This document shows positions 1 to 64,000 of a stretch of 64,000 bases of DNA, piece after piece. Numbering within the stretch: position 1 is the stretch's first letter; each line of letters begins with the position of its first letter. The notes beneath the pieces were generated by a model. It saw only the letters and a program-made list of their open reading frames with translations, was not told the DNA's origin and made no database searches. The translations under genes were made by a program, and so were the position numbers. Source of the DNA: an uncultured Cohaesibacter sp. (lineage in GTDB: Bacteria > Pseudomonadota > Alphaproteobacteria > Rhizobiales > Cohaesibacteraceae); the NCBI RefSeq assembly GCF_963676485.1, contig NZ_OY781114.1, forward strand, positions 620,001-684,000, given 5' to 3'.

Positions 1-1919
1 ATCAATTCGGCTATGTGCGCGTGCGCGGTGAGCTGGGGCGGGTGTCCCGCCCGGCATCGGGCCATATCTATCTTGACCTGAAAGATGAAAAATCGGTGCT
101 ATCGGGCGTCATTTGGCGGGGCGCTGCCAGTAAGCTGGCTGTAAAGCCCGAACAAGGGCTTGAAGTTGTCGCCACGGGCAAGCTGACAACCTTCCCCGGC
201 CAGTCGAAATATCAGATGGTCATAGACCATATGGAGCCGGCTGGTGCAGGCGCGTTGATGGCGCTGCTGGAAGAACGCAAGAAGAAGCTCGCCGCCGAAG
301 GTCTGTTCGCGCAGGAACGCAAAAAGCCCCTCCCCCATCTGCCCAGCGTGATCGGCGTTGTCACTTCGCCCAGCGGCGCTGTGATCCGCGATATTCTGCA
401 TCGCGTGCGAGATCGCTTTCCGGTTCATGTCATTGTCTGGCCTGTACGTGTGCAGGGCGAGAGCTGTGCGGAGGAAGTCGCCAACGGTGTGCGCGGCTTC
501 AATGCCCTGCCGCTCGGCGGGCCTATTCCGCGCCCGGACCTGATCATTGTGGCGCGCGGCGGTGGCAGTCTGGAAGACCTCTGGGGCTTTAACGAGGAAG
601 CTCCAGCCCGTGCGGTTGCCGAGAGTGATATTCCTGTCATTTCCGCTGTCGGCCACGAGACCGACGTGACTCTCATCGACTATGTCGCCGATCTACGCGC
701 TCCGACCCCGACGGGAGCCGCCGAACTGGCGCTACCGGTGCGGTCCGAACTGGTGGCCACACTTGGCGATCTGCATTTGCGCCAATATGGCGCCATGGCG
801 CGCATGATGGATCGGCGCCGCTCCGATTTGCGCTCGGCAGCCCGTGCCCTGCCGCAGCCACGGGACATTCTCGCGCTTGCCCGTCAGCGCTTTGACATGG
901 TTTCGGGGCGACTGGAGCAAGGGCTCGTCGGCTCGACACAAGTGCGCCGCTCACGGCTGGATGTTGCAGCAGGCCGGTTGCGCCCAAACCTTGTGACCGA
1001 GAGGTTGAAGGTGCAGAGAGATCGCCTTGGCGAGCGCAGCGACCGTCTATACAAGAGCCTTGCCATTGCCAGCCAGACCAAACGCACCCAGCTTTCTAGC
1101 GCCGCTATCCGCCTGCGCAGCGAACTTGTCACAGGGCGCATTGACTTGCAGAAAGAGCGGCTTTCAGACCGGACTGCGCGTCTTAATCGCGTATCCCTGC
1201 TGACCGTTGAGCAAAAGCGCAAACAACTGGATGCAGCCAGCCGCCTGCTCGAAAGCCTTTCGCACAAGGGCGTGCTCAAACGCGGCTTTGCGCTGGTGCG
1301 TGACCGCAACGGAAAACTGATCCGCCGCGCCAAGCAGATCAATCCCGGCTCGCCCCTCAGCCTCAGCTTCGAGGATGGCTCCATCAGTGCCACCGCCTCG
1401 CTCATTGATAGCTATGAGCCCGGACCTGTTTCCATGGTGCGCCCTCCGGTGCCGCCAGAGGAAGACACAGCCACAGCGGAAAATAGACAGGACACAGAAG
1501 GCGGCGATGCGCTCGAAGCTGTGTCAACAGGTATCATGAGCGCGGATGCCATATCAGCGGAAGATATCGAAGCCCATTTGCGCACCATTGCAGGCAAGCG
1601 GGCGCGCCGTCGCGTGGCCAAGGCCAAGGATATTCCGGTTGAGAAGGTGCCAGAGCCGGAAACGCCGGAAGGCGAACCGGCTGCGATACCGCAAGAAGAG
1701 AATGCTCCGGTTGAAAAGGCCATCGCAAAGGTTCTGACTGAAGATGCCTCCGCGGAACGCCTGGAAAAGGCGACAGCGAAGCTGACCAAGGCGATCGAAC
1801 AGGAAATCCTGACGCGCCTTAACGAACAGGACAAACCCAAAGAGCCGAAAAAGCCGAGCCGCCCTCGCAAGAAAAGCAGCAAGAAAGGCGATGACGACGC
1901 ACAGGGGAGCCTGTTTTAA
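1..1919 (+). CDS. xseA: Exodeoxyribonuclease VII large subunit (5' end missing)
   Basis: Large subunit of exonuclease VII, which with XseB degrades single-stranded DNA in the cytoplasm. The frame is open to the window edge: codons before the GTG at 15 read QFGY, matching the N-terminal OB fold, so the true start lies outside and about 20-30 residues are missing. The family signature GHETD...DLRAPTPTGAAE lies about 215 residues in. The central helical region carries a recurring unit of about 45 residues (RxxLxxAAxRLR...RLxxRxxRL) in two clear copies plus partial ones, as expected for the XseA coiled-coil arm. After the usual C-terminal motif (KRGFALVRDRNG) comes an extra charged, low-complexity tail of about 175 residues, rich in Glu, Lys, Ala and Pro and ending in a Lys/Arg patch. 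E. coli XseA (456 aa) has no such tail. A hairpin terminator follows. Confidence 0.95.
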   Translation, partial: QFGYVRVRGELGRVSRPASGHIYLDLKDEKSVLSGVIWRGAASKLAVKPEQGLEVVATGKLTTFPGQSKYQMVIDHMEPAGAGALMALLEERKKKLAAEGLFAQERKKPLPHLPSVIGVVTSPSGAVIRDILHRVRDRFPVHVIVWPVRVQGESCAEEVANGVRGFNALPLGGPIPRPDLIIVARGGGSLEDLWGFNEEAPARAVAESDIPVISAVGHETDVTLIDYVADLRAPTPTGAAELALPVRSELVATLGDLHLRQYGAMARMMDRRRSDLRSAARALPQPRDILALARQRFDMVSGRLEQGLVGSTQVRRSRLDVAAGRLRPNLVTERLKVQRDRLGERSDRLYKSLAIASQTKRTQLSSAAIRLRSELVTGRIDLQKERLSDRTARLNRVSLLTVEQKRKQLDAASRLLESLSHKGVLKRGFALVRDRNGKLIRRAKQINPGSPLSLSFEDGSISATASLIDSYEPGPVSMVRPPVPPEEDTATAENRQDTEGGDALEAVSTGIMSADAISAEDIEAHLRTIAGKRARRRVAKAKDIPVEKVPEPETPEGEPAAIPQEENAPVEKAIAKVLTEDASAERLEKATAKLTKAIEQEILTRLNEQDKPKEPKKPSRPRKKSSKKGDDDAQGSLF

Positions 1920-1995
1920 AAGCTCCCACCTTTTGGGGATTATGGGGAGCATTCTGCGGCAGGTGTGTCACCCTCGCATGCATATACCCTTTAAC

Positions 1996-2034
1996 AAAAA
2001 CGCCAGCGGCATTTTTCAAGGCCGCTGGCGTTTT
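1996..2034. terminator. Bidirectional terminator between xseA and the peroxiredoxin gene
   Basis: A perfect inverted repeat, AAAACGCCAGCGGC paired with GCCGCTGGCGTTTT around a 10-nt loop, has a T-run on either strand. It lies between convergent genes and can serve both. Confidence 0.85.
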
Positions 2035-2047
2035 CATATCTAGAGCA

Positions 2048-2078
2048 ATCGCAGCAGGCAAGGCTTTGCCGCTGCGAT
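2048..2078 (-). terminator. Second hairpin after the peroxiredoxin stop
   Basis: ATCGCAGC pairs with GCTGCGAT and, after a single-base bulge, GGCAA pairs with TTGCC. It lies 10 nt beyond the peroxiredoxin stop codon. No U-run follows directly, so it may stabilise the mRNA 3' end and leave termination to the next hairpin. Confidence 0.4.
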
Positions 2079-2088
2079 ATGATGAAGT

Positions 2089-2580
2089 CTATTCGCCCTT
2101 GAGCTGGGCGATGATGCCGGTGGCACCACTCTTTTCGACCTCACCGGGATTTTCTTCCAGATTGAAATGGGTCACGGTGCCATCTTCCACGATCATGGAG
2201 AAACGCTGGTAGCGAATGCCCATACCGCCAGCAGTTGCGTCGAGTTCAAGGCCCGTTGCCTTGGCAAAATCAGCATTGCCATCGGCAAGGAATGTGATCT
2301 GGCCTTTGCCGCCGCTCGCCTTGGACCATGCGTCCATGACATAAACATCGTTGGCCGCCACAACGGCAACCTCGTCGACGCCCAGCGCGTGCAATCCGTC
2401 GATGCTGTTGATATAGCCCGGCAGATGGTTGAGATGGCAAGTTGGAGTGAAAGCCCCCGGCACCCCGAAGATCACAACCTTTCGTCCGGCGCAAAGATCA
2501 GACACCGTGCGCTGTTCCTTGCCGTCCTCGCCTAGTACGAGAAATGTTGCTTCTGGAAGCTTATCGCCAACTTTAATCAT
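2089..2580 (-). CDS. Peroxiredoxin, Prx5/hybrid type
   Basis: Thiol peroxidase of the AhpC/TSA superfamily, Prx5 group, reducing H2O2 and organic peroxides in the cytoplasm. The protein is 163 aa. The peroxidatic motif PGAFTPTC places the reactive cysteine at residue 48; C30 is the only other cysteine near the N-terminus. The start chosen (MIKVGDKL) has a purine-rich Shine-Dalgarno sequence (AGAGAGG) about 6 nt upstream and matches the family's N-terminus. Longer in-frame starts would run into the neighbouring gene. It lies only 22 nt downstream of the DsbD-N-like gene on the same strand, so the two probably form a thiol-redox operon. Confidence 0.93.
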   Translation of the reverse strand: MIKVGDKLPEATFLVLGEDGKEQRTVSDLCAGRKVVIFGVPGAFTPTCHLNHLPGYINSIDGLHALGVDEVAVVAANDVYVMDAWSKASGGKGQITFLADGNADFAKATGLELDATAGGMGIRYQRFSMIVEDGTVTHFNLEENPGEVEKSGATGIIAQLKGE

Positions 2581-2602
2581 CTTGGCCTCTCTTTCATTCA
2601 AT

Positions 2603-3457
2603 CTATTTTTCAAGAATTCTTGTTTCGACCACGGCCTCATCGCCATTGGTCAGCGTAAAAGTTAATTTGGCCCCTTCGGTCTTTGCATCCTTGGGGAGCC
2701 CTTGTAGACGCAGAGAAAAGCGTTCCTGCCCCTCTACGTTATTTTCCATATGGGTTGTCAGGGGCAAAAACCAACCCTCCGGCGCTTCAACGAACAGATC
2801 TTTTTTTCCATAGCCATCTGGAATGCGCGCACTAATCACCAGGCTGTCGCCGCCGTCATCCGTCCGGGCATGGTCGATGCCCGTTATGGTGAAATCTTCG
2901 CGTGGACTTGTTGGCACCAAAGCCAAATCGCGATCAATCAGCAGCTCGGCGCCAAGATCATGATCGCCTGTGGGGGGTATCTGCAGAGAAAGCTCTGCAT
3001 CAAGTGGCACGCAAAGCTCTGCACAAAGACCAATCTGCGCGGACAGATCCATTACGACCGGCGCGGTTTTGTCAGCCGGCTTGATGAGGAATGGAAAGAT
3101 GATGGCATCCTTGTAGCCCAACAGCTCGATGCTGCCAGCCTTGATGCGGTGGGGAACTGGCCACAAGGTCTCGATGTCGGCTGCATTTTGGGAAGCGGAG
3201 GTGTCAAAACTGGGAGGCAATCCGGAATCACCAGGCACCTTCCAGTAGGTTTTCCAACCTTTATCCAACCGAATTTCCAGCCCCGCCTTGAGGCGACCAT
3301 CTTGCATTCCGGCACTCACAAGACGCATTTTGCCGCCTTCGGTTTCATGCCAGGCTGTGGAAGCAGCCTGCGCTGAAGTCACCGCCAACGGTGCTGAAAT
3401 AACAGACAGCAGCATGCAAGCCACGGATGCTCTTTTGAACTTTTCAAATAATTTCAT
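2603..3457 (-). CDS. Secreted DsbD-N-terminal-like (thiol-disulfide corrector) protein
   Basis: A 284-aa exported protein. The start at 3457 gives a signal peptide (MKLFEKFKR, hydrophobic stretch, cleavage near SAQA-A); a longer reading would bury it. The mature part matches the family of periplasmic domains related to the N-terminus of DsbD (Pfam DsbC/DsbD_N type), with repeated beta-strand segments and the pair GLCAELCVP. In DsbD this domain passes electrons to periplasmic disulfide proteins; here it stands alone without the DsbD membrane and thioredoxin parts, so its redox partner is unknown. The peroxiredoxin gene follows closely, consistent with a thiol role. Confidence 0.8.
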   Translation of the reverse strand: MKLFEKFKRASVACMLLSVISAPLAVTSAQAASTAWHETEGGKMRLVSAGMQDGRLKAGLEIRLDKGWKTYWKVPGDSGLPPSFDTSASQNAADIETLWPVPHRIKAGSIELLGYKDAIIFPFLIKPADKTAPVVMDLSAQIGLCAELCVPLDAELSLQIPPTGDHDLGAELLIDRDLALVPTSPREDFTITGIDHARTDDGGDSLVISARIPDGYGKKDLFVEAPEGWFLPLTTHMENNVEGQERFSLRLQGLPKDAKTEGAKLTFTLTNGDEAVVETRILEK

Positions 3458-3692
3458 GGACTTCACTTGCTTTATCACTCTGACATCGTTCCATGACAAG
3501 CTCCGTCCCGGCATGATGGCGCTCGCCCTCAATTGCAAATCTTTACAAGGATCACTATTGAACTTCAAAATTGATCCTATTGTGGCCACCAACTATGCTT
3601 ATTGTGATTTGCATCAGAGGCTACACACAATTTTATGTGATGAACCATAGCATGATGACATGTCATGCCATTGAAGCGCTTTACAGTGCGCC

Positions 3693-4337
3693 ATGCACAC
3701 AGTTACCTTTATTGCCATGATCGAGCATGTAACAAAACAGCAGTCAAGCATGATGCCTTCTTCATTGGAGGGACAATTTCTTATTGCCATGCCAAACCTG
3801 AAGGGGCCGCATTTCGAGCGCTCTGTTGTCTATTTGTGCTCTCATTCCGAAGACGGGGCGATGGGGCTGGTGGTCAATCATGTCTCCACGCAGATTACCT
3901 TCCCCGATCTCTTGCGCCAAGTCGACATTTTGAGTGACGACGAGGACATGATCAATCTGCCACAGCCCTTGCAGAATATGGATGTGCTTGATGGCGGACC
4001 GGTGGATCAGGGGCGCGGCTTTGTGTTGCACAGCGCCGACTATCAGCTGGAAGCTTCCACGCTGGCCGTTTCAAGCGAAATCTGCCTGACGGCCACGGTT
4101 GAAATCCTGAGGGCTCTAGCCGAAGGCAAAGGCCCCAGTTCAGCGCTGCTAACGCTGGGTTATGCTGGATGGTCTCCCGGACAGCTGGAAGACGAATTGC
4201 AGAATAACAGCTGGCTTACCTGTGATGCAGACAGGTCGCTGCTATTTGAATGCGCACCGGACCAGCGCTATGAGGCCGGACTGAAGCTTTTGGGCATTGA
4301 CTTATCGATGCTGTCAAGTGAGGCAGGACACGCCTGA
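3693..4337 (+). CDS. YqgE/AlgH family protein
   Basis: Member of the YqgE/AlgH (DUF179) family, a widespread cytoplasmic protein with no settled biochemical function. The hallmark N-terminus GQFLIAMPNL...FERSVVYLCSHSEDGAMGLVVN is present, as is the later TLGYAGWSPGQLE block. The start is uncertain: ATGs occur at 3693, 3717 and just before MPSSLEG, none with a strong ribosome site. E. coli YqgE begins close to the FLIAMP motif, so a start at 3717 or later is possible. It is divergent from the DsbD-N-like gene. A 12-bp palindrome (ATGACATGTCAT, 3655-3666) precedes it. Confidence 0.9.
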   Translation: MHTVTFIAMIEHVTKQQSSMMPSSLEGQFLIAMPNLKGPHFERSVVYLCSHSEDGAMGLVVNHVSTQITFPDLLRQVDILSDDEDMINLPQPLQNMDVLDGGPVDQGRGFVLHSADYQLEASTLAVSSEICLTATVEILRALAEGKGPSSALLTLGYAGWSPGQLEDELQNNSWLTCDADRSLLFECAPDQRYEAGLKLLGIDLSMLSSEAGHA

Positions 4338-4463
4338 GACCACCTCGGAGTGCGCCTTGTTGGTTTCACTTTCACAAGCGGCCTTTGAGGCTAGCAATGC
4401 ACGCAGCCCCTATAAGCAAGCCAGCTTTCCAAATCAAACGTCCGAGTGGACGGGAAAGAAATC

Positions 4464-7400
4464 TCAGGACTTCTTGCCGCCACCGCGCATAGCCTGCTGA
4501 ATGGCAGATGCAATATCCTGATCGATATCGGAAAGGTCAGGCATGTTGAATGGAAACTCACCATCCTCCTGAGCTTTGATCATCTCAGCTTGTGACAGCT
4601 GGGAGGGATCAACAGGGCTTTTGCCTTCGGGCTGGTGCTCTGGCGCATTTTGTTCGGGCTCAGATGGCACTGGTACAGCATCTACCGCCACAACCGGTTG
4701 GCTCCCCGGCACGGGTTTGGGCTGTGCGTGCACACCGGCATCCACGGCTGGCGCAGCTGTGGTTTCCATCAAAGCCGATTTTCGCTCCGTAGGGCTAATG
4801 GGCTCTGAAGACACTGCGCCTGTAGCGGTTTGCGGGCCAGCTGCCTGTTGCGGTTGCGCCTTTTGCGACTGGACAGCCTGAGCCTGCTTGACCTCAACTG
4901 TTTGCTCAACCTTCGCTGCCGGAGCAGCTTGGGCATGACGCGCCGGCTGGGCGTTCTGTTGAGGATTCTGCTGAGAATTCTGTGACCTTGAACGCTCATC
5001 CCCCTGAGGCCCGCCCTGTTGCGGACCACTTTGCGTTGGCGCTACAGGACGCTGCTGCCCTACCGGGGCTGCAGGATTTGGCTGGGCGCGTCCCATTTCT
5101 CGCCCATGCTCTCTGGTGTGCGCTGAGGGAGCCTGTGCCGCATGCCCACGACCAGCGTGACTGCCTTGTCCCGAAACAGCTTGCGCAGAACCTTGGCGGT
5201 TGCCCTGTCCGGAGCCAGCTTGCGCCTTGTTCGCAACGGGGCGATTGGCGACTGCATCTTTTGGCATGGGAATAGAAGCACCCGCTTGGGAGGCTCCGGC
5301 CTCATCCTCGGAATCGGCACTCTTTTTGAACGGATTGGACAGGAGGGATTTGGCTCCACTCATCTTTTCGCGCAATGCGCTCCCGAAGCGACTGGCGGCC
5401 TTGCCTTCCGCAGGCTTCTCTTCCGGCTCATTGCCAGACAGGTCCGCAACAGCTTTCTGGGCAGCAGAGCCAACCGCTTCCTCAAGCGAAGACTTGAGAT
5501 CCAACGCCGGAGCATCATTTTTTGCTTCCTTGGCAGAAGGATGCTGCTGGCTCGGCTTTTGAGCTGCGCTCTGTGAGGACTGAGCGTTCCGTCCTGATGC
5601 CACAGGCACGACAGCTTTTGCTTGGCTTTCGGGCTTTGGCTTGGCCTCAGAGCCGCTTTGCGCTGCCGTGTGAGGAGCTGATTTAGCGGGCAAAGGACTG
5701 GAAAGCGTCTGCCGTGCTTGTCTGGTGATGTCTCCAGCTTTTAACTCAAACGTCGACGCGGCTTTGTTGGCTGGCGCCTTCTCGTTCCCATTGCCTTTTC
5801 CTGCCTGACCGGCAGGTGCGGCAGTCCCTTCCAGATCGACAGCCAGACTCTCGGCGAGCATGGCCTCAAGGGAATTGTCCTCGGCGGTGTCTGCTGCCGT
5901 GGGAGCGGCTGTGCTTTGCTCTTTAGGCTTGCGCTGAGGTTCTGGCGTTTTGAAGCCCTGGGCGGCCACTTCGCGTGCATGGGACTGAGCGCGTTCAAGC
6001 TCTGCGGTGTCCTTGCGGCTCTTTTCCTCGCGCAGACGTCTTTCTTCTTCAGCTTTCTTGGCTGCGGCTTCTTGCGCGGCGCGCTGCCGACGCGCCTGCA
6101 TCTCTTGCTGCATCTGACGGGCAAGATCAATCTGCTTGGTAAGCAGGATTTCAGCATCACCGGCGGTCAGCGGTTTGCCAAACAGATATCCCTGCCCCAA
6201 CGGACAGCCCATAGCGCTCAGCTGCTCGACAGACTGTTCGCTTTCAATACCCTCGGCCACAAGGCTCAAGCCCAGATCATGGGCGAGCTTGACGATGGAA
6301 TGCAGAATGGTTTGCGAGGTGCCCTTGTCACTGGTGACAAAGCTCTTGTCGATTTTCAGCGTGTCGAAGGGGAAGTGCTGCAAATAGGCAAGCGAAGAAT
6401 ATCCCGTGCCGAAATCATCCAGCGAAAGCCCCGCTCCCAACTGACGCAGGCGCATCAGAACCTGAGAGGCATATTCGGGATTCTCCATCACCAGACTTTC
6501 GGTCAGTTCCAGCTTCAAGGTGCCGGCATTGACGCTGGAGCGTGACAAGATGGTTTTTACATCATTGATGAGATCGTGCCGCAGCAACTGCTGGGACGAG
6601 ACATTCACGCTCATGAACAGCCGATCCATGCCTTCCAGCGTCTGCTGCCAAAGATTGAGCTGCCTAGCAGACTGCTCCATGACATACAGGCCGAGCGGAA
6701 GGATATAGCCGGTGCGCTCTGCTGCCGGGATGAACTCGGAAGGCGGAATGAGGCCGCGCTGTGGATGATGCCAGCGGGTTAGGGCTTCAAACCCCTGAAT
6801 CATACGCGATTCCAGATCGACGATTGGCTGGAAAACAATCTCGAACTCATTGCGTTCGATCGCCGCTTGCAGATCCTTGTCCAGCGGACCGCGCAGCTTG
6901 CCCTGCTGACGCAGAGAAGGACGGAAGGGTTCTATGCGATCCCCGCCCATGCGTTTGGCATGATAGAGCGCCAATTCTGCATCATTGATCACGTCAGCGG
7001 CGGTCATATGGGCCTGAATGTCGTGAATGGCGATGCCGATAGAGACAGACAGGCTCAGTTCCTTGTCACCAAAGACAATCGGCGCGCGCAACACTTTGCG
7101 TGCGCTATCGGCAAAAACGGCGATGCGCTCCGGCTGCTGTTCGGACAGAAGCACAATGGCGAACTGGTCACCATAAAATCGCGCAATGGAATCCTGAACC
7201 TTGAGCAAACGCGTCAGGCGGCGAGCCACTGTCAGAAGGATAGAGTCGCCAACAGACAGGCCGAAATTGTCGTTGATATCGCGGAAATTGTCGATGTCGA
7301 TCAGAAGCGTGGAAGGTCTGGCTGCCCCTTCTGCCTTGGTGCGGTTCATGGCCGCGGTCAAGCGATCATACAGCAATTCGCGATTGGCAAGCCCGGTAAG

Positions 7401-8996
7401 ATTGTCATGCACGGCATCATGGAGCATGCGCTCTTCGGCGGTGCGCTGGTTGGTGGTATCCAGCAGAGTGCCCACGCAGCGCACAACTTCGCCATCGGTG
7501 CCAACAACAGGGCGTGCCCGCAGGCGGAACCAGTGATAATGGCCATCTTCGGCGCGCAAACGGAAATCGAGATTCACCCGACCCCGACGCTGCTCGATAA
7601 TGGCATCCAGAACGGCAGTGAACCGGTCTTTATCCTGCGGATGGATCAGATCAAGCCAATCACGGGCAGGCCCTTCTAGAGCGCCGCGTTTAAGGCCCAG
7701 AAGCTTTTCCGCTTCGCGCGAGGTGTGCATGCGATCCCGCGGGACATCCCAATCCCAGACGATATCGCCCGAACCGACGATAGCCAGCGCCCGCCGTTCG
7801 CTATCGGAGACGATGCCTTGCGCCAGAATGCCGCCAGAGAAGGCATGCTGCATGATAGTAAAGCAGAAGAGCAGCACCAGAAGCACCAGACCGCCATTGA
7901 GCGCAGGCTGCACAAGGTCGTTGTTCAAGACACCGGCCACGGCAGCACCTGCCGCCAGCAGCCAGAGCAGCATCAGGATCCATGTGGGGATCAGCATGAT
8001 GGCACGGTCAAAGCCGGTATAGGCCAGATAGAGAATGACAGCAAAGCCGGCGACCGCCGTAATGACCATGGACAGACGCGCAATACCGGCCCCAAGAGAC
8101 GGGTCATAGAGCGCCACGCCAAGCACGACGATAAGGAACAACAGCCAGACGCCAGAAGCGTGCAGATAACGCACATGCCACCGGTGCAGCGTCAGATAGG
8201 TGAAGAGCAGAATGAGAATAGAGGCCGAAAAGGCAACTTCCGCGACGGCACGCCAGATCGGCTCATGCGCCGTAGGGATATCGAATAACCGCCCCATGAA
8301 GCCGAAGTCAATCGCCAGATAGGCCAGCACGGACCAGGCGAGCAGAGCCGCTGCCGGGAACATGGCCGCACCCTTGACCACGAACAGGATGGTCAGGAAC
8401 AGCGCCAACAGACCGGCGATACCCAGCACAATGCCCCGATAGAATGTATAGCTGTTGACATAGTCCTTATAGGCTTCGGGCTGCCAAAGGGTCAGACTTG
8501 TCAGGCTTTTGGAGCTTTGCTCCCCGACGAATGTGACCACATTACCCGGGTCAAGCGTGACGCGGAACACGTCTGCCTCGGTATCGGGAATCCGCTCTGG
8601 TGCAAAGCCTTGCGACGTGGAAATGGAATAGACCCGCCGATCTCCCAGATCGGGCTTCAACAATCCTGAACCAGAGAGCTGGAAATGGGGCACGACCAGA
8701 TACCGGTCGATCTGGCGATCGGTATTGTTGGCAAGAGCAAACACGAACCAACCCGGCACAGAGCCTTTCTGGCGGGCGCGCACTTCAATGCGGCGCACGA
8801 TGCCATCAGGGCCGGGAGCGGTCGAGACCTGCAAACGATCTTTATCGCCTTCATAAAACTCGACCACATTGTCCAGCTTGAGCACTTTTGTGTCAGCATT
8901 GACATCGACAGCTTCCACGGCCCAAGCGGCAGACGTGGCCACCAAGCCAAGGAGCATGGCCATAAGAGATATGATCAGGACGGATACGCGATTCAC
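4464..8996 (-). CDS. 7TM-PAS-GGDEF(degenerate)-EAL protein with long disordered tail
   Basis: A membrane cyclic-di-GMP protein of about 1510 aa. The order is signal peptide (1-27), a periplasmic 7TMR-DISM-type sensor region (to about 190), seven membrane helices (195-400), PAS/PAC (410-530), GGDEF (540-700), EAL (715-950), a Glu/Arg/Ala coiled coil (955-1010), then about 500 residues rich in Gln, Ala and Pro. The GGDEF site reads FYGDQF (about 607-612), so cyclase activity is unlikely. The EAL domain keeps FEALTRW (E737), VNVSSQQL, ELTES, DDFGTGYSS, KIDKSF and GQGYLFGKP, so phosphodiesterase activity is expected. The GTG at 8996 is preferred because AGAGAGGG lies 6 nt upstream; an in-frame ATG at 9020 has no ribosome site. 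Confidence 0.93.
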   Translation of the reverse strand: MNRVSVLIISLMAMLLGLVATSAAWAVEAVDVNADTKVLKLDNVVEFYEGDKDRLQVSTAPGPDGIVRRIEVRARQKGSVPGWFVFALANNTDRQIDRYLVVPHFQLSGSGLLKPDLGDRRVYSISTSQGFAPERIPDTEADVFRVTLDPGNVVTFVGEQSSKSLTSLTLWQPEAYKDYVNSYTFYRGIVLGIAGLLALFLTILFVVKGAAMFPAAALLAWSVLAYLAIDFGFMGRLFDIPTAHEPIWRAVAEVAFSASILILLFTYLTLHRWHVRYLHASGVWLLFLIVVLGVALYDPSLGAGIARLSMVITAVAGFAVILYLAYTGFDRAIMLIPTWILMLLWLLAAGAAVAGVLNNDLVQPALNGGLVLLVLLFCFTIMQHAFSGGILAQGIVSDSERRALAIVGSGDIVWDWDVPRDRMHTSREAEKLLGLKRGALEGPARDWLDLIHPQDKDRFTAVLDAIIEQRRGRVNLDFRLRAEDGHYHWFRLRARPVVGTDGEVVRCVGTLLDTTNQRTAEERMLHDAVHDNLTGLANRELLYDRLTAAMNRTKAEGAARPSTLLIDIDNFRDINDNFGLSVGDSILLTVARRLTRLLKVQDSIARFYGDQFAIVLLSEQQPERIAVFADSARKVLRAPIVFGDKELSLSVSIGIAIHDIQAHMTAADVINDAELALYHAKRMGGDRIEPFRPSLRQQGKLRGPLDKDLQAAIERNEFEIVFQPIVDLESRMIQGFEALTRWHHPQRGLIPPSEFIPAAERTGYILPLGLYVMEQSARQLNLWQQTLEGMDRLFMSVNVSSQQLLRHDLINDVKTILSRSSVNAGTLKLELTESLVMENPEYASQVLMRLRQLGAGLSLDDFGTGYSSLAYLQHFPFDTLKIDKSFVTSDKGTSQTILHSIVKLAHDLGLSLVAEGIESEQSVEQLSAMGCPLGQGYLFGKPLTAGDAEILLTKQIDLARQMQQEMQARRQRAAQEAAAKKAEEERRLREEKSRKDTAELERAQSHAREVAAQGFKTPEPQRKPKEQSTAAPTAADTAEDNSLEAMLAESLAVDLEGTAAPAGQAGKGNGNEKAPANKAASTFELKAGDITRQARQTLSSPLPAKSAPHTAAQSGSEAKPKPESQAKAVVPVASGRNAQSSQSAAQKPSQQHPSAKEAKNDAPALDLKSSLEEAVGSAAQKAVADLSGNEPEEKPAEGKAASRFGSALREKMSGAKSLLSNPFKKSADSEDEAGASQAGASIPMPKDAVANRPVANKAQAGSGQGNRQGSAQAVSGQGSHAGRGHAAQAPSAHTREHGREMGRAQPNPAAPVGQQRPVAPTQSGPQQGGPQGDERSRSQNSQQNPQQNAQPARHAQAAPAAKVEQTVEVKQAQAVQSQKAQPQQAAGPQTATGAVSSEPISPTERKSALMETTAAPAVDAGVHAQPKPVPGSQPVVAVDAVPVPSEPEQNAPEHQPEGKSPVDPSQLSQAEMIKAQEDGEFPFNMPDLSDIDQDIASAIQQAMRGGGKKS

Positions 8997-9248
8997 CAGG
9001 GGCCCTCTCTCATTCAGCATCCGTGTGGACGCAGTGCACCATAGTTAAAATTTTGCTTTGCGCCATACAAGGCGTAATTCTCGATTTCCTGCCTTTTTAA
9101 AAAGGAAAAGGCCGCTTAGGCTGTTCTGAAGGCAAGGTTTCCCCTTACAGGCACGTTATTCGGAGCATCACTTCATGTCTGCCACGGACAAACGGGCTTT
9201 CCATAGCGAAATGGAATCGCTCAAACAAAACAAGCTGAGACTGCCATT

Positions 9249-9926
9249 TCAAAAGCCAACAGACATCATGACATCACTGCGCAAGGCGGAGAAGAGCAGA
9301 TGATCTTCCCAAGTTCCGTTTATGCAGAGATAGCTACGCGCTTTGCCTTCCAGCTGAAAGCCCGATTTCTTCAACACCGAGATTGATGCGCTGTTGGTTG
9401 GCAAACAGGCCGCCTCGACACGATGAAGGCCCTGACAATCAAACAAATAGGGCAGAAGCAAGGCCAACGCCCGACTCATATTTCCTTGTCCTGCGTAGTT
9501 CTCTCCCATCCAGTAACCAATGGTTGCTGTCTGGCAGATGCCTCTGCGGATATTGCTGACATTGATCCCGCCAAGCAGACGATTGTCTCTGGCATCGAAA
9601 ATCAGATAGGGCAATGCCCGGCCCGAATTGCGGTCCCGTCGATATTGCTCCAGCCGTCGCCGATAGCCCCGCATCGTCAAATCATCCCGCGGCCAGACCG
9701 GCTCCCAAGGCTTGAGAAACCCTGCACTGTTTGTGCGCAGACTGACCCACTGGGCGAAATCGCCCTTCACCGGATGACGCAAATATAGGCTATGCCCACT
9801 CAGTCGCGGATGAACAGCCCCACGCGCAGATGTGTAGCTGACGAGCGGCCCAAGGACTGCTGTAAAAAAGCTGCTGGATGCCCCAGCGCGGATCCCCTTG
9901 AAGCGGGCAGCTTTCTCAGGAAACAT
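9249..9926 (-). CDS. GNAT acetyltransferase, RimJ/RimL type
   Basis: A 225-aa GNAT-family N-acetyltransferase of the RimJ/RimL (acetyltransferase_3) type, which transfers acetyl from acetyl-CoA to a protein N-terminus or another amine. Visible features are LYLRHPVKGDFAQWVSLR, the FLKPWEPVWP block typical of the alphaproteobacterial RimJ group, the acetyl-CoA loop GYWMGENYAGQGNMSRAL, and VEAACLPTNSASISVLKKSGF near the C-terminus. The ATG at 9926 is chosen because GGAAAGG lies 7 nt upstream; earlier starts lack this and would add an unconserved extension. It stands alone on its strand, between the EAL gene and the M16 peptidase. Confidence 0.88.
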   Translation of the reverse strand: MFPEKAARFKGIRAGASSSFFTAVLGPLVSYTSARGAVHPRLSGHSLYLRHPVKGDFAQWVSLRTNSAGFLKPWEPVWPRDDLTMRGYRRRLEQYRRDRNSGRALPYLIFDARDNRLLGGINVSNIRRGICQTATIGYWMGENYAGQGNMSRALALLLPYLFDCQGLHRVEAACLPTNSASISVLKKSGFQLEGKARSYLCINGTWEDHLLFSALRSDVMMSVGF

Positions 9927-10261
9927 TTCCATGCCTTTCCAATTTGCAAACAACATCAGCAGCGCGCATTCTCCTTCGCGGGAACGGCAAAGCTGCCAGG
10001 ACTGTCGGCCAAGGCATTCGTGTATGGATCGCCACCTGCTCTCATGCACCAGGCATTGCAAAAGAGCCATGGCAACCACCATTCAATGCCAATATCCAAG
10101 CTTAACGCAGAGAAATGACAAAGGGGAAGACATACTTTTTGAAAAGCTTTGAAATTCTTGCCCAATCATCGATTGTTACGGCACATTTTCACTCAAATGC
10201 GCCGCTTTGAGGGCTCTTCCCGCGCTCATGTCCCGTAAAAAAGGCATCTCAGGAACAAAGA

Positions 10262-11542
10262 TCAGGCTTTGGGGCGTGGCGCGCCAAGACGCTCGGCCAC
10301 TTCGTCAATCCACATCAGCTTCTGCACAGGCCCAACCGACGCCATGGACGGAACCCCGCCACAGAAGATCTTTTCGGCCAAGGCGCGTACATCGGCAACG
10401 GATACATGGGCAACGGTTTCTTCCATTTCCTCAAGCAGACGTGGGCGCCCATAGAGCACCACCTGTCGGGACAACTGGCTAGCGCGAGAGGCCGGACTTT
10501 CGGTTCCCATCAACAAACCTGCCTTGATCTGGGCGCGGGCGCGTTCAAGCTCCTGCTGAGTGAGATCTTCGACGACGCGTGTCAGTTCCCCTGTGATCAC
10601 AGGCAGCAGTTCTTCAAGATGCTCGGCTGCTGTGGCTGCATGAATGCCAAACAGGCCGCTATCCTCAAATCCCCAATGCAGGGTGTAAATGGAATAGCAA
10701 AGCCCCCTCTTCTCGCGCACTTCCTGAAACAGGCGCGAAGACATACCGCCGCCAAGAATGGCAGCCAGCAGTTGGGCAACATAGTAATTATCATCGGTAA
10801 AAGAGCAGCCTTCAAAGCCCAGCACCACCTGCGCTTCCATCAGATCCTTCTGCAGATCGCGGCTTTCTCCGCCTTTATAAAGAGCCTTTTGCAAGGGCCG
10901 TGGTGGGGTATTCCCAAAGCCGGAGAAGGCTTTTTCGCCCAGATTGACCAAGTCGTCATGGTTCACTGCCCCTGCCGCAGACAGGATCATATTGGGACCA
11001 TGATAGTGGGTGCCCATATAATTCTTGATGTCTTGGGACGAAAATCCCTGAACGGTTTCCGGTGTGCCAAGAATGGTGCGCCCAAGCGGCTGGTCCGGAT
11101 AGGCCTGCTCCAGAATATGATCGAAAACGCGGTCTTCGGGCATATCATAGGCAGCGCCGATTTCCTGAACGATAACCTGCTTTTCGCGCTCAAGCTCTTC
11201 TTCATCAAAGGTAGAGTTGGCCAGAATATCGCCCAGAATATCAATGGCAAGCGGCAGGTCATCTTCAAGGATGCGCACGAAATAGGAGGTATTCTCTATA
11301 CCCGTGGAGGCGTTCACATCGCCACCGACAGATTCGATTTCCTCCACGATCTGCACCGCCGAGCGGGTTTTAGTCCCCTTGAAGGCCATATGCTCAAGCA
11401 GATGGGAAATACCGTGTTCATTTTCTTGTTCGGAGCGAGACCCCGCATTAACCCAGACTCCGACAGCAGAGCTTTTCAGGTGTGGCATCTGATCGGAAAC
11501 AACGGTCATGCCATTGGAAAGGCGGGTCATATTAACGGACAA
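10262..11542 (-). CDS. M16 family zinc metallopeptidase (processing-peptidase-like)
   Basis: A 426-aa single-unit M16 (pitrilysin/mitochondrial processing peptidase) protein with the inverted zinc motif HLLEH (H47, E50, H51) and a downstream acidic ligand region (VIVQEI). The C-terminal half carries the R/Y-containing GGGMSSRLFQEVREKRGLCYSI block typical of the MPP-beta-like bacterial family. A TTG at 11542 follows AAGGAG at a 10-nt spacing and gives a start just before MTRLSNGMTVV; an ATG at 11530 is the alternative. It follows thrC on the same strand, an arrangement I recall as common in alphaproteobacteria. No signal peptide is visible, so it is probably cytoplasmic. Confidence 0.92.
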   Translation of the reverse strand: MSVNMTRLSNGMTVVSDQMPHLKSSAVGVWVNAGSRSEQENEHGISHLLEHMAFKGTKTRSAVQIVEEIESVGGDVNASTGIENTSYFVRILEDDLPLAIDILGDILANSTFDEEELEREKQVIVQEIGAAYDMPEDRVFDHILEQAYPDQPLGRTILGTPETVQGFSSQDIKNYMGTHYHGPNMILSAAGAVNHDDLVNLGEKAFSGFGNTPPRPLQKALYKGGESRDLQKDLMEAQVVLGFEGCSFTDDNYYVAQLLAAILGGGMSSRLFQEVREKRGLCYSIYTLHWGFEDSGLFGIHAATAAEHLEELLPVITGELTRVVEDLTQQELERARAQIKAGLLMGTESPASRASQLSRQVVLYGRPRLLEEMEETVAHVSVADVRALAEKIFCGGVPSMASVGPVQKLMWIDEVAERLGAPRPKA

Positions 11543-11715
11543 TGGGATTCTGCTCCTTGTTCCGGTCCCTCCAGAACCAGACTGAAGCAACCGAAGGTGC
11601 GCGCTCGGATTTGACTTTCCTCTCTTCGCCCAAAAGGCACTGAAGAGGCCGGGCGCGCCCTTTATTGGTGATCTTTTCCGTATTCTTCCCGGAGGCTGTT
11701 GCGCCCTCAGGACTC

Positions 11716-13152
11716 CTAGTCGTTGGCGGCGCGAGAGCGCTCCATAATGAAAGCCTCCACGTCATCAAGCTTGTTGTCGATGACGCTGAGGCGCTCTTCC
11801 CGCTCCATCAAATCCCCCAGCCAAACAGGCAGCGACGGATACTGGCCGGAGGCGGCCTCGACAGCCGCCGGGAACTTGGCCGGATGAGCCGTAGAAAGAA
11901 CGATCATCGGAACCTGCGCTCCGGAAGAAGCGGCTCCCTCTTCAGCCTTGGCTGCTGCTGCAAATTTGCGGGCCACATGCACGCCAACAGCAGAATGCGG
12001 ATCAAGCAGATAGCCGCTATCAGCCAGTACGGTCTTGATGGTGGCGGCAGTGTCTTTCTCGCTAGCCCGATCAGCGGCAAAACCGTCGCGCAACTGCGCA
12101 AGCGGCTCTTCATCGATAGAGAAAGAACCGGATTGCTTAAGACCGGCCATCATGCGGTTAACAGCCGAGCTGTCCCGCTCATGCACCTCGAACAGAAGGC
12201 GCTCGAAGTTGGAGGAAACCTGAATATCCATGCTGGGAGAAACGGACGGCGTTACGCCCTTCACCTCATAGGCACCGCTTTCCAGCGTGCGGGCCAGAAT
12301 GTCATTCTGGTTTGTGGCGATGATCAGCTTGTCAATGGGCAGGCCCATCTGTTTGGCAACAAAACCGGCGAAGATGTCGCCGAAATTGCCCGTCGGCACC
12401 GTGAAGGACACCGGACGGAAAGGCGCTCCCAGCGACAGGGCTGCCGAGAAATAATAAACGATCTGGGCCATGATGCGGCCCCAGTTGATCGAATTGACAC
12501 CGGACATGGCAATATTTTTGCGGAAGCTCACATGGGCAAACATCTCTTTGAGCAGCCCCTGACAATCATCGAAATTGCCATTGAGTGCGATGCAATGCAC
12601 ATTGTCATCCAGCACCGACGTCATCTGGCGCTGCTGCACCGGCGACACCTTGCCATTGGGGAAGAGAATGAAAATATCGGTATTGGAGCGACCGCGGAAG
12701 GCTTCAATGGCAGCCCCGCCGGTATCACCCGACGTCGCGCCGATGATGGTGGCGCGCGCGCCCTTCTCGGCCAACACATAATCCATCAGGCGCGCCAAAA
12801 GCTGCATGGCGACATCCTTGAAGGCCAATGTCGGGCCGTGGAAAAGCTCCAGCACATATTCATTCGGGCCGGTTTGAACCAGAGGTGCAACGGCATCGTG
12901 ACGGAAGGTCGCGTAAGCCTCGTTGATCATGGTGCGGAATGTTGCTTCGGGAATTTCCCCCTCGACATAGGGCCACATGACCGCAAAGGCAATTTCCGCA
13001 TAGTTTTTGCCGGCGAGCGAAGCAATCTCTTCATCGCTCAATGTCGGCCAAACCTTTGGCACATAAAGGCCACCATCACTGGCAAGCCCTGCCAGAATGG
13101 CATCACAAAAGCCCAGTTCAGGCGCGTTGCCCCGTGTGCTCACATATTTCAC
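11716..13152 (-). CDS. thrC: Threonine synthase
   Basis: PLP enzyme converting O-phosphohomoserine to threonine, the last step of the pathway whose kinase (thrB) lies at 32.7 kb. At 478 aa it is the usual length of the long alphaproteobacterial/yeast type of threonine synthase. The PLP lysine is K112 in HGPTLAFKDVAMQ, the phosphate-binding block is GATSGDTGGAA, and PTGNFGD follows. Translation starts at a GTG at 13152, with AAGGG about 9 nt upstream. An ATG 8 nt upstream is out of frame. It is probably co-transcribed with the M16 peptidase downstream. Confidence 0.95.
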   Translation of the reverse strand: MKYVSTRGNAPELGFCDAILAGLASDGGLYVPKVWPTLSDEEIASLAGKNYAEIAFAVMWPYVEGEIPEATFRTMINEAYATFRHDAVAPLVQTGPNEYVLELFHGPTLAFKDVAMQLLARLMDYVLAEKGARATIIGATSGDTGGAAIEAFRGRSNTDIFILFPNGKVSPVQQRQMTSVLDDNVHCIALNGNFDDCQGLLKEMFAHVSFRKNIAMSGVNSINWGRIMAQIVYYFSAALSLGAPFRPVSFTVPTGNFGDIFAGFVAKQMGLPIDKLIIATNQNDILARTLESGAYEVKGVTPSVSPSMDIQVSSNFERLLFEVHERDSSAVNRMMAGLKQSGSFSIDEEPLAQLRDGFAADRASEKDTAATIKTVLADSGYLLDPHSAVGVHVARKFAAAAKAEEGAASSGAQVPMIVLSTAHPAKFPAAVEAASGQYPSLPVWLGDLMEREERLSVIDNKLDDVEAFIMERSRAAND

Positions 13153-13307
13153 GTCTTCATGCCCTTATCTCTATGCGCCGGTTTCAAGCCAATCAGCGCT
13201 TTCTCGTTACGCGCGGCACCCTACATCCTCGCGATTTTAAGGGCAAGTACCTTGCCCGCTCCCGTGCGCACCGGCTTGCCGCCAAGCGGAGAAAACTCCC
13301 CAAACGC

Positions 13308-13336
13308 AAGAAAGCAGCGCGGGGCGCTGCTTTCTT
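13308..13336. terminator. Hairpin between the ParD-like gene and thrC
   Basis: A perfect 13-bp stem (AAGAAAGCAGCGC / GCGCTGCTTTCTT) with a 3-nt loop. It lies 38 nt after the ParD-like stop on the minus strand, with T-rich stem ends. It separates two same-strand genes, so it most likely terminates the ParD-like transcript. Confidence 0.7.
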
Positions 13337-13373
13337 TGAAAGGCTCACTAGGATCCTGCTACAAATCTCAACC

Positions 13374-13739
13374 TTATTCCGCAGCGATTTGCGGACGCAG
13401 CAGGCCTTTTGTCACGGGAATAGCGGGCAGAGCAGTGTCAGCATCGCCTGCAGCTGTTGCCAGCGCACGCATTGCTTGGGTAACGGATCGGGACACTTCC
13501 CCGACTTCTTGCTCGGTCGCGGTTTCTTCGTCCACGCCCTCAGCATTTTTGTTAACCAGCTTGTTTTTTTCCAGATGGAAACGCAGTTCCTGCTCTTCAA
13601 GAAGACGCAAACCGGCCTGCAATACTTCCATATCGCTGGAAAAACGACCGCTTGCCACCTGCTTGGAGATGAACTGTTCAAAGTAGGAACCGATTTCTAC
13701 CGCATTGTCTGTCTTATTCACGTCAGCTTCGCCTTTCAT
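13374..13739 (-). CDS. Orphan ParD-like (ribbon-helix-helix) antitoxin-family protein
   Basis: A protein of about 121 aa whose N-terminal half matches ParD antitoxins: VEIGSYFEQFISKQVASGRFSSDMEVLQAGLRLLEEQE corresponds to the ribbon-helix-helix and following helices. The C-terminal half (about 60 residues, Ala/Glu/Thr rich) is longer than in typical ParD (about 80-90 aa in total). No ParE-like toxin is visible on either side: downstream is a terminator and thrC, upstream about 780 bp without a gene. It may be a stand-alone regulator. Starts at the ATG at 13739 or a GTG at 13721 are both possible. Confidence 0.75.
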   Translation of the reverse strand: MKGEADVNKTDNAVEIGSYFEQFISKQVASGRFSSDMEVLQAGLRLLEEQELRFHLEKNKLVNKNAEGVDEETATEQEVGEVSRSVTQAMRALATAAGDADTALPAIPVTKGLLRPQIAAE

Positions 13740-14522
13740 GTGTGGTCTTGCCATCCTGCATATCGACGCCATTCTACCTGATGTGCCGCATCAAGAATGA
13801 TCCGATATCCGCCACCGACAGATCAAGTGCTTGCCCAGCAAAGCTGCTGTGCCTCAATGCTTGCGACTTTTTTACTTGGGGCCTGTCGTTGAAAAAGACA
13901 AATTCGGGCATTTGACCCGATACTTTTTTCCGAAAACCCCGATCTGGCGATGTCGTGGCGCTACCTTGGCAAGCGCGCGCGCATTTGGAAATGATTCTTT
14001 CACGCTCTTTTCCACTTCTGCCATCAAGCAAATTCTGCACTATCCACAAATCCCCAATTAACCAATTCTTAAGCCTCTGAGGAATCTAGCACCACGCCAT
14101 GTCAAGCGAGACTTGGCCCTAAAAATTTTATTTTTTTCGGTGCACCGCGATCAAATCCGTTATCCCCAGACGTACACTTTTCGTTCTCTTTTCTTCGCCG
14201 CCCGCCTGACCATTTGCGCGTTTTTCCTTAGATTCTCTTTGAGCTATGCGGGGGCTTGTCGAAAGCGTCGGCAAAAGATTTCAACCGCTCCGAGCCGGAA
14301 TGAAAGAGCCGTGGGCCGAACTAATACTCTGAAACCAAGGAGCTTTATCAGGGATGGATTTGTAATAATTATTACGCATACCTTTTGTTAACGATCTTTC
14401 GTGTTTGCCCGTGCCAACGCACGCAAAAATTGATAAAATTTGAACAAAATCGAGATTATGGCAGCAAGATCTTTTTAAGACACCCAACAGGCTCATTTTT
14501 CCGTTCAAGGAGAATAACTGTA
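13740..14522. other. Gene-free stretch upstream of the first PilZ gene
   Basis: No convincing coding region is seen; the ORFs present lack family similarity and ribosome sites. It contains a TTAA-N7-TTAA motif at 14058-14072, resembling a CtrA box but ending in G rather than C. Past 14100 it becomes AT-rich, probably the promoter and leader of the PilZ gene. Confidence 0.5.
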
Positions 14523-14924
14523 ATGGAATGGATTGCCCCAAGAGAAGATCGTCGCAAGGAACCGCGCATTCTTGTCGAAAAACCTGGCAAGCTGTTTTGC
14601 GAGCATTTCTCATTCATGATTGATTGCCAGATCAGAAATGAGAGCGAGAGCGGTATGTCTATTCGGCTCGATCTTGATCCCAACGAGGGCCTCCCCTCTC
14701 ACTTCTCATTGCTAGACAGGAAGACAGGCACCTTGGTGGATGCCCACGTCATATGGCGCAAGGCTGGCAAGGCCGGTATTCACTTTACAGGGAAACGAAC
14801 CGATGTGGATCGCCTTCCGGGTGCCGATATCCGCCGTCTATCGATTATCGCCGCCGGAAGACAATATGCTCCGAGCCGAAAGCCCCGGCGAGCAAGAGGA
14901 AAAGCAAGACAACAGACCCTTTAA
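14523..14924 (+). CDS. PilZ domain protein (first of a pair)
   Basis: A 133-aa single-domain PilZ protein, expected to bind cyclic di-GMP in the cytoplasm. The two ligand motifs are present: an arginine-rich stretch (REDRRKEPR) at residues 6-14 and NESESG (NxSxxG) about 33 residues later, followed by a beta-barrel segment VDAHVIWRKAGKAGIHF. The C-terminus is basic (SRKPRRARGKARQQ). The ATG at 14523 has AAGGAG 10 nt upstream; upstream in-frame codons have no support. It resembles the PilZ gene 400 bp downstream in motif spacing and in the xLLxRKxGTL block, so they look like paralogs. A strong terminator follows. Confidence 0.88.
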   Translation: MEWIAPREDRRKEPRILVEKPGKLFCEHFSFMIDCQIRNESESGMSIRLDLDPNEGLPSHFSLLDRKTGTLVDAHVIWRKAGKAGIHFTGKRTDVDRLPGADIRRLSIIAAGRQYAPSRKPRRARGKARQQTL

Positions 14925-14962
14925 CTAGCACGACCCAAATAGCACACTCACACGCCGACCAG

Positions 14963-14993
14963 AAGGCAGGCCCCGCGGCCTGCCTTTATTTTT
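14963..14993 (+). terminator. Intrinsic terminator of the first PilZ gene
   Basis: AGGCAGGCC pairs with GGCCTGCCT around a 4-nt loop, followed by TTATTTTT. Confidence 0.88.
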
Positions 14994-15322
14994 CTGTGCT
15001 CGAGACAGGTAGGAAGGCCAGCGTCTAGAGAAAAACACCTAGACAGGAAAAAGCCTGCGCGGAACGCCTTCATCAAGAACCAAAAAGACTACACACCCTG
15101 ACGAGGGCTCAGCTTCTGCTGATTAATCATTTAACATGTTGAATTCGCTTTTGTTATTGAGGCCTTACCGGATATCAGTCATCCCGATTAAGACTTCATT
15201 AACACAACCTATAGGTTTTACTTAAGAAAGATTGAAGATTTCACCTACAGGTTTACTGTTTGATAAGAATTGAAAAACGCGTTGAAACGCCAACGGGATA
15301 GCAAAAGAAAGGGGCTGGTTGG
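14994..15322 (+). promoter_or_regulatory. AT-rich leader of the second PilZ gene
   Basis: About 330 bp without a gene between the terminator and the second PilZ gene; it becomes AT-rich past 15110. Since a terminator precedes it, a separate promoter for the second PilZ gene is expected here. No specific motif could be assigned. Confidence 0.4.
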
Positions 15323-15646
15323 ATGACCATAGTCCTGGAGCGCCGCCAGAGCCTGAGACGCCGCGTGTTTAAAGGGGCCAAGCTCTTTTTCCAGAATTAC
15401 ATGATGAGCGTCGATTGCACCATTCGCAATGAGAGCGAAAACGGCATGCAGCTCGTTGTCGATCCTGACCTGATGCTCCCTTCAGACATGACATTGCTCA
15501 ACCGCAAGGAGGGCACGCTGTCTCCGGTCCAGATGATCTGGAGGCAAGGCCCTCATGTCGGCGTGGAAGTGGACGGGGATGAAGAAGATGTCCGTAATTC
15601 CGAGCAGTCCCACATTCGACAACTGACAACGATGCTCCGCAGCTAG
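15323..15646 (+). CDS. PilZ domain protein (second of a pair)
   Basis: A 107-aa single PilZ domain. An arginine-rich motif (RRQSLRRR, residues 7-14) and NESENG (NxSxxG) form the expected cyclic-di-GMP site, followed by MIWRQGPHVGVEVDG. AAAGGGG lies 8 nt before the ATG. Shared features with the upstream PilZ protein (VDCTIRNESENGMQL versus IDCQIRNESESGMSI) suggest a local duplication. The separate terminator and leader imply independent expression. The two EAL proteins in this window are possible suppliers or removers of the ligand. It is convergent with rnhA. Confidence 0.88.
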   Translation: MTIVLERRQSLRRRVFKGAKLFFQNYMMSVDCTIRNESENGMQLVVDPDLMLPSDMTLLNRKEGTLSPVQMIWRQGPHVGVEVDGDEEDVRNSEQSHIRQLTTMLRS

Positions 15647-15695
15647 AGAGCACCTCCGCACCGAGCGCCTGACAGCTTGTCAAGCCTCCCCCTCT

Positions 15696-16136
15696 TCAGG
15701 CTTCCTTGAATGGTGCCATGCCGCGACGGGCCAGCTCGTCCGCCCGCTCGTTGCCATCATGACCGGCATGACCCTTCACCCAATGCCAATCGACCTTATG
15801 ACGCTTCAGGGCTTCGTCCAGCGCCTGCCATAGCTCGGCATTCTTGACCGGTTTCTTGGCCGCCGTTTTCCAGCCGTTTTTCTTCCAGCCATGAATCCAG
15901 CCTGTAATGCCGCCTTTGACATATTGACTGTCGGTATAAAGATCCACTTCGCAAGCACGTTTGAGGGCATTGAGCGCTTCGATCGCAGCTGTCAGCTCCA
16001 TGCGGTTATTGGTGGTGTTGGCTTCACCGCCACAGAGTTCCTTTTCATGCTCCCCCATGGTCAACAAGGCCCCCCAGCCGCCGGGCCCTGGATTTCCAGA
16101 GCAGGCTCCGTCGGTATAAATTGTCACTTTGCTCAT
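15696..16136 (-). CDS. rnhA: Ribonuclease HI
   Basis: Cleaves the RNA strand of RNA-DNA hybrids in the cytoplasm. The protein is 146 aa, the normal bacterial length. The catalytic carboxylates are visible: D9 ([14 protein letters not shown]), E47 (NRMELTAAI), D69 (YTDSQYV) and D133 (GNERADELA). AAGGAG lies 5 nt before the ATG. In many Rhizobiales rnhA sits directly after ispH and thrB; here those genes are about 17 kb away, so the cluster has been split in this lineage. Confidence 0.96.
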
Positions 16137-16373
16137 GCTGGCTCCTTGTGCCCCTTGCGGCGGCGTGTCTTTTGGGTTTCTCGTCCTCGCGCCTTTAGCG
16201 CTGCGGGCCTAGAGGGCAATGGCCCCTTGTGGGGATCGTCGATTTGCTGCCCTGTCTAGCCAACCCTTCATCAAGGCGCAAGATGCTTGCTCTCGCATAT
16301 GGGGCGGTGTAGAGCTTACTCCAAACAGAAACCGCGCCACTGGCCCTGCGGCCAAAAGATCTGGAAGAAGACC

Positions 16374-17219
16374 ATGTCCGAGATTGACCTCGACGCCTTG
16401 CAAGAGGCTTACAACAATGCATTGGAGCTTGAGAAAGCCGGCAAATTTGATGAAGCCGCAGAAAGCTACCGCAAAGCTCTCGAGCTGGATCCGGAAGATC
16501 ACGCCGGAGCCTCGGTGCGTCTGGCCTCCATGCAACGCGGCCCTTCACCAGACAAGGCACCTGTCGCCTATGTGGCAACCCTGTTTGACCAGCATGCGGC
16601 GGCGTTTGAGAAAATTCTCGTGGATGATCTGGGTTACGCTGTACCAATGATGGTGCGCGAGATGATCCATGCCGCAGCTCCAGAACGCCGCTTTGCCCGC
16701 ATGCTTGATCTGGGCTGTGGGACCGGCCTGACGGGTATTTCCATGAAGGACAAGGTGGACAACATGATCGGCGTGGACATCTCCACCGGCATGTTGGACG
16801 AAGCCTATGACAAGGAGGTCTATAATGACCTCTATGCGGGCGACGTGGTGGAATTTCTCAGTGAAATCGAAGATGACGGCGAAGGCGAAGCCGGCGGCTG
16901 GGATCTGATCGTCTCCACCGATGTGTTGCCCTATCTGGGAGAGCTGGAAGAAAAATTCCATCATGTGGGCCGGTGCCTTGATGCAGGAGGCCTATTTGCC
17001 TTCTCCTCTGAAACAATGCCGGAAGAAGCCTTTGAAGGGGTCCCTTACAAGGTGGGGCCCAAACAGCGCTTTGCCCATTCGGAAAGCTATATCCGCCAGC
17101 TACTGGAGGCCAACCGCATGGATGTGAAGCATTTCGAGATGATCGTGGTGCGCACCGATGAGGGCAAGCCGATCTATGGTCATCTGGTTCTGGCTCAAAA
17201 AAGACCCGATGCAGACTAG
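16374..17219 (+). CDS. SAM-dependent methyltransferase with N-terminal TPR
   Basis: A 281-aa protein. Residues 1-50 form one to two TPR-like helices (LEKAGKFDEAAESYRKALELDPEDHAGA), followed by a class I methyltransferase fold with the SAM-binding motif LDLGCGTG (111-118), an acidic residue after strand 2 (IGVDIS) and motif IV-like LIVSTDVLPY. The substrate cannot be read from the sequence. Similar TPR-methyltransferases occur across alphaproteobacteria without a firm assignment. The ATG at 16374 follows GAAGAAG; it is divergent from rnhA. The gcv locus follows on the same strand after a long gap. Confidence 0.85.
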   Translation: MSEIDLDALQEAYNNALELEKAGKFDEAAESYRKALELDPEDHAGASVRLASMQRGPSPDKAPVAYVATLFDQHAAAFEKILVDDLGYAVPMMVREMIHAAAPERRFARMLDLGCGTGLTGISMKDKVDNMIGVDISTGMLDEAYDKEVYNDLYAGDVVEFLSEIEDDGEGEAGGWDLIVSTDVLPYLGELEEKFHHVGRCLDAGGLFAFSSETMPEEAFEGVPYKVGPKQRFAHSESYIRQLLEANRMDVKHFEMIVVRTDEGKPIYGHLVLAQKRPDAD

Positions 17220-17526
17220 GCCCCCTTGGGCTTCTTCACTACATCTGACGAAGTGAGCCTCTTCGCGTTGGCTCCCTATCCTACCTGAGAGATGCGCTCA
17301 AACCGCGCGCAATGCTCCCCTTTTGCCTCTCTATGAGGCAGCACTTGTGGGCGCGAGCAACTTCGAAGAGGCCCCTCCTGCTGTTTCACACATATTTTGT
17401 CATGGTCGCCAGCCGAAAGACGGCATTGGCGACTTGACTTTACGCGCACCGCCAAGCACCTTTGTCCGGCAGGAGAGACTATCGCGCTTCTGTAGCCAGA
17501 TCCGCTTTCTGCGATTCTGGTTCAAG
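17220..17526 (+). other. Gene-free stretch before the glycine riboswitch
   Basis: About 300 bp without a recognisable gene. The promoter of the gcv transcript should lie here; TTGACT at 17434-17439 is a possible -35 but has no convincing -10. No clear terminator for the methyltransferase gene is seen. Confidence 0.4.
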
Positions 17527-17779
17527 GTCAGCGGGAGAGCGTCCGGCCCATAGGGGACCGAGCGCGCCGAAGGAGCAACCGCCTCGGAAACTCTCAGGCA
17601 CAAGGGACCGCCCGACCAGCGAACTCTGGAAAGCAGCCCAAAGACGGCGCCCTTCACAAGGGGCACCGCCTTGAACGCTCACCGAAGGAAGCAGCTGCTC
17701 CCCTCTGTTCTGGCATAATTGGCCGGAAGCAGAAGGAAGCGGGAAATCTCTCAGGTTCTGTGACAGAGGAGGCACCGAT
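17527..17779 (+). promoter_or_regulatory. Tandem glycine riboswitch (gcvT type)
   Basis: The leader of gcvT holds two copies of the glycine aptamer core. Aptamer 1 (about 17529-17618) shows GCGGGAGAGC, CGCCGAAGGAGCAACCGC and GAAACTCTCAGGCACAAGGACC-like segments. Aptamer 2 (about 17619-17775) shows ACTCTGGAAAGCAG, CACCGAAGGAAGCAG, GGAAATCTCTCAGGTTCTG and TGACAGAGGAGG. This matches the known tandem, usually gene-activating glycine riboswitch of glycine cleavage operons. The second aptamer's variable arm is longer than usual (about 40-50 nt between its conserved blocks). It ends about 110 nt before the gcvT start. Confidence 0.93.
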
Positions 17780-17887
17780 GCGAATGGACGCTTCAAACAA
17801 GGAGCCTTCCACTCAGCACCCGTGCAACCACAGAGCGCCTTGTTGCGAAACGCAGACAAGGCCTTCTGCAACAGAAAGAGAGACGCT

Positions 17888-19024
17888 ATGGCCGACCTGA
17901 GTGGCGCCAAAAAAACACCCCTGTTTGATCTGCATGAAGAATTGGGCGGAAGCCTTGTTGATTTTGCAGGCTATGCCCTGCCCGTGCGCTATCCGGCAGG
18001 CATCATGGCCGAGCATATCCATTGCCGCGAAAGCGCGGCCCTGTTTGACGTGTCCCACATGGGACAGGCCCTGCTTGAAGGCCCTGATCATGAGACGACA
18101 GCCAAGGCGCTGGAAGCCCTGACGCCGTCTGCCTTCTCCAAGCTGGCTCCGGGCCGCATGCGCTACAGCGTGTTTCTCAATGAGACCAGCGGCATCATTG
18201 ACGACTTCATCGTAACCCGTCCGGGCGATCCGGCACTGGATGGCATCCTCATGCTGGTGGTCAACGGGGCTTGCAAGGAAAAGGACTATGCTTTCCTTGA
18301 AGCCAACCTGCCAGACGGCATCTCCCTCAAACGTCTTGATGACAAAGCCCTTCTGGCACTGCAAGGCCCCAAGGCTGTGGATGTCCTCAAGCGCCATGCG
18401 CAAAAGGCCGATGCCCTCACCTTCATGTCCCAGACACCCGATGAAATCAACGGGGTTCCCGTTGGCATTTCGCGCTGCGGCTATACTGGCGAAGACGGTT
18501 TCGAGATTTCCTGCGCGGCAGGAGAGGCCGAAGCGATCGCCCGCCTCTTACTGGATGAGCCGGAAGTGAACCCTGCCGGCCTTGGCGCACGCGACAGTCT
18601 GCGACTTGAGAGCGGGCTATGCCTTTATGGCCATGATCTGGATGACAGCATTGATCCGGCAGAAGCCGATCTTGGCTGGGCCATTCAAAAGAGCCGCCGA
18701 CAGGACAAGGCCTTCCCCGGCTCGGAGCGGATTTTGAAAGGGCTTGAAGATGGCCCGACGCGCATCCGTGTCGGCCTGCGCATTCTCGGCAAGGCACCAG
18801 CCCGCGAGGGAGCTGAAATTCAGGATGCTGACGGCAATGCCATCGGCATCGTGACCTCGGGTGGCTTTGCGCCGACCCTACAGGCTCCCATCGCCATGGG
18901 CTATGTACCGCCAGCCTTTGCCGAACCGGGCACCAAGGTGATACTGGCCGTGCGCAAACGGGCACTGGAGGCTGAAGTTGCCCCCATGCCGTTTGTTCCG
19001 CAACGCTATGTACGCAAACCCTGA
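17888..19024 (+). CDS. gcvT: Glycine cleavage system T protein (aminomethyltransferase)
   Basis: Transfers the methylene group from the aminomethyl-lipoyl H protein to tetrahydrofolate, releasing ammonia. The protein is 378 aa, near the family norm (about 365). Typical blocks are PLFDLHEELGGSLVDFAGYALPVRY at the N-terminus, LFDVSHMGQ, GYTGEDGFEI and GLGARDSLRLESGLCLYGHDLD. The ATG at 17888 follows a GAGAG-containing site; longer readings would run into the riboswitch. gcvH follows after 81 nt. Control by the glycine riboswitch is expected. Confidence 0.96.
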   Translation: MADLSGAKKTPLFDLHEELGGSLVDFAGYALPVRYPAGIMAEHIHCRESAALFDVSHMGQALLEGPDHETTAKALEALTPSAFSKLAPGRMRYSVFLNETSGIIDDFIVTRPGDPALDGILMLVVNGACKEKDYAFLEANLPDGISLKRLDDKALLALQGPKAVDVLKRHAQKADALTFMSQTPDEINGVPVGISRCGYTGEDGFEISCAAGEAEAIARLLLDEPEVNPAGLGARDSLRLESGLCLYGHDLDDSIDPAEADLGWAIQKSRRQDKAFPGSERILKGLEDGPTRIRVGLRILGKAPAREGAEIQDADGNAIGIVTSGGFAPTLQAPIAMGYVPPAFAEPGTKVILAVRKRALEAEVAPMPFVPQRYVRKP

Positions 19025-19105
19025 GCACCAACCGGGCTCACGGAGCCCTTGAAACCAACAGCAAAATGCAATCAGCATCATCGCATATTCAAAGGGATGA
19101 GAAAC

Positions 19106-19480
19106 ATGACCACCTATTACAGCGAAGACCATGAATGGGTTGAAGTAGAAGGCGACGTTGCCACCATCGGCATCACCGATTTCGCACAGAAACAGCTCGG
19201 AGACGTCGTATTCGTAGAATTGCCGGATGTTGGCAAGGCTCTGGAAAAAGGCGACGAAGCCGCCGTGGTGGAAAGCGTCAAGGCCGCTTCAGAAGTCTAC
19301 GCACCAATCGATGGTGAAGTGAGCGAAGTCAACGCTGCGCTTGAGGAAGATCCCGCGCTGGTCAACAGCGACGCGGAAAGCGGCGCATGGTTCCTCAAAG
19401 TCAAGATTTCAGACAAGAGCCAGCTTGACGACCTGATGGACGAAGAGGCCTATAAGGCACTTATTGCCGAACAGGAATAG
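19106..19480 (+). CDS. gcvH: Glycine cleavage system H protein
   Basis: Lipoyl carrier that shuttles the aminomethyl group between the P and T proteins. The protein is 124 aa. The lipoylation site is K59 in [12 protein letters not shown], and the N-terminal YSEDHEWV motif is intact. The start at 19106 is set by AAAGGG 9 nt upstream; an in-frame ATG at 19097 lies against that site and is less likely. A strong terminator follows at once, so gcvP, which normally completes this operon, is not in this transcript. Confidence 0.96.
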
Positions 19481-19501
19481 ACCGACCAGACAGTATGATT
19501 T

Positions 19502-19539
19502 AAAAAGGCGTGCAAGGGATCTTCCCCGCACGCCTTTTT
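19502..19539 (+). terminator. Terminator of the gcvTH transcript
   Basis: AAAAAGGCGTGC pairs with GCACGCCTTTTT around a 14-nt loop, with a T-run on the plus strand and an A-run on the other side. It could also stop the convergent EAL-protein transcript. Confidence 0.88.
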
Positions 19540-19606
19540 GATATGCCGGTTTGTTATACCGACTTGCTCTGCTGTCCCGGGCCGAGGCCTGCTGCTTCTT
19601 TTGTGG

Positions 19607-21673
19607 CTAGGGGTCCACAATTGTTCGCGGAGGGCCGGAAAGATCGGGCAGAGAGATCGTATTGTTCAAGACATCCGGTTCGACATTAGCAAGCAAGGCC
19701 AGAACAGACAGTTTATGCATTGGACGGCCAAAGAGGTACCCTTGGAAGATGCTGCATTTATGGGCCTGTAGAAAATGCATCTGCTCTTCGGTTTCTACCC
19801 CTTCGGCGATGACCTTTAGCCCCATGCCGCGCGCCAGATTGATAATTCCCCGCACCAGTTTGCGGTCTTCTTCATTGTCTTCAATCTGCTTTACAAAAGC
19901 GCGATCTATCTTGAGGATATCCAGAGGCAAGCTTTTGAGATAGCCTAGGTTGGAATAGCCCGTGCCGAAATCGTCCATCGCCAGAGAAATGCCGCGCGCC
20001 GATAGCTGCGAGAGCATCTTGGCGGCCTTGCAGGTGTCCTTCACATCAACGCTTTCGGTGATTTCAAGGGTCAGATAGTTGGGGTCGGCACCGGTCCGCT
20101 CAAGCAGTTGAATAATCTCGGTAGCGAGATTTTTATTGTTGAGCTGTTGCGGCGAGAGATTGATCGAGAGGCGCAGCTTGAAGCCGGATTGATGCCAGTT
20201 GACGAGATCTGTGCAGGCTTCCCTGAAGATCCAGTCGGACAGGGTTCCGATGAGGCCAGCATCTTCCGCGATATTGATGAAATCCAGCGTCGGGATTTGC
20301 CCCAGGTCGGGATGGAACCAGCGCACGAGCGCTTCCACGCCGGTCACCTTGCATACACCTGATTTCAGATTGGTGGAGACTTGTGGCTGATAATAGACTT
20401 CCAGTCCATCACCGCCGCATTGCAAGGCATGGCGCAGATCAGCCTCAAGGCAAACCCTGTTCTGAATGGCAATACTCATGCTTGTTTCATACAGGCAGTA
20501 TCTCTGGCGCCCCTGCTTCTTGGCTTCATAGAGCGCCAGATCTGCATCACGCAGCAGCTCTTCAGCAGAATGGGACAGATCGGGATAGCGGGATATGCCC
20601 ACCGACGATGAAATGCGGATATCATTGCCCGATAGCTCAAAAGCGGAGCTCAGTGCCTTGATTACCTGCGCAACAATCCTTTCACTGGTAGCAAGATCCG
20701 CTCGCTGCAAAACTGCGAATTCATCTCCCCCCAGACGCGTCACGATATCGGCTTCTCCGCAGAAGATGGCCGTCAGACGCGCGGCGGCATTCTTGAGCAG
20801 CCGATCCCCCATGGGATGGCCGAAGGTATCATTCACATCCTTGAACTTATCAAGATCGAAGAGAATGAGATTGAACCCCTCCCCATGCGCATCGGCAGAG
20901 TCAATGAAGCGGTTCATTTTCTCATTCAGAAAAGACCTGTTGCCAAGACCGGTCAAGGCGTCATGCTCCGCCAGAAAGCGAATGCGAGCTTCTCGCCCCT
21001 TGATCCGGCTTTCCTCCTTGCGCGCCCGATATGCCTCGGTTCCGAACAGGGTGAGGATGAGAACTCCGCCCGCCGCAGAGCTCAACAGCAACATATCCAT
21101 AGAAGTGAGCGCCCCATCCAGTCGCTTCTGGAGAAGAGAGGCTCGTTCGGCACGCGTCTGGGCAATGGACGCAGCCATGCTGGTGATATCTTCCTCATAA
21201 GGCGCCAGAATATCTTCTATCTTGCGAAAGGCTATGAGATTTCCTGGCCGCAGCGTCTGAACCATAGGGTCCACTTCGCGCAGCGAGGTGCGAAGATTGA
21301 TCAACAGGGTATTGAATTTGTCATGCTTTGCTTCGGGAACTTCCACCCCAACGGAATTGATGCTAAACACGCGGCTCCAGAGAATATCAAACCACTGCAC
21401 CACCATGTCATGGGAAACATTCTGGGCGGTATCTGGATCGGCGCCAACTTCCTGTAGTTTTTCCCCGAATACATATTTGCCGGTTATGCTTCTGAAACGG
21501 CGATATTCAAGCTCCAGTCGAATGCCTTCATCTCGGCCGGAAATCATCTCATAGCTTTGGGAAATCTGGCCACGCAGACGATCAACTCTTTGAAATTGGG
21601 ACAATTCTAAGAAAAGCAGTCCAACGACCGAGATCAGATAGGCAATGGCCAGAGCTTTGGAATAGAACTTCAT
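19607..21673 (-). CDS. Membrane GGDEF-EAL bifunctional cyclic-di-GMP protein
   Basis: A 688-aa protein with an N-terminal membrane helix (7-22), a periplasmic helical sensor region of about 165 residues, a second membrane helix (about 193-215), a GGDEF domain with an intact motif (GGDEF, 315-319) and an EAL domain with an intact core (VEALVRW, E447; ELTES-like LEITES; DDFGTGYSNLGYL; KIDRAF; FQGYLFGRP). Both synthesis and hydrolysis of cyclic di-GMP are possible. The start codon overlaps the stop of the upstream secreted protein by 4 nt (ATGA), indicating translational coupling and a shared sensing role. Confidence 0.95.
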   Translation of the reverse strand: MKFYSKALAIAYLISVVGLLFLELSQFQRVDRLRGQISQSYEMISGRDEGIRLELEYRRFRSITGKYVFGEKLQEVGADPDTAQNVSHDMVVQWFDILWSRVFSINSVGVEVPEAKHDKFNTLLINLRTSLREVDPMVQTLRPGNLIAFRKIEDILAPYEEDITSMAASIAQTRAERASLLQKRLDGALTSMDMLLLSSAAGGVLILTLFGTEAYRARKEESRIKGREARIRFLAEHDALTGLGNRSFLNEKMNRFIDSADAHGEGFNLILFDLDKFKDVNDTFGHPMGDRLLKNAAARLTAIFCGEADIVTRLGGDEFAVLQRADLATSERIVAQVIKALSSAFELSGNDIRISSSVGISRYPDLSHSAEELLRDADLALYEAKKQGRQRYCLYETSMSIAIQNRVCLEADLRHALQCGGDGLEVYYQPQVSTNLKSGVCKVTGVEALVRWFHPDLGQIPTLDFINIAEDAGLIGTLSDWIFREACTDLVNWHQSGFKLRLSINLSPQQLNNKNLATEIIQLLERTGADPNYLTLEITESVDVKDTCKAAKMLSQLSARGISLAMDDFGTGYSNLGYLKSLPLDILKIDRAFVKQIEDNEEDRKLVRGIINLARGMGLKVIAEGVETEEQMHFLQAHKCSIFQGYLFGRPMHKLSVLALLANVEPDVLNNTISLPDLSGPPRTIVDP

Positions 21674-22227
21674 TTCACTATCATCTTTTCGATCTGCCAG
21701 ACGAAACGTGCGGTATATTTGGGATCGAGAAGCGAGCTGTCATGGTCGATCGGATAGATAATTCTGATGGGGCCGCGGCGGCGAACGCTCAGATTGCGGC
21801 CATCCTGTCGGGTCGCCAGAAGTACGTCATAATCATAGAAATCATGAACAGGTATCTCGGTCTGATAGCCATCCAGCGCATGCACCTCGACGGTCTCACC
21901 CTTTGCTCCGACATAGGCGAGCAGATCGCGCATCAGAACACCGTGCCATTGATGGGCCTTGGTTGAGTAGACCGTATGGGTGACGACTTCGTTCAGCCCG
22001 ATAGCCTCAATCATGGACCGATCCAGATAGACAAGGCCCTCGGCGTTGTGGTTTGAAACTTTGCCCGAGATCGTCAGAATGATGTCGTCTTGAGGTTGTT
22101 CGAGTTCTTCGGCCCCAACATGCGCCGACAGCACGCTCATACAAGCAAAAAACGCTGTAACAATTCCCCAGCATATACGCTGAAACAGCCCGTTAAAAGA
22201 AGCTGCTCCAGTTCCCCGACGAGCCAT
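21670..22227 (-). CDS. Secreted molybdopterin-oxidoreductase-fold protein, possible sensor partner
   Basis: A 185-aa exported protein with a signal peptide (hydrophobic 17-38, cleavage near VGA-E). The rest resembles the small oxidoreductase molybdopterin-binding (sulfite-oxidase-like) fold: LTISGKV..., LDRSMIEAIG, THTVYSTKAHQWHGVLMRDLL and a C-terminal FVWQIEKM. The mature chain contains no cysteine, so the thiolate ligand that binds Mo in sulfite-oxidase-type enzymes is missing. Catalysis is unlikely; a ligand-binding role is inferred. It overlaps the GGDEF-EAL gene by 4 nt, and its periplasmic location fits a partner for that protein's outer domain. AGGGGTG precedes the ATG. Confidence 0.78.
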   Translation of the reverse strand: MARRGTGAASFNGLFQRICWGIVTAFFACMSVLSAHVGAEELEQPQDDIILTISGKVSNHNAEGLVYLDRSMIEAIGLNEVVTHTVYSTKAHQWHGVLMRDLLAYVGAKGETVEVHALDGYQTEIPVHDFYDYDVLLATRQDGRNLSVRRRGPIRIIYPIDHDSSLLDPKYTARFVWQIEKMIVK

Positions 22228-22476
22228 TTAAACACCCCTGTCCTGTTCAACCAAATCAAACCACAAGGGACATTCACAAAAGGTAAAACCTTGTACCAAT
22301 TGGATTTTTAGACTGCGGAAAATGGGGCAATTGTCTTATTATAGTTAGTATTCGGTTAAACTGCCCAATCGGTATATGGATACTTGTATTCTCCATACGC
22401 GAAGGGGAGCATAAGCCCCCCTATATTGTAGCATCACCCCTCTTAATCAGGAGGGAGGCGGAATATGTTGTGTCTT

Positions 22477-23148
22477 TTACTTCTCGTGCCAGTCTTTGAG
22501 GGCATCAATCGTTGCAGGAATATCGACAAGGCGACGAACGACGGTCTCCGCTCCGGCATCCATCAAATGCTCTCCGTGCCCTGGGTAGCTGTGACTTGCG
22601 CCAATGAAGCCGATCACGCGCATCCCGGCCTGACAGGCGGCCTGAACGCCGTGGGTGCTATCTTCGATGACGAAGCATTCAGACGGGTCAGTTTCAAGCA
22701 CTGTCGCTGCGTGCAAAAAGACGTTCGGATCCGGCTTCGGCTGTTTGGTTCCCACTTCAACGGCAGAATAGACATAAGGACGGAAGCGATCCCACAAATC
22801 GACTAGGCGCATATTCGCTTCCAGCCGCTCCATGGCGGTGTTGGAGCAGACACAGCGCGGATAGTCCAGCTGATCCAGCATCTCGTGGGCACCCTCAATC
22901 ACCTTGAGCTTGTCCAGCTTGCTCATCGCGCGGTCAGTAATCCGCTGCAGGATGTCATGGGGCAATGAGCGCTCGATATCCTCTTCGATGAGCTGGATAA
23001 TCTCGGAGTTGGTCATGCCAGCGTAGGTGCTGTTATAGGCCTCAAGATCCATATCAAGATCTTCTTCCTTGAAGACCTCCAGACTGGCTTTGGCCCAGAT
23101 GATTTCCGTATCCACCAAAGTGCCATCGCAGTCAAAAATCACCAGCAT
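22477..23148 (-). CDS. HAD superfamily phosphatase (phosphoglucomutase/phosphoglycolate group)
   Basis: A 223-aa haloacid-dehalogenase-type hydrolase with motif I FDCDGTLVD (nucleophile D6, acid D8), a helical C1 cap, motif II (CVCSNTAMERLE), motif III lysine (GTKQPKPDPNVF) and motif IV (CFVIEDSTHGVQAA). It belongs to the group containing beta-phosphoglucomutase, Gph and YieH-type sugar-phosphate or nucleotide phosphatases; the substrate cannot be decided. The start at 23148 is preferred over 23157 because AAGGA lies 8 nt upstream of it but directly abuts the earlier ATG. Confidence 0.92.
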   Translation of the reverse strand: MLVIFDCDGTLVDTEIIWAKASLEVFKEEDLDMDLEAYNSTYAGMTNSEIIQLIEEDIERSLPHDILQRITDRAMSKLDKLKVIEGAHEMLDQLDYPRCVCSNTAMERLEANMRLVDLWDRFRPYVYSAVEVGTKQPKPDPNVFLHAATVLETDPSECFVIEDSTHGVQAACQAGMRVIGFIGASHSYPGHGEHLMDAGAETVVRRLVDIPATIDALKDWHEK

Positions 23149-23269
23149 ATTGTCCATCCTTGCAAACTGTCTGTCATATCACGCAATCCCGTAGTGATCA
23201 TAAACGCAACGGACAAGCGCCTCACCACAAGATCTTTCATGTGGACCTTTGCGTCGGCAACGTCAATGC

Positions 23270-24076
23270 TCAGGATGGCAATTTATTGGAATCAGAGAGG
23301 TCTTGCCCAGCCTTGTTGTCTCTTGAAAGGCTCTTGCGCAGGAATAGCAGAAAGATGATGGCAAGAACTGCAGCCAGTCCATACCATGTCACGGCATATT
23401 GCAAATGGCTGTTGCGGAAGGTGATGCGGGTCTCCCCGCCTTGAGGCAAGCTGGCAGCTTCTGTGCCCCAAGGCACGCCCTGCCCCTTGACCAGATCCAC
23501 CCAGTAAGGAGCAGTACGTCCTTCATCCATCCCCAGAAACGCGGCCATTTCGCCCACCTGCCTGACGATCCAGACATTTTTCTGCTTGTCCGTCTTCGGG
23601 CTCAGCCAGTTTTTCGGTTCATCAAAGCGCATGAGACCGGTGAGCGTCTGAGGGGTTTCAACCAGCGTTTCAGGGCGGCTTGCCTTCTCCTTGAGCTTTT
23701 CAGGCACAAAGCCCCTGTTGACGATCACCTGCCAGCCCTCAGTGGTGACAAAGGGCGTCATGATCATGTAGCCCGGGCCGCCAAGGGGACCTCCTTGCGG
23801 ATCATTGAGCGCAAACCATACATGCACTTCGCGCGCATGATCATAATGGCCGGTGAGGCGCACGGGCCGGTAGACCGCATCATCACGAGACAGGCCGGCC
23901 CATTGTTCCGGCCCCGGCGCAGCGATGGGGGGCGCAGCCACGCGGGAAGTGACATCAGCGATCAGTTGTTCTTTCCAGGCAAGACGCCGCACCTGCCAGT
24001 TGCCCAACGCAATAAGAGCGGAAAAGGCCAACAGGGCGGCGAGACTGAACAGCACGATTTTCGGTCTGGAAATCAC
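23270..24076 (-). CDS. SURF1 family cytochrome oxidase assembly protein
   Basis: A 268-aa inner-membrane protein with one membrane helix at each end (about 7-23 and 231-247) around a periplasmic domain, the SURF1/Shy1 layout. In alphaproteobacteria SURF1 helps insert haem a into subunit I. Typical blocks are LGNWQVRRLAWKE, RPVRLTGHYDHAREV, PGYMIMTPFVTTEGWQVIVNRGFVP and HLQYAVTWYGLA. The start is a GTG at 24076 with GGA a few bases upstream. It is the last gene of the oxidase cluster on this strand, separated from the DUF983 gene by an opposite-strand small gene. Confidence 0.93.
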   Translation of the reverse strand: MISRPKIVLFSLAALLAFSALIALGNWQVRRLAWKEQLIADVTSRVAAPPIAAPGPEQWAGLSRDDAVYRPVRLTGHYDHAREVHVWFALNDPQGGPLGGPGYMIMTPFVTTEGWQVIVNRGFVPEKLKEKASRPETLVETPQTLTGLMRFDEPKNWLSPKTDKQKNVWIVRQVGEMAAFLGMDEGRTAPYWVDLVKGQGVPWGTEAASLPQGGETRITFRNSHLQYAVTWYGLAAVLAIIFLLFLRKSLSRDNKAGQDLSDSNKLPS

Positions 24077-24190
24077 TTTTCCTGCACACTCCTGCTCTGT
24101 TTATGCTACCTCACCTGAGGCTACAGGCTTTTTGACCACTGCGCTATCAGATGCCCGCCCGTGGGTGGAGCAAAAAGGATTTTTCCAACG

Positions 24191-24520
24191 ATGCCTTCCC
24201 AACCAGCCCGCTTTGCCCTGATTTTCTTTTCCCTCAATCTGTTGTTTCCCCTTGCGGTGCAGATCGGGGTGGCGATCATCGGCCTCTTTGGGCCTGATCT
24301 ACGCAGTCTAGCCGTGGCCCTGCCGGTCATTTTCGTGATCAATGTGGCCAATATCAGCCTTGCCTTCCATTACAAGGCGTGGCAGCGGGTTGCCCTGATG
24401 ACCATCATGTTTTTCAACGCGATTTCCGTTTTTGCCATGGGGGGATTGTCTTTCTTCACGTCGGTCATTGGCTGGGAGGATATCGTGCCCGATCTGATCA
24501 CTTTGCTTCAGCCTCATTGA
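24191..24520 (+). CDS. Small hydrophobic membrane protein, opposite strand within the oxidase cluster
   Basis: A 109-aa predicted protein with three to four membrane segments (about residues 6-32, 38-58, 64-90) and no recognised family. It lies on the plus strand between the SURF1 and DUF983 genes; its last 23 nt overlap the DUF983 stop region. Support comes from the hydrophobic, low-charge composition, codon use like its neighbours, AAAGGA 11 nt before the ATG, and the fact that without it there would be a 420-bp hole in an otherwise tight operon. No domain names its function, so a role in oxidase biogenesis is only a guess from location. Confidence 0.55.
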   Translation: MPSQPARFALIFFSLNLLFPLAVQIGVAIIGLFGPDLRSLAVALPVIFVINVANISLAFHYKAWQRVALMTIMFFNAISVFAMGGLSFFTSVIGWEDIVPDLITLLQPH

Positions 24521-24905
24521 CCTCGTCCTTGAGCGGACTATCAAGGCGCTGGCCCTGCTCGGCCTTGGTCTTATATTGCTGTGCAATGAGCGCCCCTTTC
24601 AGCCAATAGAGAAAAGCAAGGCAAAGCAAGGTGGCAACAGGAGCCCAGATAATCACCTGTAGCCAGACCGGAGGCTCATAGGTGAATTCTGTATAGAGCA
24701 GCCCACCGGTGGCGATGAAGCCGACAATCATGATGACAAAAGGCGCAGGACCATCGCCACTGTCGATGAAAGCATAATCAAGTCCGCACACATCGCATTG
24801 ATCCCCCACCTTGAGGAAGCTCTTATAGAGCTTTCCCTCGCCACAGCGAGGGCATTTCCCCGCAAGAGCCGTGCGGGCAATGCTTCCCTTATAGTCTGTC
24901 ATCAT
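24498..24905 (-). CDS. DUF983 membrane protein of the oxidase cluster
   Basis: A 135-aa DUF983 protein: an N-terminal zinc-ribbon-like CPRCGEGKLY...CDVCGLDY (four cysteines) followed by two membrane helices (about 55-75 and 82-102) and a charged tail. DUF983 genes are a regular part of alphaproteobacterial aa3 oxidase clusters, next to ctaE and SURF1, and are presumed assembly factors without a proven reaction. The start at 24905 has AGGAG 5 nt upstream. It follows ctaE by 53 nt. Confidence 0.9.
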   Translation of the reverse strand: MMTDYKGSIARTALAGKCPRCGEGKLYKSFLKVGDQCDVCGLDYAFIDSGDGPAPFVIMIVGFIATGGLLYTEFTYEPPVWLQVIIWAPVATLLCLAFLYWLKGALIAQQYKTKAEQGQRLDSPLKDEVNEAEAK

Positions 24906-24958
24906 TGTCACTCCTGGCCATCAGGGACGGCAAAGCCGCCCCTTCAATGGCGATGGTG

Positions 24959-25795
24959 CTAGTGGGCGAAGGTGCCGCCGAAATTGCCCCACACATAGAT
25001 GGTGGTGAACAGGAACAGCCAAACCACATCCACAAAGTGCCAATACCAGGCCGCCGCTTCAAAACCGAAATGCTTTTCAGGAGTGAAATGGCCCTTATAG
25101 ACCCGGATCAGGCAGACGATCAGGAAGATCGTGCCGACAAACACATGGAATCCATGAAAGCCGGTGGCCATGAAGAAGGTCGCTCCATAGATGCTTTCCT
25201 TGAAGGCAAAGGGCGCATGGACATATTCGTAAACCTGCACGGCAGAAAAGACGATGCCCAGAAGGATTGTCAGCGCCAATCCCTTTTTGAGGCCCTCTCG
25301 ATCATTTTCCAGAAGTGCATGGTGGGCCCATGTGATGGTGGTGCCGGATGCAAGCAGAAGAAGCGTGTTGAACAATGGCAGATGCCATGGGTCGATCACC
25401 TCCAGCCCTTTTGGGGGCCAAACGCCGCCCAGAAATTCTTCCCGCATATATTGCTTTGCTTCACCGGCAAACAGGCTGGCATCAAAGAATGCCCAGAACC
25501 AAGCCACGAAGAACATCACCTCTGAGGCGATGAACAGGATCATGCCATAGCGCAGATGCAGTTGCACGACAGGAGTGTGGTGGCCTTCGAGGGCTTCCTT
25601 GATCACATCGCGCCACCAGCCAAGCATGGTATAGAGCACGCCCAGTGTGCCAGCGATGAGAATAAGGCTTGTGCCGCCATGAAACATCGTCACAGCCCCG
25701 ACAGCCATCAGGAAGGCGGATACCGACGCGATTATGGGCCACGGGCTGGGGTCTATGATGTGATAATCGTGGTTCTTGCTGTGAGCCTCAGCCAT
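24959..25795 (-). CDS. ctaE: Cytochrome c oxidase subunit III
   Basis: Seven-helix subunit III of the aa3-type terminal oxidase in the inner membrane. The protein is 278 aa. Clear family blocks are DPSPWPIIASVSAF, WWRDVIKEAL...HTPVVQLHLRYGM, FIASEVMFFVAWFWAFFDASL and the C-terminal FGFEAAAWYWHFVDVVWLFLFTTIYVWG. The ATG at 25795 has GGAGGAG 6 nt upstream; its first codons overlap the end of ctaG by 8 nt, indicating translational coupling. Confidence 0.96.
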   Translation of the reverse strand: MAEAHSKNHDYHIIDPSPWPIIASVSAFLMAVGAVTMFHGGTSLILIAGTLGVLYTMLGWWRDVIKEALEGHHTPVVQLHLRYGMILFIASEVMFFVAWFWAFFDASLFAGEAKQYMREEFLGGVWPPKGLEVIDPWHLPLFNTLLLLASGTTITWAHHALLENDREGLKKGLALTILLGIVFSAVQVYEYVHAPFAFKESIYGATFFMATGFHGFHVFVGTIFLIVCLIRVYKGHFTPEKHFGFEAAAWYWHFVDVVWLFLFTTIYVWGNFGGTFAH

Positions 25796-26459
25796 TGTCT
25801 GCTCCTCCTCCAAAGCGCGTCAATGTCTTGCCGCTGGTTGCAGTGTTCCCGTTCAGGTTTGCCGCCTTGTCGGCAGGCTCCTTCTCCAGCGGGAAGAATG
25901 TATAAGACAGGGTAATCGTATCGATGGACTTGAGATCGGGATTCTTGTCGATATCGGGATCGATAAAGAAAATCACCGGCATGTGGCTGGTCTCGCCTGC
26001 ATTGACCGTCTGTTGTGTGAAACAGAAGCATTCCAGCTTGTTGAAATAGGCGCCTGCCGCCTGCGGCGTCACATTGAAGGTCGCCGTGCCAGCCGAAGAG
26101 AATGCGCCGGTGTTGACCACCAGATAACTCGCCTCGCCGGTTTCTCCCACTTTGAGGGTTACTGGCTTTGTTTCCGGCTGGAAGGACCAGTTGAGCCCGC
26201 TGGACACATTGGCGTCAAAGCGCACCGTCATTTCGCGCGTGATCGCAGCGGACGGGGCCGCATTGGCTGCCTGCGTGGTGCCACCATAACCGGTTACCTG
26301 ACAGAAGAGCGAGTAGAGCGGAACGGCAGCATAGGCCATGCCGACCATGATACCGACAAAGCCCAAGAGGCCGTAGGCAAGCCGCAAATTGGCGCGCGCG
26401 TTGTCGGCAGGTTTGGGCTTGCCGTCATTTTCGATGTCATGCTCGTTATGCACACTCAT
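25788..26459 (-). CDS. ctaG: Cytochrome c oxidase assembly protein CtaG (Cox11)
   Basis: Copper chaperone that delivers copper to the CuB site of subunit I. The protein is 223 aa: a cytosolic N-terminus, one membrane helix (about 24-45) and a periplasmic immunoglobulin-like domain with the copper-binding CFCF pair (LECFCFTQQTVNAGE) and the MPVIFFIDPD block. AAGGAA lies 10 nt before the ATG at 26459. It is located between the small oxidase protein and ctaE, the usual order. Confidence 0.96.
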   Translation of the reverse strand: MSVHNEHDIENDGKPKPADNARANLRLAYGLLGFVGIMVGMAYAAVPLYSLFCQVTGYGGTTQAANAAPSAAITREMTVRFDANVSSGLNWSFQPETKPVTLKVGETGEASYLVVNTGAFSSAGTATFNVTPQAAGAYFNKLECFCFTQQTVNAGETSHMPVIFFIDPDIDKNPDLKSIDTITLSYTFFPLEKEPADKAANLNGNTATSGKTLTRFGGGADNG

Positions 26460-26487
26460 TGGCAATTGGTTCCTTCTCGCCTGCAAA

Positions 26488-26649
26488 TCAAAGCGGACGA
26501 TTCATCACGCCGGGGCCCATCTTGACGATGGTGATGGCGTAGAAGATGAGCACCAGAGCCCCCAAAGCGAAGGCGATGGCGAGCGAGCGCTTGTGCTGGC
26601 GCTTTTTCTGCTCTTCAGTCAGAGTGACCTTTTCGATGATTTGAGCCAT
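26488..26649 (-). CDS. Small membrane protein of the oxidase cluster (CoxF/CtaF-like)
   Basis: A 53-aa protein starting MAQIIEKVTLTEEQKKRQH and ending VKMGPGVMNRPL, with a cytosolic charged N-terminus and one membrane helix (about 23-42). Small proteins of this layout lie between ctaB and ctaG in many alphaproteobacterial oxidase operons, where they are annotated CoxF or hypothetical. AAGGAA lies 7 nt before the ATG, and spacing to the flanking genes is tight (28 nt to ctaG, 55 nt from ctaB), so it is very likely translated. Confidence 0.85.
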   Translation of the reverse strand: MAQIIEKVTLTEEQKKRQHKRSLAIAFALGALVLIFYAITIVKMGPGVMNRPL

Positions 26650-26704
26650 GGGCTTTTTCCTTGGTTATTCGGTTGCGAAGCTTGCTCTTGTTGAGCTGCG
26701 CGCC

Positions 26705-27682
26705 TCATATAATTGCGGGCAGCGCTTCAAGGCCGACGAGGCGCTCAAAGAGCAAGGTGGCATAAAGCAGAAACAGATAGAGAATGGAGAAGCCGAACAT
26801 CTGACCGGCTGCCTTTCTGGCTGGTGTTCCCTCGCGAATGAAATACACCCGCAAAGCAGCCCCAACGAAGAGCATCCCCAGCGCCACCGACAGGGCGCCA
26901 TAGGCCACTCCGGCAAAACCCAGCAGTGCGGGCATTACCCCGATGGGGGCCAGCAGCAGCGAATAGATGAGAATTTGCGAGCGGGTTACGGCCTCCCCGG
27001 CCACCACCGGCAACATGGGCACCTTGGCTGCGCGATAGTCATCGCTCTTGATGAGGGCCAGCGCCCAGAAATGGGGGGGCGTCCACATGAAGATGATGAG
27101 GAAAAGCACAATGGATTCGATGCTGACACTACCCGTCACCGCAGCCCATCCGATCATCGGCGGGAAGGCGCCTGCCGCTCCCCCGATGACAATATTTTGC
27201 GGCGTAGAGCGCTTCAGCCAGATGGTGTAGACCACTGCATAAAAGAAGATTGTGAAAGCCAACAGACCGCCTGCCAGCCAGTTGACCAAGAGGCCGAGCA
27301 TCAAGACCGAACCAAAAGAAAGCGTCAGCCCGAAACCAAGCGCCTCGCCGGGAGTGATGCGTCCAGCCGGAATGGGGCGTTTAGCCGTACGCTTCATCAC
27401 TGCGTCGATATCGGCGTCATACCACATATTGAGCGCTCCGGATGCGCCGCCGCCAATGGCGATGCAAAGGATGGCAACAAGGCTTTCCAGCGGATGCAGC
27501 CCCCCCGGAGCGACCATAAGGCCGACCAGCGCAGTAAAGATCACCAGAGACATGACCCGCGGCTTCATCAAGGCAATATAGTCGCGCACCTCCGCTCCAC
27601 TGAAATCGGCAACGAAATCGGTGCGGGCGATGGCGGTGGCCGTCAGGGCCTGTTTGCGCTCGGTCTGGTCCACAAGGGTCAT
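26705..27682 (-). CDS. ctaB: Protoheme IX farnesyltransferase
   Basis: Converts haem b to haem o, the first step to haem a for the oxidase; UbiA-type prenyltransferase in the inner membrane. The protein is 325 aa with about nine helices. The first aspartate-rich motif is [15 protein letters not shown] with RPIPAGRI, and the second is [24 protein letters not shown] lies 9 nt before the ATG. It is downstream of ctaD by about 200 nt, with a hairpin between them. Confidence 0.96.
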
Positions 27683-27836
27683 GGTCTTTCTCCTGGATTT
27701 CCTTATGGGCAGGTTTCAGCCTGCCTGCTTGTTCTGTGTCCTCTGTTTTCTTCTGTCTTCTCTGCTTTTCTCTGTCTTGCCTTGCATGCTTGCCTTCGAA
27801 TTTTCTTGCTCTCGGGTCAAACAGAAGGGCGAGGCG

Positions 27837-27862
27837 CCAAGGTTTGACGGATCAAACCTTGG
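27837..27862. repeat. Perfect hairpin between ctaD and ctaB
   Basis: CCAAGGTTTGA pairs with TCAAACCTTGG around a 4-nt loop (11-bp perfect stem). No U-run follows on either strand, so it is not a standard terminator. It may act as an mRNA processing or stability element that sets ctaD above ctaB. Confidence 0.6.
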
Positions 27863-27890
27863 CTGAATGCCTCCTCGCTGGCCTTCGCCC

Positions 27891-30448
<2,558 letters not shown>

Positions 30449-30949
30449 GTTCGATCCTCCTCATGTCGATCCTCTTCACCGCCCTGCCCGTCATAAAATG
30501 GCCAGATTGACGGCGTGATCTGTCTTCTTACGGAATTGAACGCGGCTTGCTCGTCAGCCTCTGGTCTGACTTGCCTTCAGGCAGTCTGGAATAAAGGTTC
30601 CAACTGCGGTTTACCTGAAGAGCTTTTACAACTGCGCCAATCTGAAATTTGATACAGATCAAGTCTTCATGCATTCAGACACATGCGACCGTCTGTCGCA
30701 ACCTCTGCACATAGTCCATTAGTGCGACATCCTGCCCCACTTGGCGAATTAAGCTTTATTATTCAAAAATATCCACATAGGGTTTTGGGCCTAGGGAGGG
30801 TTTCCAGACAAAATATCCCCAATATTTTATTGCCACAATTCCGGCATAGAGCTGTCGATGAGTGCATTTCAAAGACATGGGTATGACGAATCAGGCAAAT
30901 AGATTATTGATTGCGTTAACCCCAATTCAGGCCCCTAAGAGCGATAGTC
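30449..30949. other. Divergent intergenic region between ctaC and the IalB gene
   Basis: Five hundred bp without a gene, AT-rich in the centre (30640-30880). It must hold the oxidase operon promoter (minus strand) and the IalB promoter (plus strand). The only clear motif is the FNR/FixK-type palindrome at 30649-30662. Confidence 0.6.
30649..30662. promoter_or_regulatory. FNR/FixK-type box upstream of ctaC
   Basis: TTGATACAGATCAA, a perfect match to the TTGAT-N4-ATCAA consensus of FNR, FnrL and FixK regulators. Placed at -41.5 it would put a minus-strand start near 30614, leaving a leader of about 165 nt before ctaC. A fair AT-rich -10 (TAAAAG region) lies at the expected distance on the minus strand; the plus side is poorer. 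The box may repress or activate, depending on the true start site. Confidence 0.65.
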
Positions 30950-31516
30950 ATGGTGACATCTTCAATGACCCCAAAGCACGCCCCGGATCGTTTCTTCAAT
31001 AAGCTTCAGCATGGCGTCCTGCTTGTTGCAGCCCTTCTTATGGCATCTCTCGTGACCGTCGGCTTTTCGACCAGCGACGCAAGTGCCCAAGGCGCGGTGC
31101 GCTCCAAGCATGGCGACTGGGAAATCCGCTGCGACACGCCTCCGGGGGCTCCATCCGAGCAATGCGCTCTGATGCAATATGTCACCGCGTCTGATCGCGA
31201 CAATGTGGGCCTGACGGTGATCGTGCTCAAGACAGCCGACAAGTCGGCGCGCATTCTCCGGGTTCTGACCCCGCTTGGCGTATTGTTGCCCCATGGCCTC
31301 GGGCTGCATGTGGATAACACCGATGTTGGCAATGCCGGTTTCGTGCGCTGTTTGCCGCAGGGCTGTATCGCAGAAGTCATCATGGATGACAAATTGCTCA
31401 AGCTGCTCGAAGGCGGCAAGACGGCCACCTTCATTGTCTTCCAGACGCCGGAAGAAGGTATCGGCATTCCCATCGAGCTGAACGGCTTCAAAGCGGGCTT
31501 TGAAGCGCTGAACTGA
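30950..31516 (+). CDS. Invasion-associated locus B (IalB) family protein
   Basis: A 188-aa exported protein of the IalB family (Pfam IalB), common in alphaproteobacteria and named after Bartonella; in free-living species its role is unknown. It has a signal peptide (hydrophobic 22-41, cleavage near ASA-Q), then VRSKHGDWEIRCDTPPGAPSEQCALMQ, and a paired-cysteine segment FVRCLPQGCIAEV. The mature domain is of normal length. AAGAG lies 8 nt before the ATG; an internal ATG at 30965 is also possible. The GFA gene follows 50 nt later on the same strand. Confidence 0.9.
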   Translation: MVTSSMTPKHAPDRFFNKLQHGVLLVAALLMASLVTVGFSTSDASAQGAVRSKHGDWEIRCDTPPGAPSEQCALMQYVTASDRDNVGLTVIVLKTADKSARILRVLTPLGVLLPHGLGLHVDNTDVGNAGFVRCLPQGCIAEVIMDDKLLKLLEGGKTATFIVFQTPEEGIGIPIELNGFKAGFEALN

Positions 31517-31566
31517 TTGCCTCCTCCAAACGCTTTGAGGTTTGGAACCAGACGGATACGGTTTAC

Positions 31567-32022
31567 ATGACGCAACATTCCCAAACAGAACGATATGAGG
31601 GACGGTGCCTTTGTGGCAGCGTCTCCTTTGTTATTGAGGGGAAAAGCGAAGGAACCTTCGACGGCTTTTTTCTGTGCCACTGTTCCCGTTGTCGCAAGGG
31701 AACGGGCTCGGCTCATGCATCGAACCTGTTCAGCCATACAGCTACGCTCACATGGCTGAGCGGCGAAGATCTGGTTTCGCATTACAACCTGCCGGAAAGC
31801 AGACATGGCCGCAGCTTCTGCAAGGAATGCGGCTCTCCCCTTCCACGCGTCGTCAAGACAAAAGATGGAGACGAGGACAGGGGCGGAGGGCTGGTCATCC
31901 CGGCTGGCTGTCTGGAGACCCCTTTGCCCATACGTCCGACTGCGCATATCTTCACAGGCTCACGGGCCGACTGGGACCATGATCTGGAGACGGTTCCGCA
32001 ATTTGAAGATTTTCCACGCTAG
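31567..32022 (+). CDS. GFA family zinc protein (glutathione-dependent formaldehyde-activating-like)
   Basis: A 151-aa protein of the GFA/CENP-V family with the expected zinc-binding cysteines: CLCGSVSF, CHCSRCRKGTGSAHASNLF and FCKECGSPLP. The founding member (Gfa of Paracoccus) was linked to S-hydroxymethylglutathione formation, but most members, including this one, have no proven substrate. It is probably cytoplasmic and co-transcribed with the IalB gene. Confidence 0.9.
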   Translation: MTQHSQTERYEGRCLCGSVSFVIEGKSEGTFDGFFLCHCSRCRKGTGSAHASNLFSHTATLTWLSGEDLVSHYNLPESRHGRSFCKECGSPLPRVVKTKDGDEDRGGGLVIPAGCLETPLPIRPTAHIFTGSRADWDHDLETVPQFEDFPR

Positions 32023-32051
32023 CAGCAAAAGCTGTTCAACGCTCCCAAAGA

Positions 32052-32687
32052 TCAGTGCAAGCGGTGCACCGAGCCTGAAGCGTGATCGTCGCTCTCGTTC
32101 CGGCCGCCATCAATCACCCTTGCCGCCCCACGCCAACGATTGGCCAGCGCCTTAAAGCCGGACACATCCACCATGCCATGGGTGCGAAAGCCCATCAGAG
32201 TTCGGATCTTCTCGGCCTCTTCTTCAGAAGGGAACGCACCGAAAGCTGGCAAGCTGTCACCATTTTCCAGAACCGGATGGATCTCGATCACCGTCTCGTC
32301 GGTTGCCCAGTTGGGCCGGTGAAACTCCAGAATGGAAATATCGGCAAAGGGCGTCCGGGTCGCGCGACGACGAAACAACCAGTCGCGCGTGGTCTGGATC
32401 ACTTGCTGGCCTTCCAGGTCAAGGCGGGTATCACGTGCTTCGCCCAGAATCGCAGAGAGCAGGAAGAAAGATCCACCCACAGCCCCCAGAAGCCCCAGAA
32501 TGGCATAGGGTATCAGCAGCCAGCTGAAACTGTTCCATTGGGGTGCAATGAGCAGCGCATAAGGCAATAGCCAGAGCACTCCGCCGAACAGCCCGATCAT
32601 CACACGGACAGGCATCGGATAATGGTTCCGGAAGAGGAAGGGATCATCCTTGGCTTTGGTGCCGGTGTTGATGCCGCAGCTTTTCAT
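32052..32687 (-). CDS. Hypothetical two-helix membrane protein with a PH-like domain
   Basis: A 211-aa protein with no confident family name. Two adjacent membrane helices (about 28-48 and 53-80) are followed by a beta-rich soluble domain (LDLEGQQVIQTTRDWLFRRRA...ISILEFHRPNW...VIEIHPVLENG) and a helix (SEEEAEKIRTLMGF), an arrangement like bacterial PH-like membrane proteins. The same layout recurs in the 174-aa protein at 37177-37701. It lies 39 nt downstream of thrB on the same strand, so it is probably in the ispH-thrB transcript. Confidence 0.75.
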   Translation of the reverse strand: MKSCGINTGTKAKDDPFLFRNHYPMPVRVMIGLFGGVLWLLPYALLIAPQWNSFSWLLIPYAILGLLGAVGGSFFLLSAILGEARDTRLDLEGQQVIQTTRDWLFRRRATRTPFADISILEFHRPNWATDETVIEIHPVLENGDSLPAFGAFPSEEEAEKIRTLMGFRTHGMVDVSGFKALANRWRGAARVIDGGRNESDDHASGSVHRLH

Positions 32688-32726
32688 CGTGCCTCACTTG
32701 CCCGCGCGATGTCTTTTGCAGGCAGC

Positions 32727-33692
32727 CTATCGCTCTATGCCATAATCCATCGGCGTCCGGATGGAGCGATGGAAACGGAGTTTCTTGAGATATTCAATCG
32801 GGTCTTTCGGCGTTACCTGCGCCCCTTCAGGCACATTGAGCCAATCATAAAGGCGCGTTAAGTGGAAGCGCAAGGCGGCCCCGCGCGCCAAGAGCGGCAG
32901 CGCGTTATATTCCTCAACTGAAAGCGGGCGAACAGACTGATAGCCTTTGAGCATGGCGCGAGCCTTGGTGACATTGAACATATCGTCTGGCTCAAAGCAC
33001 CATGCATTCAGGCAGATTGCAATGTCATAGGCCAGAAGATCATTGCAGGCAAAATAGAAATCGATGATGCCCGACAAAGCACCGCGCAGGAAGAAGACAT
33101 TGTCCACGAACAAGTCGGCGTGAATGACCCCTTTGGGCAAATCCCTTGGCCAGCTGGCCTCGAAAAATTCCAGTTCCTTCTCGATTTCGGTTTGCAGACC
33201 TTTTTGCACTTCATCGGCCCTGTTGGCACACATGGCAAAAAGCGGACGCCAGCCACCGACGGAAAGAGCATTGGCCCGCTGGATCTCGAAGCCTTCACCA
33301 GCCTTGTGCAGCTGGGCCATGGCAACGCCGAGCTGTTCGCATTGCTCGACCGAGGGGCGGCGCACCCACATGCCATCAAGGAAGGTGACCATGGCAGCAG
33401 GCCGCCCGGCCAGATGACCAAGAGCCTTTCCTTCTCGGTTCTTGAGAGGGGTCGGGCAATTGAAGCCCCGTTCGGAAAGATGCTCCATCAGCCCCAGAAA
33501 GAAGGGTAGGTCAGATGGGTTCACCCGTTTTTCATAGAGTGTAAGGATGTAGGGGCCGGTTTCGGTCTGCACGAGGAAGTTCGAGTTTTCGACGCCCTCC
33601 GCGATGCCCTTGTAGGATGTGAGCGCGCCGACATTGTAGCTGTCGACAAATGCACTCAATTCTTCATCGCTGACTTCCGTATAGACCGCCAT
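32727..33692 (-). CDS. thrB: Homoserine kinase (ThrB, APH-fold type)
   Basis: Phosphorylates homoserine to O-phosphohomoserine, the substrate of ThrC at 11.7 kb. At 321 aa it belongs to the choline-kinase/APH-like ThrB type used by alphaproteobacteria, not the GHMP type of E. coli. Seen are [24 protein letters not shown] (nucleotide-binding lobe), the Brenner motif [15 protein letters not shown] (catalytic Asp and Asn), and [19 protein letters not shown] (metal Asp). ispH lies 75 nt upstream, the usual partner; rnhA, often next, is not here. Confidence 0.95.
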
Positions 33693-33767
33693 ATCGGTCC
33701 CCTTTCAACTTGTCTTCTCTGGTGTCTTGTCTTCAATCACCGCGCTGTTTGTCCGGCGGTGCCTGCT

Positions 33768-34775
33768 TTATCTTACAGGTTCTGCTTTGGGGCCTTCTTC
33801 CAACACACCGGCGGCAATAGCCGCTTCGCGCAATTCGCGCGGGATGTTGAAGACCATATCTTCATTGGCGATTCTGATCACCTCTACCGAAACCTCATAG
33901 CGTTCGGAGAAGGCATCAATCACTTCTTCCACCAATATCTCTGGCGCCGAGGCCCCTGCAGTGATGGCCACCGAGGAAATATCGCCAAGGCTGTCCCAAT
34001 CGATGTCGGCTGCGCGCTGCAACAGCAGCGATTGCTGGCAACCGGCCCGTTCTCCCACCTCGCGCAAACGTTTTGAGTTGGAGCTGTTGGGGGCACCGAC
34101 TACGATCATCACATCCGCACGCGGCGCAACAGTCTTGACCGCCTCTTGCCGGTTGGTGGTGGCGTAGCAGATATCATCCTTGTTTGGTCCCTGAATATTG
34201 GGGAACCGCGCCTTCAGCGCTTCAACGATGCCAGCGGTATCATCAACAGAGAGGGTCGTCTGGGTGATCCATGCCAGATTGTCGGGATCTTTCGGCTCGA
34301 AATTTTCGACATCATCAACGGTTTCGATCAGCTTGACCACATTGTCGGCGAGCTGGCCCATGGTTCCGATCACCTCGGGATGTCCGGCATGGCCGATGAG
34401 AACGACTTCGTGGCCGCGCCTGTCATGCAGCATGGCCTCCTTGTGCACCTTGGAGACCAGCGGACAGGTGGCGTCGAGATAGAAAAAATTGTTCGCTCTG
34501 GCAGCCGCGGGCACCGACTTTGGCACCCCATGGGCTGAGAAGATGACCGGCTGTTCGGTCTGCGGAATCTCGTCCAGTTCTTCCACAAACACCGCGCCCT
34601 TGGCCTTAAGGCTCTCGACGACATATTTATTATGAACGATCTCGTGGCGCACATAGACAGGGGCCCCGAAGGTCTTGAGCGCCAGATCCACAATCTGGAT
34701 CGCCCGGTCGACACCGGCGCAAAAGCCACGCGGCGCACATAGCAGAATTTCCAGGGGCGGTTTCGTATCGCTCAT
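33768..34775 (-). CDS. ispH: 4-hydroxy-3-methylbut-2-enyl diphosphate reductase
   Basis: Last enzyme of the MEP isoprenoid pathway, a 4Fe-4S protein (formerly LytB) making IPP and DMAPP. The protein is 335 aa. The three cluster cysteines are C19 ([12 protein letters not shown]), C104 ([11 protein letters not shown]) and C203 (ICYATTNRQ), and the substrate-binding [22 protein letters not shown] and ITQTTLS blocks are intact. It heads the ispH-thrB transcript. Confidence 0.97.
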
Positions 34776-35116
34776 AGTGTCCTTACCTTCGATGTGTTTG
34801 CATTCAAATCGATATGGGCTCTAAGGGATATGAAGAGTGTGTACCGGCCCATGTCAAGGTGAGATGAATTGGAAAATCTGCTCCGAGGCCTTTTCTTGGC
34901 AGAAATTGATGGAAAATTCAGCCCCGATCAGGCAAGAAAATGATGGAACAAGGCAAATTTGGCAGCTTAGATGAATTGCAAATGCCAGATTGCCGGTTAT
35001 TATTCGCATTGGCCGCACTTTTGCTGTAAGTCTGGGCCAAATAGGGCACGGGTTGGCTTGAGTCGTATAGGCGACCATATTTCCCCTGCTTGATGTGACG
35101 CGTAAAGAAAGAGTGG
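34776..35116. other. Intergenic region between ispH and a lipoprotein gene
   Basis: About 340 bp between divergent genes. No extra gene or named motif was recognised; it should hold both promoters. Confidence 0.45.
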
Positions 35117-35779
35117 ATGATGTCGGTGTCTTTTTCCAATATCTGCAAACTGGCAGCCTTGTGCGCCTTGGGGCTTTCGCTTTCGGGCTGCGCAACCGGG
35201 CCGGGCGGCTTGAGAATGCCGACCTTCGGAAGCAGCAGCGCTGATGCGCCACAAGCCGCCTCGACAACAGCTACCACACCGGGCGTGACTTCGAGTGCAC
35301 GGGACGTTGCCAATGCGGGCACCATCGTGGACAGCACCACCAACCTCATTCTCAACAATGCCAAGAAGATCAATGGCTACTGCCCGTCGGTCAGCATTCT
35401 TGGCGATACCAACGTTTACCAGAATTATGCACGGGGCGGCGAAGGCAATCCCAATATGCTGATCCATCAAGCCAACATCACGCAGACGGCGCGTGAATGC
35501 ACCGACATGGGCGCCGAGATGTATATCAAGGTTGGCGTGGCTGGCCGTGTGTTGGGCGGGCCAAAATCCACTGCGAAGGACAAAGCTGTTCTGCCGCTGC
35601 GCATTGTCGTCAAGCAGCATGACAAGGTGCTCTATTCCAAGCTGCACAAGGTGTCTGTCATGCTCGCACCGCCAGATCGCTCTGGCCTGTTTGCCAAGGT
35701 GGACGAAGCAATTGCCATTCCGATGCCGCGTGAACGGAATGTGCAGATTCTGGTCGGCTTCGATTCCGGTAAGAAATAA
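35117..35779 (+). CDS. Conserved lipoprotein
   Basis: A 220-aa predicted lipoprotein. The signal peptide ends in the lipobox LSLSGC (Cys at about 25), followed by a low-complexity Ser/Ala/Thr linker (30-60) and a compact domain with NGYCPSVSILGDTNVYQNYARG and TQTARECTDMGAEMYIKVGVAGRVLGGPK. The family is common in Rhizobiales as a hypothetical lipoprotein; its role is not known. With Asp absent from the +2 position (Cys is followed by Ala) it would be sorted to the outer membrane by the usual Lol rule. Confidence 0.85.
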   Translation: MMSVSFSNICKLAALCALGLSLSGCATGPGGLRMPTFGSSSADAPQAASTTATTPGVTSSARDVANAGTIVDSTTNLILNNAKKINGYCPSVSILGDTNVYQNYARGGEGNPNMLIHQANITQTARECTDMGAEMYIKVGVAGRVLGGPKSTAKDKAVLPLRIVVKQHDKVLYSKLHKVSVMLAPPDRSGLFAKVDEAIAIPMPRERNVQILVGFDSGKK

Positions 35780-35838
35780 ATCGGCAATCGGGAGCGCCTG
35801 GCACTCGTCATGGCGCCAAAAACATTTTGCGTCGGGGG

Positions 35839-36693
35839 CTACTCCCCCGGCATGGTCTGTTTCAACTCTTCTATGAAGCCGGGCACGGCGCGCGGATCAA
35901 CCGACGCTTCGCGCACCAGTCTGTCAAAATGACTGGTCAGCGAGGTGACACGGGCGCTTTCGCGAAAAGCGATGTAGAATTCCCCGATATAAACCACAGC
36001 CAGCTTCGGCCCGAAGATGGTGACTGGCGCACTGTATATCTGGCGGGCATCAAAGAGAAAGAGCCGCAGGCGCGGATACATATCCTCACACATACGCGCA
36101 ATGAAGCAGAGCTGCTCGAGCCGCACATCGCGTGGTATACCGGCATAATAGGCGCTTCCCGCTGCCAGAGCCCGCAGCTCATGCAGAGGCATCGCGATTT
36201 CATAATCCGATTGTCCGAATTTGAGCCAAGAAAACAGCTCCCGCATGGCTTCGATGGCCAAAGCAGAGGCGAGGTCCTGCGCGCTTGCATATTCCCATTT
36301 CAACATCGCCTCTGTCTTGAGCATATCAGGCAAGGTGGCAGGCACATGACGCAATTTGTATCCAGCCGCTTCCTTGTGCCACTCCAGTATCTGGGCGTCG
36401 GCCACGCTGCGTTCTGCCGGACTGAGGGCTAAGCTGGACGCCACTATATCGCCGGGGCGCTCTGGTCGGTCGGTGAGCCCGAGCAGCCAATCGGTGCTCA
36501 CGCCAAGAGCTGTCGCGGCATCGGCGGCCAATTGCGCGTTAGGCAAACGGGCGAGATCCTGTTTGAGCAATTGCCCGATGGTGGAGCGATCCACACGCGT
36601 TGCACGGGCCAGCGCACTGCGCGACATGCCACATAGATCCATTGCAGCAAGCAGACGCTCGCGGAATAGGGACGCTCTGTCTCGCCTGTCCAT
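35839..36693 (-). CDS. XRE-family transcriptional regulator with C-terminal sensor-like domain
   Basis: A 284-aa regulator. Residues 5-62 form a helix-turn-helix of the XRE/Cro type (FRERLLAAMDLCGMSRSALARATRVDRSTIGQLLKQ), with the typical ALGVSTDWLLGL block just after. The remaining 200 residues are a mixed domain, not recognised by name, with KTEAMLKWEYASAQDLASALAIEAMRE and a beta-rich end (YSAPVTIFGPKLAVVYIGEFYIAF). The ATG at 36693 has GGGGA 5 nt upstream; an in-frame TTG at 36705 is less likely. It may control the divergent DUF2061 gene. Confidence 0.88.
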   Translation of the reverse strand: MDRRDRASLFRERLLAAMDLCGMSRSALARATRVDRSTIGQLLKQDLARLPNAQLAADAATALGVSTDWLLGLTDRPERPGDIVASSLALSPAERSVADAQILEWHKEAAGYKLRHVPATLPDMLKTEAMLKWEYASAQDLASALAIEAMRELFSWLKFGQSDYEIAMPLHELRALAAGSAYYAGIPRDVRLEQLCFIARMCEDMYPRLRLFLFDARQIYSAPVTIFGPKLAVVYIGEFYIAFRESARVTSLTSHFDRLVREASVDPRAVPGFIEELKQTMPGE

Positions 36694-36942
36694 TTTTATC
36701 CCCAATGGTGATTTTAGTCTACAAACTGCATTTTATGCAGCAAAAGAACAGACTGTCCAATCCTTCTCCCGGAAGATAGAAAAGAGCAAGGCGCTTTGCG
36801 TTTCCTTTTTTCAATTTTTGCGTCGTTTCAATCATTTGGCTTTTGTCCGCGCCCGACCGCATGACGCCGCCCTGCCCTCAGGGCAAGCGCTGAAGCCTAA
36901 CCTGATAAATTCAGATAGATTCGGATGAATGAGGAAAGACTG

Positions 36943-37167
36943 ATGGATACAAAAACAAGAACCATGGCCAAGGCCCTGACCTGGCAGATCCTGGGGCTCA
37001 TTTCCATGACCCTCGTAGGCTATCTTTTCACCCACTCCCTTGCGGCGAGTGGCGGCATTGCCTTCGCTTCAGCCCTGACCGGCTTCGTCTTCTATTGCTT
37101 TCATGAGCGCGCATGGTCGCGGGTGCGCTGGGGCCGCATGACTGATCAGACCACAGCACGCCTCTAA
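36943..37167 (+). CDS. DUF2061 small membrane protein
   Basis: A 74-aa protein with two membrane helices and the DUF2061 pattern (TMAKALTWQILGLISMTLVGYLFT...FHERAWSRVRWG). Members are small predicted membrane proteins of unknown role; some are fused or adjacent to sulfate-assimilation genes in other bacteria, which is not the case here. The start at 36943 has AGGA 7 nt upstream. An ATG at 36925 lacks a ribosome site. Confidence 0.85.
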   Translation: MDTKTRTMAKALTWQILGLISMTLVGYLFTHSLAASGGIAFASALTGFVFYCFHERAWSRVRWGRMTDQTTARL

Positions 37168-37176
37168 AAAAGAGCC

Positions 37177-37701
37177 TCAAGCTTCATCCGGATCCGCATC
37201 CTCGGCAACTGCGGCCTTGATGCGGCTCACAATATCCTCGGCGGCAGCGTGGGTTTTAAAAGTCCCGGCATAAAGCAGAACGCCGCCATTCACATCCATC
37301 ATTTCGATAACAGCTTCGCCACTATCTGCCGACTTCCCCTGATCCCCTGCCGGTTGGACATGAAAACCGGAAATGCGGACGAAAGGCACGATGAATGGGC
37401 GCGAGCGCCCCAGAACGGACGCCGATGTCTGGCGCATCTGACGCTTTTCAAAATCAAAATCGATCTGGCGCGACCAGCCCATGAGGCCTTGCGAAGCAAA
37501 GGTCCAGCCGAAGCCGAAAGCCACAAAGGCCACAATCAACACCGCCGTGAAGATATAGGCATTATCACCATTGAAGGAAAAACCGAAAATCAGGTAAAAC
37601 GCCAGCAGAAGCAGACAAACACCAACCACCGCCTTGATTGCGCGCGTCTTGCCTGCAATATGATTTCTGATTGTTGTGATGTGCGGATTGTCCTTGCGCA
37701 T
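37177..37701 (-). CDS. Hypothetical two-helix membrane protein with a PH-like domain
   Basis: A 174-aa protein: a basic N-terminus, two membrane helices (about 22-41 and 50-70), then a beta-rich domain (QIDFDFEKRQMRQTSASVLGRSRPFIVPFVRISGFHV...AVIEMMDVNGGVLLYAGTF) and a final helix. It has the same layout as the protein at 32052-32687 and weak positional similarity to it, so the two may be distant paralogs. Function unknown. It is convergent with the DUF2061 gene and lies just downstream of dgkA. Confidence 0.78.
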   Translation of the reverse strand: MRKDNPHITTIRNHIAGKTRAIKAVVGVCLLLLAFYLIFGFSFNGDNAYIFTAVLIVAFVAFGFGWTFASQGLMGWSRQIDFDFEKRQMRQTSASVLGRSRPFIVPFVRISGFHVQPAGDQGKSADSGEAVIEMMDVNGGVLLYAGTFKTHAAAEDIVSRIKAAVAEDADPDEA

Positions 37702-37721
37702 GAGCCTTGAGGTCTCTCTGA

Positions 37722-38072
37722 TTACAGTTGACTATAGACCACATAAAGACTGTATAGAGAGAGCATGGTCAACCCGCAAAAAACCGCAAAGGATCCCAAA
37801 TCCTTGGCCTGACGGGCAAATTCGGCAAAATCATTGGTGAGATGATCCACCAGAACTTCCACTGCGGTGTTCAAGGCCTCCAGCGCGATGGTCAGCAGAA
37901 ACAGAAATGTCAAAATGGCGAATTGCTCCAGCGTCGCACCGACCAGACCATAAAGTGCCAGCAAACCCGCGAAAAATATACATTCGGCCTGCGCTGCCGT
38001 TTCATGAAACAGCCGAATGCAGCCTGCATAAGAATATTGCGCGGCTTTGATGACATGAAGGAAATGCTTCAT
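37722..38072 (-). CDS. dgkA: Diacylglycerol kinase (DgkA type)
   Basis: Small integral membrane kinase that phosphorylates diacylglycerol for phospholipid recycling. From the ATG at 38072 the protein is 116 aa, close to E. coli DgkA (122 aa), with three membrane helices and the signature EALNTAVEVLVDHLT. The N-terminal FLHVIKAAQYSYAGCIRLFHETAAQAE matches the family start. No strong ribosome site precedes this ATG; upstream in-frame ATGs would add a basic extension without family support. Confidence 0.9.
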   Translation of the reverse strand: MKHFLHVIKAAQYSYAGCIRLFHETAAQAECIFFAGLLALYGLVGATLEQFAILTFLFLLTIALEALNTAVEVLVDHLTNDFAEFARQAKDLGSFAVFCGLTMLSLYSLYVVYSQL

Positions 38073-38349
38073 TGGTTGTTTGCTCTCGTGTTTTGCTGCT
38101 GCGGGCTTCTGACGCATATATTTCAAGTGCACATCTCTCATGGACACTGATTTCGGGCAATGTTTCACTTGATTGGTGTGACAGACAGATGACGCCCCCC
38201 ATTCGGCATGAGCCTCAGGCACGCAAAAAGCCGGGGATAGTCGCTTCAACCATCCCAAACAGCACCCTGATGGTGTAAATTCAACTATATACACCTTTTA
38301 CTTGCTCGCAATAGCTGCCCGTTCTTCGCTGCTGCGTGAGAGATTCGCC

Positions 38350-38757
38350 ATGAAACGCGCTTTGTGCCTGATCGTCTGTCTTTTGCCCGCCGCTTGCGCC
38401 GACGGGGTCCAGTCGGAGATGACTGAGGATATCATATCCATCACCGATGTACGCCATGTGGACCTTGATGGCCTTGCCTATCGCATCATGGAAAACAGTA
38501 TAAAGCAGACCATCACGACAACACCGCCCCTTGGCGCTTCCATCAAGGGAGGGCTCATCAACGGGCTGGCACTGGGCATGGCCAACGTGCTGCCGGGCAA
38601 AGCCCGTCATTATAAGGCTGCGCGGAAATATCTGGATGAAACCGGGCGGGCCGATTGCCCGATCAAGAGCGGCTATCTGGTGGTCGAGCCGCGTTATCGC
38701 TTTCTGTATGAATGCCCGCAGCAGGATGGCGATCAAGCCCCCACTGACAATGGGTGA
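38350..38757 (+). CDS. Small hypothetical lipoprotein
   Basis: A 135-aa predicted lipoprotein with a short signal peptide ending in LLPAAC (lipobox, Cys at 16). The mature part holds ITDVRHVDLDGLAYRIMENSI and a Gly-rich hydrophobic segment (GASIKGGLINGLALGMANVLPG) that could insert in a membrane, then DCPIKSGYLVVEPRYRFLYEC with two cysteines that could form a disulfide. No family recognised. The start at 38350 is set by the signal peptide and GAGAG upstream. It is convergent with mutL. Confidence 0.75.
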   Translation: MKRALCLIVCLLPAACADGVQSEMTEDIISITDVRHVDLDGLAYRIMENSIKQTITTTPPLGASIKGGLINGLALGMANVLPGKARHYKAARKYLDETGRADCPIKSGYLVVEPRYRFLYECPQQDGDQAPTDNG

Positions 38758-38808
38758 CACTGGCCCCTAATGGCCTCCAAAGCGAACCACTCCAGCTGGC
38801 GGCAAATG

Positions 38809-40854
38809 CTAACTGCGCGAGAAGAGCCGCTCAATGTCACTCAGTTTCAATTCCACATAGGTCGGGCGACCATGATTGCACTGGCCGGAATGAGGCGTGG
38901 CTTCCATTTCGCGCAACAGGGCGTCCATTTCTTCGGCGCGCAACCGGCGGCCAGAGCGGACAGATCCGTGACAGGCCATGGTGGCTGCCACATGCAGGAT
39001 TTTCTCCTCCACTCGCGTGGTCTTGTCCCATTCGGCCAGATCATCGGCGATGTCGCGCACAAGGCGATCAATGTTGGGTTTGCCCAGAATTGCGGGTGTC
39101 TCGCGCACGGCAACAGCCCCCGGCCCGAAACTCTCCAGCGCCAGCCCGAGGCGCTCCAGTTCTTCTGTGGCTCCCAAAAGACGCTCCACATCATCTTCCT
39201 CCAATTCCACCACATGGGGAATGAGCATGCCCTGCCGGGCGATACCCTTGGCGGCAAGAGAGGCCTTGAGCTTTTCATAGACGAGGCGCTCGTGGGCGGC
39301 ATGTTGATCGACGATGATCAAACCGTCCTCGGTTTGCGCGATGATGTAATTCTCATGGATCTGCGCCCGGGCCGCGCCAAGCGGCCTTGTGAGAGCTGCC
39401 GCATCGGGCAGGCTATCGTTGGCGCGGGCATCGGCTGAAGGCATGGAGACATCAGCCATGCGCCCTTGCACTTCCGGCATTGGATAGGAGGGCGGTGGGG
39501 AAAAGCCATCCTGAGGCTGCTCCCGCATTTCCTGCAAGGAAGCCCCCACTGGCCGATCTGGCTGATAGGACTGGGCTCCATCAGCTCCCGCCTCTCCGGT
39601 TGCCTCTGCTTCTTGGGATTGAGGAGCATAGACGCTCTGGCGCCAATCCCAGTTGAGGGGTTTGGCGGGTTGATAGGAGGATGCGGGCCGATAGGGAGAA
39701 GAGGATGCAGGCGCATTCGCTCCTGACGTTCCTGTCGCACCTGGCACTCCGCCAGAAAGCACAGCGTTGCCTGCTTCCGTCGCCCGCACGCCATCGGGTC
39801 GCAAGGCTGCAAGGGTTGCCGAGCCGCCCGTGTTGGTTGCCCTGTGGCCCGCCGCTGCAATCGCTTGCCGGATGGCCCCGACCACCAGCCCGCGAATATG
39901 CCCTGCATCGCGAAAGCGCACATCCGCCTTGGTGGGATGCACATTGACATCCACCTCATGGGGATCAAGGTCGATGAACAGCACCACGCAGGGGTGGCGG
40001 CCACCAAAGAGATAATCGGCATAGGCGCCGCGAATGGCCCCAAGCATCATCTTGTCCCGCACGGGGCGTCCATTGACAAAGACAAACTGTTGCAGGCTGT
40101 TGGCGCGGTTGAGCGTCGGAAGGCCGGCAAAGCCGGTCAGCCGGACTGTATCGCGCAAGGCGTCGATCTCCACGGCATTGTCGCGGAAAGCCTTGCCCAT
40201 CACCTGCCCCATGCGCACCAGATGAGCGTCGGGGCCATTGACATTGGCATAATCCAGCCGTGAGCGATCTTCCCCCGTCAGGGTAAAGCGCACCTTGGGG
40301 TTGGCCATGGCGATGCGCTTGATGATTTCGGAAATGGCCATATTCTCGGCGCGATCGCTTTTGAGAAATTTCAGCCGCGCCGGAGTGGAGAAGAACAGAT
40401 CCTTGACATCGATCCGTGTGCCGATGTTGAGCGCAGCGGGCTTGAGCGCACGCTCGCGCCCGCCTTCCACGGCAATTTCCCAGGCATGAGGCTCTGAGGC
40501 GTGGCGGGTGGTAATCCCCAAACGGGCAATCGAGCCGATGGACGGCAAGGCTTCACCGCGAAACCCCAGATGCCGAATATCCATCAGATCATCGGGATCC
40601 AGTTTGGATGTACAATGACGCCGAACCGCCATCTGCAAATCATCTCTGGTCATGCCAAGGCCGTTATCAGAAACACGGATCAGATTCTTGCCTCCCCCGG
40701 CGGTGATGATCTCGATCCGGTCGGCCTGAGCATCTATGGCATTTTCCACCAGTTCCTTGACGACACTGGCCGGCCGTTCGACCACCTCGCCTGCGGCGAT
40801 CTTGTTGATGGTGGCTTCGTCCAGTTGTTTGATAATGGTGGAACTGTCGCTCAT
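38809..40854 (-). CDS. mutL: DNA mismatch repair protein MutL
   Basis: Links MutS mismatch recognition to strand removal. The protein is 681 aa. The N-terminal GHKL ATPase has IAAGEVVERPASVVKELVENAIDA (metal-binding E and N), DNGLGMTRDD and FRGEALPSI. A Pro/Ser/Gln-rich linker (about 345-480) follows. The C-terminal dimerisation domain carries the endonuclease motif DQHAAHERLVYEKL (D516), as expected for species without MutH. A further CHGSVRSGRRL motif is visible. The start at 40854 gives the normal N-terminus. Confidence 0.97.
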   Translation of the reverse strand: MSDSSTIIKQLDEATINKIAAGEVVERPASVVKELVENAIDAQADRIEIITAGGGKNLIRVSDNGLGMTRDDLQMAVRRHCTSKLDPDDLMDIRHLGFRGEALPSIGSIARLGITTRHASEPHAWEIAVEGGRERALKPAALNIGTRIDVKDLFFSTPARLKFLKSDRAENMAISEIIKRIAMANPKVRFTLTGEDRSRLDYANVNGPDAHLVRMGQVMGKAFRDNAVEIDALRDTVRLTGFAGLPTLNRANSLQQFVFVNGRPVRDKMMLGAIRGAYADYLFGGRHPCVVLFIDLDPHEVDVNVHPTKADVRFRDAGHIRGLVVGAIRQAIAAAGHRATNTGGSATLAALRPDGVRATEAGNAVLSGGVPGATGTSGANAPASSSPYRPASSYQPAKPLNWDWRQSVYAPQSQEAEATGEAGADGAQSYQPDRPVGASLQEMREQPQDGFSPPPSYPMPEVQGRMADVSMPSADARANDSLPDAAALTRPLGAARAQIHENYIIAQTEDGLIIVDQHAAHERLVYEKLKASLAAKGIARQGMLIPHVVELEEDDVERLLGATEELERLGLALESFGPGAVAVRETPAILGKPNIDRLVRDIADDLAEWDKTTRVEEKILHVAATMACHGSVRSGRRLRAEEMDALLREMEATPHSGQCNHGRPTYVELKLSDIERLFSRS

Positions 40855-41177
40855 GAAGGATCACATATGTTTGAGAGAGCGGGCATCAGAATCAGTGCCC
40901 TGTTTCCTTAAACGCGGAGGATGCCACAGACGACCAACCGCTTCAAACGGCTTTGCCGCAAGCCTGCTGCCGATCAAATTTTACCAGACTATTCTGCATC
41001 TTGACGATAAGGCATTGCAGCTATGCATACCAAGACGACGAGCTGTGCAAATCCGCAAAAACCTAGGCAAAACAATCTATGTAATACTACTTGGTGTCTT
41101 GCATTGCGGTCCGAGAGGTCTAGTTTGAAAATCAAGAGGAGAAATAGTTTCAATGAAGTGCAATTAAGGATATTGCC
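40855..41177. other. Intergenic region between mutL and a small HTH gene
   Basis: About 320 bp between divergent genes; AT-rich toward 41160. No additional gene or known motif is seen. Confidence 0.4.
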
Positions 41178-41492
41178 ATGCTTAACAAAATTCTCACTCT
41201 GATGCGTGAAAACGAAGGGATGACCATTCACGAGGTCGCCAGCAAGCTGTGTGTTTCTTCCGAAGCTGCGCTGGATTATGAACTCGGTAAGGTCCGCCCG
41301 ACACCAGAGATCATCAAGAAATACTCCGAGATTTTCGGCGTTCCGGTTTCCTCAATCATGTTTTTCAGCAAAGAAGATGAAGACGGTATTCTTTCTACCG
41401 AATCCCGCATGTTCTTCGCCGATAAAATGGTTGTTCTCGTCGAAAGACTCATGCAGGTCCGTGGTCACAAACGGGCGCATTCAGCCTGGTAG
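41178..41492 (+). CDS. Small helix-turn-helix (XRE-like) protein
   Basis: A 104-aa cytoplasmic protein. Residues 5-60 fit a Cro/C1-type helix-turn-helix (LRENEGMTIHEVASKLCVSSEAALDYELGKVRPTPEIIKKYSEIFGVPVSSIMFF), followed by a helical tail. It looks like a stand-alone DNA-binding regulator. AAGGA lies 7 nt before the ATG. No toxin, phage gene or obvious target neighbours it; it is convergent with tadA. Confidence 0.85.
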   Translation: MLNKILTLMRENEGMTIHEVASKLCVSSEAALDYELGKVRPTPEIIKKYSEIFGVPVSSIMFFSKEDEDGILSTESRMFFADKMVVLVERLMQVRGHKRAHSAW

Positions 41493-41570
41493 CCTGCCCG
41501 AGAATCCATCGACCCGATTTTCTGTTAGCCCCTGCCCTGATTGTTCCGCTGTTTTCCAACCCTTTGGCTT

Positions 41571-42065
41571 TCAGTCTCTTCGTGATTGGAAGAACAGCTT
41601 CAGAAGTTCAGCACTCTGCCGCTCATTGATGCCGGAATAGACCTCTGGCGCATGGTGGCATATTGTCTGGTTGTAAAGCCGGGGACCGCTTTCGACAGCG
41701 CCGCCCTTGATGTCTGCTGCGCCATAATAGAGGCGTCTGATGCGGGCAAAAGAGATGGCGGCCGCGCACATGGGACAAGGCTCAAGGGTGACATAGAGAT
41801 CACATTCCGGCAGGCGCTGGCTCCCCAGCTTGTTGCAAGCCTCGCGGATCACTAGAATTTCGGCGTGGGCCGTAGGATCATTGTCAGCAATGGTTCGGTT
41901 ACCGGCCCGCGCCAACACATCCCCCTCATGCACCAGAACGGCGCCAATGGGCACCTCGCCGCGGTTTTCTGCCTGGCGGGCTTGTTCCAGCGCCATTTCC
42001 ATGAAACTTGGCTTGTTTTCCATCGCCATTTCTGAAGACCCTGTGCCCACAGTGGGATGCGCCAT
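41571..42065 (-). CDS. tadA: tRNA-specific adenosine deaminase
   Basis: Deaminates the wobble adenosine of tRNA-Arg(ACG) to inosine. Zinc-site motifs are HAE (DPTAHAEILVIREA) and PCPMC (TLEPCPMCAAAI). The start is uncertain: AAAGGG lies 7 nt before the ATG at 42065, but alignment with typical TadA favours ATGs at 42029 or 42023, just before MENKPSFMEMALEQA; the extra residues from 42065 are not conserved. The C-terminal SGINERQSAELLKLFFQSRR is normal. Confidence 0.95.
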   Translation of the reverse strand: MAHPTVGTGSSEMAMENKPSFMEMALEQARQAENRGEVPIGAVLVHEGDVLARAGNRTIADNDPTAHAEILVIREACNKLGSQRLPECDLYVTLEPCPMCAAAISFARIRRLYYGAADIKGGAVESGPRLYNQTICHHAPEVYSGINERQSAELLKLFFQSRRD

Positions 42066-42190
42066 GCCTTTGCCCTTTGCTTGCTTATGCCGCATTTGTT
42101 AGTCCTACCGACAAAATCTGACAGCTATGCATTGCAGGCAAGCTTTTTCTTCTCGCCTTTTCTCTGGCAGTTGTGGTAAAGGCTTTCGCC

Positions 42191-44332
42191 ATGGAACGCA
42201 AATCTGCTCACAATGGACCCCGTTCTGCCGACGCGACGTCGCCAGAGGGCTCCGAAAATGCGCGCCGCGATGGCGCCCATCGTAACAAACCCGCATCAGG
42301 CTCTTTCAAGGGCGGCATGCGCAAAAGTGGCTCTAGCAAATTTGGCGACAAGTTCGCTGGCAAGTCCGGAGGCAAATTCTCCGGCAAAAATGGCTTTGGC
42401 AAGAAGCGCGACGACAAACGCGACAATGGGCGCGACAGTGGACGCGCCGACCGCAAGGAAGGCTGGTCGCCGAACGTGGATGCTCGCCGCGAGACCCCTG
42501 ATGAGAGAAGCCTGCGCCAGTCACCTGAACGCACAGATCGCAACGCCCGCCCAGATAGCAATGACCGCAACGACCGTCCACCCCGCAATGATCGCGGCGG
42601 CTGGAACAGTCGTGGTGACCGCAACGAGCGAAGCGGCGATGATCGTCGTGGCAATGGCCCGAAACGCGAAGGTGGCTTTGATAAAGGGCGTCGCTTTGGT
42701 GGCGGCGGCGGAGCTGCTGGCTTCAAAGGAAAAAGCTTTGCGTCCTCTCCGCGCATGAGCGGACAGAAATTCTCGAAACCATCGGATGACCGGCCCAAGG
42801 GCCCAGCTTACACACCGCCGACCCGCGCACTGGAAGAAGGCGAACGCATTGCCAAGATCATGGCGCGCGCTGGTCTGTGCTCGCGCCGCGACGCTGAAAC
42901 ATGGATCAAGGAAGGCCGTGTCTCCGTCAATGGCGAGGTGCTGGATACGCCTGCCGTCAACATCCATGCCAAGGACAAGGTTCTGGTCGATGGTGCGCCG
43001 CTGCCTGTGCGCGAACGCACACGCCTCTGGCTCTATCACAAACCAAAAGGCCTGGTGACCACTACTTCCGACCCGGAAGGACGGCCAACCGTCTTTGAAA
43101 AACTGCCGCAGGGCTTGCCACGGGTGATCACCGTGGGGCGTCTTGATATCAATACGGAAGGGTTGTTGCTTCTGACCAATGATGGCGGTCTTGCGCGTGT
43201 TCTGGAGCTGCCGACCACCGGCTGGCTGCGGCGTTATCGCGTACGCGCTTATGGTAGAGTGACGCAGGCTCAGCTGGATACGCTGGCCGACGGCATTGCG
43301 CTGGAAGGTGTGCTCTATGGCTCGATTGATGCGCAGCTGGAGCGAGAAGTCGGCGACAATGTCTGGATCACGGTGGCTCTACGCGAAGGCAAGAACCGCG
43401 AAGTCAAGAAGGTGCTCGGCCATCTGGGGCTTGATGTGAACCGCCTGATCCGCGTCTCCTATGGACCTTTCCAGCTTCTGGATCTGGATGAAGGCAAGGT
43501 GCAAGAAGTCAAGGGCCGCATCTTGCGTGATCAGCTTGGTGAGCGCTTGGTGGAAGAATCCGGTGCCGATTTCGATGCGCCGATCCTCACGGAAATTCCC
43601 AAGGAAGAGCCCAAGCAGGAAAAGAAAGACGATCGCAAGAAGTCTGGCGGCGCCAAGGGTGGCTATCTTTCGGCCAAGGAAGGCGCGCGTGTCATTGCAG
43701 GTCAGAAAGGTGCCAAGAAGCGTTTTGATGATGATGATCGCGGCGACCGCAGAGGACGCCCAGATCGTGGTGACCGTCCTGACCGTGGGGATCGACCTGA
43801 CCGCGGTGACCGTTTTGCCAAAGGAGATCGGCCGGACCGTGGTGATCGCAGAGATCGCCGCGATGGCGATGATCGCGGCTATGACCGGCGTGACAAGCCA
43901 AGCTACAACGCCATCCCTTATGCCGAACGCAAACCGTTTGACCCGAGCGCTCCGCGCCGTACAAACTTCGTGTTTCGCGAAGAAGGCGCCGACGGCAAAA
44001 AAACCGGCGAACGCTCGGTACGCAAAGTTGGTGGACGCCCGCAAAAAGCCGATCTGATGGATCCAAATGCACGGATCGCCAAGAAGGGCGGCAAAAAGGC
44101 TGACACCGGTAAATTTGCAGGCAAGCGCGGTGGCAAGTTCTCAGGCGGTCCGTCGTCTCAAGGCCGTTCCGACAATCGCTTCGGCGGACGCTCAGATGAT
44201 CGTTCTGGAGGCCGTTCAGATGGACGGTCTGGCGGACATTCTGGCGGCAAATTCGGAGATCGCTCTGGCGGTCGCGGCGGCTTCAAGGGTGGCAAGCCAC
44301 GGGGTGGCGGCTCTGATCGGGGCTCCCGTTAA
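42191..44332 (+). CDS. 23S rRNA pseudouridine synthase (RluB/RsuA family) with long charged tails
   Basis: A 713-aa protein. The core (about 217-465) has an S4 RNA-binding domain (ERIAKIMARAGLCSRRDAETWI) and an RsuA/RluB synthase domain with catalytic D319 in GRLDINTEGLLLLTND and later LREGKNREVKKVLGHLGL. E. coli RluB is 291 aa; here both ends are greatly extended with low-complexity Gly/Arg/Asp/Lys sequence: 215 residues at the N-terminus (GGKFSGKN, RNDRPPRNDRGG) and 250 at the C-terminus (tandem DRGDRP units near 520-560, GGRSDxRSGG units near 665-700). The start at 42191 has TAAAGG 8 nt upstream; a GTG at 42173 is the alternative. Such tails are typical of RNA-binding disordered regions. 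Confidence 0.93.
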   Translation: MERKSAHNGPRSADATSPEGSENARRDGAHRNKPASGSFKGGMRKSGSSKFGDKFAGKSGGKFSGKNGFGKKRDDKRDNGRDSGRADRKEGWSPNVDARRETPDERSLRQSPERTDRNARPDSNDRNDRPPRNDRGGWNSRGDRNERSGDDRRGNGPKREGGFDKGRRFGGGGGAAGFKGKSFASSPRMSGQKFSKPSDDRPKGPAYTPPTRALEEGERIAKIMARAGLCSRRDAETWIKEGRVSVNGEVLDTPAVNIHAKDKVLVDGAPLPVRERTRLWLYHKPKGLVTTTSDPEGRPTVFEKLPQGLPRVITVGRLDINTEGLLLLTNDGGLARVLELPTTGWLRRYRVRAYGRVTQAQLDTLADGIALEGVLYGSIDAQLEREVGDNVWITVALREGKNREVKKVLGHLGLDVNRLIRVSYGPFQLLDLDEGKVQEVKGRILRDQLGERLVEESGADFDAPILTEIPKEEPKQEKKDDRKKSGGAKGGYLSAKEGARVIAGQKGAKKRFDDDDRGDRRGRPDRGDRPDRGDRPDRGDRFAKGDRPDRGDRRDRRDGDDRGYDRRDKPSYNAIPYAERKPFDPSAPRRTNFVFREEGADGKKTGERSVRKVGGRPQKADLMDPNARIAKKGGKKADTGKFAGKRGGKFSGGPSSQGRSDNRFGGRSDDRSGGRSDGRSGGHSGGKFGDRSGGRGGFKGGKPRGGGSDRGSR

Positions 44333-44350
44333 GGCACTTCTTTAAAATAG

Positions 44351-44377
44351 AGAGGGCGGAAATCGCCCTCTTTTCTT
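44351..44377 (+). terminator. Terminator of the pseudouridine synthase gene
   Basis: AGAGGGCG pairs with CGCCCTCT around a 5-nt loop, followed by a T-rich run (TTTCTTATT). Confidence 0.85.
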
Positions 44378-44387
44378 ATTCTTTCGC

Positions 44388-44435
44388 GGTTCCAGAGGCA
44401 TCAAACCTCAAAGCAGGCTTGATGCCTCTGGAACC
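44388..44435. repeat. Perfect 17-bp inverted repeat upstream of rsmD
   Basis: GGTTCCAGAGGCATCAA (44388-44404) is exactly complementary to 44419-44435, with a 14-nt loop. It ends 31 nt before the rsmD start codon. It has no T-run and directly follows a normal terminator, so it is a separate element, perhaps in the rsmD leader. Confidence 0.8.
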
Positions 44436-44466
44436 CGACATCAAGACCAGGTGAGGATTCCGTCTC

Positions 44467-45024
44467 ATGCGCATTGTTGGCGGTCGCTGCAAAGGCAAGC
44501 AATTGGCAACCCCGAAAAGTCAAGCCATTCGGCCTACGACGGATCGGGTGCGGGAAACCCTGTTCAACATTCTGGCGCATGGATATGACAACGCAGTGGA
44601 AGGCGCGCGTGTGCTGGACCTGTTTGCCGGCACTGGCGCACTTGGATGTGAAGCCCTCTCGCGTGGCGCCAAAGCGGCCTTGTTTGTTGAAGATGGCGTG
44701 GAAGGCCGCGGCCTCATCCGCACCAACATGGAAACGCTTGGTCTGAATGGCGTTGCCAAGATCTTCCGGCGCGATGCCACCAAGCTGGGTGAGGTCGGTA
44801 CGATGGAGCCTTTTTCTCTGGTTTTCATGGATCCACCCTATAACAAGGGGCTCGGAGAGCAAGCCCTCGCCAGCGCGGCAAAAGGCGGCTGGCTGGTGCC
44901 AGAAGCGCTGATAATCTGGGAAGAAGACGCCAAAGCAGAGCTAACCATTCCTGCAGATTTCGCAATGCTCGAAGAGCGTGGCTATGGCGACACAAAGCTG
45001 ACCTTCCTTCGCTATAAAGGCTAA
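44467..45024 (+). CDS. rsmD: 16S rRNA (guanine-966-N2)-methyltransferase
   Basis: Methylates G966 of 16S rRNA. The protein is 185 aa, the family norm. The N-terminal MRIVGGRCKGKQLATP...IRPTTDRVRETLFNIL, SAM motif LDLFAGTGALG (50-60) and catalytic MDPPY (121-125) are all present. It follows the pseudouridine synthase gene, an association common in alphaproteobacteria; a terminator and a long hairpin lie between them, so separate transcription is likely. Confidence 0.97.
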   Translation: MRIVGGRCKGKQLATPKSQAIRPTTDRVRETLFNILAHGYDNAVEGARVLDLFAGTGALGCEALSRGAKAALFVEDGVEGRGLIRTNMETLGLNGVAKIFRRDATKLGEVGTMEPFSLVFMDPPYNKGLGEQALASAAKGGWLVPEALIIWEEDAKAELTIPADFAMLEERGYGDTKLTFLRYKG

Positions 45025-45761
45025 CCGGCAAAGCCGCCGAGCATCTGATTCGCTCTATGGGAAAAGGTAGGGCCAGTGGCTTCTGCCTCCTGCCCCGATC
45101 AGGAAACTTGGTGCTTCCGGGCAAACCGCCAGACACCCACCTCCCCTTATAAGTCCCTTTACTTACCCTCTTTTTTCTAGCTATTTACAATTTCACAACA
45201 TATGTGGAAAGCTTGGTCAAAGATGTACAATACTTAAAAGTAGGGCCGTTTTTCACACTATTGAATTACCCTATCTTAAGGCTCTGGCACCACTGTGCTG
45301 AGACTATAAAACACGTGCCGAAAAGAGCGCGCCATGAAGAAATTAGCCGAGCCCCCCCTGCCACTCAGCAAAAAGAAAGGGCCTCTACAGACCGGACTTT
45401 CTCCACTCTGGTCAAGTAGGACTTTTTTTCGTTTTGCAAACTGCTGGCATCATTGCCTTTGCATCTCGCCCCCATGCACCCAACAATAGGATTGTTGTTT
45501 TTATTCCCCATGCTCGCCGCCGACCGCAGCGGATCAAGACATTGTCAGAGCTAGCAGTGTCATTTTGGGCATGGAAAACGAACTTGGAATAACAATCGGC
45601 GTGTTGGAAGGAACCGGCTTTCACAGCGCGGTTTCATCATTCAGGCGCCCGGTTTGCGGGGCCCAGAATGGCCTTTTAGGCTGACTTGCCCGCAAGCCTT
45701 TCTGCGGACGCGCGCAATCTAGGCGTTGTTCGGCATATGGATCAGTTGAATAAGGATAATA
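45025..45761. other. Gene-free stretch between rsmD and the chemoreceptor gene
   Basis: About 740 bp with no ORF that shows a family or ribosome site. The centre (45170-45280) is AT-rich. No tRNA or terminator was recognised. An RNA gene cannot be excluded by eye. Confidence 0.45.
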
Positions 45762-45774
45762 ATGGACGAAAGTC

Positions 45775-47232
45775 ATGACCGATCTTAACAGCATCAGAGC
45801 ACAGTTTCTGAAATTCATCATTGGGCTGCTTTGGCTCAATGTGGCCCTCGCAGCCATTTTGACGGTTGCTCTGGACACCAGCACCGGTTGGATCGCAACA
45901 GCAGCCGCCTTGTTTGGCGCTGGTGCGACAACCCTCTCCGCCCTCAAAAGCCGGGCCTCTATCCTGACACAGGATCTCAGCGCGGTGGCCCTTTCATCGC
46001 AAGTGGCACTCCTCGTCTATATTTTCGCCGACCATCCCTATCAGGTCGACTGGCATATGTATTTCTTTGCCACGCTTGCTGTTCTGGCAGGTTGGTGCAA
46101 CTGGCGCGCCATCATGGTTGGTGCGGTCGTGATGGCCGTGCATCACCTGCTGTTCAACTTCGTCTACCCAATGGCTGTATTCCCCGATGGGACCGATTTC
46201 CTGCGCGTGCTTTTGCATATATCTGCTCTGGCCTTGCAGGCTGGTGTTCTGGTCTGGCTAACGGCAACACTGGCCAAAGTCATCTCCACTGCAAACAGTG
46301 CGATGGAGGAAGCCAACAAACATCGCACAACGGCTGAAGCCCTCGCCCGGGATCAAGCCAAGGCGCAAGAGCGTGAAAAGGCTCGCTCCGCTGCGGTTGA
46401 AACCCTGATTGATCAGTTCCAGTCGAGCATCAGTGACATGCTGGATCAGGTCAGTCACCACAGCAACAGCCTGCAGTCTTACTCCGAACAGATGTTCCAA
46501 AAGACAGAGAGCACCCTGCATCGCTCCCGCGAAGTTGCGCATGCATCGACCAACGCCAGCACCAATGTGGAATCCGTTGCCGCATCCGCTGAAGAACTTG
46601 CTAGATCCATCGATCAAATCTCATCCCAGATCAGCGAAACCCAGCGCATTGTGACCGAAACATCGCAAGCGGCTCAAACCACCAACCAGAAGGTCGCCGA
46701 CCTTGATAAAGCCGCCCAGCGCATCGGGCAGGTGGTGATCCTTATCAAGGACATCGCCGAGCAAACCAACCTGCTGGCTCTTAACGCAACCATCGAAGCG
46801 GCCCGCGCCGGAGAAGCTGGCAAGGGCTTTGCTGTGGTTGCATCCGAGGTGAAAGATCTGGCCACCCAGACCTCGAAAGCAACAGAGGAGATATCAAGCC
46901 AGATCAGCGGTATCCAGCTCTCCACCAAGGAAGCGGTTGAGGCGATAGAAGAGATCGCCAGCACGATGCAGAATGTCAATAGCTATACCAGCTCGATTGC
47001 ATCTGCTGTTTCCCAGCAAGGGGACGCCACCCTTGAAATCAGCGCAAGCGTGCAGAAGGCGGCGCAAGGGACGACCGCCGTTGACAGCAACATCGATGAG
47101 GTCACCACGTCCGTGTCCGAAACGACTGAGAATGCACGCGATGTTCTGCAAAGCTCGCAAGACATGGTCGAGGAAACGGTCAAGATCCACGATCAGATTT
47201 CTAGCTTCCTGCATGCCGTCCGATCGGCATGA
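45775..47232 (+). CDS. Methyl-accepting chemotaxis protein with membrane-embedded sensor region
   Basis: A 485-aa chemoreceptor. Residues 1-170 form five to six membrane helices with little outside the membrane, then comes a coiled coil (175-215) and an MCP signalling domain with the conserved hairpin tip [37 protein letters not shown]. There is no periplasmic ligand domain and no clear HAMP. Histidines at DWHMYFF and AVHHLLFNF in the membrane part could bind a cofactor, which is inference. AAGGA upstream belongs to an 8-codon ORF (45762-45788) that overlaps this start in another frame. A terminator follows. Confidence 0.93.
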
Positions 47233-47264
47233 GTAACACGAGACTATATCCGTAAACTCATTTG

Positions 47265-47292
47265 AAGGGGGCCTCTGTGGCTCCCTTTTTTT
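47265..47292 (+). terminator. Terminator of the chemoreceptor gene
   Basis: AAGGGGGCC pairs with GGCTCCCTT (one G-T pair) around a 5-nt loop, followed by a run of T. Confidence 0.88.
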
Positions 47293-47526
47293 GTGCCTAT
47301 CTTGTGCGTAGCGCTGCACCAGAGATCAGAAACGACAGCGCTTCTACTGATTGGCTCACAGCTCTGCGGGCTTTGACAAAGAGATTTGGACGCTTTCGAT
47401 ATCACTGTAATAAAGACTTGAATTCACACTGGTTCAAACAGATAATCACCACGATAAATTTCTGAAGCAACGCACGCGTTGCTTGCGGTATTCCCTACGA
47501 GTTTCCCCCGCTTTGAAAGCCATACC

Positions 47527-48432
47527 ATGCGACTTTCCGGTCCCTTCTACGCCCTCTTGGCCGTCACGATCTTTGCCGGTCAGGATTCCATCACCAAAGT
47601 GATCGGTTCCAGCTATCATCCGGTGCAGATCACCATGGTGCGCTATTGGGCATTTGCTCTGTTTGCCATCATCTGGGCGCTTCGCTCACCGAAGGGATTC
47701 CGCGAAACGATCCATACCGATCATTTGTTGCTTCAGATTGCGCGCAGTTTTCTGCTTGTCGGGCAGATCATTATCTCCATTCTGAGTTTTGCCTATGTGG
47801 GCCTTGCGCTCAGTCAGGCCATTTTTGCGGCCAGCCCGCTGGTGGTCGCCATCCTTTCCGTGCCCCTCTTGGGCGAAACGGTCGGCTGGCGCCGCTGGGT
47901 TGCCATCATCATCGGCATGAGCGGCATGCTGTTGATCATCAATCCCTTCGGGCAGGAACTGACCTTCTGGTTCTTCATGCCCGTGCTCTGTACGATCACA
48001 TTGGGCTTCTACAATATTTCAACGCGCATCGCTGGTCGTCATGATCCGGCCAGTGTCAGCTTTTTCTATACTGGCATCATCGGCCTGATTGTAACCAGCA
48101 TCATCGGCCCCTTCTTCTGGTCTCCGGTAACACCGACCGACTGGGCCTGGCTGATCGGGCTATGCCTTACCGGCGTCAGCGGGCATTATTTCCTCATCAA
48201 GGCGCTGGCGCTTACAGAGTCCGTCACCGTTCAGACCATCACCTACTTCCAGCTGGTCTATGAGCTTTTCATCGGCTATTTCATCTTCAGGGAAGATGTT
48301 ACGATGGCCATGCTTGCGGGCAGCGCCGTTGTGGTCGCAGCCGGTTCCTTTACGATCTGGCGAGAGCATAGCCTCAAGCGGGCAAGTGAAAAAGAGCTGC
48401 GCGCAGCAGCCAGAGCGCAGCTTGAGCGCTGA
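47527..48432 (+). CDS. EamA/DMT-family exporter
   Basis: A 301-aa inner-membrane protein with ten helices arranged as two EamA repeats (drug/metabolite transporter superfamily). Typical features are FAGQDSITKVIG near the start, ALSQAIFAASPLVVAILSVPLLGETVGWRRW at the end of repeat 1 and the matching YELFIGYFIFREDVTMAMLAGSAVVVA in repeat 2. Substrates of this group range from amino acids to metabolites and cannot be read here. The start at 47527 gives a proper first helix; an upstream in-frame TTG would add an unconserved leader. Confidence 0.9.
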   Translation: MRLSGPFYALLAVTIFAGQDSITKVIGSSYHPVQITMVRYWAFALFAIIWALRSPKGFRETIHTDHLLLQIARSFLLVGQIIISILSFAYVGLALSQAIFAASPLVVAILSVPLLGETVGWRRWVAIIIGMSGMLLIINPFGQELTFWFFMPVLCTITLGFYNISTRIAGRHDPASVSFFYTGIIGLIVTSIIGPFFWSPVTPTDWAWLIGLCLTGVSGHYFLIKALALTESVTVQTITYFQLVYELFIGYFIFREDVTMAMLAGSAVVVAAGSFTIWREHSLKRASEKELRAAARAQLER

Positions 48433-48545
48433 ATTGTCATAGTTTTGCCGTTTGAAGGGTGAATACTGCGCCCAGACGTCAACGAGTATCCCGTTTCTTT
48501 GTACTGCCTAAGTCTATGCCGGATCATGCCAATTCCGGCCAATCC

Positions 48546-48559
48546 TTGATCCCTGTCAA
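48546..48559 (+). promoter_or_regulatory. FNR/FixK-type box upstream of the universal stress protein gene
   Basis: TTGATCCCTGTCAA matches TTGAT-N4-ATCAA with one change and fits the broader TTGA-N6-TCAA of FixK/Dnr regulators. A CATAAT at 48583-48588 lies where a -10 should be if the box is centred near -41.5 (class II activation), giving a start near 48594 and a leader of about 115 nt. Confidence 0.65.
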
Positions 48560-48710
48560 AGCAGCAGGTCAAACCAAGGCGTCATAATTTTTGTGCATGG
48601 ATATTGCTCCGGCCCTTCAAGCGGGAAACGGGGCCGAAAGATACGCAAAGCAATATAACAACGGGCCGCAGGACCTATCCCGTGGACCCGGCATTTAAAG
48701 GAGCCCAACC

Positions 48711-49547
48711 ATGGCCATTAAAGACGTAGTCTGCGTTTTGGACATTGAAACGGATCTCACAACAGCCACAGTTCAGATAGCGAGCGAGCTGGCCGCAAAG
48801 ATGGATGCCCATCTGACCGGTGTCGCCCCCCTGATTGAGCCCGTTGTGCCAGCGCTCATGGTTCAGCCTGTCCCTGACCAATTCATTACCGACGCTCGCA
48901 ACCGCGCCAAGGAAAAAGCGGAATCCGCCATCGAGCGCTTTTCCGACTATGCCAAAGTCAACAATCTGCCCTTTGAAACCCGCATCCTGGACATCATGCC
49001 CGGCGGGCTCGATACGTTGCTCAACCATGCTCGCATGTGCGACCTGATTATCATCGGGCAAGACCATCCGGACCGCCCTGAGCCTCTCAGAGTGGACCTG
49101 ATTGAAGCTGCCCTGTTCGATTCTGGCCGCCCGATCATGATCGTGCCTTATGTTGGCGTGGAAGCCTTCTCAGCCAAGAAGATCATGGTGGCATGGGATG
49201 GTTCGAAAACATCAGCACATGCGGTTTATGCCGCCATGTCCATTCTGGAAAAGGCCGACGAAGTGGAAGTGGTCATGGTGGATGCAGAAAAACTGCACCT
49301 GCCGGGTGATCCGGGGGCTGATCTGGCGGTTTATCTGTCGCGCCACGGCGTCAATGTCTCTGTTCAGAAGATTGCCTCGACTGAGGAAGGCGTTGCAGAC
49401 GCGTTGATCAAATATGTTGAGGCCAATGGCAATGATCTGGTCGTCATGGGCGGCTATGGACATAGCCGTGTTCGGGAATTTGTGCTTGGTGGCGCTACCC
49501 GCGGGATGCTGGAATCCATGCCAGTGCCCTGCCTGATGGCGCATTGA
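48711..49547 (+). CDS. Tandem universal stress protein (UspA family)
   Basis: A 278-aa protein with two Usp domains (about 1-145 and 150-278). The second keeps the ATP-binding motif GGYGHSRVREFVLGGATR and the AWDGSKTSAHAVYAAM block; the first is degenerate (DLIIIGQDHPDRPEPLRVDLIEAALFDSGRP). Tandem Usp proteins are known members of low-oxygen regulons in alphaproteobacteria. AAGGAG lies 7 nt before the ATG. The FNR-type box upstream and terminator downstream make it a single-gene unit. Confidence 0.93.
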   Translation: MAIKDVVCVLDIETDLTTATVQIASELAAKMDAHLTGVAPLIEPVVPALMVQPVPDQFITDARNRAKEKAESAIERFSDYAKVNNLPFETRILDIMPGGLDTLLNHARMCDLIIIGQDHPDRPEPLRVDLIEAALFDSGRPIMIVPYVGVEAFSAKKIMVAWDGSKTSAHAVYAAMSILEKADEVEVVMVDAEKLHLPGDPGADLAVYLSRHGVNVSVQKIASTEEGVADALIKYVEANGNDLVVMGGYGHSRVREFVLGGATRGMLESMPVPCLMAH

Positions 49548-49578
49548 TCATCCGCGACCAGCATGAAACAACAAATGA

Positions 49579-49609
49579 AAACCCGGTGCCACTCAGGCAC
49601 TGGGTTTTA
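49579..49609. terminator. Terminator of the universal stress protein gene
   Basis: AAAACCCGGTGCC pairs with GGCACTGGGTTTT (one G-T pair) around a 5-nt loop, with T-runs on both strands, so it can also serve the convergent gene. Confidence 0.85.
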
Positions 49610-49634
49610 TTGTCTTGCGGGGCAAGCATACCGA

Positions 49635-49988
49635 TTATTTGAAAAAGATAGCCCAGCTCAAGACCAACTGGATCAGGGCAAAAATTGGCAGCCATGTATG
49701 GCGCAATTGTTCCACTGACATCAATTGCTTGATCTCATCCTGCTTTTTGAGCCGGCGCTCCACGCGCTCAAGCCTTGTTTCGACCGCAAGGCTCTTGAGG
49801 TGAATGTCTTCAATAGGGGCGACTTGATGGAGCAGCATATTGATTTGCTCCTTCAGATCTCCCATCTGCTTGGCGACCATTTTCGCATCGGACGAATGCC
49901 CATAGTCAGCAGCCCGGATCTTATTACCCAAGCTATTGATGTCAGACCTGATCCTTCGGATCTCGTTGGTAAACTCTTCTGGTTCCAC
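49635..49988 (-). CDS. Small coiled-coil protein with C-terminal membrane anchor
   Basis: A 117-aa protein, mostly helical and charged (residues 1-90, heptad-like, EIRRIRSDINSLGNKI...VETRLERVERRLKKQDEI) with one membrane helix at the extreme C-terminus (about 98-116). This tail-anchored layout suggests a cytosolic coiled coil tethered to the inner membrane. No family recognised. The GTG start has GGGAGG 6 nt upstream. It is convergent with the universal stress protein gene. Confidence 0.75.
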   Translation of the reverse strand: MEPEEFTNEIRRIRSDINSLGNKIRAADYGHSSDAKMVAKQMGDLKEQINMLLHQVAPIEDIHLKSLAVETRLERVERRLKKQDEIKQLMSVEQLRHTWLPIFALIQLVLSWAIFFK

Positions 49989-50469
49989 TGTTGGCCTCCC
50001 AGCAGCAATTCCACTACTTTTCTTCAGGTTAGCAGCAAGGTTTTAAAATTTTGTTCATACGCTTCAAATTCTTACCACGAAAAAGAAGGGAAATTTATTA
50101 AATACACCAAGGTTTCAAATATATTCACATAAATAATTCAATTAAAATTTTAATTTTAATTTCAATAAACAATAGTTCCATACCCAATAAATCCACCAAC
50201 TATTTTAAAAATACTTTCAACCACACCATCTTGATGAATTTCTGTTCGTTAAGGATAATTCGAAATTTCGCTTTGAGTTTGTTCAGCCTTTTTGAAAATA
50301 GGCCCTGAGCCCTGATTTTGTCGCTAATACGTGCCTTATACTTCTGGTCAATTTGACGTGAAAGTCTTTGAGAATCGAACAACTTTCACCGAAACTGGAA
50401 GCTGCAAGATATTTCAGGCACATGCCCTCGACGACGCTGTGTTCCCTTAGGCAGAGGCTCCGACTTCAA
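49989..50469. other. AT-rich intergenic region upstream of the Pat-like gene
   Basis: Nearly 480 bp without a gene, strikingly AT-rich between 50040 and 50220 compared with the rest of the window. It holds the promoters of two divergent genes. TTGAGTTTGTTCAG at 50273-50286 is one base off TTGA-N6-TCAA and is too weak to call. Confidence 0.5.
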
Positions 50470-53184
50470 ATGAGCAGTTTCAATCTCGATGTATTCTTCC
50501 GCCCTCGCAACGTCGCCCTCATTGGGGCTTCTTCCAAGGCAGGCAGCATAGGCAATGCGCTGGTGCGAAATCTTCTCGAAGGGCGCTATAAGGACAAGCT
50601 CTATCTGGTGAACCCCAGAGGCGGCGAATTGGAGGGGCTACCGCTTTACAAATCCATTGACGACATCGATGCGAAGATCGATCTGGCTATCGTCGCCATT
50701 GCCCCACCATCGGTTATCGAGACCATTGAGCAATTGGGCCAAAAGGGATGCCGCGGTGCCATCATTCTCTCCATCGCCATGGGCTCTGGCGCGGGGTCGC
50801 TAGCCGAAGAAGCTGCAAAGGTAGGAGCGCGATACCATATGCGCCTGCTCGGCCCCAACACCATCGGGGTGATGTCGCCTGCGGCCGGCCTCAATGCCTC
50901 CTTCAGCCATGTGCCAGGCCTTGCGGGCGATCTGGGTCTGATCTCCCAATCGAGTGCAATCGTCACCTCCGTCGCGGAATGGGCAAGCCACAACAATGTC
51001 GGCTTTACCGGCCTCGTTGCTCTGGGCGACAAGGTTGATGTCGATATCGCCGACATGCTGGACTATTTCGCGATGGATGCGCGGACGCGAGCCATCGTGC
51101 TCTATATTGAAAATATCAGGGATTCCCGCAAATTCATGACCTCGGCCCGTGCTGCTGCCCGCGCCAAGCCGGTTATCCTGATGAAAACCGGCCGTCACCC
51201 TCAAGGGCTTGCTGCAGTTGCCTCGCGCAAAAGCGCCTTGGCAGGCGCCGATGAAGTTTATGATGCCGCGTTCGAACGCGCAGGCATGCTCAGGGTTTTC
51301 AGCCTGCAAGAAATCTTCGATGCCGTTGAAACGCTCACCCATATCCGGACCCTGAAGGGATCCGATTTGGCCATCGTAGCCAACAGCAATGGCGTTGGCG
51401 TGTTGGCCGTTGACCATCTGGTCGAACAAGGTGGTAATCTTGCGACACTGAATGAGGAAACCATTGCCAGTCTGGACGCCATTTTGCCAGAAGGCTGGTC
51501 ACGCAACAATCCCGTTTACATCGTCACCGATGCTGACACTGCCCGCTACAAGGCGGCCCTTGATGTGGTGATGGACGACAAGGGGGTGCATGCCGTACTC
51601 GGCCTTTTCTGCCCCTCGGCCATCGGCTCAAGCGAAGACGCAGCCCGCGCTGTTGTCGATTTGATGGCTGAACGCAAGAAAGCAGGCAAAAGGCGGATTC
51701 CGGTGTTTGCCGTCCGACTTGGCGGCGGCCCGGATCTTGTCAAACTTTATGAAGATGCCGACATTGCCCATTTCGAAACACCGGCAGATGCGATTCAAGG
51801 CATTTCCTATGTCTTGCGCCATATGAAAGCGCAGGACCAGCTCATGTTGATGCCTCCCGCATTGGGGACTTTCCAGCCTGATTATGAAGAGGCACGCACC
51901 GTCATCGATGAAGCCCTGATGGAAGGGCATGAATGTCTGGATGCAGTGGACGTCTCCAAACTTCTAAAAGCCTATGGATTGCCGATGGCAGCCTCTTATG
52001 CCGCCAGCAATGCCGTGGAAGCAGCACAATTGTCAGCGCCTATTCTCTCGGCTCATGGCGCGGCTGTCGTCAAGATCGATAGCCCCGATATCCGCTTCAA
52101 ATCCGATATTGGCGGGGTCGTTCTGGGATTGACCAACACTGGTGCAGTGGCAACGGCGGCCCAGCAGGTACTCGAGCGCGCCAAAGACGCCTATCCAGAC
52201 GCAGATATCAAGGGCGTCACCGTGCATCCGATGATCCGCAAACCACACGCCATCGAGCTGCTGGCGGGTATGATGGTGGATGAAGTCTTCGGCCCGGTCA
52301 TGGTCTTCGGGCGCGGCGGCACGGCAGTCGAAGTCATCCGTGACAAGGCGCTGGCCCTGCCACCGCTTGATCTGTTATCCGCGCGGGCGATGATCGAGAA
52401 GACGCGGGTCAATCGCCGCCTTGAGGGCTATCGCGATACGGCGCCTTGCGACAAGGGAGCGTTGGCCGAAATGCTGGTACGCATGAGCCAGATGATTTCC
52501 GATTTTCCGGAAATTCAGGAGTTGGATTTCAATCCCGTATTGGCCGATGCCAGCGGGAATGTCATTGCAGATGCGCAAGTAAGGGTGACCAAGGTAGATG
52601 ATCATGAGCACCCCCATGAACGCTTTGCCATCAAGCCCTACCCCAGCGAATGGGAGCAGGAGCGCACCCTCAAGGATGGACGCATTGTCTTCATCCGCCC
52701 CATGCGCCCGGAGGACGAAGCGCTGTTTCCCGCCTTCTTCGATCGGGTTACGGACGACGATATGCGCCTTCGTTTCTTCTCGTCAGCGCGCAGCCTGAGC
52801 CACGCCTTCATCGCACGGCTGACACAGATAGATTATGCCAGATCGATGGCCTTCATCGCAGTGGACAAACAAAATGGCGAGATGCTCGGCTCCGTGCGCC
52901 TGATGGGCGATGCGAACCATGAGAAAGGCGAATATGCCGTGATGGTGCGATCCGACCTTAAGGGGCTGGGAATGGGCTGGATGCTGATGAAGCTCATTTT
53001 GGCCTATGCCGAGAAGGATGGCTTCAAGGAAGTGGAGGGAGAGGTGTTGCGCTCCAACCAGACCATGCGACAGATGTGCGAAGCGCTCGGTTTTGAAACC
53101 CACATGGACCCCGATGACCCGGATCTGGTGCGCATGATTTTCAAGGTGCCGAATATCTCGAGAAAAATCGCCAAGCTGATCTAG
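50470..53184 (+). CDS. Pat-like protein: acyl-CoA synthetase (NDP-forming)-type and GNAT acetyltransferase fusion
   Basis: A protein of about 904 aa. The order is CoA-binding domain (FFRPRNVALIGASSKAGSIGNALVRNLLEG, 8-130), succinyl-CoA-ligase-like domains (150-450, with HGAAVVKIDSPDIRFKSDIGGVVLG beginning the ATP-grasp at about 490-700) and a C-terminal GNAT domain (about 740-890; VFIRPMRPEDEALFPAFF, VRSDLKGLGMGWMLMKLI). This is the architecture of the Pat/PatZ lysine acetyltransferases, which acetylate acetyl-CoA synthetase and other proteins. The active-site histidine expected in NDP-forming synthetases near the SQSSA block is not evident (LISQSSAIVTSV). The start is uncertain: ATGs at 50422 and 50470 and a TTG at 50368. 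Confidence 0.92.
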   Translation: MSSFNLDVFFRPRNVALIGASSKAGSIGNALVRNLLEGRYKDKLYLVNPRGGELEGLPLYKSIDDIDAKIDLAIVAIAPPSVIETIEQLGQKGCRGAIILSIAMGSGAGSLAEEAAKVGARYHMRLLGPNTIGVMSPAAGLNASFSHVPGLAGDLGLISQSSAIVTSVAEWASHNNVGFTGLVALGDKVDVDIADMLDYFAMDARTRAIVLYIENIRDSRKFMTSARAAARAKPVILMKTGRHPQGLAAVASRKSALAGADEVYDAAFERAGMLRVFSLQEIFDAVETLTHIRTLKGSDLAIVANSNGVGVLAVDHLVEQGGNLATLNEETIASLDAILPEGWSRNNPVYIVTDADTARYKAALDVVMDDKGVHAVLGLFCPSAIGSSEDAARAVVDLMAERKKAGKRRIPVFAVRLGGGPDLVKLYEDADIAHFETPADAIQGISYVLRHMKAQDQLMLMPPALGTFQPDYEEARTVIDEALMEGHECLDAVDVSKLLKAYGLPMAASYAASNAVEAAQLSAPILSAHGAAVVKIDSPDIRFKSDIGGVVLGLTNTGAVATAAQQVLERAKDAYPDADIKGVTVHPMIRKPHAIELLAGMMVDEVFGPVMVFGRGGTAVEVIRDKALALPPLDLLSARAMIEKTRVNRRLEGYRDTAPCDKGALAEMLVRMSQMISDFPEIQELDFNPVLADASGNVIADAQVRVTKVDDHEHPHERFAIKPYPSEWEQERTLKDGRIVFIRPMRPEDEALFPAFFDRVTDDDMRLRFFSSARSLSHAFIARLTQIDYARSMAFIAVDKQNGEMLGSVRLMGDANHEKGEYAVMVRSDLKGLGMGWMLMKLILAYAEKDGFKEVEGEVLRSNQTMRQMCEALGFETHMDPDDPDLVRMIFKVPNISRKIAKLI

Positions 53185-53223
53185 AGGCAATCAACGAATA
53201 GGCATCATCAGCTGAAAGGATAA

Positions 53224-53260
53224 ACGGGAGTGCAATATTGGGGGACAATTGCACTCCCGT
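53224..53260 (+). terminator. Hairpin terminator after the Pat-like gene
   Basis: ACGGGAGTGCAAT is exactly complementary to 53248-53260 (13 bp, 11-nt loop). Only a short T stretch (CCTTTAG) follows. Confidence 0.75.
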
Positions 53261-53582
53261 CCTTTAGAAAAGCATTCCCGAAGACGACCGCACTCGCCTT
53301 CCCTGCTTTCCTGTCTGCCATGTTCCTTGCGCCGGGCTCTCTTTTCACTTGCTAAATCTGGCAAGAAAACAAGTTCATCTTTGCGGAAGCCCGGGGCTCT
53401 TCCTCATGGCCTCCAATGCAAAGACAAAAATAGCATCCCGATTCGTCCTTTTGCCCTCGTTGATATGACTCAATTGTCGCCCCAAAGTCTGAACGGAACA
53501 TTATATCACCCATTAGTTTTCAACAGTATTATGTATCTTTATTTTTCACAAAACCAATTTTAATACCGATCAAATACCATTG
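53261..53582. other. Intergenic region after the Pat-like gene
   Basis: About 320 bp with no gene between convergent units. It contains TTGATATGACTCAA (53460-53473), which fits TTGA-N6-TCAA but has no gene start nearby. Confidence 0.4.
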
Positions 53583-53960
53583 TCAGACCGTCTCAACCGT
53601 CGATACCTGAAAGGTAAAGAGGTCTCCATCTTCGTCTTTGATCGAAACATATTCGCCCGGCACAAAAGCATGTTTACCAAAGCGATAGCCAGCCTCGACA
53701 TCGTCTTCTCCGTCAATATCATAGGTAAAGGCCCAACTGCCGCCGGGCCGATGAACAAGATGGCCATGCTCGTCATTCTCTCCTTGCCAGAAGCGACGCA
53801 CACGACATAGCTCCCTATGCGTACGCCAGATTTCGGCATCAATGAATCCCTCCTCGTCCAAAGGCGCGACGAATTCATAGCCGTGCATCGCACTGCCGTT
53901 GGGATGGTCCGCATTGCGCGCCAGATTAAGGCGGATTTTCTTCATAGTGCCATTGGCCAT
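53583..53960 (-). CDS. Conserved hypothetical protein
   Basis: A 125-aa soluble acidic protein with no signal peptide or membrane helix and no family I can name. It reads as a small beta-rich domain: MKKIRLNLARNADHPNGSAMHGYEFVAPLD, RTHRELCRVRRFWQGENDEHGHLVHRPGGSWAFTYDID, and FVPGEYVSIKDEDGDLFTFQVSTVE. GGGGAGGA lies 7 nt before the ATG, so expression is likely. An FNR-type box about 235 bp upstream could drive it, since a CATAAG element lies at a suitable distance on this strand. Confidence 0.8.
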   Translation of the reverse strand: MANGTMKKIRLNLARNADHPNGSAMHGYEFVAPLDEEGFIDAEIWRTHRELCRVRRFWQGENDEHGHLVHRPGGSWAFTYDIDGEDDVEAGYRFGKHAFVPGEYVSIKDEDGDLFTFQVSTVETV

Positions 53961-54190
53961 TTCCAGTTCCTCCCCATGTTTCTGCCTGATCTGCTGCCTG
54001 CTTGTTTATAATCATTATAAAGCACTTGGCCTGGATACGATCGATTACCCTATCAGGGATAGAATTGACGCAAAGAGCCTGTGCTTCTTATTTCCAGACA
54101 ACAAAGACAATCAATTTACTCCCTAATTCATACTACAAATTCAAACATAAAACGATGATAATACTTATGTATTTCTACTTTTTACTTATC

Positions 54191-54204
54191 TTGATTTCCA
54201 TCAA
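54191..54204. promoter_or_regulatory. FNR/FixK-type box between divergent genes
   Basis: TTGATTTCCATCAA is a perfect TTGAT-N4-ATCAA palindrome. It lies 118 bp before the APH-AAA gene (plus strand) and about 230 bp before the 125-aa gene (minus strand). The plus-strand flank is GC-rich with no -10 at the expected distance; on the minus strand CATAAG (54169-54164) fits better. Confidence 0.65.
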
Positions 54205-54321
54205 TGCATGTACAGGCCATCACCGCCAAACTCCGGGCCGACCTCTCAGCACGCATTTGGTGTCGGTTTACAAGCATTGAGAGATAACACCCCAAGTAAA
54301 AGGCGATCAGGACCAGATCCA

Positions 54322-56118
54322 ATGGGCATTCAACGTTCCCAAGGCAGAAGACCAGCTCCAGTGGGCAGAGCCCCCGAAGCTGAAGGCGCGCTCGGCAAAG
54401 CCGCTTCGCACGCCAAGGACCGCTACCAGTCCATTCAGGAACGGGTTGTGGCCTTTCTTGGCGATCCGCGCAGCTATGGGTTGGATGCACCTGTCGAGCG
54501 TCTGGAGACGCCTCAGTTCCTGTTTTTCGTGGCTGGTCCTTTTTGCTACAAACTGCTGCGCTGTAATGCGCTTGGCCGAAGTGAGCCATTTTCCCTTGCC
54601 CAGCGTCATAGTCTTGCTGCGCAGGAAGTGCTTCTGGGGCGCAGCTACGCGCCGGAGCTTTACCTTGATCTCATTCCCATTCGTGAGCGCGGCACGACAC
54701 TCACCATGCAACTGCCTGTGCCGGATGCCGAAGAGAATGCACAAGAGGTTATCAGCCATGGAGACGAAAGCGCGATCGTAGACTGGGTCATCGTTCTGCG
54801 CCGCTATGATTTCTCCAAACGCTACGATCATTTTGCCGAAATCTATCAGCCCAATTTTTCCGAATGTCGGGATCTGGCCCGGCTTGTTCCGCAGGGGCAG
54901 ACCTTCGAGCATTCCAGCGCTCATGTGCATTCATGGCTCATGTTGATGGATGAAATGTTTGATGATCTGGAACCGGTGGTGCGCAAGTTGGCCAAAAAGT
55001 CACGCAAGACCACCTTACGGGCCTGCTTCAATCGGGCTCAGGATCAGCTTGAGCGTATGAAAGACGCGATTTATCGGCGCGCAGAGCGGGGACTTTTTGC
55101 TCAGATCCATGGCAACCTGCGCCTGCGCAACGTCGTCAAACTGAGCGATGGACTGCGAATGGTCAATCCCAAGGTCAATGGCTCCAAGAGCCTGATGCGT
55201 GACCATATCGGGGATCCATTCTACGACCTTGCCACATTGATTGGAGAATTGTGGTCGCGCGATTTCTCGCGTCAGGCCAACTGGGTCTTCTCGCACTATT
55301 GCAACCGTCTGTTTGACAGTCACGCTCTTGAAGGGTTGCAGGTGCTGGATCTTTATATCTTTTTGCAGGCTCTCGCCGATGCCAAGACCATCAAGGCAAC
55401 TGTGAATGCCCGGGCTTCATCAGTCCAGCCGCTGCCCTCTGCCCTGCTGCGCGGCGGCACCGAAGAAAGTGTCCTGCAAGGCCATATGAAAACCGCGCGC
55501 GATAGCTTGCTGCATGATGAAGCGCGCCTGATTGCCATCAATGGGGCGAGCCAGTCGGACCGCTCCAATCTGGCGCGCCTGCTTGCTCCGATCACCGGCC
55601 GTATGCCCGGAGCGCTCTATCTATCTGCCGAGCAGGAATGTCTGGCTCTCTATGAAGTGGACACCAAGGAACAGCTGCCGCAATCAGCATTACGAGACTC
55701 TGTTTGGGACTTGGTCTACCGGCGCATGATGGAAAAGGCCCGTCTGGCGCTGGCTGCTGGCTATTCGGTTATTCTTGAAGGACCGTTCGACCAGCCGATC
55801 CATAGTGAAATGCTGGAAGATCTGGCCGACGAAATGGGGATGTCTGCGTCTTTTGTCGCTCTTACCCTGCTCAAATGCCGAGAAGAGGATCTGCGCAGAC
55901 GGGAGGCGCTTTCAGCCTTCTTGCCGCAGCATCTGGAACCCCGGCAGTTTGCGGCCCCTACGACGGGCAACGAGCCTCTGCAAAGCACCCAGAGCGTCAG
56001 GGAGCCCATGCGCTGGATCGAGCTGGATGCAACAAAGTCGGTCAGCGATCAATTGAGCCTTGCCCTTTGCCACATCAACGCTGCCTGGACACCAACAGAG
56101 CGCAAAACCCTGCATTGA
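54322..56118 (+). CDS. APH-like plus AAA-kinase-like two-domain protein, catalytic residues degenerate
   Basis: A 598-aa protein matching the layout of the COG2187/COG0645 fusion (aminoglycoside-phosphotransferase-like domain, about 35-320, then a P-loop kinase-like domain, about 400-590). The key residues differ: the Brenner motif is HGNLRLRN (263-270) instead of HGDLHxxN, the metal-binding Asp segment reads MVNPKVNG (280-287) instead of FDxIEFN, and the Walker A region reads GASQSDRS (408-415) with Arg for Lys. Nucleotide phosphotransfer is therefore doubtful. The ATG at 54322 has AGGA 9 nt upstream; an ATG at 54208 abuts the FNR box and is unlikely if that box drives this gene. Confidence 0.85.
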   Translation: MGIQRSQGRRPAPVGRAPEAEGALGKAASHAKDRYQSIQERVVAFLGDPRSYGLDAPVERLETPQFLFFVAGPFCYKLLRCNALGRSEPFSLAQRHSLAAQEVLLGRSYAPELYLDLIPIRERGTTLTMQLPVPDAEENAQEVISHGDESAIVDWVIVLRRYDFSKRYDHFAEIYQPNFSECRDLARLVPQGQTFEHSSAHVHSWLMLMDEMFDDLEPVVRKLAKKSRKTTLRACFNRAQDQLERMKDAIYRRAERGLFAQIHGNLRLRNVVKLSDGLRMVNPKVNGSKSLMRDHIGDPFYDLATLIGELWSRDFSRQANWVFSHYCNRLFDSHALEGLQVLDLYIFLQALADAKTIKATVNARASSVQPLPSALLRGGTEESVLQGHMKTARDSLLHDEARLIAINGASQSDRSNLARLLAPITGRMPGALYLSAEQECLALYEVDTKEQLPQSALRDSVWDLVYRRMMEKARLALAAGYSVILEGPFDQPIHSEMLEDLADEMGMSASFVALTLLKCREEDLRRREALSAFLPQHLEPRQFAAPTTGNEPLQSTQSVREPMRWIELDATKSVSDQLSLALCHINAAWTPTERKTLH

Positions 56119-56173
56119 GCTTTTGTGTTTTTCCGCATTTGCAGCGCATTCAAACTGCGCTTTACCGGGTCCC

Positions 56174-58360
56174 TCAGGCAACCTTGCTTGCATTGCGCTG
56201 TTGTTTGGTCTGTCTTTTCCTAAAGCGGCAGCGCAGCTGGGTTCCGGCCTGATGTGCACTCGATATGGCAAACTCTCCGCCCATGGCCCTAACGAGGCGC
56301 GAAACGAGAATAAGCGGCAGGATTTGGCCTAGCCCCAAATCTTCCAGCGATCGATCTTCCGATAGAGGATCGCGGATGGCGCGTATCTGGCGCGAAGACA
56401 AAGCGGTTCCCGTATCAAGGCAATCGAGCACGACATATTGCCCCGAGCTATGCTCCTTGAGTTCCAGCCGCACGGGGCTTGCACTATCGCTGAGCTGTCT
56501 GTTCAGCGCGCCTTCCACGGTCATTGTGAGGATACGCGCAAAGGCATTGGCGTCGCCATTGACCGTCAGCCCCTTGGTGACGGTGCAATCGATCTGCAAA
56601 GGTCTGTTGCGTACTTCGGCAATGGCCTTGATGCGGGAGGCTTTATCATTGAGCAGAGCAGCAATATCGCAATCATGATCACGGGAGAAGAAGCCCTCCA
56701 CCTGCGCCTCTTCCAAATCGCGCATCATCTCGATCTGGTGCACACCGTGAGACAGGATCTCGGCAGCCGTGATGACGATATTCTCCAACTCCGTCAATTC
56801 TGCCTGCAGGGGAATGTGGCGCGCGAGCTTGCTGATGTCCTTTTCAACCGGAGCCAGAAGCTTCTCCACCGCCTCCTGCCCCCACAGCAAGAAACGCTCA
56901 CCGCCGAGATCACCACCATCGCCAGACTTCAGAATATCCTCCAGCAACATCAGGATATCCTCGGCCTTCACCCGCACGCTGTCTTCGGCCAATCTGATCC
57001 GGGAGACCATGGCGGCGCCCTCTTTCGGGTTGGCACTGGAGGAGAGGATCCGGTCAGTGGCCTTGCTGGTTGCGTCATGAAGAGTGACGATGACCGCGCT
57101 GAAATCTGAGGCAATTTTTGCCAATCGGCTGTTGCGCTCGCCATTTTGCCAATCGGCCCGTTGGTTCAGGTGCATCACACTGGAAATTATGAAGTCCGGC
57201 TCGCTGACAAAACCGAAATGCGAGACGGAAAGACCCCGCTTTTCTTCAACCTCGCCCACGCGCAAGCCGACAACCAGTTTCAAAAACAGGGCAATGATGA
57301 GCGTGACAAAGAACGCCCATGCGGCAATCGCGCTGATGCCGATCAACTGGTTTACGAACTCACTGGCCAACGATGGACTGAGACCTGGCCTGGCGAGAGG
57401 GGCCATAAAACCGCCAACAAGCCCGCCTGACAAAAAGGCAGAAATCAATTCGGCTGGATCGTCCACTTCAATGGAGGCAAGAATGCGGTTGAAGCTGACC
57501 GAGAGCGTCCCTGCAAGAACACCGATAAGGGCGGCGTCAACAGGTTCGGCAAAGGAAGCAACGGCAGTCAGGGCGACTGTGCCGGCCAAGACCGATGTCG
57601 ACACATTTTGTGTTGTCTCGCCGCGCCGCGCTATCATCGGCACCAGCGATCCGGCAACAATGGAAAAGCTCACCCCGATCAGCAAGACGTAAAAGGCCGC
57701 CGCCATATCTTCAAGATTCTCAACATGCATGACAGCCAGGGTAATGGTCGAGGTGACGATCACAACCATTCCCATGCCATACCATGTCGGGCTCTGCCCT
57801 CGTGGACGACCAACCTGCATGGGGAACCGGCCAAGCCGCGGTCCCAGAACGAGAGAGATGGCAAGCCCGACAAAGCCGGCAGATATGAAAACCACAATCG
57901 CGCCGCCAACATCCTCAAAGCCGTTCGCGACCAGCCACCCATCGCCACCAACACCGGAATGCATCGCCCAGTGGGTCGTGACAGGGGCAATGAGAACCGC
58001 AACGGCTGCGACCAGAAAGTTGCCAACATGAAATTTGCCACGCTCAACCATACCCGCCGCAGCAGCAATAGGGGGGACGGAGAACAGCACCAGAAGATGG
58101 AGATCCTGCTCGCCTTGCAACAGATCCTTGCGTTGCATGAAGCCCTTTGTCATGCCGATCAGACCGTTGATCGTTTCTCCGCTATAGAGCCCGTAGCCAA
58201 CGACCCAATAGGCAATGATCGAGATGCAATAAGCTGAGACCATACGCATGAACGTATCAAGCTCGTTGCGATACTTGACTCGCCCTGACAGCACCATAAT
58301 GAGCCCCAGCGGCAAACCAAGCCCGGCGATAGACATAAACATTCGGGCAAATTCTAGCAT
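56174..58360 (-). CDS. Amt-domain histidine-kinase-like fusion with degenerate motifs
   Basis: A 728-aa fusion. Residues 1-375 match ammonium transporters in order (VVGYGLYSGETINGL, VGGAIVVFISAGFVGLA, EVDDPAELISAFLSGGLVGG, LKLVVGLRVGEVEEKRGLSVSHFGF), and the rest forms a helical region and a GHKL ATPase-like domain. In the Amt part both pore histidines are Phe by alignment to AmtB (F158 for H168, F309 for H318). In the kinase part there is no H-box before the second helix, the N-box reads LTMTVEGALN with Gly at the metal-binding Asn (617), and the G1 and G2 boxes (DTGTALS, GLGQ) are altered. It is probably a sensor rather than a transporter. The ATG at 58360 lacks a strong ribosome site. It is convergent with the APH-AAA gene. 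Confidence 0.87.
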   Translation of the reverse strand: MLEFARMFMSIAGLGLPLGLIMVLSGRVKYRNELDTFMRMVSAYCISIIAYWVVGYGLYSGETINGLIGMTKGFMQRKDLLQGEQDLHLLVLFSVPPIAAAAGMVERGKFHVGNFLVAAVAVLIAPVTTHWAMHSGVGGDGWLVANGFEDVGGAIVVFISAGFVGLAISLVLGPRLGRFPMQVGRPRGQSPTWYGMGMVVIVTSTITLAVMHVENLEDMAAAFYVLLIGVSFSIVAGSLVPMIARRGETTQNVSTSVLAGTVALTAVASFAEPVDAALIGVLAGTLSVSFNRILASIEVDDPAELISAFLSGGLVGGFMAPLARPGLSPSLASEFVNQLIGISAIAAWAFFVTLIIALFLKLVVGLRVGEVEEKRGLSVSHFGFVSEPDFIISSVMHLNQRADWQNGERNSRLAKIASDFSAVIVTLHDATSKATDRILSSSANPKEGAAMVSRIRLAEDSVRVKAEDILMLLEDILKSGDGGDLGGERFLLWGQEAVEKLLAPVEKDISKLARHIPLQAELTELENIVITAAEILSHGVHQIEMMRDLEEAQVEGFFSRDHDCDIAALLNDKASRIKAIAEVRNRPLQIDCTVTKGLTVNGDANAFARILTMTVEGALNRQLSDSASPVRLELKEHSSGQYVVLDCLDTGTALSSRQIRAIRDPLSEDRSLEDLGLGQILPLILVSRLVRAMGGEFAISSAHQAGTQLRCRFRKRQTKQQRNASKVA

Positions 58361-58449
58361 TCAGGGTCTCTAATACTTCACGGCATTATTATGCGCTCTG
58401 GTTTTTACGGTCAGGAGTGTCCTGAGGATTCAAAGCGCAAGCCTAACGG

Positions 58450-58478
58450 ATTATGGTTAGCTTTGCGTTAACCATAAT
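58450..58478. promoter_or_regulatory. Palindrome resembling a CtrA site, upstream of the Amt-kinase gene
   Basis: ATTATGGTTA and TAACCATAAT are perfect 10-bp arms with a 9-nt spacer. Read on the plus strand it contains TTAG-N7-TTAACCAT, one base off the CtrA consensus TTAA-N7-TTAAC; the other strand gives the same fit. It sits 90 bp before the Amt-kinase start and 48 bp after the stop of the previous gene, without a T-run. Confidence 0.5.
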
Positions 58479-58525
58479 ACACCGCATAAATCCACCCAGA
58501 CCAAACGAGGCCAGAAAAGCCAAGC

Positions 58526-59074
58526 TCATTGCACGTCGGATTGTTCGGGGCTGATTGTCTCACCGGCCTCATTCGCAAGGCCCACCAGACTGTGCGCGCC
58601 ATTGGCTCCAATCCGCATCATACCAAAGCGCGCAAGGCTGAAAGCCTGCCCGTACCCTTCCTGAAAGAAAAAGGACTCTGGCATCAAGCGGATAGGATTG
58701 ACCCCGGCTGAGGCGTGAAACTCAAAGCTGATCAGGCGTTCATTCTCGGCCAGAGTTTCGCTCTCCTTATAGAAGCGGGCAAAACTGGCTCTGGCCTGTC
58801 CATCGAGCTGAAGCACTATTTTCCCGGTCCCATTGCCGGGAGCCTTCTGCTCCTCATTATCCTTGCGTATCTGCTGCCAAGCGGCATTTGCCTTTTGGAC
58901 AACCGAGTAACGCAACACCATATAGTCTCCCTGCATGATCGAGCGGGGATCAACGGGCGCCAATTCGAGCAGAACCAGCTCACCATCACGGCGTAAAGTT
59001 TCGCGCTCGAAAACGGAGTAATTGAGGATGGCCAGAATAGGCAGAAGAGCCAGCAGGATGAGATGTTTCCTCAT
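58526..59074 (-). CDS. GDYXXLXY domain protein
   Basis: A 182-aa protein with an N-terminal membrane anchor or signal (4-19) and the family-naming motif GDYMVLRY (about 49-56), followed by a domain with GKIVLQLDGQARASFARFY and SFEFHASAGVNPIRLMPESFFFQEGYG. Proteins with this motif occur beside DUF2157 and DUF4401 genes and have no known activity. It is last in the three-gene operon and starts 1 nt after the stop of the DUF4401 gene. Confidence 0.92.
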   Translation of the reverse strand: MRKHLILLALLPILAILNYSVFERETLRRDGELVLLELAPVDPRSIMQGDYMVLRYSVVQKANAAWQQIRKDNEEQKAPGNGTGKIVLQLDGQARASFARFYKESETLAENERLISFEFHASAGVNPIRLMPESFFFQEGYGQAFSLARFGMMRIGANGAHSLVGLANEAGETISPEQSDVQ

Positions 59075-59075
59075 G

Positions 59076-60263
59076 TCACGCCCTCACCTTGCCTGTCTGG
59101 CGGTACCATCCGCGCCAGTAGATATAGCCAGAAGCAAGCAACAGAAGCGCACCCGACATGATCAGGATCATCGACTTCTGCAGCAGCGACAGATCCAGAT
59201 TATAGTAATAGAGAAAGCCGAAAAAGAGCGCAAATAGCAGCCCTAGCATGGTATGGCCGGGCCGATGGGTGGCAAAGCCGAGAATCATCAGCCCGATTGC
59301 GAGCAGAATGCCCGCATTGGAAAGCAGAGCCAGCACCGCAGCGCCCAGAAGGCTTGCCACCACCGGCTCGCGGCCGAGGCTGCCCTTGCGACCGGCGATC
59401 CACAAGATCAGGGTGATCAGCGCGACGCCGAGTATAATTTCGACAGACCAGCGATAGCCAAGCCCCAGGAAGACTTGCACATCATCGGAAACATCGAGCC
59501 ACACCTGATGGCCAATGGACACGAAACTCTGGATCACCCCGACCGCAAGGCAAAGAGAGATCAACAGCGCATCATAAAGGCTCGTCAACTTCTGACGCAC
59601 CAACGGCCAGCGCAGAAAGGCCGCCAATGCCAGAATATGGGCCACGAGCATGATATTGAAACCGGCAAGCTCGAAGTCATCGGGCGAATCCTTCAGCAAG
59701 CAAATCCAAAGCGACACCAAAAAGGCAAAGCTTGCGACAAAGCGCTCGATTGAGGAAGGAAAAGCGAAAAAGCTGAGCAGCATGATCAGCCCGAGAATGG
59801 CAGAAACGGTCCAGAACCAATCGAGCCCGAACGTGTCATGGACGATTTGCGCCAATCCTGTCACGAGTGCAACCTTGCCTGCCTGCAAAAGCGTGAGCGC
59901 CAGCTGGATGTAGAAATCCCGAGCGAGATTTGTCTTGCGCAAGCCACGTGCATGCAGCAGAGCCGCCAGGCCGATGAATAGCAGACCATTGATGCTGAGG
60001 CTGGTCTCGCTAAGATCAAACAGGCCGAACAAATAAAGCAGATAGAGCAGCAGAAACCCCGAAATAACGGCTCCGATGGCACTCAGGGCCCGCAGATAAA
60101 CCGGCGCCTCTTTGTTCTCTCTGGTCTTTATGACGAGAATATCACGGCTGATATCGGCCAATTCTTCATCGCGCACCAATCCGCGCGTTTGCAAAAACGA
60201 GACCCATTGCGATACCCCCGGCGCCTCCATGAGGAAGCGGTAGCCTTTCTGGCCTTCCATCAT
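59076..60263 (-). CDS. DUF4401 multi-pass membrane protein
   Basis: A 395-aa inner-membrane protein with a soluble N-terminus (1-60) and about eleven helices. It matches DUF4401 (LYLRALSAIGAVISGFLLLYLLYLFGL, FLGLGYRWSVEIILGVALITLILWIAGRKG). Function unknown. The start overlaps the stop of the DUF2157 gene by 4 nt, so the two are translationally coupled. Confidence 0.92.
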   Translation of the reverse strand: MMEGQKGYRFLMEAPGVSQWVSFLQTRGLVRDEELADISRDILVIKTRENKEAPVYLRALSAIGAVISGFLLLYLLYLFGLFDLSETSLSINGLLFIGLAALLHARGLRKTNLARDFYIQLALTLLQAGKVALVTGLAQIVHDTFGLDWFWTVSAILGLIMLLSFFAFPSSIERFVASFAFLVSLWICLLKDSPDDFELAGFNIMLVAHILALAAFLRWPLVRQKLTSLYDALLISLCLAVGVIQSFVSIGHQVWLDVSDDVQVFLGLGYRWSVEIILGVALITLILWIAGRKGSLGREPVVASLLGAAVLALLSNAGILLAIGLMILGFATHRPGHTMLGLLFALFFGFLYYYNLDLSLLQKSMILIMSGALLLLASGYIYWRGWYRQTGKVRA

Positions 60264-61372
60264 TGCCCGGCCTCCTCACGATCAAGACCCAGCGCCAACA
60301 GGTGGCGCAAATATCCCGCCGCCGCCGCAAAACAGACGATGGCAGAAACGCCGGTAAAGAAAGTGGTGCCGAGCGAATCAAACAGATTGTCAAACAGCAG
60401 GATCGCCAGCCCCATCACGGCAAGAATACAGATCATGAGGAATTGCATGGCGAGCGCAGGAATATCGGGGCGCCAATAACGAAAGGCAACAAAGAGAATA
60501 AGCGTTACTATGCCGGCCACCAAAGCGCAGAGGGCGACCTGTGTATTCGCGGTCTCCCAATTGGCGATCCAGATCATCAATGGCGGGAAGAGAAACACCA
60601 GCATTCCGGCCAGCAACAACCAACGGGTCCATTGGGGTGTGAGCCAGTAGAATTGAGAGCCTTCTCCCATATGCTCCTTTGGCAGAAGCCACTCTCGTGC
60701 ACAGAGCACAAGGCCAATAATCAGCGCATGAATGAGATAAAGGGCACTTGTATCATCCTTCCTGAGCAATGGCGTGCTGTCCCACCAAAGATAAAAGGCC
60801 AGATTGATCAAGCCCAGCCAGAGCACCCAGAGCGGCAAAAAGCGCCCGATAAGGGTCCAGAGCGTAATGAGGGCGGCCCAAAGCGCAAATAACAGCCAGG
60901 CATCGGCACCGGTCTGGTAGATCTGCCCGAACACAGCCAGAAAGACACCCGTCAGAACCGCAGCCGCCATAAGCAACAAGCGCCCTGCGAGACTTTCCCC
61001 CGGCAGGAGCCATGCGCCAAGTGCAGTTAAAATAATTCCAGCCTCAATGAGAGCAAGTTTGGCCAGATCGGGTATGGACGTCCAATTGAAGGCAAAGAAG
61101 AAAACGATGCCGGTGAGCACCAATCCTGTACCAAATGCCATCAGCATGACCATCGCCCAACGCGCCCATAAATGGGCGGGATGAAGCCAGTTGAGGCTCT
61201 CAAGGCGCACCTGTGCACTGATCGTCCCTCTTTGCGCCAGCTCATCAAGCAAATGGCGATCAAGCGCCACGCCCTTGAACCGGTCCGGATCGATTGGGCT
61301 TTCGGGCTTAAGGTCCATGTCTGCGGCGATCCTCATTTCTTGTGTCGGAGCATTCCAATGAGGCATCATCAC
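60260..61372 (-). CDS. DUF2157 multi-pass membrane protein
   Basis: A 370-aa protein with a soluble N-terminal region (about 1-70, with LLDELAQRGTISAQVRLESLNW) and about ten membrane helices; residues LVLTGIVFFFAFNWTSIPDLAKLALIEAGII match DUF2157. First gene of the DUF2157-DUF4401-GDYXXLXY operon. The role of this membrane complex is not known. No specific promoter motif was assigned in the short gap upstream. Confidence 0.92.
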   Translation of the reverse strand: MMMPHWNAPTQEMRIAADMDLKPESPIDPDRFKGVALDRHLLDELAQRGTISAQVRLESLNWLHPAHLWARWAMVMLMAFGTGLVLTGIVFFFAFNWTSIPDLAKLALIEAGIILTALGAWLLPGESLAGRLLLMAAAVLTGVFLAVFGQIYQTGADAWLLFALWAALITLWTLIGRFLPLWVLWLGLINLAFYLWWDSTPLLRKDDTSALYLIHALIIGLVLCAREWLLPKEHMGEGSQFYWLTPQWTRWLLLAGMLVFLFPPLMIWIANWETANTQVALCALVAGIVTLILFVAFRYWRPDIPALAMQFLMICILAVMGLAILLFDNLFDSLGTTFFTGVSAIVCFAAAAGYLRHLLALGLDREEAGQ

Positions 61373-61422
61373 CTTATGAATTGGGCCTTTTCAAGATTAT
61401 TCTGCAAGCTCCCCTTGCCGTG

Positions 61423-62712
61423 TCAGAGCATTTCCCTATCTCGGCGCTCTCTCCAGCGTTCCGTGAAGATGGTCAATAGCAGGGTAATCGCACTGCCGAT
61501 CATGAAACTGCCAAGCAAAGCCAGAACGGAGCCGTCATAGACTTGCCCCATCACCGTCGCAATCGTCATGGCGATCAGCGTCGAAACGGCACCAATCCAT
61601 GCAGAGGCCATACCGGCAACATTGCCCACTTCTTCCATAGCAAGGGTGTTCATATTGCCAAATAGCAGACCGGTGCAGAGAAAGAGCGGGCTGAAAATGA
61701 GGAACAGCATCCACAGGGGCGGCACGAACCCAAAAGGCAGCGTGCAGACCAGCCCTATCACCGCGATGGTTGCCATGGCGATCAACGCACGCCGGACCAG
61801 ATAGCGCATGCCAAAACGCAGCACCAGACGGCTATTCAGGAAAGATGCAAAGCCGAGCGAGAAAGCAAGACCCGCAAAAGCGAATGGAAAAAGAGTGCCC
61901 AAGCCGTAAGTGGACTGGAACAAATGCTGGGCCGTGCTCAGGTAAAGCATGAAGGGGCCCTGAACAAAACCGACGGCAACCATATAGCCCAGACAACTGG
62001 GGGTGCTGAAAACGATTTTGGTGTTTCGCCACAGATTGGCCGGCGTCACCTTGATACGCTTTGAAGCATGCAGCGTCTCATTCTGGCGCAGCCCCAGCCA
62101 CAGCCCACCAATGCTTGCCAGCAGGATGAAGGCGAAGAAGACAGAGCGCCAGCCCGAGATCGCCATGATGGTTTGACCGGAGATGGGGGCAAGCGCAGGC
62201 ACAAAGATGAACAGGCCCATCACGAAGGACATGATGCGCGCCATTTCGCGCCCGGCATAAAGGTCGCGAATAAGGGCGATCATCACGATGCGCGGACCGG
62301 CAACCCCGAAGCCCTGCAAGAAACGGCCCAGCAACAGCATCTCGAAACTGGTCGAGAACCAGCTCAACAGATTGCCGATGATGAAGATGACCAAACCGAT
62401 AAACATGCCGCTTTTGCGCCCGATCTGATCGGACAGCGGCCCGTAGATCAGCTGACCTATTGCCAGACCGGCAAAGAAAATGGTGATGATCTTCTGCAAT
62501 TCCTGAGGGCTGCTGTGGCCGAACTCTGTGCCAATAACGGAAAAAGCAGGCATAATGGCGTCGGTGCATAGCGCAGCCAGAGACATCAACAATGCCATCA
62601 GAATGATGAATTCCACAAATGGCATATTGGGTTCGGCGATATGCGCCGTTCTGGCACTTCGAGTCTGATTGGCAGCGGCCCCTGCGTCTTGCAGACCGTT
62701 CTGTTTTGTCAT
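61423..62712 (-). CDS. Bcr/CflA-type MFS drug exporter
   Basis: A 429-aa inner-membrane protein of the major facilitator superfamily (DHA1, Bcr/CflA group), twelve helices. Seen are FIILMALLMSLAALCTDAIMPAFSVIGTEF, GQLIYGPLSDQIGRKSGMFIGLVIF (the A-motif between helices 2 and 3) and LQGFGVAGPRIVMIALIRDLYAGREMAR (helix 4). The group exports bicyclomycin, chloramphenicol-like drugs or sulfonamides; the substrate is not predictable here. The ATG at 62712 has AAGGA 8 nt upstream; longer readings are not conserved. Confidence 0.92.
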   Translation of the reverse strand: MTKQNGLQDAGAAANQTRSARTAHIAEPNMPFVEFIILMALLMSLAALCTDAIMPAFSVIGTEFGHSSPQELQKIITIFFAGLAIGQLIYGPLSDQIGRKSGMFIGLVIFIIGNLLSWFSTSFEMLLLGRFLQGFGVAGPRIVMIALIRDLYAGREMARIMSFVMGLFIFVPALAPISGQTIMAISGWRSVFFAFILLASIGGLWLGLRQNETLHASKRIKVTPANLWRNTKIVFSTPSCLGYMVAVGFVQGPFMLYLSTAQHLFQSTYGLGTLFPFAFAGLAFSLGFASFLNSRLVLRFGMRYLVRRALIAMATIAVIGLVCTLPFGFVPPLWMLFLIFSPLFLCTGLLFGNMNTLAMEEVGNVAGMASAWIGAVSTLIAMTIATVMGQVYDGSVLALLGSFMIGSAITLLLTIFTERWRERRDREML

Positions 62713-63552
62713 TACGGAGGTCCTTAAAATCCTTGGATCGGAATATACCGGAAAGGAAAGAGATAAAATCTGAATGGCAATAAATTCGGCCGCGAACAAT
62801 ACCGGGTGGAAGCAAGATAGAACCGGAGTGACCGATCTTTGCTGCCATTGCTGCGGCGCAACAGCTTTTACCATTGGCGAAGAGACAACGCCAGCCCAAA
62901 CTGAAAAGCATCAAAAACCGCCATATACAGTCATATACAGCCATACACAGACAATGAGAGAAAAGAAATCAACACAGACTGCCCCCCATTCCCAGGCGGG
63001 CTCTCCCATAGCAGCTTTGAGAAAAGGCCGAGACTAGGTTGCGGGGTGTAATCACACGAGGGACGTTGCTTTTAAGCGGTCGCCTATCTGAAAGCAGTCC
63101 GGAGCAAAACGCTTGGCCCTTTTTCTTCCATACAGCTTTTTTACTCCTGCAACTCTCAAAACAGCTCAAGCAAACAACAGCACGCAAGTAATATTATTAC
63201 GTTCGCACATTTAAAATAGAAATATTCATTCAACTCAATAACTCTATTAAACGCCCCCATTTACGCTTGATACCATTTGCCCAAACTCACTATGCACATA
63301 CATATCGATAACTTCAGGCTAATAATTGACCAACTACCAGCACATATTCAAATAGACAAATTCATGAACTTTAATAAAAGACAGAAAAGTATGTATTTTC
63401 AACTATATGGAAAACATAAATTTCGTAGTTACTACTTGATATTTTTCTAATTGTTAACTTTTTCTCTCAATCCTATTGTCAATTATCACGAGTTCGCTTG
63501 TGTCATCTTCCTGATCCGAAGATGACCGGTAATTGTCATTGGAGCCCCGATC
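62713..63552. other. Long AT-rich intergenic region
   Basis: About 840 bp without a supported gene. From 63180 to 63500 it is strongly AT-rich. It should contain promoters of two divergent genes. No hairpin, tRNA or repeated element was recognised, though an RNA gene cannot be excluded. Confidence 0.5.
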
Positions 63553-64000
63553 ATGATTTCCCCCTTGTACGCGCTTTTGCCCCAATGGGCTCGCGGTTTG
63601 TCAGCTAAGATCTACTCAATTGTGTTTTTGGCAATATTGGGTATTGGCGCTATTACTTTTCAGGCAAGTCTTGCGAGCAAGCATGACCTTGAAAAATCCA
63701 AAGCAACGGAATTACAGCATCTTGTTCAATCTGCGCTGACAGCCGTCTCGGCTTTGCATGACGATGCCAAAAGCGGCGTCATCAGCGAGGAGAAGGCAAA
63801 AGAAGCTGCCAAGGACTTGCTTTCCAAGCTGCGCTATGATGGCAAACACTATTTCTGGATCAACGATATGAACCATCGCATACTGATGCATGGGACGGAT
63901 CCTTCGACGGTGGGAAAGAACTATTCCGAGGCAAAAGACCCTAATGGTCTGCATTACTTTCAGGAATTCGTGAAGGTTGGCAGCCAGCCAGGTGGTGGCG
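63553..64000 (+). CDS. Single-Cache-domain receptor, probably a chemoreceptor (3' end missing)
   Basis: The first 149 codons of a gene that runs off the window. It starts MISPLYALLPQWARGLSAKIYS, followed by a membrane helix (about 22-40) and a periplasmic sCache_2 domain with ELQHLVQSALTAVSAL, GKHYFWINDMNHRILMHGT and VGKNYSEAKDPNGLHYFQEFV, which is the usual ligand-binding part of methyl-accepting chemotaxis proteins (less often of histidine kinases or cyclases). The C-terminal output domain is outside the window. GGAG lies 8 nt before the ATG. Confidence 0.88.
   Translation, partial: MISPLYALLPQWARGLSAKIYSIVFLAILGIGAITFQASLASKHDLEKSKATELQHLVQSALTAVSALHDDAKSGVISEEKAKEAAKDLLSKLRYDGKHYFWINDMNHRILMHGTDPSTVGKNYSEAKDPNGLHYFQEFVKVGSQPGGG

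Follow-up and report, generated by a model that had tools for sequence, protein, structure and literature searches.

The fusion gene and its orthologs

The gene discussed here lies on the minus strand of the window, by which we mean the entire stretch of 64,000 nucleotides that was analysed from the genome (5.08 Mb) of an uncultured Cohaesibacter species. It encodes a protein of 728 amino acids in which, as a first-pass annotation had recognized, an Amt-type domain is joined to a histidine-kinase-like region. Pfam assigns residues 17-382 to Ammonium_transp (E 6.7e-39); with this domain and the Amt fold the protein is a member of the Amt fold family. HATPase_c is detected on residues 603-715 with 23.4 bits (E 8.3e-5), which is under the cut-off of 26.4 bits, and HisKA finds no Pfam match in the protein. 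Taken together, Pfam, an AF2 model and fold searches place an Amt domain and a DHp-CA module in a single polypeptide chain, the arrangement that sensors of the Ks-Amt5 type require. The gene and its features are as follows.

56174..58360, minus strand: whole gene, Amt-fold/pseudo-histidine-kinase fusion, 728 aa; open reading frame open throughout, 18 orthologs aligned
57215..58312, minus strand: Amt domain, residues 17-382 (Pfam Ammonium_transp)
57911..57913, minus strand: D150 at AmtB D160, retained (Asp in 17/18)
57887..57889, minus strand: F158 at AmtB H168, the first pore His (alignment to AmtB; Phe in 18/18)
57434..57436, minus strand: F309 at AmtB H318, the second pore His (alignment to AmtB; Phe in 14/18)
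56930..57142, minus strand: predicted helical hairpin linking Amt to DHp, residues 407-477 (AF2 model)
56705..56905, minus strand: DHp-like hairpin, residues 486-552
56864..56866, minus strand: E499 at the place of the phosphoacceptor His (alignment offsets and Pro504)
56795..56821, minus strand: DHp tip R514-L522 (RHIPLQAEL; entropy minimum)
56213..56695, minus strand: CA (HATPase-like) domain, residues 556-716 (Pfam, AF2 model, fold searches)
56510..56512, minus strand: G617 at the place of the N-box Asn (Gly 15, Ala 2, Leu 1 of 18)
56414..56416, minus strand: D649, the Asp of the G1 box, retained (Asp in 18/18)

In the AF2 model, which covers residues 405-728, the block pLDDT of the hairpin 407-477 is mostly above 90; fold searches barely probed this segment, their rows beginning near model residue 67 or later. 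An internal duplication of the DHp (hairpin 407-477 versus 486-552) was considered and discarded: compared by hhalign, the two hairpins show no signal of similarity (E 0.68 and 0.8).

A search of 61 genomes (the organism's own and 60 relatives) recovered full-length relatives with at least 42% identity in 17 of the 18 genomes of the genus Cohaesibacter, the own genome included; the one genome of the genus without a full-length relative (G005) is 64% complete. Locus L018, which stems from another genus of the Cohaesibacteraceae, is 28% identical, and the 18 orthologs referred to throughout comprise this sequence and the 17 from Cohaesibacter (that of the window included). Five named loci from Cohaesibacter species or metagenome-assembled genomes (MAGs) exhibit 42-89% identity, and a locus in a Crocinitomicaceae MAG 23% over the Amt part; these matches place the genome in the genus Cohaesibacter (family Cohaesibacteraceae, order Hyphomicrobiales, class Alphaproteobacteria). 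In samples comprising 397 genomes from the order and 385 from the class, in which, as a rule, two candidates were scored per genome, the match scores beyond L018 fall from 865 to at most 247 bits. In a tree of Amt domains with 16 of the 18 ortholog rows (two were omitted), the Cohaesibacteraceae form a single clade (SH-aLRT 98); this tree was calculated with a quick method without bootstrap, and the join of the clade to L076, which runs through long branches, is not to be trusted.

An Amt domain that has lost its pore histidines

Alignment to AmtB, through a chain (PDB 2npd) that itself carries Phe at the first twin-His position, confirms the earlier placement of F158 at H168 and of F309 at H318. 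Counting the window protein, the F158 place is occupied by Phe in all orthologs and the F309 place by Phe in 14, Ala in two, and Thr and Ser in one each; His is found at either place in none of the 18, so that the twin-His pair of Amt/Mep/Rh conductors is lacking. A misalignment is rejected, since His/His fills these columns in all 55 of the other aligned Amt domains; this number includes a pair of genes from the own genome twice, and the loci are best matches rather than a random sample. Among the sequences compared, loss of the twin His, alone or together with loss of the N-box Asn, is confined to the 18 sequences from Cohaesibacteraceae.

The losses in the pore exceed the His pair on which the first-pass annotation had focused. 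The pore motif GWFGFN (AmtB F215-S219 region) is missing from the window protein and from L018 and was seen in none of the other ortholog rows; the second gate Phe and the Ser are lost with it. The W148 place varies, with Met in the window protein and Trp in 12 of the 18 orthologs. Residues that are largely retained are D150 (Asp in 17/18) and the residue at the F93 place (Phe in 15/18, Tyr in 2/18). The one ortholog deviating at the AmtB D160 place, L004, has Gly there. An excerpt of PMC7447429 calls this Asp invariant across the superfamily.

According to the same excerpt, the AmtB H168A/H318A variant keeps its interaction with NH4+ at the outer site and loses transport (PMC7447429), and PMC3647058 describes that double-His variants fail to support growth on ammonium. 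By analogy to these AmtB mutants, we infer that the fusion protein conducts no ammonium. Since the outer site of AmtB still interacts with NH4+ when both His are missing, ammonium is not to be dismissed as a ligand; for the other option raised by the first-pass annotation, a ligand different from ammonium, the data speak neither for nor against.

A kinase half with a dismantled catalytic center

The phosphoacceptor place is taken by E499 in the window protein and by Glu (nine), Asp (seven), Gln (one) or Arg (one) among the 18 orthologs; a phosphorylatable H-box His is missing, and so is the Tyr that DivL has at this place. E499 was assigned from alignment start offsets (DivL 76 = 531, so that Tyr550 = 499; HK853 6azr 79 = 244, so that His260 = 499, the other HK853 rows being off by 1-2), and from Pro504 of the H-box, which is Pro in 17 of the 18 orthologs. 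A hidden H-box was sought and discarded: Pfam HisKA is silent for the window protein, L018, L070, L071, L073, L076 and L078, and matches L086 and L087. The first MAFFT alignment apparently misplaces the DHp of L086-L110, and column 494-510 was left unused for these loci.

At the place of the N-box Asn stands G617 (Gly in 15, Ala in two, Leu in one of the 18 orthologs), and the G2/lid region is rebuilt, with 'QILPLILV' versus 'LGLALV' or similar in outside relatives; the N-box Asn and the G2 glycines with which active kinases hold Mg-ATP are both lacking. The first-pass annotation had described an absent H-box, an N-box Asn replaced by Gly, and altered G boxes. The first two statements hold for the window protein, and the orthologs agree in lacking both residues, with Glu or Asp at the phosphoacceptor place in 16 of the 18. 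The third applies to the G2/lid region but not to the G1 box, in which D649, the Asp of active kinases, and G651 are invariant in 18/18. The annotation had also asked whether the Phe/Phe pair and the missing Asn recur in homologs: Phe at the first site and the absence of Asn (0/18) do so without exception, but the second site is Phe in only 14/18. Judged by these motifs, the fusion protein would neither autophosphorylate nor bind Mg-ATP in the normal way.

Selection and the distribution of conserved positions

Reading frames are intact in all 18 orthologs. In ten sequence pairs analysed over four regions each (NG86), dN/dS ranged between 0.005 and 0.13 in 38 of the 40 cells, the other two being saturated, and in nine of the ten pairs (the exception is L016/L017) the lowest value was found in the DHp or the CA. 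With such values, the fusion gene is under strong purifying selection and is not decaying. Its presence in 17 Cohaesibacter sequences and one from another genus, under purifying selection, takes the observation beyond chance.

Over the 17 Cohaesibacter sequences, the mean per-position entropy of the whole protein is 1.17 bits. It is 0.47 bits for residues 515-522 at the DHp tip, the minimum among the 8-residue blocks from residue 395 on, and 1.3-1.6 bits for residues 491-506 around the lost phosphoacceptor; residues 467-474 (0.49 bits) and 675-690 (0.53-0.58 bits) are also low, and the CA domain is overall well conserved too (0.91). The DHp tip is where kinases dock their partners. The conserved part of the DHp is thus not the catalytic one, and a role in docking is therefore favoured.

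Genomic neighbourhood and a CtrA-box-like element

The surroundings of the gene and its upstream region contain the following features.

53583-53960, minus strand: 125-aa protein without clear Pfam family (best E 0.02)
54208-56118, plus strand: 636-aa protein with weak Pfam matches only (AAA_33, FTA2); convergent neighbour, 14/15 other loci
58450..58478, no strand: perfect inverted repeat enclosing the CtrA-box-like element in this species (1 match versus 0 expected)
58453..58471, minus strand: CtrA-box-like element TTAA-N7-CTAACCAT, one mismatch to the consensus; starts 111 bp ahead of the start codon
58526-61372, minus strand: consecutive genes of the types GDYXXLXY, DUF4401 and DUF2157, upstream of the fusion gene (Pfam)

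Fifteen of the 16 other Cohaesibacter loci were fetched with flanks (all but that of G004). An MFS homolog is present in 15/15 and the convergent kinase-like gene in 14/15 of these; the locus in which the latter is missing, L038, ends near it. A DUF2157 homolog occupies its place in 13/15, and the 125-aa protein is 74-86% identical where it was detected (8/15). Pfam reveals no cognate kinase or regulator among the five neighbours scanned in the window.

The inverted repeat is situated in the interval that separates the upstream gene from the start codon. A terminator is an unlikely explanation for it, since other species retain the sequence and not the pairing arms. The CtrA consensus is given as TTAA-N7-TTAAC in an excerpt of PMC7200025. 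Exact boxes are found in none of the 18 upstream stretches (0/17 in Cohaesibacter), and neither is an exact TTAA-N7-TTAA (0/18); the short motif TTAACCAT occurs in 6/18. A box with one mismatch resides at a shared place in 15 of the 17 Cohaesibacter sequences, L016 and L017 having two mismatches there, and L018 has a one-mismatch box only elsewhere and on the other strand. The pattern TTA[AG]N7[CT]TAACCAT, devised after the sequences had been seen, matches 14 of the 17 stretches of 400 bp versus 0 in 300 shuffled sets, and TTA[AG]N7[CT]TAACC 15 of 17 versus at most one when shuffled; the shuffles ignore relatedness. Between deep branches, the flanks diverged but the CtrA-like element did not.

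For the window on its own, the seven one-mismatch boxes versus 3.45 expected are unremarkable, as 11 of 100 shuffles reach seven. The own genome contains 21 exact TTAA-N7-TTAACC sites versus 13 for the reversed control, and the neighbours of 15 of the 21 were scanned with Pfam. Among these 15, two sites precede fliF, one lies between fliX and flgI, two precede genes for HAMP-domain proteins, and one precedes a MotA/TolQ/ExbB gene, which we read as tolQ. The remaining scanned sites adjoin, e.g., ferritin-like and alginate-lyase-like genes, for which we know of no link to CtrA. The upstream motif is a plausible CtrA box in this genome, and CtrA control of the fusion gene should be regarded as a lead, not a result.

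Other Amt fusions and known systems

Among the relatives scanned with Pfam, loci L086 and L087 encode ordinary Amt-HisKA-HATPase proteins (HisKA 67 and 83 bits). Four loci from elsewhere in the order, L070, L073, L076 and L078, combine an Amt domain of the His/His type with HATPase_c (65-80 bits) and give no HisKA match in Pfam, and L018 has HATPase_c at 32 bits and again no HisKA. These four point to a broader group of Amt-kinases that lack the H-box; in L073-type proteins, Arg would stand at the His place if the H-box Pro is aligned. L078, L079 and L019 carry His instead of the N-box Asn, and L071 (G114) connects an Amt domain to a C-terminal part of about 340 residues that is Pfam-empty up to E 0.01. 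The earlier claim that neither half keeps its ancestral chemistry thus stands insofar as the ancestral residues are gone and their losses conserved, but a missing H-box does not set the fusion protein apart, because HisKA-less modules are joined to His/His Amt domains elsewhere in the order.

The own genome also encodes a canonical Amt and an Amt-PAS-GGDEF-EAL protein, both His/His, and a DivL-like kinase (L113; named from its motif SYELRSPL, with Tyr, alone); the fusion protein is therefore not the only form of these domains in the genome. The Amt-PAS-GGDEF-EAL protein (L082; C1:166388-167554 region) consists of 1090 aa, and a relative carries an Amt-HAMP-MCP fusion (L083).

One of the closest known proteins is Ks-Amt5 of Kuenenia stuttgartiensis (PDB 6eu6), an ammonium sensor histidine kinase. 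According to PMC5764959, its His pair, selectivity filter and Phe gate are all preserved and its H460 is functional; despite the His pair it binds NH4+ as a sensor without transporting it. The fusion protein, in contrast, lacks the His pair, the phosphoacceptor and the N-box Asn. By sequence, the nearest solved Amt is Sd-Amt1 of Shewanella denitrificans (E 5.9e-34; PDB 8qj3, 8qj4, 8qpf), which the titles of these entries call a receptor. Sd-Amt1 is also the top Foldseek match, is level with Ks-Amt5 by VIA-align and, in the alignment, keeps His at both positions, whereas the fusion protein does not. Its output domain, which we take to be a diguanylate cyclase, is unlike that of the fusion protein.

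The best PDB match of a profile of the kinase half is DivL (E 2.6e-27; next 1.5e-19), a match that spans only helix 2 and the CA, with eight of the 24 profile rows being relatives from outside the family; judged on fold only, active kinases reach scores similar to that of DivL. The alphaproteobacterial DivL (Caulobacter; PDB 4q20), a pseudokinase that binds a response regulator and exerts control over CckA, has in common with the fusion protein the DHp-CA fold and a replaced phosphoacceptor His. DivL combines PAS domains with Tyr, the fusion protein an Amt domain with a degraded ATP site; an excerpt of PMC4211667 describes DivL as a working pseudokinase that retains the H, N, G1, F and G2 boxes and whose catalytic domains sense a partner. 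When the window protein is used as a single query, RetS ranks first among kinases in the PDB (E 6.4e-4); its kinase region (PDB 6dk7, 6dk8) is 18% identical over 213 residues with an rmsd of 5.2, and its sensor half differs from that of the fusion protein. A search of mostly open-access literature found no prior description of an Amt fusion without the twin His or of a pseudo-kinase Amt.

A proposed receptor working by conformation

We lean, if only slightly, towards the view that the fusion protein is a conserved receptor that neither transports nor phosphorylates, whose dead kinase domain provides a docking module and which CtrA may control. Since the ancestral residues are gone from both halves and their absence is conserved, conformational signalling is the most economical reading, and the protein probably signals by shape and docking, not by chemistry. 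Ammonium bound at the outer site, or some other ligand, would shift the presumably trimeric Amt bundle, and the helical linker would relay this shift to the DHp-CA module. In the manner of DivL, this module could then offer a surface on which a response regulator or a second histidine kinase docks. As the gene carries the conserved CtrA-like box, the CtrA network of cell cycle and motility may determine the level of the protein. An extended proposal strikes us as unlikely: the doubly dead receptor would be an input arm of the CckA-CtrA cell-cycle and motility network in Cohaesibacter, relaying a membrane signal through its conformation to a DivL- or CckA-type partner, and with the gene controlled by CtrA the loop would be closed.

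The best surviving alternative is the ammonium version of our explanation rather than its opposite: the protein would sense NH4+ at the outer site and drive a partner, with conduction and kinase activity lost. The retention of D150 and of Phe or Tyr at the F93 place is in keeping with this, and so is the binding of NH4+ without transport by Ks-Amt5 (PMC5764959, in part). Ks-Amt5, however, is described there as retaining the His pair, W144, S227 and the Phe gate, whereas the fusion protein has lost GWFGFN, including the gate's second Phe and the Ser, and varies at the W148 place; we consider this version possible, with the balance tilting against it.

In another scheme, that of phosphotransfer through a shifted His, a separate kinase would load phosphate onto H515 or H541 of the DHp, which would pass it on; ChpT- or Spo0B-like proteins are the comparison. 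Both residues are His in 17 of the 18 orthologs, and the predicted DHp-CA fold with its degenerate CA might suit such a role, but H515 is situated towards the end of helix 1, 16 residues past the customary position, and L018 possesses neither His, which makes the proposal improbable in our view. Slightly more doubtful still is a subunit that does not itself conduct but forms mixed trimers with the canonical Amt or the Amt-PAS-GGDEF-EAL protein and regulates them. Both partners are encoded in the own genome and Amt family members are trimers (PMC5764959, in part), but the identity to both is only 26-27%, and G009, G011 and G017, which do keep other Amt genes, retain the fusion gene and show no Amt fusion of 1,080-1,115 aa among their three matches each at E <= 0.001. 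A decaying fusion without function, as the many lost catalytic residues might suggest, is rejected by the dN/dS values and scarcely credible given the intact frames and the conserved place and upstream element.

Amt receptors that no longer transport and histidine kinases that no longer phosphorylate are already known. The conformational receptor that we favour, being a conserved protein with both losses, would show that a whole transporter-kinase receptor is workable without either chemistry. As ordinary Amt-kinases, Amt-kinases without an H-box and the doubly altered form all occur in Alphaproteobacteria, the steps that lead from a transporter to a purely conformational receptor can be compared and tested.
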